Origin: Kiloniella laminariae DSM 19542
Lineage (GTDB): Bacteria; Pseudomonadota; Alphaproteobacteria; Kiloniellales; Kiloniellaceae
NCBI RefSeq assembly: GCF_000374005.1
Contig: NZ_KB893157.1
Location: 65,950-129,949 of the forward strand
Direction of reading: 5' to 3'
DNA: 64,000 nt
The position numbers were made by a program, and so were the translations under genes. The first letter of the stretch is position 1. Each line of letters begins with the position of its first letter. The notes beneath the pieces are model-generated. The model was not told the DNA's origin. It did no database searches and saw only the letters and a program-made list of their open reading frames with translations. Below are positions 1 through 64,000 of this stretch, piece by piece.

Positions 1-2
1 CT

Positions 3-770
3 TCGGTTTTCCTCTCGTCCTATCCTGTAGGTCCCGATCAGCCAGCCCAGTGGGACACCATGTTTTATGGACTGGGCATGTTGGAAAAAGCACGTGAAAT
101 ATACGCCAAGTTTGGTCTGGTTTATGTCGGTCCGATTCAACACGATGCAAACATTATTCATTCCAAGGTGCCCGTTTCAAGCGTTGATGACTTCAAGGGA
201 CTGAAGTTGAGGGTGCCAGGGGGCATGGTTTCAGAAGTTTTCCAGTCGTTTGGGGCCAGTACCGTCAGCCTGCCGGGGTCTGACATTTTCCCCGCGCTTG
301 AAAAGGGAACGATTGATGCGGCTGATTATGTTGGTCCTGCGGTAAACTGGGACCTTGGCTTTGGTCAGGTGACCAAGCACATTCTTTTTGGCCCTCCCGG
401 GTTAATGTCAGTATACCAGCCGGTCGATTTGATGGATCTGACCGTTAACAAACGTGCCTGGGATGGTTTGTCTCCTGCCATGCAGAAATTTGTTGAAGAT
501 CAGGTGAAGATCTATTCACTGGATCATTATGTTTCGATTCAAAAGCGCAACGTAGAAGCCCTGCAAAAATTCATTGATAGCGGGAGCACGGTCTCACGTA
601 TGGGGCAAAACGATCTGGACAAATTTCGTCAGGCAGCTATTCCGATCTGGTATAACTGGGCTAAAAAAGATGCTGATGCGTCAGCTGTCTTCAAGATCCA
701 GCTCGACTATATGATGAACGGCATCATGGGCTATGTCAGCGCCTCTGATATCAAGGGGCAAAGCCTTTAA
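3..770 (+). CDS. dctP: TRAP transporter substrate-binding protein DctP, C-terminal part (cut by window edge)
   Basis: Periplasmic solute receptor of a tripartite ATP-independent periplasmic transporter; it binds an organic acid and hands it to the DctQ/DctM membrane pair. The reading frame is open to the left edge of the window, so the ATG at 60 is internal and the N-terminus with its signal peptide lies outside. The remaining 255 residues carry typical DctP features: the stretch 'FKGLKLRVPGG' with the conserved substrate-binding arginine, 'GTIDAADYVGPAVNWDLGF', and a helical C-terminus. This wording is closest to the 2-oxo-acid (TakP-like) group, but the substrate cannot be named. It heads an operon with the next two genes. 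Confidence 0.9.
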   Translation, partial: SVFLSSYPVGPDQPAQWDTMFYGLGMLEKAREIYAKFGLVYVGPIQHDANIIHSKVPVSSVDDFKGLKLRVPGGMVSEVFQSFGASTVSLPGSDIFPALEKGTIDAADYVGPAVNWDLGFGQVTKHILFGPPGLMSVYQPVDLMDLTVNKRAWDGLSPAMQKFVEDQVKIYSLDHYVSIQKRNVEALQKFIDSGSTVSRMGQNDLDKFRQAAIPIWYNWAKKDADASAVFKIQLDYMMNGIMGYVSASDIKGQSL

Positions 771-890
771 CATCCAGCGTTATTTTCTCTAAACTTGATG
801 ACTTCCGGGGCGAGACGATTTTTTGCACAAGCAATTGATAATTGTCTCGCCCTGTTCTGTGGTGTTTCAAAAGAGTTTGTGGAGTTTCTG

Positions 891-1583
891 ATGACGGATG
901 GGCCCGATTTTGGATTTGTGTTGCCCCATTGGCTGTACTGGACGTGGCTGGTTGTGATGCCTCTTGTTCTGATCTACTGGGCAAATCATCAAAAGAATCA
1001 AAAAGAGCAAGCAGGAAACCATGCTGACAGTGCCGCGCTGCTGCAGGGTGATGAGGCAGGTACGGCGCTGGTTTATAAAGAGAATACCTTTACGCGTCTG
1101 ATCGACAAAATCAGTGTTGCATCCGGTTATTTATGCGCTTTCTGGACTGTAAATGCGGTGGGCGCTTACTTTTATGAAGTGATCATGCGCTATCTGTTCA
1201 ATATGCCAACAATCTGGGTTCATGAAGCCAGTTTTCTTCTATTCGGAATGCAGTATCTGATCTCCGGGGCCTTTACCCTGAAGGAGGAAGGGCATGTTCG
1301 CGTCGATGTTCTCTACATCAAGCTTCCGCCGCGCGGACGCATCGGGATGGATATTTTTACATCGGTTTTTTTCTTTGTTTTTGTTCTCGCGCTGGTTGGT
1401 ACAAGCAGCACATTTTTTGAACAGTCCTACCAGATGAATGAAACGACAGTAGAGACCTGGGGCATCCAGTACTGGCCGGTTAAGGCCATGATGGTTCTGG
1501 GCGGGATATTAATTTTTTTCGCCGGGATTTCGAAGTTAACCAAAGATATCATGACCTTTCGCGCGATGAAGCAGGGAGCCTAG
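891..1583 (+). CDS. dctQ: TRAP transporter small permease (DctQ family)
   Basis: Small membrane subunit of the TRAP system. I place the start at the ATG at 891 because a GGAG lies 6 bases upstream and 'FGFVLPHWLYW' near the N-terminus is where this long DctQ group normally begins; a TTG/ATG at 795/798 would add 31 residues without a good ribosome site. The protein (230 aa) has an extra N-terminal membrane helix, a hydrophilic charged linker, then the four-helix DctQ core containing 'GQ/MQYLISGAFTLKEEGHVRVDVL'-type sequence (about residues 118-145). It ends 4 bases before dctM. Confidence 0.88.
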   Translation: MTDGPDFGFVLPHWLYWTWLVVMPLVLIYWANHQKNQKEQAGNHADSAALLQGDEAGTALVYKENTFTRLIDKISVASGYLCAFWTVNAVGAYFYEVIMRYLFNMPTIWVHEASFLLFGMQYLISGAFTLKEEGHVRVDVLYIKLPPRGRIGMDIFTSVFFFVFVLALVGTSSTFFEQSYQMNETTVETWGIQYWPVKAMMVLGGILIFFAGISKLTKDIMTFRAMKQGA

Positions 1584-1587
1584 AGCG

Positions 1588-3120
1588 ATGACAGATATGA
1601 ATGTTTCATCCTCGCCCAATCCACTTGGACGTCTGGGCACTCTTGTTATGGTAATGGCCAGCTGTGCAGCTTTTTTTGTTCTGGCAGTTGAACTGGTGAA
1701 CATTGCCTTCTACGACCCCTACGGGGATCAGTATTTTCTTTTCAGGACAGCCGGGGTCCTGCAGGACACAGATATCAGCACGCTTACCTATATTATGTTT
1801 GGCAGCCTGTTTCTGCTTCTGATGCTGGGGCTGCCTCTGGCGTTTGTTACCGGGGGCCTCGGGGTGGTCTTTGTTTATCTGGTCGGCGATCAGATAATGC
1901 TCAACATTATTCCTTCACGTATTTTCCCGATGATGACCAATTCTGATCTGGCAGCAATCCCGCTGTTTATCTTTATGGCATCAATGCTGGAGCGGGCTGG
2001 CCTGATCGAAGAAATGTTTGATGTGGTCTATAAATGGATGGGAGGGCTGAACGGAGGATTGGCTGCTGCGACCATTTTGGCTTCGACCATCCTTGCGGCC
2101 ATGGTCGGGGTGATCGGTGCGGCCGTGGTCACGATGGGGATTATTGCCCTTCCTGCGATGTTAAAGCGGAAATATGACCCGGAAATTGCTCTGGGTTCGA
2201 TTATGGCCGGGGGAACACTCGGTATCCTGATCCCGCCCTCTATTCTTGCAATTCTTTATGCTGTGGTTGCCCAGCAATCGGTAGGGGAGCTTTATCTTGG
2301 GGCTTTGGCACCGGGGTTGTTGCTGTCGGCGCTTTATATGGGTTACGTGTTGATACGCTCTTATCTCAATCCTGATCTGGGACGTGCAATTCCAGTCGAA
2401 GAGCGGTTGAGCTTTGGGGAAAAGTGCAGGTTGTTGGTCAAGCTTATCGCGCCTCTGTCGTTAATCGTGCTTGTGCTGGGTCTGCTCTTTGCTGGAATTG
2501 CGACGCCAGTCGAGGCCGCAGGTATTGGCTCTTTCGGGGCGATTATCGTGGCTTTGATGCATGGTCGCTTTGACATTGTCGCCTTGAGAGAAGCCTCAGT
2601 GACGACCGTAAAAGCATCGGCGATGGTTCTCTGGATTATCTTTGGGGCCTCGATTTTTGTCGGGTTCTATATTTTACAGGGAGGGCAGGCCTTTATTAAT
2701 GATGCCATTCTCGGGTCTGGTCTTTCTTCTTACGGCATCCTTTTTGTAATGATGGTGCTGCTGGTTATTCTGGGAATGTTTCTGGACTGGGTAGGGATCC
2801 TGCTTCTGGCAGTGCCGATATTTGTCCCCATTATTAAAAACCTGACATTTGATGGGTTACTGGGACTTCCTCCCGTTGATTCGGACAAGGTGGCTCTTTG
2901 GTTCGGGGTTCTTTATCTGATCAATATGCAGATGTCGTTCTTAAGCCCTCCTTTTGGATATGCTCTTTTTTATATCAAGGGAGTGGCTCCAAAAGAAATT
3001 ACAATGGCGATGATTTTCAGGTCGGCTCTTGCGTTTTTGGCACTGCAGGTGCTCGGCTTGGTGCTTTGCATTCTTTTCCCGGCAATAGTGACCTGGTTAC
3101 CCGAGCTGGTATATGGGTAG
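1588..3120 (+). CDS. dctM: TRAP transporter large permease (DctM family)
   Basis: Large membrane subunit that carries out sodium-driven transport in the TRAP system. At 510 residues it is longer than a plain DctM (about 430) because of an N-terminal membrane helix and a loop of about 60 residues before the first core helix. Core signatures visible are 'LAAIPLFIFMASMLERAG', 'GGTLGILIPPSI' and 'PVEAAGIGSFGA'. Start 4 bases after dctQ, so translation is probably coupled. No clear terminator follows; the 160 bases to pgk show no further gene. Confidence 0.93.
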   Translation: MTDMNVSSSPNPLGRLGTLVMVMASCAAFFVLAVELVNIAFYDPYGDQYFLFRTAGVLQDTDISTLTYIMFGSLFLLLMLGLPLAFVTGGLGVVFVYLVGDQIMLNIIPSRIFPMMTNSDLAAIPLFIFMASMLERAGLIEEMFDVVYKWMGGLNGGLAAATILASTILAAMVGVIGAAVVTMGIIALPAMLKRKYDPEIALGSIMAGGTLGILIPPSILAILYAVVAQQSVGELYLGALAPGLLLSALYMGYVLIRSYLNPDLGRAIPVEERLSFGEKCRLLVKLIAPLSLIVLVLGLLFAGIATPVEAAGIGSFGAIIVALMHGRFDIVALREASVTTVKASAMVLWIIFGASIFVGFYILQGGQAFINDAILGSGLSSYGILFVMMVLLVILGMFLDWVGILLLAVPIFVPIIKNLTFDGLLGLPPVDSDKVALWFGVLYLINMQMSFLSPPFGYALFYIKGVAPKEITMAMIFRSALAFLALQVLGLVLCILFPAIVTWLPELVYG

Positions 3121-3282
3121 CCACAGAAGACAGAATTTTCGATTAGTTTGGGGCAAGCCTGATGCGAGGCGGTTTGTGTAACCATTTCCTTCTTGAACTT
3201 GGCGGGGGGACTCTGTACCACTTTGGCTAATTAAAAAGCTGCCTGGACGACAGATTTCGTACAAGAATCACAGGAAGTAATG

Positions 3283-4485
3283 ATGAGCCAGTTTAAAACG
3301 ATCGACAATTTCGACCTGAACGGTAAACGGGTTTTGGTTCGGGTAGATTTTAACGTCCCCGTCGTGGATGGAAAAATTTCTGACAACAGCCGGATTGTCC
3401 GGGTTATTCCAACCCTGAAAGATCTGAAAGCCCGGGGTGCCAAAATTATCCTGATGGCTCACTTCGGGCGCCCCAAAGGCAAAGCCGTTCCCGAGATGAG
3501 TCTTTTGCCCGTTGTTGCCGGACTTTCAGAAGCACTGGGAGGTGAGAAAATCTCCTTTGCTTCAGACTGCATTGGTGCCGAGGCTGCCGCAAAGGTCGGC
3601 GCTTTGGGCGAAGGCGAGATCCTGTTGCTTGAAAATCTGCGGTTTCACGCCGGGGAAGAGGCCAATGACTCCGTTTTTGCTGCTGAGCTGGCCAAACTGG
3701 GAGATGTTTATATCAACGACGCTTTTTCAGCTGCGCACCGTGCCCATGCCTCGACAGAAGCCCTTGCCCGGCTTTTGCCAGCAGCGGCAGGCCGCTTGAT
3801 GCAGATGGAGCTGGAGCATCTGGAACAGGCACTTGGCCAACCGAAACGTCCAGTGGCGGCACTGGTTGGCGGGGCCAAGGTTTCGACCAAACTCGATCTG
3901 CTTGGCAATCTGGTTGGCAAGGTCGATGTGCTGGTGATTGGTGGAGGAATGGCCAATACTTTCCTCAACGCCCAGGGGATTCCTGTCGGACGCTCGCTTT
4001 GTGAACACGAAATGGCAGATACGGCACGCACCATTCTCAAGGAAGCAGAGCAGAGGGGCTGCAAGGTCATTCTGCCTTCTGATGTGGTTGTTGCTGCTGG
4101 TTTGAGCGCAGGTGTTGCCACTTCTGTGGTGGCGGCAACAGCAGTTCCCGAAAACGAGATGATTCTTGATGCGGGTCCTGCTTCTGCGCAGGAGATTGCG
4201 GAAGAACTCAAAAGCTGCAAGACACTGGTCTGGAACGGCCCCTTGGGTTGTTTTGAAACGGAGCCTTTTGATCAGGCCACCAATCAGGTTGCCCGGGCTG
4301 CGGCTGCTTTGACCAAATCTGGTTCTTTGCTGACAGTTGCCGGGGGTGGGGATACGGTTTCAGCCTTGATCCACGCGGGTGTAGAGCAAGATTTTTCCTA
4401 CATCTCGACGGCAGGTGGTGCTTTTCTTGAATGGCTGGAAGGCAAGACTCTGCCAGGTGTTCAGGTGCTGCAGGACGTCGCCTGA
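3283..4485 (+). CDS. pgk: Phosphoglycerate kinase
   Basis: Glycolytic/gluconeogenic enzyme transferring phosphate between 1,3-bisphosphoglycerate and ADP in the cytoplasm. The N-terminal family signature '[13 protein letters not shown]', the substrate-site '[11 protein letters not shown]', '[12 protein letters not shown]', and the C-terminal '[12 protein letters not shown]' nucleotide region are all present; 400 aa is the normal length. Two ATGs stand in tandem (3280 and 3283); the AGGA at 3272 spaces better to the second. Gene is on its own here, not beside gap or fba. It ends at a bidirectional hairpin shared with the converging azlD. Confidence 0.97.
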
Positions 4486-4514
4486 GATTAGAGCTGTTCA
4501 TATATAGTTAAATA

Positions 4515-4548
4515 AAAACTGGGGCCTTTCTAGAGAGGTCCCAGTTTT
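4515..4548. terminator. Bidirectional intrinsic terminator between pgk and azlD
   Basis: An inverted repeat (AAAACTGGGGCCT ... AGGTCCCAGTTTT) around a short loop, with T-rich flanks on both sides, serves both converging genes. The stop codon of azlD (4530) lies within it. Confidence 0.75.
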
Positions 4549-4892
4549 GCCATCAGCACCAGAGCAATTGCGCCGGAGGCAACGCCGATAAGCAGGTTCT
4601 TGCGGGTGAGGAAAAATACCGCGAGCGAGATCACTGTTGCTCCGGCACGCTGCTCGATCGACAGGTCAGCCAGTGGGCCGATGGGAAGCAGGATCATGCG
4701 GGAGATCAATCCGGCAAGCAGGGCATAGGCGACACAGGTCACCCAGCGGAACAGGGCGCTGTCCTTGTCGACCTTTCCGGAAACAGCGACCCCAAGCGCC
4801 CGCCAGAAATAGGTGACTGCTGCTGCTGCTGCCAATGCGGCAAGGGGGGCAAGGAATTCTGGTGCCAGAAAATTTGAAGATATTTCGATCAT
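4530..4892 (-). CDS. azlD: AzlD family branched-chain amino acid transport subunit
   Basis: Small partner (120 aa) of the AzlC/AzlD exporter, a family linked to export of branched-chain amino acids or their analogues. The protein consists almost wholly of four hydrophobic segments (about residues 10-30, 45-68, 75-95, 98-118), the family's usual shape. Its ATG overlaps the last codon of azlC by 4 bases, which indicates translational coupling and supports the assignment. Confidence 0.85.
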   Translation of the reverse strand: MIEISSNFLAPEFLAPLAALAAAAAVTYFWRALGVAVSGKVDKDSALFRWVTCVAYALLAGLISRMILLPIGPLADLSIEQRAGATVISLAVFFLTRKNLLIGVASGAIALVLMAKLGPL

Positions 4893-5641
4893 TCCGTTTC
4901 GACTTTCCGGATCTTTCCTCTGGTCTGTCGCTCGGCGATATAAAAAGCAATGGTGCCTCCGATCAGGCCAGTAATCAGCAGATTCCAGTCAGGAGTTAAA
5001 AGGAAAGTCAGGGGACCCAGAATAGCGCCGAGGATCAGCGCTGTCGGGCGGCCAGGCTGGGTGAAGTCAGCGACAAAGACCAGCATGAAATAGACCGGAT
5101 TGAGGAAAACCAGTCCCATGGTGATTTCTCCGGGCAGTATTCCTGGCAGGTAATAGCCGATGGCTGTGGACAGCATACAGATGCTCCACAGGGGAATAAC
5201 AAAGCCGGTAAAATAGGGAAAACGCTGTTCTTCGGGTAACAAAGGACATTGCCGCATGGCGGCAGCCCACCCTGTCACCGCAATAAAATTACACATAAAA
5301 TAATAAGCAATTTTAGGGGTGGTTTTATTCCTGATATGGGGCATGAGAACGATGGTCATGGGCAGCAAGCGGCAATTGATCAGGGCAACAGCTGCAGCAA
5401 TGGCAAAAAGCGAGGCGTCGACGGCATAGAGCTCCATCGTAGCGATTTGGCCAGGTATAGCCCAGTTTATGCCAGAGGATAGCAAGGCATGCCAGATTTC
5501 GAGCCCGGTTTCACTCACCAGAGCGCCAAAACCCATATAGGTACTGCCGAGGATAATGGCAGGAATTCCAAAGGCATCCTTGCAGCCATTGATATAGGCA
5601 AGACGCCGCGAGCCAAAATCCCGGGGAGGGGAGCTTTTCAT
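4889..5641 (-). CDS. azlC: AzlC family branched-chain amino acid exporter, large subunit
   Basis: Inner-membrane exporter subunit; with AzlD it forms the amino acid efflux pair (LIV-E / AzlCD family). The opening 'INGCKDAFGIPAIILGSTYMG' corresponds to the family's first conserved helix, and several hydrophobic helices follow. I prefer the ATG at 5641 (250 aa) since the family begins about here; the frame is open to a TTG at 5731, which would add 30 residues. Neither start has a strong ribosome site. No regulator gene lies next to it. Confidence 0.82.
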   Translation of the reverse strand: MKSSPPRDFGSRRLAYINGCKDAFGIPAIILGSTYMGFGALVSETGLEIWHALLSSGINWAIPGQIATMELYAVDASLFAIAAAVALINCRLLPMTIVLMPHIRNKTTPKIAYYFMCNFIAVTGWAAAMRQCPLLPEEQRFPYFTGFVIPLWSICMLSTAIGYYLPGILPGEITMGLVFLNPVYFMLVFVADFTQPGRPTALILGAILGPLTFLLTPDWNLLITGLIGGTIAFYIAERQTRGKIRKVETE

Positions 5642-5805
5642 GTCCGGGAGAGACTCCGGGAATAGTTTCAGGGAGATAAAGGCTATCACAGCATAGAGTG
5701 TAGGGGGTATTTTCTTGCTGCTATGCGGCAAAAAATATTGCGATGCAATACCGGCAGGCAGATTTTAATGCGGCTAAGGTTTGAATTTTTGAGGCTGGAA
5801 TGTCT

Positions 5806-5865
5806 TGAGGTCTGATTTACTCAGGTCTGATTTACTCAGGTTTGATTTACTCAGGTTTGATTTCC
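5806..5865. repeat. 15-bp tandem repeat (4 units) at the 3' end of the histidine kinase gene
   Basis: Four consecutive 15-base units with consensus TCAGGTYTGATTTAC (5806, 5821, 5836, 5851). The unit is five codons long and each copy carries an in-frame stop for the minus-strand kinase gene, so the stop codon and the codons before it have been copied downstream. Confidence 0.85.
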
Positions 5866-7431
5866 GGCGTCAGTCATAATTCGTGATGCAGGTAACATGC
5901 AGGTTACTGTTGTCCCTTTTTCAGGCTGGCTTGTCATGGAGAGGTCGCCCCCATGCAGGCGTACGAGGCCAAGCGCAAGGGGCAAGCCGAGCCCTGTGCC
6001 GTCAAATTGTCGACTGAGTGTGCTATCGATCTGTGAAAAAGGCTCGAAAGCTTTGGGAATATCCGCCTCGGCGATACCAATTCCTGAATCAGTGACAATA
6101 AATTCAAAATCCCCCTTGTCATTGATGCCGCCCGAGAGTTCGACAACACCTCCAGATGGTGTGAATTTAACCGCGTTGGCAAGAATGTTGATCAGCACCT
6201 GCTTCAGCTTGCGTTGATCGGCATAGAGCATGGGCAATTTCGACGGCAATGACAGTTTAAGCTTAAGTCCGGCGTTTTCTGCGCGTTCAATCATCAACCG
6301 CTGAACCGAGACGGCAAGCTTCAGGGGATCCATTGTGTCTTCGAGCAGTTCAAGTTTGCCTGCTTCAATCTTTGCCACATCCAGGATGTCGTTGATCACA
6401 CTGAGAAGGTGGCGGGCCGAGAAGTGGATATCGTGGGAATACTCATGGTACTGCTTGTTGCCCAGAGGGCCGAGCAGTTGGGAAGACATCATTTCGGAAA
6501 AACCGATAATGGCATTCAGAGGCGTGCGCAATTCATGGCTCATGTTTGCCAGAAACTCTGACTTGGCCCGGTTGGCAACTTCCGCTGTTTCCTTGGCAAC
6601 CTGCAGGGCACTTTGCTGATGCTGCTGTTCGGTGATATCCCGTGCACTGCCCCTATATCCTGCGTACTCCCCGCCGTTGCGGGTGTAAAACGGGAGGCCA
6701 CTAAGCAGAAACAGCCGTTCGTCCTTGTTCCGGGTTGCGATTTTGAGCTGCTCATCGCGGAAAGGGTTATGGATGCCTCTGCCTCTTGGGTCATCAAAGA
6801 CCCTTGTTGCGGTCAGGGAGAGTTCCTTGATATTTTTGCCCAGGAGTTCACTGGGGTGATAGCCGAGGATTTTTTGAACCTGGGGAGACACATACGTCAG
6901 GTTGAGTTTGCTGTCCGTTTCCCAGGTCCAGTCTGAAACCAGACGCGCCATGTCGTTCAAACGGTCGGTAACGGTTGCGAGGGCCTGCTTTATCTGGATG
7001 ATTTCATCATTTGGCCGGAGCACGACCGCCGTTGCGCCAGCAGTATTGGCGGTATGATCGAGGTGATGGTAGGACGCGAGATAGTGTGCAGGTTTGCCAT
7101 TCTGCAGGATGATGTATTCGTCAGGATCCTGGCCACCCGCCAGTTTTATAGCTTCGATTTCCCCTGCAGTGTAGGGAGGGGAAAGAGCATTTTCGAGCAG
7201 GCTGGTACGGGCAATCTCGTCGGCAATCGCTTCATAAGCAGCATTGGCAAAGATGATCTGGCCATCACTGTTGATCACACAGGTTGGTGGCCCGTTGTGA
7301 ACGATGTCGTTTTTCAATGCTGAAATAGCTTCAAATGCCCCGCTCAGATTGTGCGGCAGGCCGTTCCCTTTTTTTATTTGGTCACGGTCTTTCGGCATCT
7401 TGACAATGCGACCCCTGCTTCCTCGTGTCAT
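5851..7431 (-). CDS. Cytoplasmic PAS-domain sensor histidine kinase
   Basis: Autophosphorylating sensor kinase of 526 aa without any membrane helix, so it senses an intracellular signal. Order of parts: a degenerate PAS region (about 45-140), a clear PAS domain (about 160-280, with 'VSPQVQKILGYHPSELLGK'), HisKA dimerisation domain with the phospho-acceptor histidine in 'SHELRTPLNAIIGFSEMM' (about residue 303), and HATPase_c with N-box 'NILANAVKFT', G1 'DSGIGI' and G2 'GTGLGLP'. It has no receiver domain, and no response regulator is adjacent. Its ATG overlaps the stop of the upstream DUF2336 gene (ATGA), so the two are translated together and probably work in one pathway. Confidence 0.9.
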   Translation of the reverse strand: MTRGSRGRIVKMPKDRDQIKKGNGLPHNLSGAFEAISALKNDIVHNGPPTCVINSDGQIIFANAAYEAIADEIARTSLLENALSPPYTAGEIEAIKLAGGQDPDEYIILQNGKPAHYLASYHHLDHTANTAGATAVVLRPNDEIIQIKQALATVTDRLNDMARLVSDWTWETDSKLNLTYVSPQVQKILGYHPSELLGKNIKELSLTATRVFDDPRGRGIHNPFRDEQLKIATRNKDERLFLLSGLPFYTRNGGEYAGYRGSARDITEQQHQQSALQVAKETAEVANRAKSEFLANMSHELRTPLNAIIGFSEMMSSQLLGPLGNKQYHEYSHDIHFSARHLLSVINDILDVAKIEAGKLELLEDTMDPLKLAVSVQRLMIERAENAGLKLKLSLPSKLPMLYADQRKLKQVLINILANAVKFTPSGGVVELSGGINDKGDFEFIVTDSGIGIAEADIPKAFEPFSQIDSTLSRQFDGTGLGLPLALGLVRLHGGDLSMTSQPEKGTTVTCMLPASRIMTDAGNQT

Positions 7432-8594
7432 GATGTTGCTTGTGCCCCACCTGTAATTTTCTGTACGTCAGGTGGGGAAGACAGCTTGGACACGGCATTC
7501 TGATAAGAAGGATCCATGCGCCAGCTATCGGCGATCAGCTTTGCATCATCGACACTAACCTTATCATATATCAGCATGGCACGGGATAGATCTCTTGGAT
7601 CCGTCGTCTGGCCTTCCGGATGCCCCTTGCGGCTGAGAAGAAAGATTGTAGCAAACATCTGTTTGGGAATACCCATGGCAAGGCAAAGAATAGCAACCCC
7701 TTCGCCTTTGGTTTTATAGAGTGCCTTGCGAAGTCCGTCGAGACGAAAGCCACTCATCTCACAGAACATGGCTTCAAACAGCTCAATTTCTCCCTGCCGC
7801 AGGGACTGGACCAGAGCGGCGGTGGTCAGCTTCTTGTCCTTGTTGAGTTTCCGGGCCAGAGCCGTTGCGGGCTTTTCCTGCGGGGCTGTCAGGCGGTCCC
7901 GATCAATAAGTTTGTGGACACCGGATTGAATCCGGTTGTCGAGGTCCTGGATGTCGACGGGGAAGTTTCTGAGAATATGGGACCGTAGCGCTGCGGAAAC
8001 CCACCAGTACATTCTCTCTGCCAGATAAAGCGGAAGATCCCGGCGATTGATCAGGGGCTCCTGGAAATCATCGATCCGCCGCGACTGCTCACTAAGATAT
8101 TCGAGCGTCAGCGTTGTTATCTCTGCAGAATGATTTTCAAGCAATGTCTTGATGACATCCTTGTGCCCTGTATTGATCAACGCGTCTGAAACCTCTGAAC
8201 TGATATCATTGCGCATCGCGATCGAGAGCTGGTGCTGATGTGTTCTGGTTTTGATAATATCGACCAGATCCTCGTCTTCAATAATCGGGCTGTCCATCAG
8301 AATGGGGCGGGCGACTTCAATTTCGTCATTGGCGAGCATCAGGATAAGTTCGTGCGGGACCGTATTGGCCGAGGAGAGTTCATCGCTCAAAGCCTTGCGG
8401 ACGAGGATCTCGACATCACTGATCAGCTTGCCCAGGATGTCGGTCATAAGGGCTCTTTCCAGTTCAGAAAGGGCTTTTTCTTCGTTTGAAAAGAGGCTGC
8501 CGATTGTGCGCGCAAGGGTCTCCCGACCCTTGACCGAACGGTCCAGAGCCATAGCGAGCAGTTTTTGCAGGTTTTGGTCTTGGTTCTCTGGCAA
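7428..8594 (-). CDS. DUF2336 domain-containing protein
   Basis: A 388-residue, mostly alpha-helical, soluble protein of the DUF2336 family, common in Rhodospirillales and of unknown biochemical role. Visible family features are the alternating short helices reminiscent of HEAT-like repeats (residues about 70-200, with repeated 'VARPILMDSP', 'VSDALINTG' type units) and a second helical half (about 235-360). The stop overlaps the start of the histidine kinase by four bases. Context therefore suggests a partner or input module of that kinase, but this is inference only. Confidence 0.8.
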   Translation of the reverse strand: MPENQDQNLQKLLAMALDRSVKGRETLARTIGSLFSNEEKALSELERALMTDILGKLISDVEILVRKALSDELSSANTVPHELILMLANDEIEVARPILMDSPIIEDEDLVDIIKTRTHQHQLSIAMRNDISSEVSDALINTGHKDVIKTLLENHSAEITTLTLEYLSEQSRRIDDFQEPLINRRDLPLYLAERMYWWVSAALRSHILRNFPVDIQDLDNRIQSGVHKLIDRDRLTAPQEKPATALARKLNKDKKLTTAALVQSLRQGEIELFEAMFCEMSGFRLDGLRKALYKTKGEGVAILCLAMGIPKQMFATIFLLSRKGHPEGQTTDPRDLSRAMLIYDKVSVDDAKLIADSWRMDPSYQNAVSKLSSPPDVQKITGGAQATS

Positions 8595-8697
8595 AGGAAC
8601 CCCCGCTTTCTTTATCTAACCCCGATTGCGCTACTTGCGCGATTTATGCCTCATCTTAAGGCACTATTTTTATCTGTTATCTGAGAGAACAGGCCTA

Positions 8698-8898
8698 ATG
8701 GCGCGATCTCGCAGTAAAAAAATAATTACACCGAAATTAATAAAGAGAGTCTTAATTTTTTATGACAGGTCCAAGTATGGCAGAAATGATTTCTTCGACC
8801 TACTAAATATAGAGTTGAAGTTGTCTTCTTGTCACTATTTAGATGTCCCTGGTGATCTTGAGAGGCTTTGTTTAGAAGGATTCAAGTCAAATAATTGA
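8698..8898 (+). CDS. Small basic protein of unknown function (doubtful)
   Basis: Possible 66-residue protein rich in Lys/Arg at the N-terminus ('ARSRSKKIITPKLIKR') and with an AT-rich codon usage unlike its neighbours. Ribosome-site support is modest (GAGAG about 12 bases upstream). A start at 8626 would lengthen it to 90 aa. I recognise no family. It lies in the divergent space between the DUF2336 gene and the next small ORF, and could also be chance. Confidence 0.3.
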   Translation: MARSRSKKIITPKLIKRVLIFYDRSKYGRNDFFDLLNIELKLSSCHYLDVPGDLERLCLEGFKSNN

Positions 8899-9059
8899 AG
8901 TGAGAATCGGGCGTAATTTTCCTTTTTTGGTGTGAATACTGATGATTTTCCCTAATTAAGGGTGGACTTTTACTGATCGCGAGTTCTGTTGACTTGGAGG
9001 GTGGTTCTGGTAGAGGAGGCGTTAAGCATATTTTTACTCCCGGAAGGCACACTACATCT

Positions 9060-9329
9060 ATGAAAATTTCCAATCGTTCCGATATCAGCACGACACCTGG
9101 TGCACCAGTGGTTAATCTCCGGGAGAATGCTGGAAAACTCTCTGGTGTAGATGGCACTGTCCATCAGCCTGCGCGTTTGCGATCCCTAAAGACACTGAAA
9201 CCTTTTAGCGGGGATCTCCGAGCAGGGGGGATCGGCGAGATTCTACGGGAGCTTTTCGAGGCGGCCCGGATGGCAGCTGAGTCCGGGCGGATTATGCCGC
9301 GGGGCTCATTCCTGAACATTGTTGTGTAA
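9060..9329 (+). CDS. Small protein of unknown function
   Basis: An 89-residue ORF with codon use similar to the surrounding genes. The N-terminal half looks disordered, followed by a helix ('IGEILRELFEAARMAAES') and a short C-terminal hydrophobic end ('MPRGSFLNIVV'). GGAAGG lies 12 bases before the ATG; a TTG at 8994 is an alternative start. I do not recognise a family. Nothing in the neighbourhood gives a function. Confidence 0.5.
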   Translation: MKISNRSDISTTPGAPVVNLRENAGKLSGVDGTVHQPARLRSLKTLKPFSGDLRAGGIGEILRELFEAARMAAESGRIMPRGSFLNIVV

Positions 9330-9479
9330 TTCTAACGTTATTTCCTTTTGATCGAAATAGAACAAAAGAGAAGGAAACGCGACAAGCCAAATAGCTAAAG
9401 CACTTTTGCCCTTTCTGATTAAGCAAAAATGTTGTGGCATTTTTTCAAACAATCCTGTGGTTTGAGTTCTGTGTTTTGC

Positions 9480-9923
9480 CTAGACGGAACTGAGAAGAAT
9501 GCTTGTTTCGCTGTTCAGGATGCCTTCAATCATTCTGACTTCCCGTAAAATCCGGTCAAAATCATGCAGGTTCTCTGCTCTGATTTCAGCGATGAGATCC
9601 CAGCTGCCATTTGTTGTGTGCAGGGTGTGAAGCTCGGGAAGTCCTCTGAGTTTTCGGATAACCTGGGTTGTTGAGCGCCCGGCAACTTCGATGGTCATAA
9701 TCGCCTTGATCAAACCGGGTTCACTGTCTTCCCGGGCGCGGATTGTGAAACCGAGGAGAGCACCCGTTTCCAGAAGTCTGTCTATCCGGTTTTGTACCGT
9801 GCCTCTGGAGACTTTCAGGATCTGTGCGAGTTTTGAAATGGAGGCCCGGCCATCCCTGCGTAGTACCGTGATCAGTTCTCTGTCCAGATCGTCAAACTTG
9901 TACAGGGGGTCTTTTGTATGCAT
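9480..9923 (-). CDS. Lrp/AsnC family transcriptional regulator
   Basis: DNA-binding regulator of 147 aa: N-terminal winged helix-turn-helix ('DLDRELITVLRRDGRASISKLA', 'VSRGTVQNRIDRL') and C-terminal RAM ligand-binding domain (about 70-145). It is transcribed divergently from the ornithine cyclodeaminase gene, and a perfect 11-bp inverted repeat sits between the two starts. The natural reading is amino-acid-responsive local control of ornithine/arginine catabolism and of itself; the effector is not visible from sequence. Confidence 0.9.
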   Translation of the reverse strand: MHTKDPLYKFDDLDRELITVLRRDGRASISKLAQILKVSRGTVQNRIDRLLETGALLGFTIRAREDSEPGLIKAIMTIEVAGRSTTQVIRKLRGLPELHTLHTTNGSWDLIAEIRAENLHDFDRILREVRMIEGILNSETSILLSSV

Positions 9924-9951
9924 GAGGGGTTTCTTGAATTACTGGTCAGGG

Positions 9952-9985
9952 TGACATAATGATAATATCAACTGTCATTATGTCA
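9952..9985. promoter_or_regulatory. Inverted repeat operator between lrp-type regulator and ornithine cyclodeaminase
   Basis: Perfect 11-base arms TGACATAATGA and TCATTATGTCA separated by 12 bases, placed in the shared regulatory region of the divergent pair. Position and symmetry suit a binding site for the adjacent Lrp-type regulator. Confidence 0.65.
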
Positions 9986-10067
9986 AATTTTCTGAATAAA
10001 TTTGTACTTTTCTGGCATTTTAGGCAGCAGCCTGCCCGAATACTCTGGGTGTCATGATCAGGAAAGG

Positions 10068-11228
10068 ATGCAGCAGGCATCCAGGTTTCACTCAAAAAAG
10101 CAGGCACTGAAAATGAAAAAGCGATCCCCGCAGTTCTCCCCGCAGCTCTCCCCGCAGTTCTCTCAGGGGCAACAAAATCAGGTTCCCTTTGTCAGTGTGG
10201 AGCATATGACAAAGATTATTCTTGCTCAGGGGATCGAAACATTCTTGTCAGAACTGACCGGCTATATCGAAGACGATTACAAACGCTGGATGCTTTTTGA
10301 CAAGACGCCCCGGGTTGCCTCTCATTCGCAAGAAGGGGTGGTGGAGTTGATGCCGACCAGCGACGGAGAAATCTATAGCTTCAAGTATGTTAACGGGCAT
10401 CCCAAGAACAGCAAAAAAGGGCTGCAGACTGTCACGGCCTTTGGCGCGCTTTCGGATGTTGGCAGTGGCTATCCTGTGCTTTTGTCAGAAATGACAATTC
10501 TGACAGCTCTGAGAACAGCGGCAACCTCTGCCCTTGCGGCAAAACATCTGGTGCTGGGGGGCGAAGAAAAAACGGGATCCTCACTGACAATGGCGATTAT
10601 CGGGAATGGCGCACAGTCCGAGTTTCAGGCGCTGGGGTTCAGGGCGGTTCTCGGGATTGAGAAACTGCGGCTTTACGATATTGACGGGACGGCAACAGAC
10701 AAATGTGCAGACAACCTTGAAAAACTGGGGTTCCAGATTGTCCGTTGTAATTCTGTGGAGGACGTGGTTCTCGGTGCAGATATCATCACAACTGTGACTG
10801 CAGACAAACAGAACGCAACAATCCTGACGGATAACATGGTTGGTGCCGGTGTCTATATAAATGCAGTTGGGGGAGACTGCCCGGGCAAGACGGAACTGCA
10901 TCGGGATATCCTGCTGCGGGCGGATATCTTTGCCGAGTACCTGCCGCAAACCCGTATAGAAGGGGAAATCCAGCAACTGGATGCAGACCATCCGGTCACC
11001 GAACTGTGGGAAATTATCCAGGGAAAGTCGGACTGGAAAAAAGGCCGCAAAAATGTGGTTCTCTTTGATAGTGTCGGCTTTGCCATCGAAGATTTTTCAG
11101 CCCTGCGTTATGTTAAGGATCTGTTGCTCAAGACGGACCACTTTCAATTGCTGGACATGATTGCCGAGCCAGAAGACCCCAGAAATCTTTATGGTCTGTT
11201 GCAGCGTTCTCACCAGTCTGCAGCCTGA
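10068..11228 (+). CDS. ocd: Ornithine cyclodeaminase family protein
   Basis: NAD-dependent enzyme of the ornithine cyclodeaminase / mu-crystallin family; the classic reaction turns ornithine into proline and ammonia. Visible are the substrate-site region 'YKRWMLFDKTPRVASHSQEG', 'KYVNGHPKNSKKGLQTVTAFG', and the Rossmann motif 'IIGNGAQSEFQALGF' with 'YINAVGGDCPGKTEL'. Residues before about 40 are outside the family core and contain three 12-bp repeats coding SPQF/SPQL. Starts at 10002, 10068 and 10113 are possible; 10068 has AGGAAAGG just upstream. The neighbour ctlX makes ornithine from citrulline, so together they give a citrulline-ornithine-proline route. Confidence 0.88.
   Translation: MQQASRFHSKKQALKMKKRSPQFSPQLSPQFSQGQQNQVPFVSVEHMTKIILAQGIETFLSELTGYIEDDYKRWMLFDKTPRVASHSQEGVVELMPTSDGEIYSFKYVNGHPKNSKKGLQTVTAFGALSDVGSGYPVLLSEMTILTALRTAATSALAAKHLVLGGEEKTGSSLTMAIIGNGAQSEFQALGFRAVLGIEKLRLYDIDGTATDKCADNLEKLGFQIVRCNSVEDVVLGADIITTVTADKQNATILTDNMVGAGVYINAVGGDCPGKTELHRDILLRADIFAEYLPQTRIEGEIQQLDADHPVTELWEIIQGKSDWKKGRKNVVLFDSVGFAIEDFSALRYVKDLLLKTDHFQLLDMIAEPEDPRNLYGLLQRSHQSAA
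10131..10166 (+). repeat. 12-bp triplet repeat within the ocd N-terminus
   Basis: Three in-frame copies of CAGTTCTCCCCG-like units (10131, 10143, 10155) encode QFSP/QLSP/QFSQ in the non-conserved N-terminal extension of ornithine cyclodeaminase. Confidence 0.8.
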
Positions 11229-11254
11229 TTTTCTGACGTTTTATGCTGCCCCTA

Positions 11255-11334
11255 TACCAGTGTCCGGAATCTGAAATTCGCTACATTTCGCAATAGTCTC
11301 CGCACGAATTTCGGATCCGGTCAGGACACTGGTA
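11255..11334. repeat. Long imperfect palindrome with TA ends (MITE-like or RNA hairpin)
   Basis: Perfect 11-base outer arms TACCAGTGTCC / GGACACTGGTA, continuing inward as CGGAATCTGAAATTCG against CGAATTTCGGATCCGG with small bulges. The whole forms a stem of about 27 bp around a loop of about 24 bases. It lies between ocd and ctlX. The TA dinucleotide at both ends would suit a Tc1/IS630-type miniature element, but a structured leader is equally possible. Confidence 0.6.
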
Positions 11335-11348
11335 ATTATATGATTCCA

Positions 11349-11421
11349 GTGTGGTTTAGGGATTTGTACTTCGCCAGCGGAGTAGCTGAATACTAGGTAG
11401 CGAAGTTCAAATCCACCACAC
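11349..11421 (+). ncRNA. Structured hairpin upstream of ctlX (candidate cis-RNA)
   Basis: GTGTGGT...GGATTTG...ACTTCGC on the left pairs with GCGAAGT...CAAATCC...ACCACAC on the right, 21 bp broken only by a 4-base bulge and one mismatch, with a 25-base loop. It ends 22 bases before the ctlX start codon, so it would lie in the ctlX leader. No T-run follows, so it is not a standard terminator. It is not a tRNA: arm lengths do not fit. Confidence 0.5.
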
Positions 11422-11443
11422 CAGGGATAATCCGAGGTTCAAG

Positions 11444-12370
11444 ATGAAAAGTCACAGTGTGCAGGCTCCTTCAGCCGTGGTGCTGATCCGTCCCCATCAT
11501 TTTTTCCCAAACCCGCAAACTGCTGCTGATAACAGCTTTCAGGCGGATAACATTGACGGCAGTCCCGATGCGGTTGCCAAAGCGGCCTTCCGGGAGGCAA
11601 GTGAAGTGATTGCGACCTTGGAGGGGCGGGGTGTTCGTGTCCATGTTTTTGAAGATGAAACCGACCAGACACCTGATTCTGTCTTCCCCAACAACTGGTT
11701 CTCGACTCATCCTGGCGGGCATATGGCAATCTATCCGATGTTTGCTGCAAACCGGCGAAAAGAACGCCGACATGATGTCGTGGATATGCTCAAGCAGAAA
11801 TACAGGGTCCAGGAAGTTATCGACTATTCTGGGCTTGAACCGGATGGCCTCTTTCTTGAAGGGACAGGGGCAATGGTGCTGGATCATATTGAAAGAATTG
11901 CCTATGCAATCCGGTCCAACCGGACTGATCCGGTATTGCTCGAGCGATTCTGTACGCAGTTCAATTATGAACCGATGGTCTTTGAGGCGCGGGATCGCAA
12001 GGGTGTTGCCGTTTACCACACCAATGTCCTGATGTGTATCGCGACAGACTTTGCCGCGATTTCACTGTCCATGGTGGCGGAAGCCAAACGCAGAGCCGAA
12101 ATTGTTCGTCGCCTGGAGGAATCCGGTCGTGAAATTATTGATCTCTCGGAAGAACAGATTGCCCGTTTTGCGGGGAACATGATGGAGGTTAGGGGGAAAG
12201 ACGGGAGAATCCTGGCTTTATCCCAGACGGCTTATGAGGCGTTGGGCAGAAGTCAGATTGAAACCATCGAAAGCTATATCCCTCTGGTTCCCCTGAACAT
12301 TCCGACGATTGAAAAAGCCGGGGGCTCTGTGCGTTGCATGTTGGCCGGGATACATCTTTCATCCCGGTGA
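11444..12370 (+). CDS. ctlX: CtlX-type citrulline/arginine hydrolase (amidinotransferase fold)
   Basis: Member of the guanidine-modifying superfamily (arginine deiminase-like pentein fold), closest in layout to citrulline utilisation hydrolase CtlX, which makes ornithine from citrulline; 308 aa is the usual length. Key motifs are 'FPNNWFSTH' (acidic/Asn substrate site about residue 86), 'LEGTGAMVLD' (about 141), the catalytic histidine in 'VYHTNVLM' (about 191), and the nucleophilic cysteine in 'GSVRCMLAGIHL' near the end. Adjacent ornithine cyclodeaminase supports a catabolic arginine/citrulline-to-proline role. Exact substrate is inferred. Confidence 0.82.
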   Translation: MKSHSVQAPSAVVLIRPHHFFPNPQTAADNSFQADNIDGSPDAVAKAAFREASEVIATLEGRGVRVHVFEDETDQTPDSVFPNNWFSTHPGGHMAIYPMFAANRRKERRHDVVDMLKQKYRVQEVIDYSGLEPDGLFLEGTGAMVLDHIERIAYAIRSNRTDPVLLERFCTQFNYEPMVFEARDRKGVAVYHTNVLMCIATDFAAISLSMVAEAKRRAEIVRRLEESGREIIDLSEEQIARFAGNMMEVRGKDGRILALSQTAYEALGRSQIETIESYIPLVPLNIPTIEKAGGSVRCMLAGIHLSSR

Positions 12371-12665
12371 GGGTCCGGGAAAGGCAACTTCTAAATTCAC
12401 AGGATTTATAAAGGACCGTACAGCAGGGGACTTTTTCTGATCGGAATAGAGGGCGAAGCGGCAAATTATAGATTGAAGTGATATCTTCTATCGGTTTAGG
12501 CGATAATATGTCGGTTTTGTCGCTTATATGTAACATTCACAGCTTGGAATTTTTACTTTTCTCTCTTTTTGTCTGATTTCTGTGGCAAATATTAGTGTAA
12601 TGTTAAAGGATCGTGCCTAGCGTTCATATTGTCCGGAAGATGATATCCATTCAGGGAGTTACCCG

Positions 12666-14774
12666 ATGCTGTCCAGAGCCCTTACAATTCGTAACAGTCT
12701 TTATGCTGTCGCCTTGATTTTGACGGGTCTTGTTATCTATCAGGCCGCAACGTCAGCATTACGGGACTGGCAAGATTATCAGGGGGCTCAGGCAACACTC
12801 GAATCAAACCGGGTCGAGGGGCATCTGATAACTGCGGCAAAGTACTGGGCTGAGGAAAGATCGTTGTCCAATGTCGCAATCGCCGACAGTCAGGTGGTTT
12901 CCGAAGCGGGAAAAGCAGCACTGGCTGCCGCACGTGAAAAAGCGGATGGAAACTATCTTCTGGCGATAGAATGGCTGGATGCCCAGGGGGACTTTGCCAA
13001 TAAGAAAGCCGTGCTCGAGGAAACTCAGAGCGCCTTTGCCGCCTTGCAGGAGCTCCGCCCGGGGGTCGATACCTATATTTCGGTGCCAAAATTTCAACGG
13101 GATCGTAAAGTCGGCGATGCGGCTGAGCCTACAATTACCACGATGATCATGGCATCAAAAATTTTGCGTGACCGCAGTGCCTTTCGCCCGATCGAGTCAG
13201 GGGCAGAGTTCAACAGCATACAGCAGTTGAAGAACAGTGCCTGGGTGATGAGCGAATATGCCAGCCGGGAGAAAGCCGGTATCGCCTATGCTATTTCCAA
13301 AAAGGTCAAGTTGAGGGGAACACGCCTCAAGAACTTTTTTACGGACCGCGGTCGTCTGGAAGTCGCCTGGAGCGAATTTGTTGCTTATGGACATCAGCCT
13401 GATGCCCTGCCGGCTATTACGGGGGTAATTGTTGAAATGGAGAACTCCTTTTTCAGCGAGAAAGGATTCGAGGGGCTGCGGGAGGATGTTTATAAAAAGG
13501 GTATCGACGGGGATGATTACCCCGTTGATGAAGCCACCTGGTCAAAACAGTCAGAAGCTGCGATCAGCCACATCTGGGATCTGGTTGACCTGACCAACGC
13601 AAAGTCAGTGGAACTCGCGAATATTGCTGCGGCTGAAAGCTGGAGCCGCCTGGTTATGCGGGCGATTATCCTGTCGATTGGTGTCGCGGCTGGTCTGGTT
13701 TCATTCTGGATTGTTGCTGTGCGGGTGATCCTTCCTCTCAAATCGATTACAAAGTCGATGCAGGAACTTGTCGATGGCAATCTGGATGTCGAGATCTCCG
13801 GGGCCGAGCGGCAGGATGAAGTGGCAGACATGGCCCGGGCAGTGCTTGTTTTCCGAGACAATGCCCTGGAGGTTAAGCGTCTCGGGCTAGAGCGCGAAGA
13901 AACTGAACGGCGCGCTGAAATAGAAAAGCGGCAGGCGATGGTCGAGCTTGCGGATCGTTTTGAAAACGAGGTCAAGGGGATCGTCCAGACCGTTTCCGCT
14001 GCAGCAACCGAAATGCGCAGTACAGCCGAGAGTATGCAGGTTACGGCAGGAAACACCTCGCAACAGGCGGTGGCAGTGACTTCAGCATCTGAACATGCCT
14101 CGGGTAACGTCCAGACTGTTGCGGCAGCGGCAGAGGAGCTTTCCAGCTCTATCAACGAGATCAGTCGTCAGGTCAGCCAGTCGACAACGATTGCCGGGGA
14201 TGCGGTCGATCGGGCTGATGATGCAAACCAGCAGGTTACAGGCCTCTTGGCGGCTTCAACCAAAATCGGGGAGGTGATCAAGCTGATCTCTGATATTGCC
14301 GAGCAAACCAATTTGCTTGCCCTGAATGCTACCATTGAAGCGGCAAGAGCGGGGGATGCCGGTAAGGGCTTTGCTGTGGTCGCCAGCGAGGTCAAAAGCC
14401 TTGCGACACAAACGGCAAAAGCTACAGAAGAAATTTCACTGCAGATTACCGGAATTCAGGGGGCGACGGATACTGCTGCGGATGCTATCGGGAAAATTAC
14501 GGGAACGATCAAGCAGATCAACGAAATTACGGCATCCGTCGCTGCAGCTGTTGAAGAACAAGGCGCGGCGACACAGGAGATTTCCCGTAATGTCCAGGAA
14601 GCCGCAGCAGCAACTGGCGAGGTAACGTCAACCATTTCAGACGTTACCGGTGGCGTGGAAGAGACGGGACGTTCGGCACAGGATGTGCTGGCTGCTGCGT
14701 CTGAACTTTCGCAGCAAGCCGAGATGCTGAATGTTCAGGTCGACAACTTCATTCATGAAATCAGGAGTGCCTGA
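12666..14774 (+). CDS. Methyl-accepting chemotaxis protein
   Basis: Transmembrane chemoreceptor of 702 aa. Order: N-terminal membrane helix (about 10-30), a large mainly helical periplasmic sensor of about 300 residues, second membrane helix (about 330-352), HAMP linker (about 353-405), and cytoplasmic signalling domain whose hairpin tip is '[20 protein letters not shown]'. No CheB/CheR-binding pentapeptide is seen at the C-terminus. It lies alone between ctlX and the LysR/agmatinase pair, which makes an amino-acid-related ligand a reasonable guess; the sensor domain itself is not one I can name. The 295 bases upstream are AT-rich and hold no gene. Confidence 0.95.
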
Positions 14775-14801
14775 TCTGATCGGCCAGGAGTTTTCGTGGT
14801 C

Positions 14802-15704
14802 TCAGGATTGTCCCGAGGAAATTTGCAGTTCCTGGATGAAGCCTCTGACGACTGGTGACAGATGGGTTCCTGCACGGGTGCCCAGTTCAAAGGCTGATGT
14901 ATAGCCGAAACGATCGGGGTGGAGGCAGCGGAGCTGGCCCGTCTCGACCCAGCGCCGGGCATAATGGTCTGGCAGATGACCGAGAAAATGCCCGGTCATG
15001 ATCAGATAGACCAGCCCTTCCATATGGTATGATGTTGCGTTAAAAGCCCCGCTGCCCAGATTTGAGGGATGGGGGCGCCCGGCTGTGTAGCCGCGCTGTG
15101 CCTGTCGGTGAACTGTGATGTCAACTTCAGCAATCTCCTGTTCTTCCGCCTCGAACAGCGGGTGGCCTTTCCCGCAGTAGAGATTTTGGTGTTCCTCAAA
15201 CAAGGTGCTGTAGTTAATGCCCGGCAGGTGTCTGGGAAAAGCGCCGATGATGACGTCCAGCCGCTGTTCAAGGAGTTCCCGTTCCAGCTGGTTGGGTGAT
15301 AAAACGGTCAGAACAATCTCGATATCTGTTTTTGGTTCCAGAAAATTCTGCAGGGCTTTTGTCATTGGCGCTGAGGGATGGGTTATCAGATTATCTGCAA
15401 ATCCCAGAGACAGCCTGCCGCTGAGTTCTTGTTTCAGATCCGAGACCACACTTTTGAAGCCGCTGATCTGATGAAACAGGGTTCGGGCGGCCTTGTAGAT
15501 ATTCTCTCCTTCACTTGTCAGCGAAAAACCTGTGCGCCCTCTCTGGCAAAGACGTAATCCCAGCCGGGTTTCCAGATCAGATATCTGGGAGCTGATGGTG
15601 GAGACGCTGGTATTCAGCTCGGCCTGGGCAGCAGAGAAGCCCCGACAGTCAGCCACAGTAATGAAAACTCTGAGAAGCCGGAGATCGATAGTATCAAACT
15701 GCAT
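14802..15704 (-). CDS. LysR family transcriptional regulator
   Basis: 300-residue regulator with N-terminal helix-turn-helix ('RGFSAAQAELNTSVSTISSQISDLETRLG') and a periplasmic-binding-protein-like effector domain (about 92-295). Divergent from the agmatinase-type gene with 131 bases between starts; an 11-bp inverted repeat begins directly at its start codon. LysR regulators usually control the divergent neighbour, so it probably responds to a guanidino compound or polyamine. It converges on the chemoreceptor gene. Confidence 0.93.
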   Translation of the reverse strand: MQFDTIDLRLLRVFITVADCRGFSAAQAELNTSVSTISSQISDLETRLGLRLCQRGRTGFSLTSEGENIYKAARTLFHQISGFKSVVSDLKQELSGRLSLGFADNLITHPSAPMTKALQNFLEPKTDIEIVLTVLSPNQLERELLEQRLDVIIGAFPRHLPGINYSTLFEEHQNLYCGKGHPLFEAEEQEIAEVDITVHRQAQRGYTAGRPHPSNLGSGAFNATSYHMEGLVYLIMTGHFLGHLPDHYARRWVETGQLRCLHPDRFGYTSAFELGTRAGTHLSPVVRGFIQELQISSGQS

Positions 15705-15760
15705 AATAGTTAGATTTTTATCAAAGTTAATTTTGTTATTTGGTAATTTATCTAACTATT
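15705..15760. promoter_or_regulatory. Inverted repeat in the lysR-agmatinase intergenic region
   Basis: Perfect arms AATAGTTAGAT and ATCTAACTATT separated by 34 AT-rich bases. The left arm abuts the lysR start codon, so binding there would also repress lysR. Long-spaced paired sites are usual for LysR tetramers. Confidence 0.6.
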
Positions 15761-15835
15761 GGCGGGAGCGATACTCTTTTCAGATTTTCTTGAAACCAAG
15801 TCAGACCAGACCCGGACCAGATGAGGATAAATTTG

Positions 15836-16801
15836 ATGAGCGATGTAACACAGTTGCCCCCTGATGGATTGGATATGCCAAGGTTTAGTGGCATTGCCAC
15901 CTTTATGCGCCTGCCGCATGTGAGCGATTTTTCCGGTTACGACATCGGGATTATCGGTATCCCTTGGGATGCGGGAGTGACCAATCGTCCTGGAACGCGC
16001 CATGGACCCCGGCAGTTACGTGACATGTCCAGCCTGATCCGGCGGTATAACGGGGCAACCTGGGTTGCACCTTTTGACGACTGCCGAATTGCTGACTTCG
16101 GCGATGTGAAGATTAATCCGGTGGATATGGCTGTGACGATGGAGCGGGTGAGCGATTTTATTTCGTCTGTACGTCAGGCAGGGGTCATGCCGATGGTGGC
16201 CGGGGGAGATCATATGATTAGCCTGCCAGTCTTGCGCGGGCTGGTTTCCGGGCGAGGGCCTGTCGGAATGGTACACTTTGATGCCCATATGGATGTGAAT
16301 GACAGCTATTTTGGTGGCAGCAAACTGACGCACGGCACGCCGTTCCGCCGGGCGATTGAGGAGGGTTTGCTCGATCCAAAAAGGGTGGTCCAGATCGGTA
16401 TTCGTGGGTCACGGTATGATCGTTCTGATGAGGAATATGCCAGGGAGGTGGGCATCAGGGTTATCACGATTGAGGAATACTATGATCTGGGGATCAAACA
16501 GGTTATTGCCGAAATACACCGGGTCACGGGACAGGGAGAAACCTATGTGACCTTTGATATCGATGCACTTGATCCCTGTTATGCACCGGGAACGGGGACA
16601 CCGGAGGTCGGTGGCTATACTCCCTTTGATGCACAGGTCATGATCCGCAGCCTGGGAGACCTGAACCTGATCGGGGCTGATCTGGTGGAGGTTTCTCCCC
16701 CTTTTGACCAGTCGGGTAATACCGCAATTGTCGGGGTTAACCTGATGTTCGAGCTGATCTGTGTGCTGTCGCAGGCGCGTTGCAGGCAACAGAACCGGTA
16801 A
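15836..16801 (+). CDS. speB: Agmatinase / guanidino-acid ureohydrolase
   Basis: Manganese-dependent ureohydrolase of the arginase family. The metal ligands are visible in 'GGDH' (about residue 121), 'DAHMDV' (about 145) and 'DIDALDP' (about 243). Agmatinase releases urea and putrescine from agmatine, but guanidinobutyrase and guanidinopropionase share these motifs and the N-terminal style 'IGIPWDAGVTNRPGTRHGP'. So substrate is uncertain. I choose the ATG at 15836, which has GAGG nine bases upstream; 15821 would add five residues. Divergent LysR regulator probably controls it. Confidence 0.85.
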   Translation: MSDVTQLPPDGLDMPRFSGIATFMRLPHVSDFSGYDIGIIGIPWDAGVTNRPGTRHGPRQLRDMSSLIRRYNGATWVAPFDDCRIADFGDVKINPVDMAVTMERVSDFISSVRQAGVMPMVAGGDHMISLPVLRGLVSGRGPVGMVHFDAHMDVNDSYFGGSKLTHGTPFRRAIEEGLLDPKRVVQIGIRGSRYDRSDEEYAREVGIRVITIEEYYDLGIKQVIAEIHRVTGQGETYVTFDIDALDPCYAPGTGTPEVGGYTPFDAQVMIRSLGDLNLIGADLVEVSPPFDQSGNTAIVGVNLMFELICVLSQARCRQQNR

Positions 16802-16832
16802 GTTTTTGAGAAGGGTGTGTTTGCAGAAAGCG

Positions 16833-17582
16833 TTATTTTGCTTCAAAGGAAAGCTGAAATTGAGACATGATCATCCGGGTCAGTTGCCAACCTTGAAGAC
16901 TGATCCGGCGGGTATCTTCATTGCAGCTGGATAGCGGGTTTGATTCGGCGCTTGTAAAGGCATTGTCCAGAGCTGCCGGATCGGCCTTGTCCATGTATCG
17001 GTCCAGATAGGTTTGGCGCAAGGCTTTATAGCCCACAGAAAGCTGTTCTGCATATTCTGGCAGGAGGTGCTGGCAGAGAGCATTTGTGCCTGCGGCATCT
17101 GCGACGACCTGTAATCTGTCCTGGTTAAACGCCAGATCGCTTATCCCGGGGGCATAGGTTTGTCCGGTGAGATCATGAGTTAACTCACCCGCCCTGAGCA
17201 GGGAAAAGTTGATAAAATCTTCAGATTTCTGATCACAGGTGAACTTGTCTCCCTGTGCGACCTGGAGAGCACTGTTTCGGATCATTGGCAGGATGGGTGT
17301 GTTGGTAAAAACCTGATTAAGGGTGATATCCAGCTGATACTGTTGCCAGTAATATTCCTGACGATACTGGGGGGCAAGCAGATTGCAGCGTTCTTCCAGC
17401 GCAAGACCCGCGGCGATTTTCCCGTAACGCTCTATGACTTCATTCTGATTGAATTGTTTCGGTTCTTCGGCGTGTGAAAGTACTGTTGTTCCGATGGCAA
17501 AAGAGAGCAGGCCTGCCAGTGTCAAGCAGGCGTGCCCGAGCCAGGCAAAAAGAGGATTCCGAGGCGCATAACGAGAGATCAT
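16833..17582 (-). CDS. Predicted secreted protein of unknown function
   Basis: 249-residue protein beginning at the ATG at 17582, which has AGGA six bases upstream and lies 20 bases after the ftsY stop. N-terminus looks like a signal peptide or anchor: 'LGHACLTLAGLLSFAIGTTVLSHAEE', cleavage plausible after SHA. The mature part is helical with cysteines at 'EERCNLLAP', 'DKFTCDQK', 'NALCQHLLP' and 'LSSCNEDTRR', which might form two disulfides. No family recognised. Position suggests co-transcription with ftsY. Confidence 0.75.
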   Translation of the reverse strand: MISRYAPRNPLFAWLGHACLTLAGLLSFAIGTTVLSHAEEPKQFNQNEVIERYGKIAAGLALEERCNLLAPQYRQEYYWQQYQLDITLNQVFTNTPILPMIRNSALQVAQGDKFTCDQKSEDFINFSLLRAGELTHDLTGQTYAPGISDLAFNQDRLQVVADAAGTNALCQHLLPEYAEQLSVGYKALRQTYLDRYMDKADPAALDNAFTSAESNPLSSCNEDTRRISLQGWQLTRMIMSQFQLSFEAK

Positions 17583-17601
17583 CTGCTTGTCCTGTTCTGG
17601 C

Positions 17602-18543
17602 TCAGCTGTTGCCCAGTCCCATGAGGGAGCGGGAAAAATCACGGGCTGTAAAGGGGCGAAGATCTTCGGCTGTTTCACCAACCCCGATGGCGTGAACCGG
17701 GAGACTGTACTTTTCGGCAAGGGCAACCAGAATCCCCCCCCGGGCTGAACCGTCAAGCTTTGTGACAACCAGACCCGTAATATCAATCAGTTCCTTGAAG
17801 GTGCCGATCTGGGACAGGGCATTTTGCCCTGTGGTTGCATCAAGAACCAGAACAATGTCATGCGGCGCTGTGGCATCCAGTTTGCGGATAACCCGGAGAA
17901 CCTTTTGCAGTTCTGCCATAAGATCTGACTTGTTGTGCAGACGCCCGGCAGTATCGATTAACAGGACATCGGCCTTTTCCGAACGGGCGCGTTCGATTGC
18001 TTCGTAAGCCAATCCGGCGGCGTCTGAGCCAGTTTCTTTTGCCACGACTGGACAACCGGTTCTTTCGCCCCAGATCTGCAGCTGTTCAATCGCTGCAGCG
18101 CGGAAGGTGTCGCCAGCTGCCATCATAACCTTCAGGCCCCGGGCTTTATAGTGGCTGGCGAGCTTGCCAATAGTCGTGGTTTTCCCGCTGCCGTTAACGC
18201 CAACCATCAAGATAATGTGTGGTGCTTTTGTGCCATCAGGTTCAAGGGGAAGGGCGACCGGCTCGAGTATCTTTTCAATTTCAGCCGCGAGGCTCTCCCG
18301 GACCTCAAGCGGATCAACATCCTTGTCGAAGCGTGTCTTTGCCAGATTGGCAGCCAGTCGTGCCGAGGTGGCAACACCGAGGTCTGAAGTGATCAGAAGT
18401 TCTTCGAGTTCCTCGATGCTTTCATCATCGAGTTTTCTCTTGGTGAAAATGCTGCCGATACCATCGCCCAGCTTGGACGATGAACGGCTCAGGCCAGCTT
18501 TGAGGCGGGAAAACCAGCCGGATTTTTTGTTTTCGTCACTCAT
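17602..18543 (-). CDS. ftsY: Signal recognition particle receptor FtsY
   Basis: Membrane-associated GTPase that docks the SRP-ribosome complex to the translocon. 313 aa, short form with a small basic N-terminal segment ('KSGWFSRLKAGLSRSSSK'), N domain helices (about 30-100), and G domain with P-loop 'GVNGSGKTTTIGKLA', 'AAGDTFRAAAIEQL', 'LLIDTAGRL', and 'TKLDGSARGG'. Its partner ffh lies 5 kb away on the other strand. It follows mtaB by 38 bases. Confidence 0.97.
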   Translation of the reverse strand: MSDENKKSGWFSRLKAGLSRSSSKLGDGIGSIFTKRKLDDESIEELEELLITSDLGVATSARLAANLAKTRFDKDVDPLEVRESLAAEIEKILEPVALPLEPDGTKAPHIILMVGVNGSGKTTTIGKLASHYKARGLKVMMAAGDTFRAAAIEQLQIWGERTGCPVVAKETGSDAAGLAYEAIERARSEKADVLLIDTAGRLHNKSDLMAELQKVLRVIRKLDATAPHDIVLVLDATTGQNALSQIGTFKELIDITGLVVTKLDGSARGGILVALAEKYSLPVHAIGVGETAEDLRPFTARDFSRSLMGLGNS

Positions 18544-18581
18544 ACCTGGGCCATCACTGTTTGTTCTTATTGTGTTGATTT

Positions 18582-19889
18582 TTATTGGGCGGCGATCACG
18601 TTCCGGGCAGCTTCTGCTGCGGGGCTGCCGAGCGGATAGGCAAGAAGCCTGTTGTTCTTAATTCCGGCAATATAAACTGGAACGATTTCTCCTGTGCTGT
18701 CGCCTTCCAGCTCTTCAATCTGAATCGGCGCATAATGTTCGCAGCGGCCAAAGCCGTTCTTTTCAACCAGCACCTGGGCCGTCTGCCCGACCCTGCTGCG
18801 CAAAAAGCGCTGTTCCGCGATCTCGCCAGCGGAGCGCAGGCGCGCTGCACGTTCCTTGCGCAGATTTCCGGGTACCTGGGGCATTTTTGCGGCAGGTGTC
18901 CCAGGTCTTTCCGAATAGGGAAAAACATGGAGATAGGTGAGGTCAAGTTCATCAACCAGAGCAAAGGTGTTTTCAAACATCTCGTCGCTTTCCGTCGGGA
19001 AACCGGCAATGATATCAGCACCAAAAACCACATCCGGGCGCAGGTCGCGGGCCCGTCGGACCATCTTGATCACATCCTGACGCAGGTGGCGGCGTTTCAT
19101 ACGCTTGAGCACCATGTCGTCACCTGCCTGTAATGAGATGTGCAGGTGTGGCATAAGTCGGGGTTCTTCGGCAATCAGGCGGTAGGTGTCCTCGTCTATT
19201 TCGACTGGATCAAGAGAGGAAAGACGCAAGCGCTTCAGCCCGGGAACAAGAGCAAGCAGTCGACGGGTCATCTGACCCAGCGTGGGCTTTCCAGGCAGGT
19301 CCAGCCCGTAGTCGGTGATGTCTACGCCTGTGAGAACAACTTCTTTTACACCGTTATCAACCAGAGTTCTGACCTGTTCTGTGATGGCGCCGATGGGGAC
19401 CGAACGGTTATTGCCCCGGCCAAAAGGGATGATACAGAAAGTGCAGCGGTGATTACAGCCTTGCTGAATCTGGACAAAGGCGCGGGTGTGTTCTTCAAAG
19501 CCGTGAACCAGGTGGGCCGCGGTTTCTTCTGCTTCCATAATGTCATTGACGGCGACACGGGCACTGCCTTCAAGATCAAAGCTCTCCCGCTTCAGCTTTT
19601 CTTCGTTGCCGAGAACGTGATCGACTTCCTTCATTGAGGCATAGGCCTCGGGATTGATCTGGGCTGCGCAGCCTGTAACGATGATCTTGGCATCGGGGTT
19701 GTCGCGCCGGGCTTTGCGAATGCTCTGGCGCGCCTGTCTTTCCGCTTCGGTCGTGACAGCACAGGTATTGAAGATAATGGTGTCAGACAGGCCAGCCTCG
19801 CGCGCATGCTGACGCATCACCTCGGACTCGTAAGTATTGAGGCGGCAACCAAAAGTAACGATCTTAGGGTCTGTCTGCTGCTTAGTCAT
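18582..19889 (-). CDS. mtaB: tRNA t6A37 methylthiotransferase MtaB
   Basis: Radical SAM enzyme that adds a methylthio group to t6A37 in ANN-decoding tRNAs. Three N-terminal cysteines for the auxiliary cluster ('FGCRLNTYES', 'NTCAVTTEAE', 'TGCAAQINPE'), the radical SAM triad 'CNHRCTFCIIPFGRG' (about residue 146), and a C-terminal TRAM-like domain are present; 435 aa is normal for MtaB and the shortened N-terminal set of motifs separates it from MiaB and RimO. dapF, mtaB and ftsY are commonly clustered in alphaproteobacteria. Confidence 0.93.
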   Translation of the reverse strand: MTKQQTDPKIVTFGCRLNTYESEVMRQHAREAGLSDTIIFNTCAVTTEAERQARQSIRKARRDNPDAKIIVTGCAAQINPEAYASMKEVDHVLGNEEKLKRESFDLEGSARVAVNDIMEAEETAAHLVHGFEEHTRAFVQIQQGCNHRCTFCIIPFGRGNNRSVPIGAITEQVRTLVDNGVKEVVLTGVDITDYGLDLPGKPTLGQMTRRLLALVPGLKRLRLSSLDPVEIDEDTYRLIAEEPRLMPHLHISLQAGDDMVLKRMKRRHLRQDVIKMVRRARDLRPDVVFGADIIAGFPTESDEMFENTFALVDELDLTYLHVFPYSERPGTPAAKMPQVPGNLRKERAARLRSAGEIAEQRFLRSRVGQTAQVLVEKNGFGRCEHYAPIQIEELEGDSTGEIVPVYIAGIKNNRLLAYPLGSPAAEAARNVIAAQ

Positions 19890-19995
19890 GCGGCTGTTAT
19901 GACCTATCGGATTGTTCTTGTCCAGAAGCTGCTGTGCAAGCCTGCTATGAGGTTTAATAAGGGGTTTCCCTGAAGCAAGCTGTTAGCTGTAGGAC

Positions 19996-20856
19996 TTATT
20001 GGGCATAAACAGCCTGTTGGCTTTCTTCTGTTAGCTGTTGCTGAATATAGTTCCAGATTTTTGGTGTCTCTTCCGTCCTGAAGCAGCGGCTCCAGGGATA
20101 CGCGTGGAAGTCTGAGATACCACAGGATTTTGGGGATTGGATAATAAGCTGTAGGTTTGACATCCCCGTCATGAAGTACAGATCTGTGGGAGGGGCAAAG
20201 GTGTCGCCAGTAAAGGCATAGACCAGTCCAGGCTTGCCCCTGGCTTTTTCGACGGCTGCTTTCCATGTGTTGTAATGGGGGGCGAGTTCTTTTGTTTCTC
20301 TGCTCTTGCCTGTATGGGCAAAACCGTATCCGGGAGCGGTGACAATAAAACCATTAAAAGCATCGGGGATGTCGGCTGCAGCGACAAGGGTTGTTGAGGC
20401 GCCTCCTGAGTGTCCAAGCAGGAAGGTGCGATCTGCAGAGACGCCGTGGGCTCTAAATAGTCCCAAAATTCTTGAGATTTCTGTGCTGCGGCGAAAATAA
20501 CGCTGTTGCTTCGGGTCCCCGCCGCTGCTGACACCAATTTCCTGGGAACAGAGATAATATAGAACCGTCTGGGGATGTTGGCGGACGATTGCCCGGGCAT
20601 AGGAAGGGATTTGATCCGGGTAACACTCCTGCCCGATACCGCTGTTTTCTGTGCCGTGATTATAGATAAAAAGCACGGTCTCTTCCGGATTTGGGATGTA
20701 GCGCCCCAGGTCCGAGGCAAATTTGTCCCGCTGTACGTAATTGAAGTTGTCGCCAATGGCGAAGGCCCCATGGGGATTTTTTATCTCGGCCTGCTTTACT
20801 GTCTGGCAAGCGCTCAGGACCAGTACTGTGATGAGAAGGGAAAAGACTTTGTGCAT
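19996..20856 (-). CDS. Predicted lipoprotein alpha/beta hydrolase
   Basis: 286 aa with a lipoprotein signal: hydrophobic stretch then lipobox 'LVLSAC' (cysteine about residue 17). The body has alpha/beta-hydrolase marks: 'FIYNHGTENSG' (oxyanion region), nucleophile elbow 'GHSGG' (about 160) and a late 'FHAYPWSRC' histidine, so a serine esterase/peptidase-like activity is plausible. The ATG at 20856 is preferred over the one nine bases earlier because it begins the signal peptide. It is inserted between dapF and mtaB, 38 bases from the dapF end, with no known link to them. Confidence 0.75.
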   Translation of the reverse strand: MHKVFSLLITVLVLSACQTVKQAEIKNPHGAFAIGDNFNYVQRDKFASDLGRYIPNPEETVLFIYNHGTENSGIGQECYPDQIPSYARAIVRQHPQTVLYYLCSQEIGVSSGGDPKQQRYFRRSTEISRILGLFRAHGVSADRTFLLGHSGGASTTLVAAADIPDAFNGFIVTAPGYGFAHTGKSRETKELAPHYNTWKAAVEKARGKPGLVYAFTGDTFAPPTDLYFMTGMSNLQLIIQSPKSCGISDFHAYPWSRCFRTEETPKIWNYIQQQLTEESQQAVYAQ

Positions 20857-20904
20857 TACTCTCACAAATCCGCAGGTTTGTCTGGAGGCTTTTTTGCAGT
20901 CACT

Positions 20905-21744
20905 TCAGCTCACGTTCAGCAATTCGGGAGCAATTTCACCTCTGAAGGCAATTGATACCGGGCCGGTCATAAGGACCTGGCCATTCTCCAGCCAGTTTAT
21001 CTGTAAACTGCCGCCGTCAAGATCGACCTGGACCTCCCGGTCAGTGAGGCCGCGGCGGGCCGCAGCAACAGCCGCAGCGCAGGCCCCGGTGCCGCAGGCA
21101 GAGGTAATGCCCACGCCCCGCTCAAAAACCCGGAGGCGCAAATGGTTTTTACCTATAAGCGCTGCGACGCCAATGTTGGCGCGTTCGGGAAAGAGCGGGT
21201 GATGTTCCAATCTTGAGCCAAGAGCATCAAGCTCAATGGCCTCGGCATCTTCCACAAAAAAGACGGCGTGGGGATTGCCCATATTAACGCCGACGGGGTT
21301 TTTCAGTGGAGGGAGCTTGATACCGATATTGAGCGTGTCTCTTTCTTCTGTCAGCGGGATCTCCTGCCACTCAAGCCGGGCAGGGCCCATATCCACCGTG
21401 ACCAGATTTTTATGGGACTGTTTGGCGTGAAGGAGGCCTGCGAGAGTTTCGATTGTAACGTGCTCGCTCTCGGCTTCTTGCATGATAAGGGAGGCGATGC
21501 AGCGTGTGGCGTTACCACAGGCACCAACCTCACCGCCGTCAGCATTTCGGATACGCATAAAGATATCAGCGTCCTGGTGAACCGGGGGCTCGATAATAAT
21601 GAACTGGTCGCAACCAATCCCGAATCTGCGATCGGCAATCAGTCGGGATTGCTTTTCTGTTGGGTTGAACGGCTCTTGACGGGCGTCAATGACGACAAAA
21701 TCGTTGCCGAGACCGTGCATTTTGATAAAGGCTCTGCCGTTCAT
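20905..21744 (-). CDS. dapF: Diaminopimelate epimerase
   Basis: Converts LL- to meso-diaminopimelate for lysine and peptidoglycan synthesis. The two catalytic cysteines lie in 'GACGNATRC' (about 77) and 'SACGTGACA' (about 223); 'MHGLGNDFVVIDAR' at the start is the family's N-terminal signature. 279 aa is normal. It begins the minus-strand run dapF - lipoprotein - mtaB - ftsY - secreted protein. Confidence 0.97.
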   Translation of the reverse strand: MNGRAFIKMHGLGNDFVVIDARQEPFNPTEKQSRLIADRRFGIGCDQFIIIEPPVHQDADIFMRIRNADGGEVGACGNATRCIASLIMQEAESEHVTIETLAGLLHAKQSHKNLVTVDMGPARLEWQEIPLTEERDTLNIGIKLPPLKNPVGVNMGNPHAVFFVEDAEAIELDALGSRLEHHPLFPERANIGVAALIGKNHLRLRVFERGVGITSACGTGACAAAVAAARRGLTDREVQVDLDGGSLQINWLENGQVLMTGPVSIAFRGEIAPELLNVS

Positions 21745-21860
21745 TTATGGGTGCTCATCTGTCGAAAGTTACTTGAATGCTTTTGCCTGCTGACCGCTGC
21801 GACTTGTGTCTTAGAATTTATAAAGGGCGAGTGGGGGAGGAGTCCATTAAATTTGAAGAT

Positions 21861-22316
21861 CTAGAGGAGCTTGGACTTCTTGGTGTAGGCCAGAATGATA
21901 AAGAGCATGTCAACATTTTTCCCATCCAGGGCAAGGGGCATGATGAGGTCTTCTACATCAAGAACATCCTTCTTCGGGCCGACATAAGGCGTATAGGCAT
22001 AAATAGGTTTGCTTGTTTCAACCGCTGCGCGGCAGTTGGTCCAGACAGTACTCGGTGATTTCTGGTTGGGAATGTTGCTGATCCATTCCGAGGTGTAGTC
22101 CCTGTGCAGAAGCGGGACGACTTTTGTACCGACCAGCCTGTAGCGAAAATCCAGGGGATTGTGCTGTACATCAAGCAGGATAATGTGCGGAAGAAAAGCG
22201 ACCATTTCCAGAGGATCAATATGGGGTCGGCCAGGGATCAGGCCAACAGGGCATTTGCTCAGCCAGTACTGATAGGCCAGCTTGACGGTTCTGGTTCTGA
22301 AAGTAACATCAAGCAT
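21861..22316 (-). CDS. PAS_5-type small PAS domain protein
   Basis: 151-residue protein that looks like a single PAS domain of the alphaproteobacterial PAS_5 type: 'RPHIDPLEMVAFLPHIILLDV', 'LDFRYRLVGTKVVPLLHRDYTSEWIS' and 'YVGPKKDVLDVEDLIMPLALDGKNVDMLF'. No output domain. In other species such proteins are of unknown function and often many per genome. It is monocistronic here, 116 bases upstream of dapF on the same strand. Confidence 0.8.
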   Translation of the reverse strand: MLDVTFRTRTVKLAYQYWLSKCPVGLIPGRPHIDPLEMVAFLPHIILLDVQHNPLDFRYRLVGTKVVPLLHRDYTSEWISNIPNQKSPSTVWTNCRAAVETSKPIYAYTPYVGPKKDVLDVEDLIMPLALDGKNVDMLFIILAYTKKSKLL

Positions 22317-22882
22317 TCCCCGTCTCAGTGTCCTCTGTTGTTGATGTTAGAGAAACCTGTATGGGAGTTGCTCCTGAACAAAGAGTGCTGCCCTATTTGC
22401 GATATTCAAGCCTTTCCTTAATCTGGCCGTGGTTAAGGCGGTCTGATTTTGATATTTAGAGTATACAGGTTTTCTCTGGAGAGCAGAGGGTTGTTGCAAG
22501 GGCCTGTCGGGTGAAGAAATTCCGGGGCTGATGTTCTGCAACGTAACATCTTGATGTAAGAAGTTTTCCTGTTCGATGATGAGGCAAGAGTTACTCTTGC
22601 AGGCACCCCGCCTGAAAGGGAGGTCTGATCGCCTTGAAGAGGGCGAATCCGGTTGATCCGGGGCTTGGAATCCTCTGAATTCCGAAAGGGCTTGACCTGG
22701 GAGCCTGCTTTTAATAGGTTCCACACAATTATCAGTCATGGATCAGTGTATCCGGCTCCAAGGAGCTCCGCCAGTCCGCGAGTATCGCGCACTGGCGACA
22801 ATTGCATTTGGTCTGTGTTTTACTGATTTTTGTCAGAGGATTTTCCTCTGGCCAGAGCAGTAAAAGAGAGTAAGAGAAACAT
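22317..22882. other. 566-base region without a confident gene
   Basis: Lies between the start of the PAS_5 gene and ffh (divergent). An ORF of 130 codons on the minus strand (22347-22739) has no family features and poor codon use, so I do not call it. A TTGACC at 22690 followed by AT-rich sequence could be part of an ffh promoter. No tRNA or SRP RNA signature (the GGAAGGAAGCAGC-type SRP core is absent). Confidence 0.5.
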
Positions 22883-24256
22883 ATGTTTGATAGCCTTCAG
22901 GAACGTCTTGGTTCCGTCTTTGACAAGCTGAAACGCCGCGGTGCGCTGAGCGAAGCTGATGTAACAGCTGCGCTGCGTGAGGTCCGTGTTGCCCTGCTTG
23001 AAGCTGACGTGGCCCTTCCTGTGGTTAAAGATTTTGTCGAGAAGGTCAAGGTTGAGGCCGTTGGACAGAATGTTCTGAAGTCGGTTACGCCGGGCCAGAT
23101 GGTGATCAAGATCGTTAATGATCAACTGTCTGCCATGCTTGGTGCGGATCATGTTGGTTTGAACCTGCAGGTGACACCGCCAGCCGTGATCATGATGGTC
23201 GGTTTGCAGGGCTCGGGTAAAACCACCTCGACAGCCAAGATCTCCAAGCGCCTGACCGAAAAAGAACGCAAGAAAGTTCTGATGGCTTCTCTGGACGTTC
23301 GCCGTCCGGCTGCGCAGGAGCAGTTGCGGGTTCTGGGGGAGCAGATTGCTGTCCGGACCCTGAATATCGTTCCCGGCGAACAGCCTGTTGCCATCGCCAA
23401 GCGCGCGGTCCAGACCGCTGCGCTGGAAGGTTTTGATGTCGTCATGCTCGATACCGCCGGTCGCCTGGCGATTGACGAAGAACTGATGGCCGAAGTTGCA
23501 GCTGTTCGGGATGCGGCAAAACCAGCAGAAACGCTGTTGGTCGCCGATGCCATGACCGGGCAGGATGCGGTAAATGTTGCGGATACCTTTAATCAGAAGG
23601 TTGGTCTGACCGGGATTGTGATGACCCGGATGGATGGTGATGCACGCGGTGGTGCGACCCTGTCCATGCGTGCGGTGACCGGTTGTCCGATCAAGCTGAT
23701 GGGTGTGGGTGAGAAGCTGGACGAGCTGGAGGATTTCCATCCTTCCCGTGTGGCCTCGCGTATTCTCGGCATGGGCGATATCGTGTCGCTGGTCGAGAAG
23801 GCATCCGAGAATTTTGAGCTGGAGGAAGCTGAAAAGCTCGCCGCCAAGATCCAGAAGGGCAAATTTGATCTGAACGATCTGGGAAGCCAGCTCAAGCAAA
23901 TGCAGAAGATGGGCGGACTGTCCAGTCTGATGAACATGTTGCCGGGCATGAATGCCGGGCAGATGAAGAAACTGAAAGATGCCAAGCTCGATGACAGTAT
24001 CATCAAGCGTCAATTGGCAATTCTTTCATCAATGACCCCTCTGGAACGGGAAAAGCCGGAAGTCATCAAAGCAAAGCGGCGTACCCGCATTGCCGGTGGT
24101 TCCGGGACTTCGGTCCAGGAGGTAAACAAGCTTCTGAAGCAACACCAGGAAGCGGCCCGCATGATGAAGAAAGTCCAGAAGATGGGCAAAAAGGGCATGA
24201 TGCGGGGCGGGTTGCAAAACCTTATGCCTCCTGGAATGGGGGGCTTCCCTAAATAA
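22883..24256 (+). CDS. ffh: Signal recognition particle protein Ffh
   Basis: GTPase that binds signal sequences and the 4.5S RNA. N domain (1-90), G domain with 'GLQGSGKTTSTAKI' (about 107), 'DVRRPAAQEQL', 'DTAGRLAI', 'TRMDGDARGG', and a methionine-rich M domain (about 300-457) ending 'MMRGGLQNLMPPGMGGFPK'. 457 aa is normal. First gene of the run ffh-rpsP-rimM-trmD-rplS, which couples protein targeting with ribosome assembly and tRNA modification genes, a common alphaproteobacterial order. Confidence 0.97.
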   Translation: MFDSLQERLGSVFDKLKRRGALSEADVTAALREVRVALLEADVALPVVKDFVEKVKVEAVGQNVLKSVTPGQMVIKIVNDQLSAMLGADHVGLNLQVTPPAVIMMVGLQGSGKTTSTAKISKRLTEKERKKVLMASLDVRRPAAQEQLRVLGEQIAVRTLNIVPGEQPVAIAKRAVQTAALEGFDVVMLDTAGRLAIDEELMAEVAAVRDAAKPAETLLVADAMTGQDAVNVADTFNQKVGLTGIVMTRMDGDARGGATLSMRAVTGCPIKLMGVGEKLDELEDFHPSRVASRILGMGDIVSLVEKASENFELEEAEKLAAKIQKGKFDLNDLGSQLKQMQKMGGLSSLMNMLPGMNAGQMKKLKDAKLDDSIIKRQLAILSSMTPLEREKPEVIKAKRRTRIAGGSGTSVQEVNKLLKQHQEAARMMKKVQKMGKKGMMRGGLQNLMPPGMGGFPK

Positions 24257-24326
24257 GGGAGCGACCCGAACAGAATACTTCTGAAAATCTAGAGTACCAA
24301 GTTTAGTTATAACAAGAGGAACTGAA

Positions 24327-24716
24327 ATGGCTGTTAAAATTCGCCTCGCCCGCGGCGGCGCCAAGAAGCGTCCATACTACTCGATCGTAGTAGCGGATGC
24401 TCGTGCTCCACGTGACGGTCGCTTTATCGAAAAGATCGGCGCTTACAATCCAATGGTGCCAAAGGATCATCCTGAGCGTCTTGTTCTGCGCGAAGAACGT
24501 GCAAAACATTGGCTCTCTACCGGTGCTCAGCCAACGGATCGTGTTGCACGTTTCCTTGGTGATCTCGGCCTGGTCGAGAAACGCTCTATTCCTGAGCAGA
24601 CCAAGAAAAGCCAGATGAAGGCGAAAGCCAAAGAGCGTCTGGAAGAGAAACGCCAGGCTGCTGAAGCCGCTGCTGAAGCTGCCGCTGCTGCTTCTGAAGA
24701 ATCTGCAGCCGAGTAA
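24327..24716 (+). CDS. rpsP: 30S ribosomal protein S16
   Basis: Small-subunit protein needed for 30S assembly. Family start '[24 protein letters not shown]' is plain, with the core ending about residue 85. The remaining 40 residues are a charged and Ala-rich tail typical of alphaproteobacterial S16. Ribosome site AGAGGA is well placed. Followed directly by rimM. Confidence 0.97.
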
Positions 24717-24736
24717 TTTTGAGGATACCTTGTCCC

Positions 24737-25261
24737 ATGGCTTTGGACCGTGACAACTGGATTTGTGTAGGTGTGATCGCTGGTGCGCACGGTGTGCGTG
24801 GCCAGGTGAAGATCAAAAGCTATACGGAAAATCCGGTTGATGTGGCGTCTTATGGCCCGGTGAGTGATGATTTCGGAAACTCTTTCGATATCAAGATTAC
24901 CGGACAGGCCAAGGGTACTGTTCTGACGCAGCTCAAGGGGGTGACCGATCGTGATCGCGCCCAGGAGATGCGGGGAACAAAATTGTATGTGAACCGTGAT
25001 CTTCTGCCCAAGCTGAATGAGGATGGCGAATATTACTACTCTGATCTTGTTGGCCTGCAGGTCGAGAACCCCCAAGGTGAGGTTCTGGGCACTGTAAAAG
25101 GTGTTTTCAATTTTGGAGCGGGAGATATTCTCGAATTCACCAGCGCAGGCGGACGGCCGGAAATGGTCAGCTTTACAGAAAGCACCGTTCCGGTTGTGGA
25201 CCTCGAAGGGCGTCGCATTGTTGTTGCGTTGCCTGAAGTTGTCCTGGGTCGGGAAGGCTGA
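24737..25261 (+). CDS. rimM: Ribosome maturation factor RimM
   Basis: Assists 30S head assembly around S19. N-terminal RimM beta-barrel domain opens with 'ICVGVIAGAHGVRGQVKIKSYTE', and the C-terminal PRC-barrel with 'YYYSDLVGLQVENPQGEVLGTV' and 'VVDLEGRRIVV'. The start at 24737 (GAGGA upstream) is taken; a TTG at 24719 would add six residues. 174 aa. Confidence 0.95.
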   Translation: MALDRDNWICVGVIAGAHGVRGQVKIKSYTENPVDVASYGPVSDDFGNSFDIKITGQAKGTVLTQLKGVTDRDRAQEMRGTKLYVNRDLLPKLNEDGEYYYSDLVGLQVENPQGEVLGTVKGVFNFGAGDILEFTSAGGRPEMVSFTESTVPVVDLEGRRIVVALPEVVLGREG

Positions 25262-25315
25262 GTAACAGGCTGAAAGGTCTGGAAGTCAGTTTTTCAAACC
25301 GGGTTGCTAGACAGG

Positions 25316-26047
25316 ATGTTGGATAAAGTGGCAGCAAGCTGGAAAGCAACAGTTCTAACGCTTCACCCGGATATGTTTCCGGGTTCGCTGGGGTTGTCCC
25401 TGGCAGGACGGGCGCTTGAAAAAGGCACGTGGGAGCTGGAAAAGGTGGACATTCGCGATTTTGCGGATGATAAACACCGGACTGTTGATGCTATCCCTTT
25501 CGGGGGTGGTGCCGGGTTGGTGATGCGTCCAGATGTTGTCGATGCAGCGCTAAATTCCGTGGCCGACAATGGCGGTCCGGTAATCTATCTCTCGCCGCGC
25601 GGACGGCTGCTCGATCAGGATCTGGTCAAGGAGCTGGCGGCAGGACCCGGGGTAACTCTCCTTTGCGGGCGTTACGAAGGGATTGATCAGCGGGTCCTCG
25701 AGGCTCGCGAGGTGATAGAGGTTTCGGTTGGAGATTACATCCTTTCCGGTGGCGAACCGGCGGCGCTGATCCTGATGGATGCCGTTATTCGTTTGTTGCC
25801 GGGGGTTATGGGTAACAGGGAATCCGCAGACGAGGAATCGTTTGAACTTGGGTTGCTGGAATATCCGCTCTACACGCGTCCTGCAGAATGGCAGGGGCGT
25901 CAGGTGCCAGAGGTTCTGACCTCGGGTCACCACGAGAAGATAAAACAGTGGCGCCAGGAACAGGCGGAAGAAATCACCAGGGAAAGACGCCCGGATTTAT
26001 GGGCCGAGTACCTGGTCAAACGTAACGATACCAAGCTGGGCCGTTAG
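25316..26047 (+). CDS. trmD: tRNA (guanine-N1)-methyltransferase TrmD
   Basis: SPOUT methyltransferase making m1G37 in tRNA, which prevents +1 frameshifts. The trefoil-knot SAM site '[17 protein letters not shown]' and '[15 protein letters not shown]' are complete, as is '[14 protein letters not shown]'. The core starts at '[18 protein letters not shown]', about ten residues after the chosen ATG; a TTG at 25304 is another start. The ribosome site is not clear for either, so translation may depend on rimM upstream. Confidence 0.95.
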
Positions 26048-26103
26048 GTCCGTTTTAACCTATACGGGTCTGTGGCCCCGAAAGAATGGTAGAGGATAGA
26101 AAC

Positions 26104-26532
26104 ATGAACGTAATCGAGAAGCTGGAAGCTGATCAGGTTGCCAAACTTGTCGAAGGCAAGAGCAACCCAGAGTTCTCCGCTGGTGACACCATCCGTGTGA
26201 ATGTTAAAGTTGTTGAAGGTACCCGTGAGCGTATCCAGGCCTTTGAAGGTGTCTGTATCGCCCGCAAGAACGCTGGCCTGAACTCTTCTTTCACAGTCCG
26301 TAAAATCTCCTACGGTGAAGGCGTCGAGCGTATTTTCCCGCTTTACAGCCCGCGTCTGGACTCCATTGAGCTGGTTCGCCGCGGTGATGTGCGTCGCGCC
26401 AAGCTTTACTACCTGCGTGGCCGTCGTGGTAAGTCTGCACGTATCGCAGAAAAAACCACCGGTGCTGCTGGTAAAGCTGCTGCAACTGATCGCGCTGAAA
26501 AAGCCGCTATCAAGGCAGCTGCCAAGGCTTAA
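26104..26532 (+). CDS. rplS: 50S ribosomal protein L19
   Basis: Large-subunit protein at the 30S-50S interface. Core signature '[26 protein letters not shown]' and '[21 protein letters not shown]' are present. 142 aa, with an Ala/Lys-rich C-terminal extension of about 25 residues beyond the usual family end. The start at 26104 is preferred (AGAGGA eleven bases upstream). Last gene of the ffh-rplS run; a strong terminator follows. Confidence 0.97.
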
Positions 26533-26561
26533 TTCCCTTCGCGGGAAAAGCGGTCTGAATC

Positions 26562-26591
26562 AAAAAGGGTGCCTTTTCGGGCGCCCTTTTT
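26562..26591 (+). terminator. Intrinsic terminator after rplS
   Basis: Hairpin AAAAAGGGTGCC / GGCGCCCTTTTT with a T run, directly downstream of rplS; the A run on the other side may also serve the converging DUF547 gene. Confidence 0.85.
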
Positions 26592-26630
26592 GTGTTTGCA
26601 GCCTGTGTCCCTCTTATTCGGACAGTTTAA

Positions 26631-27512
26631 TCAGGAGTCTGTTGAGGCGGTTGTGACCACGGGGACACTGTTGAGCTTCCAGTCATAGCGGTGATCTGTC
26701 AGGTCGCGTACCTTCATCAACTGATCACGTTTTTCGTCAGAAGCATAGTTGCGCAGATGTTCGAGAATGGCGGCATCACTCTGACCAAAATCTTCTTTAA
26801 ACCAGACATAAATACTGGAAATAACCGCGTCATTGTCTTTGGAGATGCTAACGGCGCGGGGATGGTCGATGAACTGCCGGGCGGCCAGGTTCAGCTGTTC
26901 GTCCAGATCTGTGCTGCTTTCCAGTGCCTTTGCCGGAATATCAGGGCAACCCAGTGATGCGCAGTTGAGCACATAGTGGATGCGAGGGTCCTTCCAGATC
27001 GGGCGCAGGATTCCATGTTCAATGTCATTGAGAGACAGCTTTTCGCCTTCAATGCGCAGCAGTTTCTTTTCCCAGGGGCCGGAAGAAAAAATACCGGGAG
27101 AGATGTTGATTTCCTTGATGCTCTCGACAGGCTGGTGCTGGAGTATCAGCTGAACGGTCACGGCGTTGTAGAGATTGACCCAGAAAGCAAACTGTTCATC
27201 CCGGTTTAGGGTGCTGACGGGCATTGCCTGAAGTTTGCTAATGTAACTTGCCAGTTTCTGTTGATCATCGCCGGTGACACGATGATAGGCCAGGCGGGCA
27301 ATCCCATCATAATGGCTTTCCCGATATTTTTCGAGAAAGCCTGTCCAGCTTTTGTGGGAGATGGTTTCATCGTTCTCGGCATCGACTGCAGTCCAGTGGG
27401 GCAGAAGTTCGGCACCAGGCGCCAGCAGGGCTTCAAAAGAAGAGATTCCGGCAACAAGAAAGCCTGCAGCTATGACGAGGATAAGAGAGGCTCGACGGAA
27501 AGGGCGAGTCAT
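26631..27512 (-). CDS. DUF547 domain-containing protein
   Basis: 293 aa from the ATG at 27512, which has AAGGAG six bases upstream; the frame stays open for 77 codons further but without a good start. N-terminal membrane helix/signal ('ASLILVIAAGFLVAGISSF'). DUF547 core: 'LNRDEQFAFWVNLYNAVTVQLIL' (about 98-120), 'LSLNDIEHGILRP', and 'HYVLNCASLGCPDI' with two conserved cysteines. The family is of unknown function; the Cys/His/Asn pattern hints at a papain-like or thioester-type fold. Probably faces the periplasm. Monocistronic. Confidence 0.82.
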   Translation of the reverse strand: MTRPFRRASLILVIAAGFLVAGISSFEALLAPGAELLPHWTAVDAENDETISHKSWTGFLEKYRESHYDGIARLAYHRVTGDDQQKLASYISKLQAMPVSTLNRDEQFAFWVNLYNAVTVQLILQHQPVESIKEINISPGIFSSGPWEKKLLRIEGEKLSLNDIEHGILRPIWKDPRIHYVLNCASLGCPDIPAKALESSTDLDEQLNLAARQFIDHPRAVSISKDNDAVISSIYVWFKEDFGQSDAAILEHLRNYASDEKRDQLMKVRDLTDHRYDWKLNSVPVVTTASTDS

Positions 27513-27998
27513 GGGGGCTCCTTGAAAATATCTTGTAGCGAAAATATCTTGTAGCTGCGCCAAGTGAGTATTTAGGTCTTGATCATGTATGGCGGATGTT
27601 TTTAGCGATACTATGCGCAGAACAGGGCGATTTTGTGAGTGATCGTCTGGTAACAATCCTGTGGCTAAAATGGGATATTCTGTGATTGCTTCACTATCAT
27701 TTTGATTCTGTTTCGTTTCTGAACAGAAATCTTGTGCCTTCATCGCAGGTTCTCAGATGTCATTCGAGGATGATTGCGCAGGAATAAAAATGTGATGACC
27801 GGACTCGGCGTAATTTTCTTGTCGTCAGAGTGCGAAAAATGGAATTATTCGTTCTAAAAGGCTTTTCGCCGCAATGCGGAAGCGCTATGCTCCGCGCGAA
27901 CTTGTAGTATGGTAGTTGGCCGCTGTTTGAGGTTGCTGCATCTGGCAGAACCGAAGAGGTGGGGAACAGCCGCTGAAAAAAACGAGGATTGAGTTAGG
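27513..27998. other. 486-base divergent intergenic region (DUF547 / leuC)
   Basis: Holds a perfect 16-bp tandem duplication at 27524-27555 (GAAAATATCTTGTAGC twice) just upstream of the DUF547 gene, and two possible short ORFs of 22 and 13 codons before leuC (27839 and 27874). Neither short ORF has a run of Leu codons, and I see no terminator next to them. No other gene is visible. Confidence 0.5.
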
Positions 27999-29405
27999 AT
28001 GAGTAACCCGCGCACCCTTTTCGACAAGATCTGGGATAATCATGTTGTCCACCGTCAGGATGACGGTACCTGCCTGTTGTATATTGACCGCCATCTGGTC
28101 CACGAAGTGACCAGTCCCCAGGCGTTTGAAGGACTCCGGATGACCGGACGCAAAGTGCGTCGCCCGGAAAACACCCTCGCGGTTCCTGATCATAACGTTC
28201 CGACCTCCGGCCGGGCCCAGGGCATTGCCGACGAGGAAAGTCGTATCCAGGTTGAAACACTTTCTCGCAACTGCGAAGAATTCGGTGTTCAGCTGTTCGG
28301 CATGAACGACATTCGTCAGGGCGTGGTGCACATCATCGGCCCCGAGCAGGGCTTTACTCTGCCGGGTATGACAATTGTTTGTGGTGACAGTCATACAGCT
28401 ACGCATGGCGCTTTTGGCTCACTGGCTTTTGGTATCGGAACATCCGAGGTTGAGCACGTACTCGCGACCCAGACCCTGATCCAGAAACCCGCCAAGAACA
28501 TGCGGATTACTGTTGAGGGCGATCTGTTGCCGGGTGTGACGGCAAAAGACATGATCCTGCATATCATTGGTGTGATCGGAACTGCTGGTGGAACCGGCTA
28601 TGTTATCGAGTATGCCGGGGAAGCCATGCGCAAGCTTTCCATGGAAGGCCGGATGACCATCTGTAACATGTCAATCGAAGCGGGTGCACGTGCCGGACTG
28701 ATTGCACCGGACGAGACAACCTTTGAGTACATCAAGGGTCGCCCTCTGGCGCCGAAAGCCGGAAACTGGGAACAGGCTGTTGCCTACTGGAAAACCTTGC
28801 CGTCTGATGCTGGCGCGAAATATGACAAGGAAATCATAGTCAAGGCTGCCGATATCGAACCCCAGGTAACTTGGGGCACTTCACCGGAAGATGTGGTTGG
28901 TATTTCCGCTTTTGTTCCTGCACCGTCAGACGGACGTGACGCGAACAAGAAGTCTGCGATCGAACGGTCGCTTGACTATATGGGGCTAAAAGCCGGGCAG
29001 CGGGTTCAGGATATCACTATCGACAAGGTCTTTATCGGCTCCTGTACCAATGGCCGGATTGAAGATCTGCGTGAAGTCGCGCGGATTGCCAAGGGTCGCA
29101 AGGTTGCCGAGAGTGTCTATGCGATGATCGTTCCGGGATCCGGACTGGTCAAGCTGCAGGCGGAGGAAGAAGGTCTGGACGAGATCTTTACTGCTGCCGG
29201 GTTTGACTGGCGCGAGCCTGGTTGTTCCATGTGTCTGGCGATGAACGCCGACCGCCTGTCTCCGGGCGAACGCTGTGCTTCTACCTCCAACCGTAACTTC
29301 GAAGGCCGTCAGGGTCGCGGGGGGCGTACGCACCTCCTGAGCCCGGCCATGGCTGCTGCAGCAGCAATTGCAGGACATCTTGTTGATGTCCGTGATTACG
29401 AATAA
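27999..29405 (+). CDS. leuC: 3-isopropylmalate dehydratase large subunit
   Basis: Aconitase-family [4Fe-4S] isomerase of leucine biosynthesis (2- to 3-isopropylmalate). Family motifs '[21 protein letters not shown]', '[10 protein letters not shown]' (first cluster cysteine) and '[15 protein letters not shown]' (other two cysteines) are complete; 468 aa is standard. It precedes leuD by 27 bases, and the two are one heterodimer. Confidence 0.98.
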
Positions 29406-29432
29406 GCGCTGAAGCGAAGGGAAGACAGAGAT

Positions 29433-30035
29433 ATGGAAAAGTTTACCTCACTCACTTCTGTGGCAGCGCCGCTGCCGCTGGTGAATATCGACACGGATAT
29501 GATTATCCCGAAACAGTTCCTCAAGACCGTAAAACGTACCGGTCTGAAAGCAGGCCTGTTTTATGAACTGCGCACGGACGAGCAGGGCAATCCGAAAGAT
29601 TTTGTTCTGGATGAACCAGCCTACAAGGATGCCAAAATTCTTGTGACCGGGGATAATTTCGGCTGTGGTTCATCACGTGAGCACGCACCCTGGGCACTGC
29701 TGGATCAGGGCATTCGTTGTGTTATCGCACCAAGCTTTGCCGATATCTTCTACAACAACTGCTTCAAGAACGGCATTCTGCCGATTGCCTTGCCGCAGGA
29801 ACAGGTCGACATGCTGATGGACGATGCCCGTCGTGGCTCCAATGCTGTTGTCTCGGTTGATCTGGAAAGCCAGGAAATCAAAGGCCCGGATGGCGGAACG
29901 ATCACGTTCGAAGTGGATGCGCATCGCAAACACTGTCTGCTAAACGGTCTGGATGACATTGGCCTGACGTTCGAAAAAGCTGAACACATTGATCAGTTCG
30001 AAGCCAAGCGCAAGGCGACCCAGCCCTGGCTGTAA
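29433..30035 (+). CDS. leuD: 3-isopropylmalate dehydratase small subunit
   Basis: Swivel-domain subunit of isopropylmalate isomerase; 200 aa. Signature '[14 protein letters not shown]' at the start and '[17 protein letters not shown]' (about residue 73) are diagnostic. Works with leuC immediately upstream and is followed by an intrinsic terminator, so leuB is likely expressed at least partly from its own promoter. Confidence 0.98.
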
Positions 30036-30060
30036 TAGCAGTCATGTTGTTGACAATATG

Positions 30061-30092
30061 AAGAGGGCCTGCAGGTCCTCTTCGCTTTTTGG
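30061..30092 (+). terminator. Intrinsic terminator between leuD and leuB
   Basis: GAAGAGGACC-type hairpin: GAAGAGGGCC TGCA GGTCCTCTTC followed by GCTTTTT. It would limit read-through from leuCD into leuB. Confidence 0.8.
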
Positions 30093-30207
30093 TCCCTGTT
30101 GAGTGATTATGGATAGCGGGACCGTGGCACGAAACTAAGATGGTATTAATTTGAGAGCGGAGACTGATTCGCTCTTGTTTGTGGAATAGTTCGGAAGAAG
30201 ACGAGAT

Positions 30208-31320
30208 ATGGCATCTAACAAAAATTTGTTGATTCTCCCCGGTGACGGGATCGGCCCTGAAGTCATGGGTGAAGTCCGTCGTGTTGTCGACTGGATGGAC
30301 AAACGTCGGGCGGTCAGTTTCGACGTGACGGAAGATCTCGTTGGTGGGGCTGCCATCGACAAGCACGGCGTACCGCTGGCGGATGAGACAATGGATCAGG
30401 CACAGGAAGCTGATGCCGTTCTGCTTGGTGCCGTGGGTGGTCCAAAATGGGACAACCTCGATTTTTCGATCAAACCAGAACGAGGTCTCTTGCGTCTGCG
30501 CAAGGAAATGGAACTGTTTGCCAACCTGCGTCCGGCTCTTTGTTTCGACGCGCTGGTTGCAGCTTCTTCCCTCAAGCCGGAACTGATTGCTGGCCTGGAT
30601 ATCATGATCGTCCGCGAGTTGACCGGAGGTGTCTATTTCGGTGAGCCCCGGGGCATTGAAACTCTGCCAAACGGCGAACGTCGCGGAATCAATACCCAGG
30701 TCTATACAACGTCGGAAATCCGTCGTGTAACCGAAGTTGCCTTTGATCTGGCACGCAAGCGGGGCAGCCGGGTTTGTTCAGTGGAAAAAGCTAACGTGAT
30801 GGAATCAGGCCTGTTGTGGCGCGAGGAAGTGACCAAGATGCACGGCGAAGGCTTTGATGATATCGAGCTTTCGCACATGTATGCGGATAACTGTTCCATG
30901 CAGCTGGTCCGGGCACCGAAGCAGTTCGATGTGATTCTGACCGACAACCTGTTCGGGGATATGCTGTCTGATACAGCGGCGATGTTGACCGGATCTCTGG
31001 GCATGCTGCCATCAGCCTCCCTCGGGGCGACGGATGTAACAGGCCGCCGCAAGGCAATGTATGAGCCGGTCCACGGTTCTGCCCCTGACATTTCAGGACA
31101 GAACAAGGCCAACCCTTTGGCGACGTTGCTGTCGTTTGCCATGGCGCTGCGCTATTCCTTTGATATGGGCGACGAAGCTGACCTGATTGAAAAGGGTGTG
31201 GACAAGGTTCTCGCTTCGGGCAAGCGTACCGGGGATATTATGGCGGCAGGCTGTGAAGCGGTTTCAACCAAAGGCATGGGCGATGCCCTGCTGCGGGCCC
31301 TGGACGAACAGGCCGCCTGA
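30208..31320 (+). CDS. leuB: 3-isopropylmalate dehydrogenase
   Basis: NAD-dependent oxidative decarboxylase, third step of leucine synthesis. N-terminal '[15 protein letters not shown]', substrate-site '[15 protein letters not shown]', Tyr/Lys region '[18 protein letters not shown]' and metal site '[20 protein letters not shown]' are all seen; 370 aa. Separated from leuD by a terminator and 110 further AT-rich bases that could carry a promoter. A strong terminator follows. Confidence 0.98.
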
Positions 31321-31352
31321 GGGTAACTGCAGAGACTTTCCTGGTTTTTTAC

Positions 31353-31390
31353 AAAAGAGGGGCGGCAATTAATTTTGCCGCCCCTCTTTT
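31353..31390 (+). terminator. Intrinsic terminator after leuB
   Basis: Very strong hairpin AAAAGAGGGGCGGCAA / TTGCCGCCCCTCTTTT around a short loop, 32 bases past the leuB stop. It isolates the following autotransporter gene from leu transcription. Confidence 0.9.
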
Positions 31391-31491
31391 GTATCTGAAA
31401 AATGATGATGTTCTTTGTAAATATAATCTTTTCAAATAATTAACGGCTTCTCTCTGGCATTTTACATTTTTGATCAGTATAACATTTTAAT

Positions 31492-31510
31492 GATAATGAG
31501 AATCATTATC
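31492..31510. promoter_or_regulatory. Fur box upstream of the inverse autotransporter gene
   Basis: GATAATGAGAATCATTATC matches the classical 19-bp Fur box (GATAATGATAATCATTATC) at 18 of 19 positions. It sits 28 bases before the start codon and just after a TATAAC that may be the -10 element (31478-31483), the standard place for iron-dependent repression. Confidence 0.85.
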
Positions 31511-31538
31511 GAATAATCATCAAAAAAGAGTTTGTAAA

Positions 31539-33737
31539 ATGCCTGCTAAACATCTGTTACAAAGAGGGGCCTCTCATGTTGCCCTGTTTCTGGGGATTAC
31601 CGCGTCTTTACCTTTCACAACAATTTCTTTGTCAGCTGAAGAAGTGAAAAAGGAACAAAATGTGACCACCGATAAATGGGGGGCACACATAGAAGTGGAA
31701 GGGAAGTACGGAACTGACCGGCATATCGGGGAAAGTACTTTATTTGTGCCTCTGTTTCAGGACGAGGACAGTATGGTGTTCCTCGACCTAAGAGGGAAGC
31801 TTGATAATAACCAGTCCCGAGAAGCAAATGTGGGCTTGGGCTATCGACGAATAGTCAATGAAGACTGGCTTGTTGGTGGGTATGGCTTCTATGACCGACG
31901 ACATTCACCCGAAGGAAACGACTTTAACCAGATGACCTTTGGGGCAGAAGCTCTAACCGAAAACCTCGACTTGCGGGTGAACGGTTATTTGCCATTTGGG
32001 GATACAATCAAAAGTTCAAGCAAGTTCGACAGTGTTCAGCTCAATGGCAGCTCGATCACAGTGCAAGAGGGGCAGGAAAGAGCTTTGAAGGGCTTTGACG
32101 GTGAGGTTGGCCATACCCTGCCTGTATTATCCCTGATGCCGGATAAATCGGATGAAATGCGTGTCTACCTTGGTGGATACCATTTTTGGGAAGAGGGGGT
32201 GGATAATGTCACCGGGCCTCGTTTCAGGGCAGAGTATCGAATGAATGATATTTTTATTGAAGGAAGCAGAATCAGTTTGAATGCGGAGATGCAACACGAT
32301 ACCCCCCGCGGACGCCAAGGCTTTGTTGGTCTGAAATTCCGTATTCCTCTTCAGCCGGATATTGCCCGTGGCCAATCCAGGCTTTCGCGGTTAGAGAAAA
32401 GAATGACCGAAACAGTTGTCCGGGATGTTGATGTCGTTGCGCAGGCAGGGTCCTTTGGCGAGGAGATGCCCGCGATTGATATGGAAACGGGGCAGGCTTT
32501 GGTTAATCTGAATGTTATTGAAGGTCAAACCGGAAGTGAGCTGAAAGCGGGAATCGAAACGGCTGAAGCGGCAAAAGTGACTTTTGTTAACGGTAAGGGG
32601 CAAGTTCTTAACATCGATGATACGATTAACTTACAAGCAGGACAGAGAGTCAGGGGCAATTTCAGGGTAAAGCATCCGACGACCGGGCGGGTGATGAATT
32701 TTGGTAATACAAGTGTTCATGGAACGGATGCAACGAAGCATGTATTTGCTATGAATGATAATTCATCCCTGTCAGGAATGGCAATTTCCGGAGGCTCCCA
32801 CGGGGTTCACTCCAGTGGTAAAAGCAACGTAACCCTTAGTGATATTCAGATTAGTGCCACGCGTGAAGCTGGTGTCAATTTTGAAGACGGTGCCAATTTG
32901 AAAATTTCCAGGCTGGATGTTTCAAATCTGGATTTTGACAACGCGGATGGTTTTTCCAATGCCAATCCCAACAATACTGTAATCGGTGTAGGGTTGCGGA
33001 TTATCAGCTCTACTGGCGTTGAGGTGGAGGGGTATCACGCTGACTATCTTGGAACCGGAATACTGTCTAATAATGTTCGGGATCTGAAGGTTACGAACTC
33101 GACAATCTCGCGGACGAGAAAAGAAGGTATGGTGCATCATTATCTCCACGATGCATCTTTTGATAACGTAGATATTGATAAAACGGGTGCTGATGGCGCA
33201 GCTTTTATTGTTTCAGCTGATGTTTCCTACCACAATTCCGCTCTCACCAATCTTGGTGCGATGAACAAGCTTGGTAATTATAGTGGCGTAAATATAAGCG
33301 GCTTTTCCAGTGATGGAACGATCATTGTCGGTTCGACAGAAAACAAAAACTATACCTTTGATAACCTGAAGATAACTAATGCATCAAACAGCGGTATGAT
33401 GCTTCAGGAAATCAGGGATTCAAGTTTTAACAATATTGAAATCAGCAATGTTGATATCATAGGTATCCAGTTGATGCGGATGATGCGTGATGTTGAAAAT
33501 ATCGAATTTGATAATGTTCAGATCAGCAATGCACAAAATGCCGGTTTCTGGATTATGGGTGATGTCAGTGATATCCAGGCTGATATCAGGACGACGGATA
33601 CGGCGACTGCCTGTGGTCGTTCAAAATGGATGGCGGCAAACCTCACTCAAAGTGGGGCTCAGGAACTTCGTATCAATGGGACAGTTCTTGCGCCTGCAGA
33701 TGTGAGCACAGCCTGTCAGGAGGTGTCAAATTTCTGA
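31539..33737 (+). CDS. Inverse autotransporter (intimin/invasin-type barrel) with right-handed beta-helix passenger
   Basis: 732-residue outer-membrane protein. Signal peptide about 1-33 (cleavage near SLSA/EE). Residues about 45-280 form an inverse-autotransporter beta domain: 'GKYGTDRHIGESTLFVPLF', 'VGLGYRRIVNEDWLVGGYGFYD', 'GFVGLKFRIPL', alternating barrel strands ending in a linker helix ('LSRLEKRMTETVVRD'). From about 400 to 690 the sequence is a parallel beta-helix of 'SxxxNxxIxxxxxxGI' type coils (e.g. 'SSFNNIEISNVDIIGIQL'), and two cysteines (692, 726) may close a C-terminal cap. Usual intimin/invasin passengers are Ig-like; here it is a pectate-lyase-like solenoid. Visibly more AT-rich than its neighbours, so gain by transfer is possible. 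A Fur box implies expression under iron limitation. Adhesin or polysaccharide-binding role is inference. Confidence 0.83.
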   Translation: MPAKHLLQRGASHVALFLGITASLPFTTISLSAEEVKKEQNVTTDKWGAHIEVEGKYGTDRHIGESTLFVPLFQDEDSMVFLDLRGKLDNNQSREANVGLGYRRIVNEDWLVGGYGFYDRRHSPEGNDFNQMTFGAEALTENLDLRVNGYLPFGDTIKSSSKFDSVQLNGSSITVQEGQERALKGFDGEVGHTLPVLSLMPDKSDEMRVYLGGYHFWEEGVDNVTGPRFRAEYRMNDIFIEGSRISLNAEMQHDTPRGRQGFVGLKFRIPLQPDIARGQSRLSRLEKRMTETVVRDVDVVAQAGSFGEEMPAIDMETGQALVNLNVIEGQTGSELKAGIETAEAAKVTFVNGKGQVLNIDDTINLQAGQRVRGNFRVKHPTTGRVMNFGNTSVHGTDATKHVFAMNDNSSLSGMAISGGSHGVHSSGKSNVTLSDIQISATREAGVNFEDGANLKISRLDVSNLDFDNADGFSNANPNNTVIGVGLRIISSTGVEVEGYHADYLGTGILSNNVRDLKVTNSTISRTRKEGMVHHYLHDASFDNVDIDKTGADGAAFIVSADVSYHNSALTNLGAMNKLGNYSGVNISGFSSDGTIIVGSTENKNYTFDNLKITNASNSGMMLQEIRDSSFNNIEISNVDIIGIQLMRMMRDVENIEFDNVQISNAQNAGFWIMGDVSDIQADIRTTDTATACGRSKWMAANLTQSGAQELRINGTVLAPADVSTACQEVSNF

Positions 33738-33882
33738 GGAACCCGGATTTCCAGAGAAAGACTTGTCCCGATACAATTGGATAGTTCTGGGCGAATCCGT
33801 AGAAAGGCTTATTTCGCGGTTGACCCTCTGAAAAAAGCTGATTAGGGTAGCCTCCGAATTAACCCCGAGTGGAACAGGTTGT

Positions 33883-34050
33883 ATGTCTAATTCCGGTTCA
33901 TATCTGGCCCCGCGCGCCGCAAACACAGCGAAATCTCTTCGCCGTGCGTTTGCTGCTGCGCGTCCAGTTGTAACCGTGACAACCACCTGGACCACCATTA
34001 CCACCACCCCTGTCACCACCATGAAGGTGAAGATGGGCGGCTGCAGGTAG
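33883..34050 (+). CDS. Thr-rich leader peptide of the asd attenuator
   Basis: 55-codon ORF (too short for many gene finders). Residues 31-46 are 'TVTTTWTTITTTPVTT': 11 threonines in 16, with Ile and Val, closely resembling the thrL pattern of enterobacteria. A GGAACAGG lies before the ATG. The stop codon is 26 bases before an intrinsic terminator, and asd follows. The role would be to report charged tRNA-Thr by ribosome stalling. Upstream half of the peptide is basic and unremarkable. The gene itself is seen; control of asd is inferred from layout. Confidence 0.75.
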   Translation: MSNSGSYLAPRAANTAKSLRRAFAAARPVVTVTTTWTTITTTPVTTMKVKMGGCR

Positions 34051-34108
34051 ATCCTCTCGGGAATAAAGGCTGATTTAAGGGCCGTCCCATTGAGGGGCGG
34101 CCCTTTTT
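34035..34108 (+). promoter_or_regulatory. Transcription attenuator of asd (antiterminator and terminator arms)
   Basis: Terminator: AAGGGCCGTCCC (34077-34088) pairs with GGGGCGGCCCTT, followed by TTTTTCTTT. Competing arm: GGGCGGC at 34035-34041, inside the last codons of the leader peptide, can pair with GCCGTCCC of the terminator's left arm. A ribosome stalled on the Thr codons (up to 34020) leaves that arm free and prevents termination; a ribosome at the stop codon (34050) covers it and lets the terminator form. Confidence 0.75.
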
Positions 34109-34122
34109 CTTTAGGGCTTCGC

Positions 34123-34140
34123 AACCACCATCCGGTGGTT
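34123..34140 (+). repeat. Small hairpin in the asd leader
   Basis: AACCACC-ATCC-GGTGGTT, between the attenuator and the asd start. Its GGTGGT arm is also complementary to the ACCACC codon repeats of the leader peptide gene. Confidence 0.6.
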
Positions 34141-34203
34141 AGGGATATGAAATTTAAACGCTCCCGAAAGGGGGCCAGCAACTGAAAGAGTATAGGTTAG
34201 GCA

Positions 34204-35220
34204 ATGGGTCACAAGATTGCAGTTATGGGCGCAACAGGCGCCGTCGGTCGTGAAATCCTGACAACGCTTTCCGAGCGTGGCTTTGATATCAAGGACATCA
34301 CCGTTCTGGCATCCAGCCGTTCTACTGGCACCAAGGTGTCTTACGGCGAAGTAGGGGAACTGACAGTACAGAATCTGGCGACCTTTGACTTCAAGGGCAT
34401 CGACATTGTGCTCTCCTCACCAGGAGGCTCGGTTTCAGCCGAGTACTCTCCCAAGGCAGCCGCGGCAGGTGCTGTGGTTATCGACAATACATCCCATTTC
34501 CGCATGGATCCGGATGTGCCGTTGATCGTACCGGAAGTAAACCCTGAAGCACTGGCGGGTTACAAGAAGCGCAATATCATTGCCAACCCGAACTGCTCGA
34601 CCATCCAGATGGTACATGTGCTCAAGCCCCTGCATGAACTGGGTGTGGTCAAGCGTGTGGTGGTATCAACCTATCAGGCGGTTTCCGGTGCGGGTAAAGA
34701 CGCGATGGACGAGCTGTTCAACCAGACACGGGGCATCTTCGTAAATGATCCGATCAAGAAAGAATGTTTTACCAAGCAGATTGCTTTCAACGTGATCCCG
34801 CACATCGATGTCTTCATGGATGATGGTTATACCAAGGAAGAATGGAAGATGATGGTCGAGACCAAGAAAATTCTCGATCCGAAAATCAAGGTCACAGCAA
34901 CCTGTGTCCGCGTACCTGTTTTCATTGGTCATGCTGAAGCTGTTTCGATCGAGTTCGAAAAGGAAGTGACGGTTGAGCAGGCGCGCAAGGCCCTGAAAGA
35001 CACACCGGGCATTACGGTCATTGATCACCGCCAGGACGAGGGCTATGTCACACCGCAGGAAGCTGCGGGTGAAGATGCCACCTTCGTCAGCCGTATTCGT
35101 GCCGATCCTACTGTTGATAATGGTTTATGTTTGTGGGTTGTCGCGGACAACCTGCGTAAGGGCGCGGCCCTTAATGCGGTTCAGATTGCTGAACTGCTGA
35201 TAAAGGATCACCTCAAGTAA
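34204..35220 (+). CDS. asd: Aspartate-semialdehyde dehydrogenase
   Basis: NADPH enzyme reducing aspartyl phosphate to the semialdehyde, the shared step to lysine/diaminopimelate, threonine and methionine. 'VMGATGAVGREIL' (nucleotide loop), 'SSPGGSVSAEYSP', catalytic cysteine in 'NPNCSTIQMV' (about residue 132) and 'VRVPVFIGHAEAVSIEFE' are all present; 338 aa. Preceded by a Thr-rich leader peptide and attenuator, which suggests control by threonine supply, and followed by three tandem terminators. Confidence 0.97.
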   Translation: MGHKIAVMGATGAVGREILTTLSERGFDIKDITVLASSRSTGTKVSYGEVGELTVQNLATFDFKGIDIVLSSPGGSVSAEYSPKAAAAGAVVIDNTSHFRMDPDVPLIVPEVNPEALAGYKKRNIIANPNCSTIQMVHVLKPLHELGVVKRVVVSTYQAVSGAGKDAMDELFNQTRGIFVNDPIKKECFTKQIAFNVIPHIDVFMDDGYTKEEWKMMVETKKILDPKIKVTATCVRVPVFIGHAEAVSIEFEKEVTVEQARKALKDTPGITVIDHRQDEGYVTPQEAAGEDATFVSRIRADPTVDNGLCLWVVADNLRKGAALNAVQIAELLIKDHLK

Positions 35221-35270
35221 GCTGCTTTAGCTGAAAGAGACCCTTTATCTTCCCTGTCGCACTTGCCGGG

Positions 35271-35380
35271 CGTGGAGTTTTCTCCACGCCCTTTTTTTGA
35301 TCAACCCTTGCCGTGGAGTTTTCTCCACGCCCTTTTTTTGATCAATCCTTGCCGTGGAGTATTCTCCACGCCCTTTTTTT
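35271..35380 (+). terminator. Three tandem copies of an intrinsic terminator (41-bp repeat)
   Basis: The hairpin CGTGGAGTTTTCTCCACG plus CCC and seven Ts occurs at 35271, 35312 and 35353 with an exact 41-base period; spacers (TTGATCAAYCCTTGC) are also copied. The third copy has A for T in the loop and ends at the stop codon of the converging regulator gene. Confidence 0.9.
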
Positions 35381-35382
35381 GA

Positions 35383-36354
35383 TCATATCGGGCCGAAGTG
35401 CTGCAGGTACTCGGTCGTTGTAACGCCCATATGGCGTGAAAAACAGCGGCGCATTTTCTGGAGGTCACCAAAACCGCAGAGGTTGGCGACCTGTTTCAGC
35501 GAAACGCCCCGGGCGAGCAGGGTTCTGGCCTGATCGAGCCGGGTCAGTTCAACAAACTGGACGGGAGAAACGCCGAGGGACCGGTTGAATTTGCGATCCA
35601 TGGTGCGGGGAGACATTTTTGCTTCCCTTGCCAGTTCAGCCAGTGTCCAGTTGTGGGCCGGATTGTTTGAGATCTTGTCCAGCAGCTTCATCAGCGGCGG
35701 TTCGATCTGAATCTGTGCCTGTAGCAGGTGCGAGAACTGCTGTTGTCCACCATTGCGTCGAAGATAGACCACCAGTTCCTGGGCCACGCCGAGCGAGAGA
35801 CCCGTGCCGTGATCTTCCTCAATGATCGAGAGGGCCAGATCAATACCGGTTGAGACACCAGCAGAAGTGTAGATCTGCCCCGATTTTGTATAGATGGTGT
35901 CGAGCTCCCATAACACATCGGGATAGCGGTCTTTTACCATCCGGGCGCGGGACCAGTGGGTTGTTGCACGTTTGCCGTCAAGGACACCAGCTTCGGCCAG
36001 CAGCAGGGCGCCGGAGCAGACAGAGATCAGGCGCTGGTCACTTTGTTGCAAGGTGAAATTCTGAAGGCAGTCACATAGATCCCTGTTCTCAAGGAGGGCG
36101 TCAATGCCTTCTCCTCCCGGGATCAGAAGGTCGGCAGGTTTGGGTTGTTTTTTTAGTGATCCGCTTGCAACAATTTCCAGACCACAGGATGTTTGTACAT
36201 TTTTGCCATCGGGGCTGATAAAGCGGTGGTTGTAGGCATTGCCAGTTGATGAAACCGCGCTGTGAAAGGCCTGCACCGGGCCGCTGATATCAAGCAGGTT
36301 GACCTGGTCAAAAACCAGAACATCGATCTGTCGTTGTCGGGGAGGTTTTGTCAT
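35383..36354 (-). CDS. GlxA family regulator (DJ-1/PfpI domain plus AraC helix-turn-helix)
   Basis: 323-residue transcription factor. N-terminal DJ-1/PfpI-like domain (about 8-190) with 'DQVNLLDISGPVQAFH' and nucleophile-elbow-like 'SVCSGALLLAEAGVLDGKRATTHW'; C-terminal AraC/XylS double helix-turn-helix (about 215-320, 'WTLAELAREAKMSPRTMDRKF', 'VANLCGFGDLQKMRRCF'). The ATG at 36354 begins the domain; 67 open codons upstream are probably not translated. Divergent from an MFS transporter, its most likely target. Effector unknown. Confidence 0.9.
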   Translation of the reverse strand: MTKPPRQRQIDVLVFDQVNLLDISGPVQAFHSAVSSTGNAYNHRFISPDGKNVQTSCGLEIVASGSLKKQPKPADLLIPGGEGIDALLENRDLCDCLQNFTLQQSDQRLISVCSGALLLAEAGVLDGKRATTHWSRARMVKDRYPDVLWELDTIYTKSGQIYTSAGVSTGIDLALSIIEEDHGTGLSLGVAQELVVYLRRNGGQQQFSHLLQAQIQIEPPLMKLLDKISNNPAHNWTLAELAREAKMSPRTMDRKFNRSLGVSPVQFVELTRLDQARTLLARGVSLKQVANLCGFGDLQKMRRCFSRHMGVTTTEYLQHFGPI

Positions 36355-36388
36355 ATAAAAATTCACTGCGTTATATGGGGTATCGATT

Positions 36389-36425
36389 TGGCAATATTTG
36401 ATGTCAAAATTACATTTTTGCCAAG
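36389..36425. promoter_or_regulatory. Spaced inverted repeat between the GlxA-type regulator and the MFS gene
   Basis: TTGGCAA and TTGCCAA arms about 23 AT-rich bases apart in the divergent promoter region; a candidate binding site for the adjacent AraC-type regulator. Short arms, so weak evidence. Confidence 0.35.
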
Positions 36426-36476
36426 TACCAATTTGACTAGAGTAGCCAGAAGATAATTTTTTCCAAAGGCAACGTG

Positions 36477-37682
36477 ATGACAGCTTCAATTGGCAACCGT
36501 CAGCAAAAGATAAATTTTTCTTTGATTCTATTGGGTAATGCGGTGCTGGGGGCACCGATGCCCATGCTGATCATTCTGGGCGGACTTGCCGGGGTGATGC
36601 TGGCGCCGAGAGCTGAACTGGCGATCCTGCCCGTTTCGTTACAGCTGTTGGCGGGGATGCTTTCGGCGATGCCCCTGTCGATATTCATGGGGAAACACGG
36701 TCGGAAAAAAGGCTTTGTGTTGGGGGCTGTTATGGCTGGCCTTGGCGGCATATTGGGTCTTTACAGCCTGTTTTATACAAGTTTCTCTCTGCTCTGTCTG
36801 GCCCATGGGCTGTTAGGGGCGGCGCTGAGCTGTTTTGGTTTCTTTCGCTTTGCCGCAGCCGAGGTGGTTGCCGAACAGTGGCGGCCAACGGCAATTTCCT
36901 TCACGCTGGGCTCAGGTTTGATTGCGGCCATCATTGGCCCGGAAATTTTTGTTTTCAGTAAAGACTATTTTGATCCCATTCCCTTTGCCGGTGCTTACGG
37001 GGCAATCTCGCTGATCTCTCTGGTCGGTTGTTTGCCTGTTCTGGCTCTTGTGATCCCGACGTCAGCGACGGCAAAGACTGATTTCGTTCAGGAAAAAATA
37101 GCAGCAAGTTCGATTTTGCGCCGCCAGCCTGTCTATACGGCAATTTTCTGTGCGGCGATTTCATTTGGTGTCATGGTTCTCTTGATGGCACCAACCCCGC
37201 TGGCCATGACACTTTGCGGCTTTAGCGAAACACAGGCAAGCGACGTGATCCGCTGGCATGTGGTTGCCATGTTTGCGCCCAGTTTTTTTACGGGAAGTCT
37301 TGTTTCGCGCTTTGGTTCGTCACGGGTGGTTTTCCTCGGTCTTGTTCTGCTGGCCGTTTCAGGAGCAATTGCCCTGGCCGGGATCGAACTGGAGCATTTT
37401 TATCTCTCCCTGATTTTACTCGGCCTGGGATGGAATTTCGGCTTTATCGGAGCAACAAACATGTTGTCAGAGAACCTCGCACCAGAAGAGAGGTCGGTTG
37501 TCCAGGGGCTTAATGATACCTTGGTCGCCCTTGTGGCCACGCTGGCTTCTTTTGGCTCTGGTGTTCTCATTTCTACTTTTGACTGGGCTGCGGTGGTTGT
37601 TGCAGCTTTCCCGATGATATTTCTGGCAGGACTGATGCTTTATATCCTCAGGAAAAGCGTGGTGCTGCTGAAGCCTGTTTAA
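36477..37682 (+). CDS. Major facilitator superfamily transporter
   Basis: 401-residue, 12-helix membrane transporter. The conserved loop 2-3 motif appears as 'MGKHGRKKGFVLGAVMAGLGG' (about residue 66), and a related loop 'LVSRFGSSRVVFLG' in the second half. Start is the ATG at 36477 (a GTG lies three bases before). Divergent from the GlxA-type regulator, so expression is probably induced by its ligand. Substrate not predictable; drug or metabolite efflux is common in this branch. Its end converges 3 bases from the next gene. Confidence 0.9.
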   Translation: MTASIGNRQQKINFSLILLGNAVLGAPMPMLIILGGLAGVMLAPRAELAILPVSLQLLAGMLSAMPLSIFMGKHGRKKGFVLGAVMAGLGGILGLYSLFYTSFSLLCLAHGLLGAALSCFGFFRFAAAEVVAEQWRPTAISFTLGSGLIAAIIGPEIFVFSKDYFDPIPFAGAYGAISLISLVGCLPVLALVIPTSATAKTDFVQEKIAASSILRRQPVYTAIFCAAISFGVMVLLMAPTPLAMTLCGFSETQASDVIRWHVVAMFAPSFFTGSLVSRFGSSRVVFLGLVLLAVSGAIALAGIELEHFYLSLILLGLGWNFGFIGATNMLSENLAPEERSVVQGLNDTLVALVATLASFGSGVLISTFDWAAVVVAAFPMIFLAGLMLYILRKSVVLLKPV

Positions 37683-37685
37683 GGT

Positions 37686-38453
37686 TCAGGTCACGAAGGA
37701 CAGGGCCTGTTCAGTTTTTCTGTGCGTCGCGGCAAGCGCGGGAGGCGATCCGGCGGCCCTGATTTCTTCCAGGATGTTGTGGCGTGACATGTAGAGGACA
37801 TAAAGGCGCAGGTCCACGGGAACTTCCTGGCGATACCTGAAGTCAAGATGAAGCCATTTTTCGATATGGGCAAAGCCGTAGTGCCGGTTTTGCCCTTTTT
37901 CGTGCAGGATATGATTCATCACTCCGAAGTGATAATCCACATCAAAACGGCTGAGGATCAGGCTGCGGGTCAGGTGTGGCAGTATCCGGCTGAGGCCCTT
38001 GCGGCGCCAGTCCGGTCGGGTATAGAGGCGTCCGCTGTAGGACAATTTTCCGCGGACAGCCCTTTCCGGATCAACCGAGAGTTCCCGGATGGCTGTCCCG
38101 TCGGGGATTTTTCCCTGTTCATACCAGAAACGCAGGTTCTCGAGGGACTCGCGCAAGCTGGTATAGGGCAGCAGCTTGGCCGAGATATAGCTGACACAGT
38201 TATCCGGCTGCTGAAGATAGACATTGATCCAGAAGCAGCGTTCGGGCGTCAGTGTATTCAGGGCCGGATCAAAGGCCGGATTGACATATTTGGTATCGGG
38301 CATGGCATTGGAGATGTCCTGGTAGTGGTCAAAATCCGTAGATATTTCCACGGAGAGGCCCAGGGCTTTGATTTCGTTTTCCAGTGCAACAAGTCTGCTT
38401 TTAAAAAATGCCCGGCTGTAGTGGGGGCAGATTGGCCAGTCTATAAGCTGCAT
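37686..38453 (-). CDS. Protein of unknown function with GNAT-like features
   Basis: 255 aa, no signal peptide or membrane helix. I do not recognise the family. The segment 'RELSVDPERAVRGKLSYSGRLYTRPDWRRKGLSRILPHLTRSL' reads like the strand-4 / acyl-CoA loop ('RRKGLS') of a GNAT fold, so an acyltransferase is possible. Start at 38453 chosen over 38480 because 'MQLIDWPICPHY' begins the ordered sequence. Divergent from a MaoC hydratase, with a palindromic motif shared with the TRAP/VOC promoter region 5 kb away, so probably in the same MarR-linked regulon. Confidence 0.7.
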   Translation of the reverse strand: MQLIDWPICPHYSRAFFKSRLVALENEIKALGLSVEISTDFDHYQDISNAMPDTKYVNPAFDPALNTLTPERCFWINVYLQQPDNCVSYISAKLLPYTSLRESLENLRFWYEQGKIPDGTAIRELSVDPERAVRGKLSYSGRLYTRPDWRRKGLSRILPHLTRSLILSRFDVDYHFGVMNHILHEKGQNRHYGFAHIEKWLHLDFRYRQEVPVDLRLYVLYMSRHNILEEIRAAGSPPALAATHRKTEQALSFVT

Positions 38454-38464
38454 AGCATCCTCCA

Positions 38465-38484
38465 TAAATATGAATTGCAACTAA
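38465..38484. promoter_or_regulatory. MarR-type operator, site C
   Basis: TAAATATGAATTGCAACTAA: its right half is identical to that of site B (TTGCAACTAA), 15 of 20 positions overall. It overlaps the promoter space of the divergent unknown gene and the MaoC gene. Confidence 0.5.
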
Positions 38485-38543
38485 TGCGTGTATATATTAA
38501 TAATATAAAACCGTAATAATTGTCAATCAGGAGAATGGTTATT

Positions 38544-39032
38544 ATGAAATTTGTAACAGGCATGGAGATTCGCCACCGCTTTACCAAAACCGTCAATGAA
38601 GGGGATCACAGTCTCTTTTGCTCTTTAACCTGGAACCCTCAGCCGCTGCATATCAATGTAGAGAAGGCTCGGGAAAGTGGTTTCTCCGGTGTGCTGGTCA
38701 ACGGCATGTATACTTTGAGCCTGACGCTGGGTGTCTCGGTCTACGATCTGACAATGGAAGGTTTGATTGGAAATCTTTCAATCGACGATGTGCACTATCA
38801 TGCACCGGTAGAGATCGGAGACACTTTGAGTTTTATGACCCGTATCCTTCATGTCAGGTCATCGCGCAGTCGTCCGGACCGGGAGATCGTCACCTTTCAG
38901 CACTTCTGTTTTCGCAAGAGAGATGAACTGGTGCTGGATTGCCACCGGACAACCCTGATGCAGTCTGAATCCGGGCAGCTGGAGGAAGAGGCAGGATCAA
39001 AGCCGGAAGCTGTCACCCTGCCTGTTTTGTAA
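38544..39032 (+). CDS. MaoC-like hotdog-fold hydratase
   Basis: 162-residue hotdog enzyme of the MaoC/(R)-enoyl-CoA hydratase group. The active-site pattern is visible: 'NPQPLHINVEKARESGFSGVLVNGM' (Asp/His region, here N-x-Q-P-L-H) followed by 'TLSLTLGVSVYDLTMEG'. Start at 38544 with AGGAG ten bases upstream. Being divergent from the unknown 255-aa gene and near the MarR operator, it probably acts on an acyl-CoA in the same catabolic route. Substrate unknown. Confidence 0.85.
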   Translation: MKFVTGMEIRHRFTKTVNEGDHSLFCSLTWNPQPLHINVEKARESGFSGVLVNGMYTLSLTLGVSVYDLTMEGLIGNLSIDDVHYHAPVEIGDTLSFMTRILHVRSSRSRPDREIVTFQHFCFRKRDELVLDCHRTTLMQSESGQLEEEAGSKPEAVTLPVL

Positions 39033-39050
39033 AAAAGAGAGGGGCCTCAA

Positions 39051-39707
39051 TTAACAGACAGCTTCAGCATCCGGCTGGTTTTCCGGACGGGCCTTGTCAA
39101 AGGCTGTCAGCGCCAGACAGTTTTTCTCGATGCGGCAGAGGGTCGGGTAATTCTCGAGCGGAATGGAGAAACGCCGGGCGTTATAGATCTGGGGGACGAG
39201 GCAGCAATCTGCCAGACCTGGAGTGTCGCCATGGCAGAAGTTTCCAGAAGAAGAGCTTTGGGACAGAGTTGCTTCAAGGGCAACGAAGCCTTCATCAATC
39301 CAGTGACGATACCACTGAGTCTGCTGTTCCTGCGAAAAGCCACAAGGTCCTGTGAGGTATTTTATGACCCGCAGATTGTTCAGAGGGTGGATGTCACAGG
39401 CAATATTCTGAGCCAGAGCGCGGACATGGGCGCGCTCAAGGGCTGTGGCAGGCAAAAGGGCGGGATCGGGGTAGAGTTCTTCCAGATACTCGATAATTGC
39501 CAGAGACTGGGTCAGGATTTCTCCTGTTTCAAGACGCAGGGCAGGAACCAGCTTTTGCGGATTGATCTGTTGATAATCTGCCGCCAACTGTTGCCCGCCA
39601 TCCCTCACAAGATGAAGCGGTGTGCTCTGGTAAGGGAGGTTTTTGAGGTTGAAGGCAATACGTACCCTGTAGGCAGCTGTCGAGCGCCAGTAGGTATAGA
39701 GGTCCAT
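39051..39707 (-). CDS. maiA: Maleylacetoacetate isomerase / zeta-class glutathione S-transferase
   Basis: 218 aa with thioredoxin-like N-domain containing the zeta-class serine motif 'YWRSTAAYRVRIAFNLK' (matching SSxSxRVRIAL), 'NPQKLVPALRLETGEILTQSLAIIEYLEE', and an all-helical C-domain. The enzyme isomerises maleylacetoacetate (or maleylpyruvate) with glutathione. Last gene of the minus-strand run TRAP-marR-maiA, and a fumarylacetoacetase gene lies nearby, which supports the ring-cleavage role. Confidence 0.87.
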   Translation of the reverse strand: MDLYTYWRSTAAYRVRIAFNLKNLPYQSTPLHLVRDGGQQLAADYQQINPQKLVPALRLETGEILTQSLAIIEYLEELYPDPALLPATALERAHVRALAQNIACDIHPLNNLRVIKYLTGPCGFSQEQQTQWYRHWIDEGFVALEATLSQSSSSGNFCHGDTPGLADCCLVPQIYNARRFSIPLENYPTLCRIEKNCLALTAFDKARPENQPDAEAVC

Positions 39708-39726
39708 GGTCAGACTTTCCGGACTT

Positions 39727-40212
39727 TCAAAGGGAGGTAAAAGGTTCTGTGCTCAGGCAGTCTTCGGCATTTTTACGAACCCGTGCCATCAGGGATCGCA
39801 AGAGACGTTCTTCTTCGGGGGAGAGCCCGGCCAGAATTTCCTGCTCCCTGGCTCTGACTTGGGGGATCAGTTCACTCAACACCTGCCGCCCTTCCCGGGT
39901 CAGGAAAAGATTAACCCGGCGTTTGTCTGCGCTGCTGACGCCCCGTTCCAGGTATCCGGCCTTGAGCAACCCCTTGATCGCCCGGCTGACCTGTACCTTG
40001 TCCAGACTGGAGTGATCGACGACTTCGCTGGCGGAAAGCGGGGGATAGTTTCCCAGAACGACCATGACCCGCCACTGGTAGACGGTCAACCCGTAGGCGC
40101 GGGTGTAGATCGTGGCCACAGACTGACTGATGGCCCGGTAAAAGATCCGGACTTCGTAGGGGAAGAAGTCCTTGAGATTGAGGCTCTCGATCTCGTGGTT
40201 ACTCGGGGTCAT
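39727..40212 (-). CDS. MarR family transcriptional regulator
   Basis: 161-residue winged-helix regulator: 'AYGLTVYQWRVMVVLGNYPPLSASEVVDHSSLDKVQVSRAIKGLLKAGYLERG' contains the recognition helix and 'DKRRVNLFLTREGRQVLSEL' the wing. MarR repressors of aromatic catabolism (HpaR, HmgR types) are usually released by an aromatic acid or its CoA ester. Encoded between the TRAP genes and maiA; matching 20-bp palindromes in two nearby intergenic regions are the probable operators. Confidence 0.92.
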   Translation of the reverse strand: MTPSNHEIESLNLKDFFPYEVRIFYRAISQSVATIYTRAYGLTVYQWRVMVVLGNYPPLSASEVVDHSSLDKVQVSRAIKGLLKAGYLERGVSSADKRRVNLFLTREGRQVLSELIPQVRAREQEILAGLSPEEERLLRSLMARVRKNAEDCLSTEPFTSL

Positions 40213-40281
40213 ATGTTACAGGCCTGTTGTTGGTGTCGTTGATCTTGGTCTTGTGTTCGAATTGTCCTGTCTGCATCCGGC

Positions 40282-41586
40282 TTAATCCATAAGCAGGGAT
40301 GGCAGCCAGAGTGAGAGCGCCGGAAAGAGGATGAGCAGGGCGAGGCGGGCGACATCGGCAAAAAGAAAAGCCACGACGCCCCGGCTGATTGTCTGCAGGG
40401 TCAGGCCGGGCGTACCCGCCATGATGATAAAGAGGTTCATACCTACGGGCGGTGTGATCAGGCCAACTTCAACCACGGACACCATAATCACCCCAAACCA
40501 GATTGGATCGAAGCCGAGCGAAGTGATCAGGGGATAGATGAACGGCAGGGTGAGGAGGATCATGGAAAGTGCATCCATGAAACAACCGAGAATTATGTAA
40601 AAGATAACCAGCAGAATCAGGACCAGATAGCGGTCCCAGCCCAGTTCCGTGACAAAAGATACCAGCGCCTGGGGCAGGCCTGTGGTTTCAATGAAATAGT
40701 TGAACACTGCCGTGCCGACGAGAATGAGAAAAATCATCCCTGTGGTGTTCGCCGTTTCGTTCAGGCTTTCCCAGAAGCTGCGCAGATTGAGCTGGCGCTT
40801 GGCAAGAGCAAGAAGAAAAGCACCGATAGCGCCGATAGCAGCTGCCTCTGTTGGAGAAAACCAGCCTGCATAGATCCCACCGATGACAACGCCGAACAGG
40901 AGAATCACGGGCCAGACACTGAAGAGAGCCGAGAAACGTTCGGGCCATTCCACGCGGGTGTCAGCCGGGCCGAGTTCGGGATTTCTGGCGGTCTTGATCC
41001 AGATGGCGAGCATGTAGAGAGCTGTGGCCAGGAGGCCGGGGATCAGGGCGGCAGCAAAAAGTCGCCCGATCGACTGTTCGGTCAGAATGGCATAGATAAT
41101 CATGATAACACTGGGGGGAATCAGCACTCCCAGTGTGCCGCCAGCAGCAATGGTGGCGCTGGCGAGGCCATCGTCATAGTTGCGGCGGCGCATTTCCGGC
41201 ATAGCAACCCGGCACATGGTCGCGGCTGTTGCCAGGGATGATCCACAGATGGCCCCGAAGGCTGCGCAGGCACCGACGGTTGCCATGGCAAGCCCGCCCC
41301 GGTAGTGGCCGATAAAAGCGTGAACACCGTCATAGAGCGCGCGGGACAAGCCGGCCCTGGCCGAAAAAGCCCCCATCAGAATAAACAATGGAATGACAGA
41401 AAGCGAATAGGGGAAGACAGACTCAAAAGGGATCGAGCCCATGATAAAGGCAACGGAATCATAGCCATTGATGATCAACCCGCCAACGGCACCAACCATT
41501 CCCATGGCAATGGCAATCGGAATGCGAAAAGCAATAAGGCCGAGCAAAACAGCAAAGGAGAGAAGGCCGATTATTTCCGGAGACAT
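40282..41586 (-). CDS. dctM: TRAP transporter large permease (DctM family)
   Basis: 434 aa, normal length, 12 or so membrane helices. Signatures 'SVIPLFILMGAFSARAG', 'AAGGTLGVLIPPSVIMIIYA', 'SPTEAAAIGAIGAFLLAL' are plain. Follows the dctQ gene by 12 bases and precedes the MarR gene by 69. Part of the minus-strand run dctP-dctQ-dctM-marR-maiA. Confidence 0.95.
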   Translation of the reverse strand: MSPEIIGLLSFAVLLGLIAFRIPIAIAMGMVGAVGGLIINGYDSVAFIMGSIPFESVFPYSLSVIPLFILMGAFSARAGLSRALYDGVHAFIGHYRGGLAMATVGACAAFGAICGSSLATAATMCRVAMPEMRRRNYDDGLASATIAAGGTLGVLIPPSVIMIIYAILTEQSIGRLFAAALIPGLLATALYMLAIWIKTARNPELGPADTRVEWPERFSALFSVWPVILLFGVVIGGIYAGWFSPTEAAAIGAIGAFLLALAKRQLNLRSFWESLNETANTTGMIFLILVGTAVFNYFIETTGLPQALVSFVTELGWDRYLVLILLVIFYIILGCFMDALSMILLTLPFIYPLITSLGFDPIWFGVIMVSVVEVGLITPPVGMNLFIIMAGTPGLTLQTISRGVVAFLFADVARLALLILFPALSLWLPSLLMD

Positions 41587-41598
41587 GGTTCTAGGCCC

Positions 41599-42117
41599 CT
41601 ATTGTTTGTACCGGGACAGGACATCCCGTCGGGTGATGAGGCTATAGAAGCTGGTAATGCCCAGATGAAGTGCGACCAGAACTGAAAGAGCTGATCCGAT
41701 GACAAGGGGGACCCAGTAATAGATCATGGGAAGGCCCAGGGTCATGGAGATGTCACCGTATTCATGTTGCATTTTTGCCTGGGCAAAGGAAAAAATCACG
41801 ATGGCAAACATAAAGCAGCAACTGAGCAGAGCGCCGATCAACTGGAACAGGGCGGCAGGACGCTGAGACAGGCGGTCGGTGATGATCGAGACCGCCACAT
41901 GGCTCCCGCTCATAAAAGTCTGGGGAATAGAGAGATAGGCGGCTGAAAGAACCATCAGCTGGATCAGATCAATCGTGCCATAGATTCCGGCCCCGTCAAG
42001 CTTGCGCAAAATGACATCCGCTGTGGTGACCAACATTGCTCCAAGCAGGAAAAGCATGGCAAGTCCGGCGGTGTACTTTGTCACGCAGCCAAGAATTTTG
42101 TGAGACTGTTCGATCAT
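41599..42117 (-). CDS. dctQ: TRAP transporter small permease (DctQ family)
   Basis: 172-residue four-helix subunit ('LAMLFLLGAMLVTTADVILRKL', 'YLSIPQTFMSGSHVAVSIITDRL', 'GLPMIYYWVPLVIGSALSV'). Usual size without the extra helix seen in the DctQ at 0.9 kb, so the two TRAP systems in this window belong to different subgroups. Confidence 0.93.
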   Translation of the reverse strand: MIEQSHKILGCVTKYTAGLAMLFLLGAMLVTTADVILRKLDGAGIYGTIDLIQLMVLSAAYLSIPQTFMSGSHVAVSIITDRLSQRPAALFQLIGALLSCCFMFAIVIFSFAQAKMQHEYGDISMTLGLPMIYYWVPLVIGSALSVLVALHLGITSFYSLITRRDVLSRYKQ

Positions 42118-42210
42118 GCTTTGCCTGTTGTTCTGGTCTGTTGCTCTGGCCTGTTAATTTATAGAAGAACCCGGTTGATCGTGACGACGACAATCAACCG
42201 GGGAACTGGG

Positions 42211-43248
42211 TCATTCATACTTGGCGATGGTTTTTACGGCGGCATCATAGATCTCACGGGCGTTTGCCACACCGGACTCTTCGATGTCTTTGAGGTATTT
42301 GTCCGTCGTCGGTTGAAGAGCTGTACGCCATTCAGCACGTTCGCTGTCAGAAAGAGCCAAAACGGGATTTCCTTTGGCCTTCACGTCTGCAATGCCGGGC
42401 TCATCCCATTTGTTCCACCAAGGGCCGAACTTCGCGACCAGAGTGTCGCCGCTGATGGCATCGATGGCAGCGCGAATGTCTTCAGGCAGGGCCTCATATT
42501 TCTTTTCATTCATGACGAAGTAGAAGCTCGTGGTATAGGCCTTGGCATCGAGATGGTAGTCGAGAACTTCGGCAAGCTTGAAGCCGTGTACACCGTCATA
42601 AGGAAAGAGGTTTCCGTCGATAACACCCTTTTGCAGGTTCTCATAAACCTGGGTCGGAGGCAGGCCGACAGGCGTGGCATTGAGCTGTTCGAGCATCATG
42701 GAAGTCGCCAGGCTTGGAGTACGCAAGCGCAGGCCTTCCAGGTCGGCCATGGTCTTAATCTGTTTGCCGCGGCTGTGGATCAGGCCGGGATTGTGGGCGT
42801 GGAGTGCTAGAACCTTGAGGCCGACGTATTCCTCGGCCAGATATTCAGGATAGAGGTCCCACAATGCACGGGAAGCTGCATCTGCTGACTTTGTCAGGAA
42901 AGGCAGATCCATAATCAGGGTGCGCGGCAGACGACCGCGGGGGAAACCGGTAAGGCCGTGGGAAATATCAACGACACCGGCCCGAACCTGGTCATATTGC
43001 TTGGCTACATGACCAAAGGCAGATCCGGCGGGGAAGATTGTGACCTGCACCTGTCCGTTGGTTTGCTCTTCCAGCTCCCTGGCCCAGGGTTCCAGAAAAT
43101 CTGTATGGGTCGGGTGTGATGCAGGAAGAAAGTGGCTGAGCTTGAGCTCGATGGTTTCTGCAAGGGCCGGGGTTAATGTGGCTGTTGCCAAAGATGTTAC
43201 GAGAGATGTTGCCAGTGTTGCGGCGGCGGCGAGTAGAAAACGTTTCAT
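42211..43248 (-). CDS. dctP: TRAP transporter substrate-binding protein DctP
   Basis: 345-residue periplasmic receptor with signal peptide ('FLLAAAATLATSLVTSLATATLTPALA', cleavage after ALA). DctP core marks: 'LPASHPTHTDFLEPWARELEEQTNGQVQVTIFPAGS' and 'MADLEGLRLRTPSLATSMMLEQLNATPVGLP' with the ligand-carboxylate arginine. First gene of the minus-strand run; two palindromic motifs stand upstream. Ligand likely an organic (perhaps aromatic) acid given the neighbours, but not readable from sequence. Confidence 0.93.
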   Translation of the reverse strand: MKRFLLAAAATLATSLVTSLATATLTPALAETIELKLSHFLPASHPTHTDFLEPWARELEEQTNGQVQVTIFPAGSAFGHVAKQYDQVRAGVVDISHGLTGFPRGRLPRTLIMDLPFLTKSADAASRALWDLYPEYLAEEYVGLKVLALHAHNPGLIHSRGKQIKTMADLEGLRLRTPSLATSMMLEQLNATPVGLPPTQVYENLQKGVIDGNLFPYDGVHGFKLAEVLDYHLDAKAYTTSFYFVMNEKKYEALPEDIRAAIDAISGDTLVAKFGPWWNKWDEPGIADVKAKGNPVLALSDSERAEWRTALQPTTDKYLKDIEESGVANAREIYDAAVKTIAKYE

Positions 43249-43386
43249 GGATTAATAGCCTTCCTGTGCGGCGGTGGCCTGTTTGTACTGTTTTGTTTGT
43301 ACTGGCCAATTCTGCGTGTGAGCATCGCTCTTTATCAGGCCAGTGGATTTTGTCTGCTGTAATCCATAGTTGGCCGTTTAATCATA

Positions 43387-43406
43387 ATAGTTTCATATGA
43401 AACAAA
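43387..43406. promoter_or_regulatory. MarR-type operator, site A (before dctP)
   Basis: ATAGTTTCATATGAAACAAA, containing the perfect palindrome GTTTCATATGAAAC. It agrees with site B at 16 of 20 positions. Confidence 0.6.
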
Positions 43407-43528
43407 TTGGCAAATAAATTTTCCGGTAATTTTTTATCTTCATTATCTTGCTGATTAATAAGAATAAAATTTAAATATAGAGAAGGTATTATTATTTTAC
43501 AGGATTAATTTTTATAAAATTTCTTGAA

Positions 43529-43548
43529 TTAGTTTCATTTGCAACTAA
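43529..43548. promoter_or_regulatory. MarR-type operator, site B (before the VOC-FAH genes)
   Basis: TTAGTTTCATTTGCAACTAA; outer arms ATTAGTT / AACTAAT are perfectly symmetric. A 20-bp palindrome of this spacing is typical for MarR dimers. Confidence 0.6.
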
Positions 43549-43698
43549 TCTTGAATGTCTTAACTGCGGGTTTGTGCAGTTCGCCAGAGTCGTTCTGGAC
43601 TGGCCACCCTAGTCTGGTCGCTCTGGCCTGATTGTATTGATACACTACAAATCGGTTGTACGGGATCTCCGTATGGCCTCATGCTTATGAGGTTGAAG

Positions 43699-44235
43699 AT
43701 GAAAATCGAACAGATACATCACGTTGCTTATCGCTGTAAGGATGCCAAGGAAACGGTCGAGTGGTACGGAAAGTACCTGAATATGGATTTCATTCTTGCT
43801 ATTGCTGAAGACGAGGTTCCCTCGACCAAGGCAAAAGACCCCTATATGCATATCTTCCTTGATGCGGGAAAAGGCAGCATTCTTGCGTTCTTTGAAATTC
43901 CCAATTCCCCCCCGATGGGCCGTGATCCCAACACCCCGGAATGGGTGCAGCATCTGGCGCTGAGTGTTGCGACGATGGACGAGATGATGTCCGTAAAAGC
44001 CAAGCTGGAAGCGGACGGAATCAATGTTCTGGGACCGACAGATCACACCCTGTTCAAGTCGATCTATTTCTTTGATCCCAGCGGGCATCGCATCGAACTG
44101 GCCGTGAACATCGGGACGCCCGAGATGAACAAGAAGCTTGATGCCGTGAAATGGGAAATGCTGGAAGAGTGGTCCAAAACCAAACGTGCACCAAAGCATG
44201 CGGACTGGATGCATGAAAAAGCACGCAGCTCTTGA
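43699..44235 (+). CDS. VOC family (glyoxalase/extradiol dioxygenase-like) protein
   Basis: 178-residue metal-binding protein. 'IEQIHHVAYRCKDAKETVEWYGKYL' supplies the first metal histidine and 'VQHLALSVATMDEMM' and 'FDPSGHRIELAVN' the second-module histidine and glutamate of a vicinal-oxygen-chelate fold. Start at 43699 with GAGG six bases upstream. It is 16 bases upstream of the fumarylacetoacetase gene and likely acts in the same aromatic route; too short for 4-hydroxyphenylpyruvate dioxygenase, so its reaction is unknown. Confidence 0.85.
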   Translation: MKIEQIHHVAYRCKDAKETVEWYGKYLNMDFILAIAEDEVPSTKAKDPYMHIFLDAGKGSILAFFEIPNSPPMGRDPNTPEWVQHLALSVATMDEMMSVKAKLEADGINVLGPTDHTLFKSIYFFDPSGHRIELAVNIGTPEMNKKLDAVKWEMLEEWSKTKRAPKHADWMHEKARSS

Positions 44236-44251
44236 GACAGGTACTTTATAG

Positions 44252-45277
44252 ATGAAACTCGCGACATATAAAAACGGCACCCGCGACGGTCAGCTGGTTG
44301 TTGTCAGCCGTGACCTTGAACTCTGTGTTCCTGTTAGTGAAATAGCAGAGACACTTCAATCCGCGCTGGATGACTGGGGCCAAACTGCCCCAAAGCTGGA
44401 TCTGGTGTATCAGGATCTGAACCGCAAAGGAGCCGAATTCGCGGGTGCAGCTGCGTTTGAACAGGCCTCCTGCGCATCTCCTTTGCCACGTTCCTATCAA
44501 TGGGCGGACGGCTCGGCCTATGTCAATCACGTCGAGCTGGTTCGCAAGGCGCGTGGGGCCGAGTTGCCCGAGAGCTTCTGGAGCGATCCCCTGATGTATC
44601 AGGGCGGATCGGACAGCTTTATCGGGCCAAGAGATGATATTCCGCTGGCTTCAGAGAGCTGGGGAATCGACTTTGAAGCCGAGATTGCTGTGATCACCGA
44701 CGATACCCCGATGGGTGTCGATGCGGCTGATGCCGCTGGTCACATCAAGCTGTTGATGCTGGTCAACGATGTGTCCCTGAGAGGGCTGATCCCTGCGGAA
44801 CTGGCCAAGGGGTTTGGTTTTTTTCAATCCAAACCTTCCAGTGCTTTTTCGCCGGTTGCCGTCACACCGGATGAGCTGGGAACATTCTGGCAGGATGGCA
44901 AGGTGCATCTGCCGCTGCAGTCCTGGTTAAACGGAGAGCTGTTTGGCAAGCCGGAAGCCGGGGTGGACATGACTTTCAGCTTCCCGGAAATTGTCGCGCA
45001 TGCCGCAAAAACCCGCCCGCTGGGGGCGGGAGCTATTGTTGGTTCGGGGACCGTTTCAAACAAGCAGGATGGCGGGCCGGGTAAACCTGTTTCCATGGGG
45101 GGGCTGGGTTATTCCTGTCTTGCCGAAATCCGAATGATTGAGACCATTGCTCAAGGGGCGCCTGTTACGTCCTTCATGAAGTTTGGTGACCGGATAGCCA
45201 TTGAAATGCAGGACAGGGATGGTCATTCAATTTTTGGTCGAATTGATCAGCAGGTTGTTCAATATCAGGCAGAATGA
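44252..45277 (+). CDS. fahA: Fumarylacetoacetase-type hydrolase
   Basis: 341-residue enzyme of the FAH family, of the bacterial short fumarylacetoacetase type. Features: start 'MKLATYKNGTRDGQLVVVSRD', 'YQWADGSAYVNHVELVRKARG', metal site 'WGIDFEAEIAVITDD', and 'AELAKGFGFFQSKPSSAFSPVAVTP'. It splits fumarylacetoacetate to fumarate and acetoacetate, last step of homogentisate degradation; maiA 4.5 kb away supplies the previous step. The upstream enzymes (homogentisate dioxygenase, 4-hydroxyphenylpyruvate dioxygenase) are not in this window. Confidence 0.88.
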   Translation: MKLATYKNGTRDGQLVVVSRDLELCVPVSEIAETLQSALDDWGQTAPKLDLVYQDLNRKGAEFAGAAAFEQASCASPLPRSYQWADGSAYVNHVELVRKARGAELPESFWSDPLMYQGGSDSFIGPRDDIPLASESWGIDFEAEIAVITDDTPMGVDAADAAGHIKLLMLVNDVSLRGLIPAELAKGFGFFQSKPSSAFSPVAVTPDELGTFWQDGKVHLPLQSWLNGELFGKPEAGVDMTFSFPEIVAHAAKTRPLGAGAIVGSGTVSNKQDGGPGKPVSMGGLGYSCLAEIRMIETIAQGAPVTSFMKFGDRIAIEMQDRDGHSIFGRIDQQVVQYQAE

Positions 45278-45316
45278 CCTGCCCTTAAAATTCAGAATTT
45301 TCCGGTAAAGCTTGTT

Positions 45317-45354
45317 GAAAGCCTGCTTCTTTTTTGGAAGCAGGCTTTCATTTT
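45317..45354 (+). terminator. Intrinsic terminator after fahA
   Basis: Perfect 13-bp stem GAAAGCCTGCTTC / GAAGCAGGCTTTC with a T-rich loop and a following ATTTTATT. Confidence 0.8.
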
Positions 45355-45542
45355 ATTGTTATCTGTTATTATTTCATGGACTTTTTTCTTAACGGTTTAT
45401 TTTCCATTATGGCACAGGTGCTATTTCTGTTTGGCAATAGTGTCATTGGTAAAAAAGCAATATGCTGCACTGCAGTAAAACGATAATCGTCTGATTAAAA
45501 TGGCGGAAAAACAGCAGGCTTTTGAACTTCAGGAGACTTCCA

Positions 45543-46429
45543 TGACCGAATCTCACCGGCCCCGCCGATCAGTGCTTTATATGCCGGGGTCAAACCCTCG
45601 AGCACTGGAGAAGGGGAGGTCTGTAGCTGCGGATGCCCTGATCCTGGATCTGGAAGATGCTGTTGCTGGCGATAAAAAGCCGGAAGCCCGGGGGGAGGTC
45701 GTGCGGGCGATCAAAAAAGGGGGCTATGGGAGCCGGGAAATTATTGTCAGAATCAACCCGCTGGATACCGAATGGGGGATGGAAGATGTCCGAACCATTG
45801 CAAAAACCAAAGCGGACGCCATTCTCCTGCCCAAGGTCGAGACCGCAGAACAGGTAATCGCACTTGAAGCCATGATGGTTGGCGCGGGGGCGCCGCCTGA
45901 AATGTCGATCATGTGTATGATGGAAACGCCAATGGGGATGCTTTGCGCAAAACAGATCGCCGGGGCCTCAAAGCGGATTTCCTGTTTGGTGATGGGGACA
46001 TCGGATCTGGTCAAGGATCTGCAGGCCCAGCACACAGGCATGCGTTTGCCGGTCCTGACCTCGCTTGGCCTATGCCTGCTGGCGGCTAGGGCCTACAAGC
46101 TGGCCATCCTTGACGGGGTTTATCTGGATCTGAAAGACGATGAAGGCCTGCTGGAGTCCTGCCGACAGGGGCGTGAATTGGGCTTTGATGGCAAGACCCT
46201 GATACACCCCAAAACTGTCGATGTGGCGAATAAAGTCTTCGGTCCCTCTGAAGAGGCGATAGAATGGGCCCAGGCCGTTGTCGTTGCTTATAACGCTGCG
46301 CTGAAAGAAGGTAAGGGCGTTGCCATTCTCGATGGTAAACTGATTGAAAACCTCCATGCCGTCGAGGCAAAGCGTATTCTGGCGACAGCCGAGGCAATCA
46401 GAGAACTTGAAGCTTATTGGGGGGCCTGA
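45543..46429 (+). CDS. CitE-like CoA-ester lyase / malyl-CoA thioesterase-type protein
   Basis: 295-residue HpcH/HpaI aldolase-fold enzyme of the CitE-like group: 'RRSVLYMPGSNPRALEKGRS', Asp/Glu metal site 'LILDLEDAVAGDKKPEAR', 'VRINPLDTEWGMEDV', 'MCMMETPMGMLCAKQI', and C-terminal 'GFDGKTLIHPKTVDVANKVF'. Start at 45543 with CAGGAGA seven bases upstream; 45500 would add 14 residues. The neighbouring mesaconyl-CoA hydratase points to malyl-CoA or methylmalyl-CoA as substrate; sequence style is nearer to malyl-CoA thioesterase (Mcl2) than to Mcl1. Confidence 0.83.
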
Positions 46430-46535
46430 TTGGTCCTGCATAATCGGGGTGATGATGTGGTGTTGTGCCGACTTGATAAAGAGTTGCCGACACCATCCGG
46501 GGTGACTGTCCGGAATAACCATAAGGGGTAAGGCA

Positions 46536-47657
46536 ATGTCTTCGGAAAAAGAAAACCTTGGGAGCAACAAGACCAACAAGGGAAACTTCTTTGAGGATTT
46601 TCATGTTGGCATGTCCTTGAAACATGCGACACCCCGAACAGCAATGTCCGGCGATCAGGCACTTTATCAGGCTCTCTATGGGTCAAGGTTTGCGCTTGCG
46701 TCTTCTGATGAGTTCTCCCGCTCACTTGGTTTGGCGCAGGCACCGCTGGACGATTTTCTGGCTTTTCATCTTGTTTTTGGCAAAACCGTTCCGGACATTT
46801 CCCTGAATGCGGTTGCAAATCTCGGCTATGCAGAGGGGCGCTTTGGCGTGCCCTTGTTTCCGGGAGACACGGTGACGACGACCAGTGAAGTGATCGGGAC
46901 CAGGGAAAATTCCAACGGTAAGACCGGTGTTGTCTATGTGCGTTCAACAGGTCGGAACCAATATGGGGAAATGGTTCTGGAATATGTGCGCTGGGTCATG
47001 GTGCGAAAATCTGCTGTAACCCAGTCCCAGAAGAAAGAATCGTCACAGGCAGCTGAAGTGCCGGATTTACTCCCCTGTGTCAGGACTTCTGATCTTGCTA
47101 TTCCTGAAGAAATGACCTTTGCCGGGTTTGATAGCGCTTTGTCCGGTTCGTCCTATCTTTGGGGTGATTATGCGGTGGGAGAACGGATTGCCCATGTCGA
47201 TGGCATGACCATCGAAGAAGCCGAGCACCAGATGGCAACCAGGCTCTATCAGAATACGGCCAAGGTGCATTTTAACCAGCATAGCGAAGGTCAGGGACGT
47301 TTTGGTCGCCGTTTGATTTATGGCGGCCATATTATCTCGCTTGCCCGTTCTCTGTCATTCAATGGTATGGAAAATGCGGTAAAGGTGGTTGCCCTGAACG
47401 GAGGGACGCATGTCGCGCCTACCTTTGCCGGAGATACAATCTATGCCTGGAGCGAAGTGCTTGAGAAGATTGAATTGCCAGGACGCAGTGATGTCGGGGC
47501 GCTTCGGGTACGTCTGATTGCGGCCAAGAATAATGACTGTGGTGATTTCCCCTTGCATGATGCCCAGGGGGGCTATCATCCTGATGTTGTACTTGATCTG
47601 GATTATACGGTTTTGATGCCAAAGGGAGTCCTGGATAAAGGGACGGGGCAGGAATGA
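46536..47657 (+). CDS. mch: Mesaconyl-CoA hydratase (MaoC double-hotdog)
   Basis: 373-residue double-hotdog hydratase. 'GNFFEDFHVGMSLKHATPRTA' and 'PLDDFLAFHLVFGKTVPDISLNAVANLGYAEGRFG' are highly characteristic of mesaconyl-CoA hydratase, which turns mesaconyl-CoA into methylmalyl-CoA in the ethylmalonyl-CoA pathway (acetyl-CoA assimilation without isocitrate lyase). Somewhat longer than the Rhodobacter-type enzyme, due to an N-terminal hydrophilic tail and a linker near residue 155. 107 bases after the lyase gene, same strand. Confidence 0.87.
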   Translation: MSSEKENLGSNKTNKGNFFEDFHVGMSLKHATPRTAMSGDQALYQALYGSRFALASSDEFSRSLGLAQAPLDDFLAFHLVFGKTVPDISLNAVANLGYAEGRFGVPLFPGDTVTTTSEVIGTRENSNGKTGVVYVRSTGRNQYGEMVLEYVRWVMVRKSAVTQSQKKESSQAAEVPDLLPCVRTSDLAIPEEMTFAGFDSALSGSSYLWGDYAVGERIAHVDGMTIEEAEHQMATRLYQNTAKVHFNQHSEGQGRFGRRLIYGGHIISLARSLSFNGMENAVKVVALNGGTHVAPTFAGDTIYAWSEVLEKIELPGRSDVGALRVRLIAAKNNDCGDFPLHDAQGGYHPDVVLDLDYTVLMPKGVLDKGTGQE

Positions 47658-48071
47658 TGAGAGCATGCCTGGAAGGAGGGCTGCCTCTGGAAAGTAATAA
47701 ATTCCTGTAATTCGGCTGTTTATTGAATAGAAAATTGTTTTTGCTGTAACCGGGACGCGCAGGGTTTGAATAAAAGGAGCTGTTGAAAAAATCTCTGGAT
47801 AAACAGATTGTGACGCCTGTGATTTGATAAATTGTTGCGCCGCAGCAGGGTGCATTTATTTGAGAATTAATGAAGGATATAAAGTAAAAAAATCTTGCCG
47901 GGCGAGACTGGTTTTACTTTTTAGTTCGTGTCGTTTCTGAAGTGGTTTTTGTCGCCTTGCATTGACTAATGCTGCGATGCGGTTTAACGTCGATTGATCT
48001 TTGGGTTCTGCAAAATATAATGCGCGCGAAGCACAAATGTGGAACCGGCGCGCGATATCGGGAAAGAAAAT
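47658..48071. other. 414-base region upstream of sdhC without a gene
   Basis: No coding sequence seen. It ends with a recognisable promoter for sdhCDAB (see next entry). The first 250 bases are AT-rich and featureless to me. Confidence 0.6.
47994..48021 (+). promoter_or_regulatory. Probable sdhC promoter
   Basis: TTGATC (-35), 16-base spacer and a perfect TATAAT (-10, 48016-48021), 50 bases before the sdhC start codon. Confidence 0.6.
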
Positions 48072-48464
48072 ATGACCAGGGGTAACAGACCTCTTTCGCC
48101 TCACCTGCAGGTATATCGTCCTCAACTTACTTCCTCCCTCTCCATCCTCTTTCGCATCATGGGCGTGGCCACCTCTGTTGGTTCGCTGGTGCTGATCTGG
48201 TGGCTGGTTGCCGCGGCAAGCGGCGCTGAATACTTTGAAATCGTTCAGTCCTTCCTTGGCTCCTGGTTCGGTCGTCTTATGCTTTTTGGCTGGACGCTTG
48301 CGCTGGTTTACCACCTCTGTAATGGCGTGCGACATCTTTACTGGGATGCCGGCAAGGGAATGGACCTGCCAAGTGTTCATGCTTCGGGAAAAGCCGTTGT
48401 TGTTGTTAGTATTTTGCTGACCCTTGGTCTCTGGGTTCTGGCTTATAGCGTAGGAGGAGCCTGA
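48072..48464 (+). CDS. sdhC: Succinate dehydrogenase cytochrome b556 subunit
   Basis: Membrane anchor of complex II binding heme b and ubiquinone. 130 aa, three membrane helices; 'NRPLSPHLQVYRPQLTSSLSILFRIMGV' holds the conserved SH/R quinone region and 'WTLALVYHLCNGVRHLYWDAGKG' the heme-ligand histidine. Start at 48072 with GGAAAG five bases upstream. First gene of sdhCDAB. Confidence 0.95.
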   Translation: MTRGNRPLSPHLQVYRPQLTSSLSILFRIMGVATSVGSLVLIWWLVAAASGAEYFEIVQSFLGSWFGRLMLFGWTLALVYHLCNGVRHLYWDAGKGMDLPSVHASGKAVVVVSILLTLGLWVLAYSVGGA

Positions 48465-48465
48465 T

Positions 48466-48846
48466 ATGTCTCTTCGTTCTCCTCTGGCCCGCGTACGCGG
48501 GCTTGGCTCTGCCCGGGAAGGATCGTCCCACTGGTGGGCCCAGCGTTTAACCAGTCTGGCTCTGGTGCCTCTGGTTCTGTGGTTTGTCTTCTCTGTCGCC
48601 ATGATGGCTGGAGCTGACTATGTCGAATTTATCGACTGGGTCCACTCTCCCGTGGTTGCGGGTCTGCTGGTCCTACTGATTTCTGTCGGACTTCTGCACT
48701 CCAATCAGGGTATGCAGGTGGTTATTGAAGATTATATTCACGGCGAATTCTGCAAGGTCGTGGCCCTGTTCCTGAGCCAGTCTGTCCATATCGTGTTGGG
48801 GCTGACAGGTGTTCTTTCCGTTTTGATGATTCTTTTCAGGGGCTAG
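48466..48846 (+). CDS. sdhD: Succinate dehydrogenase membrane anchor subunit
   Basis: Second membrane anchor of complex II, 126 aa, three helices. N-terminal '[29 protein letters not shown]' is the alphaproteobacterial family start, and '[17 protein letters not shown]' follows helix 2. Starts one base after the sdhC stop. Confidence 0.93.
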
Positions 48847-48854
48847 GTAAAACC

Positions 48855-50657
48855 ATGACCACTGCTTCTAGCAAGAAAGCATATGAATTTATTGACCATA
48901 CCTATGATGTGGTCGTTGTCGGAGCCGGTGGCGCCGGGTTGCGTGCGACACTGGGACTGGCCGAAGCCGGGTTGAAAACAGCCTGTATCACCAAGGTCTT
49001 CCCGACCCGAAGTCATACCGTTGCGGCGCAAGGCGGCATCTCTGCCTCGCTGGGTAACATGGGGGAAGATGACTGGCGCTGGCACATGTATGACACGGTA
49101 AAGGGGTCAGACTGGCTTGGTGATCAGGATTCAATCGAATACATGGTACGCGAAGCTGTTCCGGCGATTGTCGAGCTTGAACACTATGGCATGCCTTTCA
49201 GCCGGACAGAAGATGGCAAGATCTATCAGCGTCCCTTTGGCGGGATGACGACCCGGTATGGCGAAGGGACTGCCCAGCGGACCTGTGCGGCGGCTGACCG
49301 GACTGGTCACGCCATGCTGCACACGCTTTATCAACAGAGCCTCCGTCGCAATGCTGAGTTCTTCATCGAATATTTCGCGATCGACCTGATCATGGAAGAT
49401 GGCGCCTGTCGCGGTGTTGTCGCCTGGAATCTGGATGACGGAACGCTCCACCGCTTCCGGGCCCAGAAGGTCATTATGGCAACGGGTGGCTATGGTCGGG
49501 CTTACTTCTCCTGCACAGGTGCCCACACCTGCACGGGTGATGGTGGCGGTATGGTGCTTCGTGCCGGTCTCGATTGTCAGGATATGGAATTTGTCCAGTT
49601 TCACCCTACCGGGATCTATGGTGCAGGCTGCCTGATCACCGAGGGTGTGCGCGGAGAAGGCGGGTATCTGACCAACTCTGAAGGCGAACGCTTTATGGAG
49701 CGTTATGCCCCAAGTGCCAAGGATCTCGCCAGTCGTGATGTGGTCAGTCGGGCCATGACCATGGAGATACGGGATGGCCGGGGTGTTGGTGCCGGAAATG
49801 ACCATATTCACTTGCATATCGAACATCTTGACCCGGATCTGATTCACAAACGTTTGCCGGGAATTGCTGAATCAGCAAGAATTTTTGCCGGTGTTGACGT
49901 GTCCAAGGAACCGATCCCTGTGATCCCGACCTGTCACTACAACATGGGCGGTATCCCCTGCAAATATACCGGTGATGTGGTGACCAGCAAAAACGGTGAT
50001 TCCAATACCGAAGTGCCTGGCCTGATGGCGATTGGGGAAGCGGCCTGCGTATCCGTGCACGGCGCGAACCGCCTGGGATCAAACTCTTTGCTGGATCTGG
50101 TGGTCTTCGGTCGGGGTGCTGCGCTGCATTGTATCGAAACCGTGAAACCTGGAGCCAAACAGGCGCCGCTTCCAGAAGGCGCAGGGGATAACTCTCTCGA
50201 TCGTCTGGACAAGGCGCGCTATGCCAAGGGAACGATGAAAACCGCTGAAGTCCGTCTGGAAATGCAAAAAGCAATGCAGAACCATGCTGCTGTTTTCAGG
50301 ACCGGGGAAAGTCTCAAGGAAGGCGTTGAGCTGCTGGGATCAATCTGGAGCAAGAAAGACGATATTTCCGTGGCGGATCGTTCCATGGTCTGGAACTCGG
50401 ATCTGGTTGAGACACTGGAACTGGACAACCTGATGTATCAGGCCCGGGTGACCATGTCCGGTGCTGCCAATCGGGAAGAAAGTCGTGGCGCGCATGCCCG
50501 TGAAGACTTCCCGGATCGAAATGATGAAACCTGGATGAAACACACCCTGGCCAAATGTGCCGCTGACGGGACTGTAACGTTTGATTATCGGCCGGTTAAC
50601 CTGCAACCGTTGTCAGACGAAGTGCAGTCCTTCCCACCAAAAGCACGCGTTTACTGA
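48855..50657 (+). CDS. sdhA: Succinate dehydrogenase flavoprotein subunit
   Basis: Oxidises succinate to fumarate with covalent FAD. Dinucleotide fold '[21 protein letters not shown]', FAD-linking histidine in '[18 protein letters not shown]', active-site '[20 protein letters not shown]' and '[13 protein letters not shown]', and C-terminal '[17 protein letters not shown]'. 600 aa, standard. Eight bases after sdhD. Confidence 0.98.
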
Positions 50658-50694
50658 TCGTGTGGTGGGAAAAGCGTCAAGGAGAGAATGAAAA

Positions 50695-51483
50695 ATGGTA
50701 GAATTTGCACTTCCGGCCAATTCAAAAATAAACAAAAACGGGAAAAAGCACCCGGCCCCGGCTGGCGCAAGCAAGACGAAGACCTTCCGGGTCTATCGCT
50801 GGAACCCGGATGACGGCCAGAACCCGCATGAAGATGTTTACGAAGTGGACATGGATAACTGCGGGCCGATGGTTTTGGACGCCCTGATCAAGATCAAAAA
50901 CGAGATTGATCCAACCCTGACGTTTCGCCGTTCCTGTCGTGAGGGTGTCTGCGGCTCCTGTGCCATGAACATCGACGGCACCAATACACTGGCCTGTACC
51001 AAATACTGTGCTGATGTGGCCGAGGGAGATGAGGTAAAGATCTATCCGCTGCCGCATATGCCGGTGGTCAAGGATCTGGTGCCGGATCTCAATCATGTCT
51101 ATGCCCAGTACACCTCGATCGAGCCCTGGCTGAAGTCGACAACCGCAGCGCCAGAACGCGAGCGGCTGCAGACACCGGAAGACCGGGAAAAGCTCGACGG
51201 TCTCTGGGAATGTATTCTCTGTTTCTGCTGTTCCACATCCTGCCCGAGTTACTGGTGGAACGGGGATCGTTATCTGGGGCCTGCAATTCTTCTCCAGGCC
51301 TATCGCTGGATTGCGGATAGCCGTGATGAAGAAACGGGGAGCAGACTGGATAACCTTGAAGATCCTTTCCGCCTTTACCGCTGTCATACGATTATGAACT
51401 GTACAAAAACCTGTCCAAAGGGACTTAATCCGGCCAAGGCGATTGCCGAAATCAAGAAGCTGATGGTCGAACGAAAAGTCTGA
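50695..51483 (+). CDS. sdhB: Succinate dehydrogenase iron-sulfur subunit
   Basis: Electron-transfer subunit with three Fe-S clusters: [2Fe-2S] '[15 protein letters not shown]', [4Fe-4S] '[17 protein letters not shown]' and [3Fe-4S] '[17 protein letters not shown]'. 262 aa. A Phe replaces the common Ala within the second motif, not at a ligand. Last gene of sdhCDAB. Confidence 0.98.
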
Positions 51484-51508
51484 ACCAGGCTTACAAATAA
51501 GTATTCTA

Positions 51509-51538
51509 ACAAAGGTCGGCCCCGGGGTCGACCTTTGT
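51509..51538 (+). terminator. Intrinsic terminator after sdhB
   Basis: ACAAAGGTCG / CGACCTTTGT stem with GC-rich top (GCCCCGGGGT), followed by TGTATC; the T run is weak. Confidence 0.65.
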
Positions 51539-51679
51539 TGTATCTCCTACTATGGGATCTTCCTGTGGTTTTCGTCTTGCTTTCAGGCAACGTATATATT
51601 TCTTTTACTCCTTCCTGTTATGGTGGCCTGATATGGTGGGTCAGTATCAGCCAGTTAGGTTTGTCTGACAGGGCTGCAG

Positions 51680-53920
51680 GTGATCAGGTTTGACGAGGGG
51701 AAAATTTTCCGGATGCTGGACGCAATCGCTGAGATAATATTGGCTGCGGTCCTTTGTATTCTGACCGGGAATTTCTTGTTTCGGCGACCAACCAAAGCTG
51801 ATCTTTATCCCTCCTGGTGCTTTTTTGTGGTAGCTCTGGCACTTTTTTCAGGTGCAAGCCTTGCCGCTGTGGCAGGTCGACTGCTCCAGGAGGAAGAGCT
51901 GTTCATCGATAACCTCTTGCCCTGGCTCCATAGCGGAGGGTATCTGGCCGGGCTGGTTTTGGCTCTTGTTGGCGCAGGAAAATTCGCGTCAATCTGGCGG
52001 GGAAGGGAAAAGCGGCTTGAGCGCCTTGAGAAGGCGGAAGCCGAAGTGGAAAGGCATAATCACTTTCTTCAGGATCTGATGGATGCTATCCCGGCGCAGG
52101 TTTTTTTCAAGAACATCAAGGGCGAGTACATCGGCTCCAACAAGATGTATCAGGAGAATATGCAGCGCAGCTCGGAAGAGTTACTGGGCAAGACTGCCTA
52201 CGATCTTGTTCCGAAAGAACAGGCCGATTTTTTCACCCAGACTGATCAGGAGACTTTCGAGAAGGGGCGGATACTGGAGCAGGAAACCACAATCACACGC
52301 GGTGATGGTGAGGTGATGAATATTCTTATGCACAAGGCGCGCTTTCGGGATGCCCAGGGGAATATTGCCGGCCTGATCGGGGTCAGTCTGGATATTACGG
52401 CGCGCAAGCGGATGGAAAATGCACTTCGGGTGAGCGAAGAGCGATTCCGCCGCATGTCGGAGCTGTCAAATGAAGCCATCTTTCTCCACTCTCAGGGGCG
52501 TATGATCGATTGTAACCATGCAGCCCTGCGCATGTTTGGCTATTCCTACGAGGAAATGCTTGTCCTCGGTGTCGAGGATCTGATTGCGCCGGAAGATATC
52601 GTCATGGTGCAGGAACGGATCACACGCGGAGAAAGCGACTCTTACGAAGCCTCTGCTTTGCGCCGGGACGGGACGCGGTTTGAAATCAACGTCAGTGCCA
52701 AGAACAGTATACTTGATGGGAAAAACTCGCGGATTACCTTCATCAATGATATTTCCCTGCGCAAGAGAGCCGAGAGCACATTACGAAAACTCTCAACGGC
52801 AGTGGAGCAAAATCCGGTTGCTATTGAAATTACGGATCCAACCGGGCGAATAGAATATGTGAACCCCACTTTCTGTGCAGTCAGTGGCTATTCTGCTGAA
52901 GAAATTATCGGCCAGAAACCGAGTATTCTCAAATCGGGTCATACAAAGGATGAAGAATACAAAAATCTCTGGGAAACCATTACCAGTGGCAGGGTCTGGC
53001 ATGGGGTCTTCCAGAACCGTCGAAAAAACGGCGAACTTTTCTGGGAACGGGCCTCAATTTCCAGTGTGGTGGACGAGACGGGCAGGATTACAAATTTTGT
53101 TGCGACAAAAGAAGACATATCCCAGCAGAGGATCGCCGAAGCACAGTTGATGGAGGCGAAGGAGCGGGCAGAACTTGCAAGCCGGGCGAAGTCTGAATTT
53201 CTCGCCAACATGAGCCATGAGCTGCGGACACCCCTGAATGCTATTATCGGGTTTTCCGAACTGATCGAACGCGAGGTCTTTGGACCTGTGGGCTCGAAAA
53301 AGTATCTTGAGTATATTGCGGATATTCGCAATAGCGGCGACCATTTGCTCAATCTGATCAACGATATTCTGGACCTGTCAAAAATCGAGGCGGGAGAATT
53401 TGTTCTCAATGAAGAGGTGGTTGACCTGAAGGAGATGATACATTCGTCTTTGATCATCATCCGCCCCAGGTTGCTGAGCAGCGGACTTTCGCTTGACCTC
53501 GAGCTTGAAGAAGGGGTGCGGCCTGTGCTCGCCGATGCCCGGGGGATCAAGCAAATTCTGATCAACCTTCTGTCTAATGCGGTTAAATTTACCCGTGGTG
53601 GCGGGCGTATTACCGTCCGGCTCAAGGTTCTGGAACAGGGCGTGAGAATAGAGGTTGCCGACAGCGGGATCGGTATCCCGGCGGACAAACTTTCCGAGGT
53701 AACAAAACCTTTCTGGCAAGTGGACAGTTCCATGACCCGCCAGAGTCAGGGCACTGGCCTGGGGCTGTCGATCACTCACAAGCTCTGTCTGCTCCACGAT
53801 GGCCTTCTCGAGCTGATAAGTGAGGAGGGCAGGGGGACGACAGTTTCAGTCACGTTGCCTTTGAGCCGGATTGTTCCGGAACGCAGCCAAAAAGACCTGT
53901 TTATTTCCGGGCACCACTGA
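51680..53920 (+). CDS. Membrane-bound multi-PAS sensor histidine kinase
   Basis: 746 aa. Two or three membrane helices at the N-terminus (about 15-33, 40-62, 80-100), a coiled linker, three PAS domains (about 130-245, 255-370, 378-495; the third with 'AVEQNPVAIEITDPTGRIEYVN' and PAC), HisKA with 'SHELRTPLNAIIGFSELIE' (His about 514), and HATPase_c with 'NLLSNAVKFT', 'DSGIGIP', 'GTGLGLSI'. No receiver domain. Start is a GTG at 51680 with AGGG six bases upstream; an ATG at 51713 is the alternative. No response regulator adjacent, so the partner is elsewhere. Confidence 0.92.
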   Translation: MIRFDEGKIFRMLDAIAEIILAAVLCILTGNFLFRRPTKADLYPSWCFFVVALALFSGASLAAVAGRLLQEEELFIDNLLPWLHSGGYLAGLVLALVGAGKFASIWRGREKRLERLEKAEAEVERHNHFLQDLMDAIPAQVFFKNIKGEYIGSNKMYQENMQRSSEELLGKTAYDLVPKEQADFFTQTDQETFEKGRILEQETTITRGDGEVMNILMHKARFRDAQGNIAGLIGVSLDITARKRMENALRVSEERFRRMSELSNEAIFLHSQGRMIDCNHAALRMFGYSYEEMLVLGVEDLIAPEDIVMVQERITRGESDSYEASALRRDGTRFEINVSAKNSILDGKNSRITFINDISLRKRAESTLRKLSTAVEQNPVAIEITDPTGRIEYVNPTFCAVSGYSAEEIIGQKPSILKSGHTKDEEYKNLWETITSGRVWHGVFQNRRKNGELFWERASISSVVDETGRITNFVATKEDISQQRIAEAQLMEAKERAELASRAKSEFLANMSHELRTPLNAIIGFSELIEREVFGPVGSKKYLEYIADIRNSGDHLLNLINDILDLSKIEAGEFVLNEEVVDLKEMIHSSLIIIRPRLLSSGLSLDLELEEGVRPVLADARGIKQILINLLSNAVKFTRGGGRITVRLKVLEQGVRIEVADSGIGIPADKLSEVTKPFWQVDSSMTRQSQGTGLGLSITHKLCLLHDGLLELISEEGRGTTVSVTLPLSRIVPERSQKDLFISGHH

Positions 53921-53940
53921 TTTATCCGGGTTTACAGGCC

Positions 53941-54435
53941 TTATGGTTTTGGCTCGGGTTCGGATTTGTGCCCAGAACGATGTTTGTGCTGTCCCATCCC
54001 CCAAAGCGAGAGGAACTGGCTTCGCTGTTCAGGTGGAAGGGTCATGGTGATATCAAGGAGCTTTTCAAACATCTTGTTCTGCACGGCAGTTTGTTCGTTA
54101 AAAAAGTCCCTGTAGGCGGCTTCAAATTCATCCCGCTCTACTTTTCCAGCGAGGTTTTCCCGCAGACGTTCATGAACACCACGCATTTCCTGGAAACCGG
54201 GTTTTATCTCTTCCTTGTGTTCACGCCAGATTTTGCGGAAAAGTGTCCGCTGTTCCTCGGGAAGATTACGCCAACCACCTTTTTGGCTGTAAGCCCCGCC
54301 GGAGCCGCCCAGGGGACCGGGGCCAAAGGAACGGGCATGCCAGACATGAGAACTAATCAGGCCGGCCATAAAGAGATTGAGCAATAGGGAACCAACAAAA
54401 AGGAATGTCAGGGTTTTTCTGGATGGGGCTTGCAT
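53941..54435 (-). CDS. Periplasmic Spy/CpxP-like heavy-metal resistance protein
   Basis: 164 aa: membrane anchor (about 8-28), Gly-rich linker, and helical LTXXQ/metal-resistance-type domain ('LPEEQRTLFRKIWREHKEEIKPGFQEMRGVHERLREN' ... 'LPPEQRSQFLSLW'), His-rich tail 'GQHKHRSGHKSEPEPKP'. Such proteins act as periplasmic chaperones or metal sensors. Its start codon overlaps the anti-sigma gene by one base, making it the last member of the ECF operon. Confidence 0.8.
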   Translation of the reverse strand: MQAPSRKTLTFLFVGSLLLNLFMAGLISSHVWHARSFGPGPLGGSGGAYSQKGGWRNLPEEQRTLFRKIWREHKEEIKPGFQEMRGVHERLRENLAGKVERDEFEAAYRDFFNEQTAVQNKMFEKLLDITMTLPPEQRSQFLSLWGMGQHKHRSGHKSEPEPKP

Positions 54436-54887
54436 CAGTTTAGATCTCCTTCCAGGAAGTTCTCTGTAAAGTCTGTTGTGCTAAAGGCGAGATAGGCTTC
54501 TTGTACCTCGCTGGTATCCTGCTCGTGTAACCAGGTCGGAGTTGTCGTTCCGAGAAAAAGTCCAAAAGCCGTTGCTGTCGCCAGGGCAGACAGAGGACGC
54601 CAGATGTCTTTGAAAGACCAACTTCTCTGGACAGCAAGGCGTGGGGCTTCGGCCAATATCCTGCTATACAAATGATCACAAGCAGGTTCGGCCAGGGCAT
54701 GATCGAGCAGATAATCGAGTTCAATGGCCTGTTGCCGTAGTTGTCGGGCTTCATCTGAACGCTTGAGCAGACCGAGTATGTAGGCACGGTTTTCTTCCGG
54801 CCAGTGATGTTCATAACCACCATAACAGTCGAGAAAGAAAGTCAGCTCTTCCCGGTCTTGGGCCGACAGCAGGGATTTTTCTGTCAT
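54435..54887 (-). CDS. Putative anti-sigma factor
   Basis: 150-residue protein with a soluble N-terminal half (helical, about 1-95) and one membrane helix (about 97-117, 'ALATATAFGLFLGTTTP') then a short periplasmic tail. No zinc-finger HxxxCxxC motif. Its start overlaps the ECF sigma gene by 4 bases, the usual coupling of a sigma factor with its membrane anti-sigma, and this is the main reason for the call. Confidence 0.7.
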   Translation of the reverse strand: MTEKSLLSAQDREELTFFLDCYGGYEHHWPEENRAYILGLLKRSDEARQLRQQAIELDYLLDHALAEPACDHLYSRILAEAPRLAVQRSWSFKDIWRPLSALATATAFGLFLGTTTPTWLHEQDTSEVQEAYLAFSTTDFTENFLEGDLN

Positions 54888-55495
54888 GATTGGGCTCCCA
54901 ACAAGTCGTGGCGGTGCTGTTCGAGTGTTGCTTTTAAACTTCGACGCCCCCGGGCTAGCAGGGATTCAAGGGCATCAACAGATATGTCCATAACAGAGGC
55001 CGCTTCCTTATTGCTCATATCCCGATGATGCACCAGGGTAATGGCTGTTCTTTGCCTTTCGGGTAATTGCGAAATTGCAGTCTCTACCTTTATAGCAAGG
55101 TCTCTTTGCTGAATTCTCTGTTGTTGGTCCGGGGCAGGATCTTCGAATTCCATCTTTTCGTCCGACGTGGTGTTCTGGCGTTTGCTCCGACGAATTGCAT
55201 CAATAGCCAGATTATGTACAACCCTGTATAGCCAGGTTGATATTCTTGCCTGGGGGAGCCAGTCAGGGCTTTGTTTCCAGAGCCTGACAAAAGCCTCTTG
55301 TGCAATGTCTTCCGCTTCCTGCCTGTTCCCTGTCATTCGCAGGGCAAGTCCGACCAGGGGACCGGTATGATGCTGAACCAGATTGCGACAGGCAAAAGGA
55401 TCACCTTGGGTCACCCGGGACATGAGCCTGGCATCCTCTTCGAGAGTCCGCGATTGTGCCGTTTCGAGGGCCAAGCTATGTTCCGTTCGCTTCAT
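54884..55495 (-). CDS. ECF-type RNA polymerase sigma factor
   Basis: 203 aa. Region 2: 'RMTGNRQEAEDIAQEAFVRLWKQ' and 'ARISTWLYRVVHNLAIDAIRRSKRQ'; region 4: 'LPERQRTAITLVHHRDMSNKEAASVMDISVDALESLLARGRRSLK'. Regions 1.1 and 3 absent, as expected for ECF. Cotranscribed with an EF-hand protein (upstream), an anti-sigma factor and a Spy-like protein (downstream), so it likely governs an envelope or metal stress response. Confidence 0.92.
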   Translation of the reverse strand: MKRTEHSLALETAQSRTLEEDARLMSRVTQGDPFACRNLVQHHTGPLVGLALRMTGNRQEAEDIAQEAFVRLWKQSPDWLPQARISTWLYRVVHNLAIDAIRRSKRQNTTSDEKMEFEDPAPDQQQRIQQRDLAIKVETAISQLPERQRTAITLVHHRDMSNKEAASVMDISVDALESLLARGRRSLKATLEQHRHDLLGAQS

Positions 55496-55523
55496 TATCG
55501 ATATACGCCTGACTGCAAACGTC

Positions 55524-55937
55524 TCAGTTTTTGTGATCAGCGTGACGGGGAAATTCGTCTTTTGTAATGATCCCGTCTTTGTTTTTATCGAGGTGTTCCA
55601 TCATCTTGTCCCCGCGTGCTGCCAGTTCTTCGGCTGAAAGGCTGCCGGAAGCATCAAGATCCATCCGGTCAAAACGGGCTTTCATTCTCTCTGCGCGTTT
55701 TGCGGTCTTTTCCGCTTCCATTTCTGCGAAGCTGATCTGACCGTCACCATCGCTGTCCATCAGCTTGAAACGTTCTTCTTCAAATTTTTGCAGTTCTTCA
55801 CGTGTGATCTGACCGTCTTTGTTGCTGTCCAGCATTTCCATCCCTTTGGCCCACTTGCCGCCGCCTGCCGCGAAAGCAGCAGTTGAAGCCAAAAGAGTAA
55901 TTGCACCAACGAGTGACAGGGTCTTTTTACTGATCAT
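55524..55937 (-). CDS. Secreted EF-hand calcium-binding protein
   Basis: 137 aa with a signal peptide (cleavage near 'AFAAGG'). Four EF-hand loops in regular spacing: 'DSNKDGQITREEL', 'DSDGDGQISFAEM', 'DLDASGSLSAEEL' and 'DKNKDGIITKDEF', each with Asp/Asn/Ser at ligand positions and Glu/Asp at 12. The frame extends 18 codons upstream, but the ATG at 55937 begins the signal peptide. 28 bases upstream of the ECF sigma gene. Confidence 0.88.
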   Translation of the reverse strand: MISKKTLSLVGAITLLASTAAFAAGGGKWAKGMEMLDSNKDGQITREELQKFEEERFKLMDSDGDGQISFAEMEAEKTAKRAERMKARFDRMDLDASGSLSAEELAARGDKMMEHLDKNKDGIITKDEFPRHADHKN

Positions 55938-56015
55938 CAGATTTCTCCGGTTGTAAGTGTCTTGTGCTCTCTTAACGTGAGGCAAAAGCAAATCCGTCGG
56001 AGAAAATTCAAAAAA

Positions 56016-56222
56016 TTACTCGAGTTCGATCTTTCCCTTTATTTCGTGGTCAAGCCCCAGTTCCGGAAGGTGAAGTTTAACCGCGACAGATAATGATGAT
56101 TTACCCGAAAGTTTGCCCTCCTCTAGGGCTTTGCGCACGGCGATTTCGATTTCTCGTTGTGAGGTGATGCCAACTTTTTTCAGCAGCTTGCGGATGCTCA
56201 TGTTGAGTGCGTCTTCATTCAT
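56016..56222 (-). CDS. DUF6494 family small protein
   Basis: 68 aa. 'MNEDALNMSIRKLLKKVGITSQREIEIAVRKALEEGKL' followed by a short beta-rich half ending 'KGKIELE' fits the DUF6494 family as I remember it, found widely in alphaproteobacteria, function unknown. Soluble, no signal. 78 bases upstream of the EF-hand gene, same strand; whether it belongs to that operon is unclear. Confidence 0.75.
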   Translation of the reverse strand: MNEDALNMSIRKLLKKVGITSQREIEIAVRKALEEGKLSGKSSLSVAVKLHLPELGLDHEIKGKIELE

Positions 56223-56494
56223 ACGTCGTCTCCTGATCCGTCCTGAGTTGACTTGGGCGTAAAGTCTCTCGGGGGGAATGTGTCTGTTGAAATTTCAATC
56301 AATTCAGGTTTTTATGATCCAACATCGCCGTCATAAGTGCAAGATCGGAGAGATGCTGGAGGTGTTGACGGCAACTGTGTTATGGCTCTGTTGTTAACAA
56401 ACATCTTGTTGTACTGGTTCGGTCTCTGATTATGCTTGGGGATGTGCGGGCAGGTTCTGAATTGATGAGAAAATAACAGGTGGTGTCCAGACGA

Positions 56495-57613
56495 ATGAGT
56501 GAAGGTCCTCTTTTCCTATATCGGGAAATGCGCAATCAGGGCGATTTGCGCCCCGATCCGGCACAACAGCTGGCGGCAGAGAAACTTCAAAGCCTTTTTC
56601 AGGCTTTGAAGAGCTATGAGCCCTCGACGGGGTTGTCCGGCTGGAAAGAGCGTTTGGGGCTGGGGCGCAGGAAAGTGATACCTCCTCAGGGATTGTATCT
56701 TTTTGGCGGCGTCGGCACAGGCAAGTCTACCATGATGGACATGTTTTTCTCTGTGGCACCACTGGAGGCAAAAAGACGGGTACACTTTCATGCCTTTATG
56801 CTGGAAGTTCAGGAGAAGCTGCACCGCTGGCGGAAAAAGTACAAAGGAACCAAGGCTGATCCCCTGCCGGATCTTGCCGCGGAACTGGCGAAGGAAACCT
56901 GGCTTCTTTGCTTCGATGAATTTCATGTCGTGAATATTGCTGATGCCATGATTCTTGCCCGCCTGTTCGAAAGTCTTTTCGAACAGGGTGTTGTTGTTGT
57001 TGCAACGTCCAACTGGCCACCGGATCGGCTTTATGAAAACGGCCTGCAAAGGGAAAATTTCCTGCCCTTTATTGATATTCTGAAGGAGCGGCTGGATATT
57101 TTGCAGCTGGACTCTGGCGTGGATTACCGGCTTGAGCGCATGCGAAACCTGCCCGTCTATCACACGCCGTTGGGGGGCGGTGTCGACAAAGCGCTGGATG
57201 CAGCTTTTGAAGCCCTGACAGAAGGCGCTCAAGCTGTAGAGGACGTTATTTTGGTAAAGGGGCGGCAACTGGTCATCCGACGGGCAGCACGAAAAGTTGC
57301 CCGCTGCGGGTTTGAGGAGTTGTGTGGTGCTGCTCTGGGGGCGGGGGATTATCTGGCACTTGCCGGGCGGTATCACACGCTTGTTCTTTCTGATGTACCG
57401 GTTCTGGGGCCGGAGAACAGAGACAGGGCCAGGCGGTTCATGTCTTTGATTGATGCGCTCTATGAGCATCGTTGCAATCTGGTCATGTCAGCAGCGGCTG
57501 AACCCGAAGCTCTTTATCCTTCTGGAGATGGGGCATTTGAATTCGAGCGCACGGCGAGCCGATTGCAGGAAATGCGTTCCCAGGAGTATATCGTCCTTCC
57601 TCACCTGGGATGA
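56495..57613 (+). CDS. zapE: Cell division protein ZapE (AFG1-like ATPase)
   Basis: 372-residue AAA-type ATPase that acts on the FtsZ ring under stress. Walker A 'LFGGVGTGKSTMMDMFF' (about residue 73), Walker B 'LLCFDEFHVVNIADAMIL' (about 135), sensor 'VVVATSNWPPDRLYENGLQRENFLPFI' and C-terminal 'RARRFMSLIDALYEHRCNLVMSA'. Start at 56495; GTG at 56480 adds five residues. In alphaproteobacteria the gene typically stands before mdh, as here. Confidence 0.95.
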   Translation: MSEGPLFLYREMRNQGDLRPDPAQQLAAEKLQSLFQALKSYEPSTGLSGWKERLGLGRRKVIPPQGLYLFGGVGTGKSTMMDMFFSVAPLEAKRRVHFHAFMLEVQEKLHRWRKKYKGTKADPLPDLAAELAKETWLLCFDEFHVVNIADAMILARLFESLFEQGVVVVATSNWPPDRLYENGLQRENFLPFIDILKERLDILQLDSGVDYRLERMRNLPVYHTPLGGGVDKALDAAFEALTEGAQAVEDVILVKGRQLVIRRAARKVARCGFEELCGAALGAGDYLALAGRYHTLVLSDVPVLGPENRDRARRFMSLIDALYEHRCNLVMSAAAEPEALYPSGDGAFEFERTASRLQEMRSQEYIVLPHLG

Positions 57614-57664
57614 AGAGCTTTGTCTCTGACGCCGGCATGCCGACAGGGAGACAATCTGCCGCGC

Positions 57665-57686
57665 CAAGGAAGCTCTTCCTTTTTTG
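57665..57686 (+). terminator. Possible intrinsic terminator after zapE
   Basis: AAGGAAG-CT-CTTCCTT followed by four more Ts; stem short and loop tight, so moderate support. Confidence 0.45.
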
Positions 57687-57828
57687 CCTGAACCGTCCTA
57701 GAATTAAACGCAGAGGTAACCCTCGCACGCACGTCACCTGATAACAGGCAAGGATGTCGGCCCGAATTTGCCCCCTCTCTTTGTCAGCAGGAGTGACGCA
57801 TCCCAATAGTAATGTCTGAAGGGAGTAG

Positions 57829-58152
57829 ATGCCTATGCTGAATCTGAAAAAAATCGAGAGTGATCTGAGAGCCCGTATGGAAGATCTTGGGGAGCGTGTT
57901 GATCAGATTGAGCAGGATTTGCGCGAACCGCACAGCAAAGACTGGGGTGAAAATGCGACGGAAAGCGAGGGGGATCAGGTGCTGGAAGGTCTCGAAGAAG
58001 CCGGACTAGATGAAATAAATCAGATTCGTGCAGCTTTAACCCGGATCGAAAACGAGAGTTATGGAGTCTGTTCCGGCTGCGGTGAAGATATTCCTGAGGC
58101 AAGATTACGGGCACTGCCCTATGCCACGACCTGTGTGAATTGTGCAAAATGA
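57829..58152 (+). CDS. DksA/TraR family zinc-finger protein
   Basis: 107 aa: a coiled-coil region (about 3-60, with acidic tip sequence 'DWGENATESEGD') followed by a four-cysteine zinc finger 'CSGCGEDIPEARLRALPYATTCVNC'. Resembles short DksA-like proteins that reach RNA polymerase through the secondary channel, though the tip lacks the DxxDxA of true DksA, so a direct ppGpp role is doubtful. GGGAG precedes the ATG at 57829; 57835 is also possible. Monocistronic between zapE and mdh. Confidence 0.85.
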   Translation: MPMLNLKKIESDLRARMEDLGERVDQIEQDLREPHSKDWGENATESEGDQVLEGLEEAGLDEINQIRAALTRIENESYGVCSGCGEDIPEARLRALPYATTCVNCAK

Positions 58153-58366
58153 TCCCTTTTGGATGAGACATCCTGTTGGGAACGTCTAAGTGACAGAGCG
58201 TTAAAAGATTTTTTTTTGGCCAAAAGCGACAGGTTTTGTGTGCAATGCAACAATCCGTCTTGCCCAGAAAGGTCAATCGCGCTACGAATTCTGCTATAAT
58301 TTTTTGCCTGAAGAAGTTTCAAATTCCAGAAGCTGACGGGTAATTCAAATTTGATGTTAATTTTGA

Positions 58367-59374
<1,008 letters not shown>

Positions 59375-59418
59375 AATTTTGTGCACTGCACAAGAAGAAA
59401 TCGAGTTAATTGATTAAT

Positions 59419-59461
59419 AAGTAAAGGCGTTGTGGACCTCCTTGTCCCAACGCCTTTACTT
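59419..59461. repeat. Strong hairpin between mdh and sucC
   Basis: 14-bp perfect stem AAGTAAAGGCGTTG / CAACGCCTTTACTT, with GGAC/GTCC extending it in the loop. No T run follows on the + strand, so termination would be inefficient; it may be an mRNA processing or stability element that separates mdh and suc expression. Confidence 0.6.
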
Positions 59462-59664
59462 ATCCGGACTATTAGCGGCAGTTATTATCATTTTTCCGAC
59501 AAAAATTGTTGCAGTGCGGTTGCGCTCCGGGCACGTAGTGTTAATCTATCGCTAAGCATCAGGTCGTATGCTCTTGAGCTATTCAGGAGTATAGTTCAGA
59601 TGTTCAGGGCTGTTTTGCCCCTATCAATTTTAATAATAAAACCATTGAGGCTTTGTGGCGTCCC

Positions 59665-60861
59665 ATGAATATTCATGAATATCAAGCTAAAGAGCTGCTG
59701 AGAAAATACGGTGTAGCTGTTCCGCGCGGATCAGTCGCTTTCACACCGGAAGAGGCAGAAAATGCAGCCCGTGAACTGGGCGGTCCGATCTGGGTAGTCA
59801 AATCCCAGATTCACGCGGGTGGCCGCGGTGCTGGTCGTTTTACCGACGACCCCAAAGGCGATGGCGGGGTTCGCCTCTGCAAGACGCTTGATGACGTGAA
59901 GGAAAATGCCCGCAAGATGCTGGGACATGTTCTGGTGACCAAGCAGACCGGTCCTGCCGGTAAAGAAGTCAAACGTCTCTATATCGAAGAAGGTTGCGAT
60001 ATCAAACGCGAGCTTTATCTGGGGATGTTGATCGACCGGGCCACCAGCCGGGTGACCGTGATGGCTTCGACCGAAGGTGGTATGGAGATCGAGGAAGTTG
60101 CCGAGGCAACGCCTGAAAAAATCCTCAAGGTTGCCATTGATCCGGTTGAAGGTTTTATGCCTTACCACGGACGCAAGCTTGCTTTTGGTCTCGGTCTGGA
60201 GGGCAAGCAGGTCGGTGCGGCTGTGAAATTCATGGCCACCATGTACAAAGCTTTCCTGGATCTGGATGCCAGTATCGTTGAAATCAATCCGCTGGTGGTG
60301 ACCGGTGCCGGAGATATCATCGCACTTGACGCCAAAATGAACTTCGACGACAACGCGCTGTTCCGTCACAAGGACGTTGCGGGCATGCGCGATGAAGACG
60401 AGGAAGATGCCAAGGAACTGGAAGCTGCACGTCACGAGCTGAACTATATTTCACTTGATGGCGAAATTGGCTGTATGGTCAATGGCGCTGGTCTGGCCAT
60501 GGCGACCATGGACATTATCAAACTCTATGGTAGCGAACCGGCCAATTTCCTTGATGTTGGCGGTGGCGCAACCAAGGAACGGGTTACCGTTGCTTTCAAG
60601 ATCATTCTCTCTGATCCGAACGTTAAAGGCATTCTGGTGAATATCTTTGGCGGGATCATGCGTTGCGATGTGATTGCCGAAGGTGTGGTTGCTGCTGCGC
60701 GCGAAGTATCACTTAATGTGCCGCTGGTGGTTCGCCTCGAGGGCACGAACGTTGAACTTGGTAAAAAAATTATGGCGGAATCCGGCCTGCCAATCATCTC
60801 CGGGGACGACCTGGCAGATGCTGCGGAAAAAGTGGTCAAAGCCGTGAAGGAGGCCGCGTAA
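59665..60861 (+). CDS. sucC: Succinyl-CoA synthetase beta subunit
   Basis: ADP-forming succinyl-CoA ligase beta chain, 398 aa. '[17 protein letters not shown]' is the family start, ATP-grasp region '[17 protein letters not shown]', nucleotide/metal '[30 protein letters not shown]', and '[17 protein letters not shown]', '[15 protein letters not shown]'. The ribosome site is weak. Two bases separate it from sucD. Confidence 0.98.
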
Positions 60862-60862
60862 C

Positions 60863-61738
60863 ATGTCGGTACTGGTAAACAAGAATACTCGCGTTATCTG
60901 TCAGGGTTTTACAGGTGCGCAGGGAACGTTCCACTCCGAGCAAGCCCTTGCTTACGGTACAAAAATGGTTGGTGGTGTAACGCCGGGTAAAGGCGGTTCG
61001 CGCCATTTGGATCTTCCGGTTTTCAACACCGTTGATGAAGCTGTTCATGTTACCGAAGCAAATGCTTCTGTCATCTATGTTCCGCCGCCCTTCGCTGCCG
61101 ATGCCATTCTCGAAGCCGTTGATGCGGGTGTCGAGCTGATCATCTGTATTACCGAAGGCATTCCGGTTCTGGACATGGTTCGGGTCAAACGTGCCCTTGC
61201 CGGTTCAAATTCCCGCCTGATCGGGCCAAACTGCCCGGGTATTATCACGCCGGACGAATGCAAGATCGGTATTATGCCTGGGCATATCCACAAACGTGGT
61301 AAAATCGGGATTGTTTCACGCTCCGGGACGCTGACCTATGAAGCTGTTGCCCAGACAACAGCAGCCGGACTGGGACAGTCAACCTGTATCGGGATCGGTG
61401 GCGATCCTGTGAACGGGACCAACTTCATTGATTGTCTGGATCTTTTCCTGGCAGACCCTGAAACCCAGGGTATCATCATGATTGGTGAAATCGGCGGCAG
61501 TGCCGAAGAGGAAGCGGCCGAGTTCTTTGCTGCTTCCAAGATCAAAAAGCCTATTGCCGGGTTTATTGCTGGTGTGACTGCACCTCCAGGTCGCCGTATG
61601 GGACATGCTGGTGCGATTATCGCTGGTGGCAAGGGCGGTGCAGACGACAAGATCGAAGCAATGAAATCTGCGGGTTTCCTTGTTGCTGATTCTCCTGCTA
61701 GCCTTGGCAGTACAATGCTACGTGCGATTCAAGGATAG
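60863..61738 (+). CDS. sucD: Succinyl-CoA synthetase alpha subunit
   Basis: 291 aa. CoA-binding '[18 protein letters not shown]', '[20 protein letters not shown]' and the phospho-histidine in '[22 protein letters not shown]' (about residue 247). Forms the heterodimer with SucC; both precede sucA in one run. Confidence 0.98.
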
Positions 61739-61793
61739 ATAACCTTATTTGGAGGGAGCCGGGCTGGACCCCTCCAGCTCGGTAGCATATTTG

Positions 61794-64000
61794 ATGGTGA
61801 ACACCGTTTCTGGGCATGAGGCCCGCTATTTTGGCCCAAAAGCTGGAGAGCTGGCCGAGCTCTACGCTCAGTTTTTACGTGATACTGCATCGGTGGATGC
61901 AGGCTGGCAGTCGTTTTTCTCGAATCTTGAAGACGATGCCAAGAACCTTCTGGCCGGGATACAGGGTGGAAACCCTGTATCCGCTGCCACACAGTCTTCG
62001 GCGCCGATGAATGAGGACGAGAGCCGCAAAGCGACACTCGATTCCATTCGCGCACTGATGCTGATCCGGGCCTACCGCGTGCGGGGGCATCTGGAAGCCA
62101 ATCTTGATCCGCTTGGCCTCAAGCCGATCAATCCCCATCCTGAACTTGATCCTTTGTCGTATGGCTTCCTGGAAGCCGACATGGATCGCCCGATCTTTAT
62201 CAATGGCGTGCTGGGGCTGGAAACCGCATCCCTGCGCCAGATCGTTGAACGGGTACGCAAGACCTATTGCGGCAAGATCGGTGTTGAGTTCATGCATATC
62301 CAGGAGCCAGAGCAAAAAGCCTGGATCCAGGAACGCATCGAGGGCATCCACAACCGCACAGATTTTACCGTTAAAGGCAAACAGGCGATTCTGGAACGTC
62401 TGACCGCGGCGGAAACCTTTGAGCAGTTTCTTGGCAAAAAATATACCGGGACCAAACGTTTTGGTCTGGATGGTGCCGAAACCATGATTCCGGCCCTTGA
62501 ACAGATTCTCAAAAGAGGATCTGCACTTGGTCTTGACGAGGTTGTTCTGGGAGTTGCCCACCGTGGTCGCCTGAACATCCTGGCAAACCTGATGGGCAAA
62601 CCGTTTCGGGCAATTTTCAACGAGTTCAAGGGCGGGGCCGCCAATCCGGAAGATGTTGGTGGTTCGGGCGATGTGAAATATCATCTGGGGACCTCATCGG
62701 ACCGCGAATTTGACGGCAATACCGTGCATCTGTCGCTGACAGCGAACCCTTCCCATCTTGAAGCTGTTGATCCAGTGGTCGTCGGCAAGGTACGGGCCAA
62801 GCAAGATCAAAAAGGCGATCATGACTTTACCCGGACCATGGGGCTTTTGCTCCATGGGGATGCTGCTTTCGCCGGGCAGGGGCTTGTACCTGAGACACTG
62901 GATCTCTCTGAACTTGAAGGTTATCAGGTCGGGGGCACGATCCACTTTATTGTCAATAACCAGATCGGCTTTACCACTGATCCGGTCGACTCCCGTTCCG
63001 GTCCTTATTGTACGGATGTGGCAAAAGCCATTCAGGCACCTATTATTCACGTTAACGGTGATGATCCTGAAGCTGTCGTGCATGCGGCCCGGATTGCGAT
63101 CGAATTCCGCCAGACCTTCAAAAAAGACATTGTCATCGACATGTTCTGTTATCGCCGCTTTGGCCATAACGAAGGGGATGAGCCGACCTTTACCCAGCCC
63201 CAGATGTACAAGAAGATCGCCCAGCAGAAATCTGTGCGTGAGCTCTATGCCGCAGGTCTTTCTGCTGAAGGTGCGGTTACCCAGTCTGACATTGACGGGA
63301 TGGCCAAAACCTGGTGGGAAAAGCTGGAAGAGGAATTTGAGGCCGCTGAAAGCTATAAGCCAAACAAGGCCGACTGGTTCGGTGGCGTCTGGTCTCATAT
63401 GGGGGCCGCGCGTGGCTATGATGCCCGGCGTGGGAATACCGGTGCCGAGCTTGACCTTCTGAAGGAAGTTGGCAATGCCCTCTGCCGGGTTCCGGAAGGT
63501 TTCAATATCCACCGCAAAATTGCGCGTCAGCTGAAAACCAAACAGAAGATGATCGACAGCGGCGAAGGAATTGATTGGGCCACGGCGGAAGCCTTGGCTT
63601 ATGGGACTCTGGTGGTTGAAGGACATCCTGTGCGTCTTTCCGGTCAGGATTGTAACCGCGGGACCTTCTCACAGCGTCATGCGGCCTGGATCGATCAGAA
63701 AAACGAGGATGAATACAAGCCGCTGAATAACATTCGGCCAAGCCAGGCGCACGCCAAAATCATCAACAGTCCGTTGAGCGAGCTGGCTGTCCTTGGTTTT
63801 GAATATGGCTATTCGCTGGCTGAACCTGATGCACTGGTTCTTTGGGAAGCTCAGTTTGGTGATTTCGTCAACGGCGCGCAGATCATTATTGATCAGTTCA
63901 TTGTTTCGGGTGAATCAAAGTGGCTTCGTATGTGTGGTCTGGTGATGCTGTTGCCGCATGGGTATGAAGGGCAGGGACCAGAGCATTCCTCTGGCCGTGT
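61794..64000 (+). CDS. sucA: 2-oxoglutarate dehydrogenase E1 component (cut by window edge)
   Basis: Thiamine-diphosphate E1 subunit of the 2-oxoglutarate dehydrogenase complex; about 735 residues seen, frame open at the right edge (full enzyme about 940-980). N-terminal 'GAELYAQFLRD'-like region ('LAELYAQFLRDTASVDAGWQSFF'), 'EVVLGVAHRGRLNILANLMGKPF', 'SLTANPSHLEAVDPVVVGK', ThDP/Mg site 'GDAAFAGQG' and 'VNNQIGFTTDP', 'YRRFGHNEGDEP'. Begins 55 bases after sucD; the gap contains a GGAGGG/CCCTCC hairpin and no strong ribosome site, so translation is perhaps structured or coupled. Confidence 0.96.
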   Translation, partial: MVNTVSGHEARYFGPKAGELAELYAQFLRDTASVDAGWQSFFSNLEDDAKNLLAGIQGGNPVSAATQSSAPMNEDESRKATLDSIRALMLIRAYRVRGHLEANLDPLGLKPINPHPELDPLSYGFLEADMDRPIFINGVLGLETASLRQIVERVRKTYCGKIGVEFMHIQEPEQKAWIQERIEGIHNRTDFTVKGKQAILERLTAAETFEQFLGKKYTGTKRFGLDGAETMIPALEQILKRGSALGLDEVVLGVAHRGRLNILANLMGKPFRAIFNEFKGGAANPEDVGGSGDVKYHLGTSSDREFDGNTVHLSLTANPSHLEAVDPVVVGKVRAKQDQKGDHDFTRTMGLLLHGDAAFAGQGLVPETLDLSELEGYQVGGTIHFIVNNQIGFTTDPVDSRSGPYCTDVAKAIQAPIIHVNGDDPEAVVHAARIAIEFRQTFKKDIVIDMFCYRRFGHNEGDEPTFTQPQMYKKIAQQKSVRELYAAGLSAEGAVTQSDIDGMAKTWWEKLEEEFEAAESYKPNKADWFGGVWSHMGAARGYDARRGNTGAELDLLKEVGNALCRVPEGFNIHRKIARQLKTKQKMIDSGEGIDWATAEALAYGTLVVEGHPVRLSGQDCNRGTFSQRHAAWIDQKNEDEYKPLNNIRPSQAHAKIINSPLSELAVLGFEYGYSLAEPDALVLWEAQFGDFVNGAQIIIDQFIVSGESKWLRMCGLVMLLPHGYEGQGPEHSSGR

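Follow-up and report, generated by a model that had tools for sequence, protein, structure and literature searches.

Does the short, threonine-rich open reading frame (ORF) that precedes asd in the window, by which we mean the whole 64,000-nucleotide stretch of DNA analyzed here, make expression of the gene dependent on threonine supply? The asd product makes the precursor of threonine, in a step common to the lysine, methionine, and threonine branches.

Leader ORF and intrinsic terminator upstream of asd

The identity of the downstream gene was borne out by two family models scoring over their cut-offs, TIGR01296 (Table 1) and NF011456; the genome is 4.4 Mb, and the relatives of its asd are alphaproteobacterial. 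As originally predicted, a 55-codon ORF with 11 Thr codons in a run of 16 lies upstream, and its stop codon is 26 bases from the stem of an intrinsic terminator. A short ORF rich in codons for a pathway end product, which would come first in the transcript, thus precedes asd, and a terminator stands between this ORF and the gene. Searches of the leader peptide against Pfam and NCBIfam at an E value of 0.001 returned no match.

Table 1 Features of the asd locus (positions are those of the window)
Feature	Position	Strand	Description
Upstream neighbor	31539-33737		732-residue protein, inverse autotransporter beta-domain plus beta-helix
Promoter-like motif	33820-33848	+	TTGACC-N17-TAGGGT; leader ATG 34 nt downstream
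Leader peptide ORF	33883-34050	+	MSNSGSYLAPRAANTAKSLRRAFAAARPVVTVTTTWTTITTTPVTTMKVKMGGCR*; 55 codons, ATG to TAG
Leader control stretch	33973-34020	+	TVTTTWTTITTTPVTT; 11 Thr codons in 16
1:2 hairpin (anti-antiterminator)	33998-34050	+	33998-34002/34046-34050, 34007-34014/34032-34039, 34017-34020/34026-34029
Segment 2, putative antiterminator 5' arm	34032-34041	+	GATGGGCGGC; beneath the last leader codons, K-M-G-G
Intrinsic terminator	34077-34112	+	Stem of 12 bp with an ATTGA loop and a T-rich tail; invariant in all nine species
Terminator stem	34077-34105	+	AAGGGCCGTCCC-ATTGA-GGGGCGGCCCTT, 12 pairs, then TTTCTTTA
Segment 3, putative antiterminator 3' arm	34081-34091	+	GCCG-U-CCCAUU; part of the terminator 5' arm plus loop
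asd	34204-35220	+	Aspartate-semialdehyde dehydrogenase, putatively regulated gene; TIGR01296, 464.6 bits (cut-off, 324.2)
Tandem array	35271-35385		Directly after asd; terminator-like unit, period 41, 2.8 copies, 97% matches

Matches to asd were found in 40 of the 41 genomes searched (E value, 0.001), that in G021 being weak and partial. All nine congeneric species carry the Thr-rich leader ORF, at 53 to 55 codons with insertions and deletions of whole codons only, and in all nine the stem, loop, and tail of the terminator are identical. The Thr codons differ at the third base, and the KVKM tail is constant. Across these leaders pN/pS was 1.01 for the N-terminal part, 0.40 for the Thr block, and 0.30 for the tail, the last value covering sequence that doubles as RNA structure; no protein-level constraint is seen in the N-terminal half. 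The Thr block is kept, and the other two frames carry 1 to 4 stops each in the nine species, but among four leaders of equal length the annotated frame was the least constrained, its pN/pS being 1.07 while the other frames gave 0.76 and 0.34, a comparison based on few changes (38 differences summed over pairs).

A motif of the form TTGACC-N17-TA(G/C/A)G(G/T)T stands 34 to 40 nt 5' of the leader ATG in all nine species, and we infer from its sequence that it is probably the promoter; a consensus promoter scan of the window did not list it. A different arrangement would be that the ORF is a small independent gene with its own terminator and that asd has a separate promoter after that terminator. 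Its length of 53 to 55 codons is long for a leader peptide and would suit such a gene, as would a weak TTG(G)(G/A)C-N17-TAGGCT motif just 5' of asd in five of the nine species. That motif, however, lies at most 35 nt from the asd start and is missing in the window, the N-terminal part of the ORF is unconstrained while its Thr block is kept, no protein family matches it, and Thr/Lys-rich ORFs with unlike N-terminal parts recur 5' of asd in other families (see below). We therefore regard an independent gene as unlikely and treat the ORF as a leader of asd.

Outside the genus, a Thr leader ORF adjoining asd was found at none of 21 loci from relatives, of which 13 belong to the family but to other genera and 8 to different families. 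Two loci in the window's family have Thr-rich 11-codon frames at −576 to −540 from asd (L022, VTTTTTTTAPN; L026, VTTTTTETAPN), which fall outside the scored stretch and were left out of the counts. Small ORFs resembling secreted proteins, some of them Thr-rich, lie 5' of asd at five loci from other families (L018, L028, L029, L030, and L031) and were likewise left out of the leader counts; the one at L028, a Thr-containing ORF of this secreted-like kind, was considered as a leader and rejected.

Downstream of asd, a DJ-1/AraC-type regulator is encoded on the opposite strand. At the site directly after asd, some of the nine congeneric species have a single copy of their own terminator, and others have several copies of theirs.

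Within the same genome, no Thr-rich short ORF was found in the ~0.9 to 1.5 kb upstream of two homoserine dehydrogenase loci, threonine synthase, or an aspartate kinase identified from sequence alone. The homoserine dehydrogenase and threonine synthase matches are on other contigs, and if hom is in an operon, a leader could sit further up. Three more kinases matched PF00696; a Thr-containing short frame at one of these loci lies inside the neighboring gene.

Mutually exclusive pairings predicted in the leader RNA

Overlapping the control codons is a hairpin (1:2) that pairs Thr, Pro, and Val codons with the KVKMG stretch. Over the nine species, 150 of 153 cells are paired, and in the window itself 1 of 17 pairs is mismatched. 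Two pairs show compensatory change: a C-G/A-U exchange separating four species from five and a C-G to U-A change in L005. Only 1 of 500 shuffles equaled the paired-cell count and 1 of 500 the covariation score; weaker measures were matched more often (doubly changed pairs by 47 of 500 shuffles, further pair types by 375 of 500), so that two of five measures are not striking, and two compensatory changes are few events.

The putative antiterminator joins GAUGGGCGGC to GCCG-U-CCCAUU with one bulged U. The original prediction that the left arm of the terminator can pair beneath the last leader codons was correct as to place, K-M-G-G, but the pairing involves more than GGGCGGC, since GAUGGGCGGC pairs with both the left arm and the loop. 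Among the nine species, 86 of 90 cells are paired, one of the ten pairs being broken in each of four species. The geometry of attenuation that had been claimed is completed by the 1:2 hairpin over the Thr codons, and its antiterminator is a candidate element. An alignment of relatives had been proposed to reveal conserved Thr codons, a conserved terminator, and covariation in the antiterminator arm; the first two are kept in all nine species, and no covariation was detected in the antiterminator among them.

We modeled the nascent RNA with the ribosome edge assumed to lie 13 nt past the start of the A-site codon. Before terminator arm 4 was transcribed, stalls on Ile-Thr-Thr-Thr-Pro-Val-Thr/Lys-Thr allowed the antiterminator core to form in 9 of 9 species (in L002 and L003 at some earlier codons too), and its peak probability was 0.94 in five species, 0.90 in L010, 0.75 in L009, 0.57 in L007, and 0.56 in L005. 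Stalls further upstream favored the 1:2 hairpin under the same setting, and in L003 the 1:2 pairing was partial (0.35) with no ribosome nearby. The zero antiterminator probability at the tail and stop is a product of the model's masking and is no finding. Once arm 4 was transcribed, the terminator had a probability of 1.00 at every ribosome position in all nine species, and therefore the switch must be kinetic. Shuffled flanks gave an equally large modeled switch in 26 of 200 trials for L002, 14 of 200 for L004, and 60 of 200 for L010; the segment-arm duplex test alone gave P values of 0.11 for L002, 0.24 for L005, 0.85 for L007, and 0.90 for L010. A general occupancy measure was uninformative in the window's genus. 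The leader and the terminator are firm. The RNA switch, which draws on conservation plus analogy with other lineages, is less secure, because the antiterminator is without covariation and single-sequence shuffles were not beaten.

Taken together, the locus is best explained, at a probability of roughly 0.8, as ribosome-mediated attenuation of transcription, through which asd expression would depend on charged tRNA-Thr. RNA polymerase would start upstream of the leader, with a ribosome trailing it. When Thr is sufficient, the ribosome would reach K-V-K-M-G-G-C-R-stop and cover segment 2, and the terminator (3:4) would form; a stall on I-T-T-T-P-V-T/K-T would instead leave segment 2 free to pair with segment 3 (2:3), and polymerase would continue into asd. 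With no ribosome, or one stalled further upstream, the 1:2 hairpin would hold segment 2 and transcription would terminate. Promoter activity, translation, stalling, and termination and read-through in vivo are thus expected of this arrangement. Since the tail's Lys and Met codons offer no relief from termination in the model, the window's genus would sense Thr and perhaps Ile as well.

Thr/Lys leader ORFs recur upstream of asd across the class

In a draw of 192 genomes across the class, 180 matched the asd query, some of them weakly. Upstream regions numbered 257 (30 from relatives including the window, 80 from named records, and 147 from the class draw), of which 256 were scored, one being too short; 30 were without a start-codon anchor, part of the matches listed were included, and a few places are doubled in the set (e.g., L024/L032, L058/L144, and L065/L148). 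A Thr-only scan with a threshold of 5 Thr in 12 codons returned 41 of the 256 regions in sense orientation, relatives included, and 2 in antisense. A Thr/Lys-weighted leader score of at least 5 was reached by 36 of 256 regions in sense, 1 in antisense, and 0.1 per shuffled set; the window scored 10.45, and no antisense or shuffled region reached 6. Many of the matches are close relatives; nine come from the window's genus, and rhizobia supply another block.

Two regions scoring at least 5, L033 and L106, were rejected for having no Thr/Lys end block or for being in the wrong place, leaving 34 accepted. Among regions scoring below 5, L146, L209, L162, L229, and L130 were rejected as ends of upstream coding genes, and others were dropped likewise. 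L134, L209, L255, and L028 were dropped from the 41 Thr-only matches.

In the scan segments of 17 chosen representatives (192 residues; 16 representatives meet the Thr-only cut), Thr made up 53% of residues; Lys, a residue that plays no part in the scan, was second commonest at 19%, or 15% if the four dropped Thr-only matches, which have no Lys, are included. Judged by reading, 13 of the 147 class-draw loci have a Thr/Lys leader (L112, L114, L116, L131, L136, L150, L176, L185, L215, L221, L223, L246, and L250), as do 18 of the 80 named records, among them Rhizobium, Sinorhizobium, Neorhizobium, Roseibium, Hoeflea, Chthonobacter, and Thalassobaculum. The N-terminal parts of leaders from different families are unlike. 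At L246 and L250, the Thr/Lys leader and a terminator are followed by an apparent small extra gene and then asd, and control of a two-gene operon is therefore possible there.

Two apparent outputs in other lineages

Two families were searched more fully, and a Thr/Lys leader was found at 11 of 16 asd loci in the first and at 11 of 14 in the second, with L284 and L291 left out as ambiguous. By eye, a hairpin and a run of at least 4 T follow the leader at 11 of 11 loci in the first family, and a hairpin and T-run follow it at L112, L282, and L286 in the second. At six other loci of the second family, L131 and its five genus mates L287, L289, L290, L292, and L293, the hairpin after the Thr/Lys leader is strong and conserved but has no T-tail. 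A third family has a leader at two of six full loci, one of which is the same place as L215.

At 12 of 16 loci tested outside the window's genus, the best partner of the terminator arm extends to a point 8 to 15 nt beyond the leader and would therefore lie under a ribosome at the stop codon; at the remaining four it ends at −1, −1, 18, and 22. Compared with 1,000 shuffles, the duplex at the 12 loci gave a Fisher P value of 8e-8 (single P values, 0.001 to 0.34), for a set in which four loci are of one family and both loci and arms were picked after the sequences had been seen. When each of nine lineages was represented by a single locus, the P value was 4e-6; it was 4e-5 after removal of the two lineages without a T-tail and 0.002 when the best single locus was removed as well. 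Several lineages thus combine a leader, a possible antiterminator, and an intrinsic terminator.

A loose terminator scan found candidates at 18 of 36 leader loci and 99 of 220 leaderless loci; the count did not separate the two groups because the scan is loose and many leaders are rhizobial. No clear intrinsic terminator was seen at 13 rhizobial loci, and the loose scan of 11 rhizobial loci found long interrupted hairpins in 2 (L102 and L105). The rhizobial consensus fold pairs GCTCTCT, 3' of the leader stop, with AGAGAGC, 5' of the asd start, in 12 of 13 loci, without covariation, and places a hairpin across the KTTTKTV codons. From these sequences, the Rhizobiaceae look like cases of Shine-Dalgarno sequestration, i.e., control of asd translation.

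Elsewhere in the alphaproteobacteria, then, asd genes with Thr/Lys leaders would sense both end products. We somewhat favor the broader view that leader-peptide control of asd is widespread and mostly bispecific for Thr and Lys in the class, with two outputs (transcription termination or Shine-Dalgarno sequestration), and that this control has been narrowed in the window's genus to Thr, there with a complete three-state switch.

The attenuation could also be real and its signal something other than Thr charging, either a riboswitch RNA or a nascent peptide that stalls the ribosome. The spacer 3' of the leader stop, CCTCTCGGGAATAAAGGCT, is nearly wholly invariant among the congeneric species, beyond the needs of the three helices, as such a signal might require. 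Thr/Lys codons, however, are what recurs between lineages, and no Rfam family was found at the gathering score in the window stretch, which gave sub-threshold matches only (Thr_leader among them), nor in two sister loci, seven loci from rhizobia or related groups, or 10 other leaders. A different signal thus appears improbable, and sensing of Thr charging remains the preferred account.

Comparison with known systems

The closest published case is SEP5 of Sinorhizobium meliloti. As given in the accessible part of a 2023 Ribo-seq paper, SEP5 is translated, is rich in Thr at its 3' end, contains six Thr codons and three Lys codons, lies in the 5' untranslated region of an "aspartate dehydrogenase" gene, which we take to be asd, and is a possible leader peptide "conserved only in Sinorhizobium" (PMC10117765). 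Consistent with that part of the description, the Sinorhizobium loci L090 and L091 end in SKTTAKTTTKTV before asd, with 6 Thr and 3 Lys codons. SEP5 differs from the leader in the window in joining Lys to Thr, in having no clear intrinsic terminator, and in its apparent Shine-Dalgarno sequestration. Contrary to the restricted distribution given in the part of the paper seen, a SEP5-like ORF was found in other Rhizobiaceae.

The original prediction knew of no described asd case in alphaproteobacteria; the SEP5 suggestion, as far as the accessible portion of that paper goes, amends this, and our literature search found no other asd attenuator and little on supply-dependent tuning of asd in the alphaproteobacteria, most subscription journals being outside its coverage. 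The word asd is absent from the main text, as accessible, of a survey of terminator-based attenuation (PMC2965389) and of a paper on alphaproteobacterial RNA motifs (PMC1273637). What appears to be new is the recurrence, within the class, of Thr/Lys leader ORFs linked to asd, since in the literature, to the extent accessible, they were found suggested for Sinorhizobium only.

Action in trans by the terminated leader RNA or peptide, with cis control of asd secondary, has a precedent in the class in rnTrpL/peTrpL of S. meliloti (PMC10117765, accessible part), but the N-terminal part of the leader evolves freely, and we consider such action very improbable.

A leader in which Thr and Lys codons are both counted would act as a simple gate on two end products, and it would account for the short ORFs 5' of asd, SEP5 included. 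Because such leaders recur in many families and have two apparent outputs, they lend themselves to comparing how attenuators originate and how their read-out changes.

The trp and ilv leader-peptide attenuators of alphaproteobacteria belong to the same mechanism class and serve other amino acids and genes; trpL is named in the accessible part of PMC10117765, and an ilvB leader in that of PMC1273637. Against the Rfam family of the enterobacterial system (Thr_leader, RF00506; thrABC, thrL), the window scored 21.1 bits (gathering score, 55; E value, 0.16), which is outside the family, and its leader precedes asd rather than thrA or thrABC. The two systems differ further in that ours is alphaproteobacterial and has the longer leader, and homology is not claimed. 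The thrABC leader of enterobacteria has a Thr-rich leader peptide, mutually exclusive hairpins, and an intrinsic terminator, and the asd leader described here is like it in its peptide, in its terminator, in preceding an aspartate-family gene, and, as predicted, in its hairpins.
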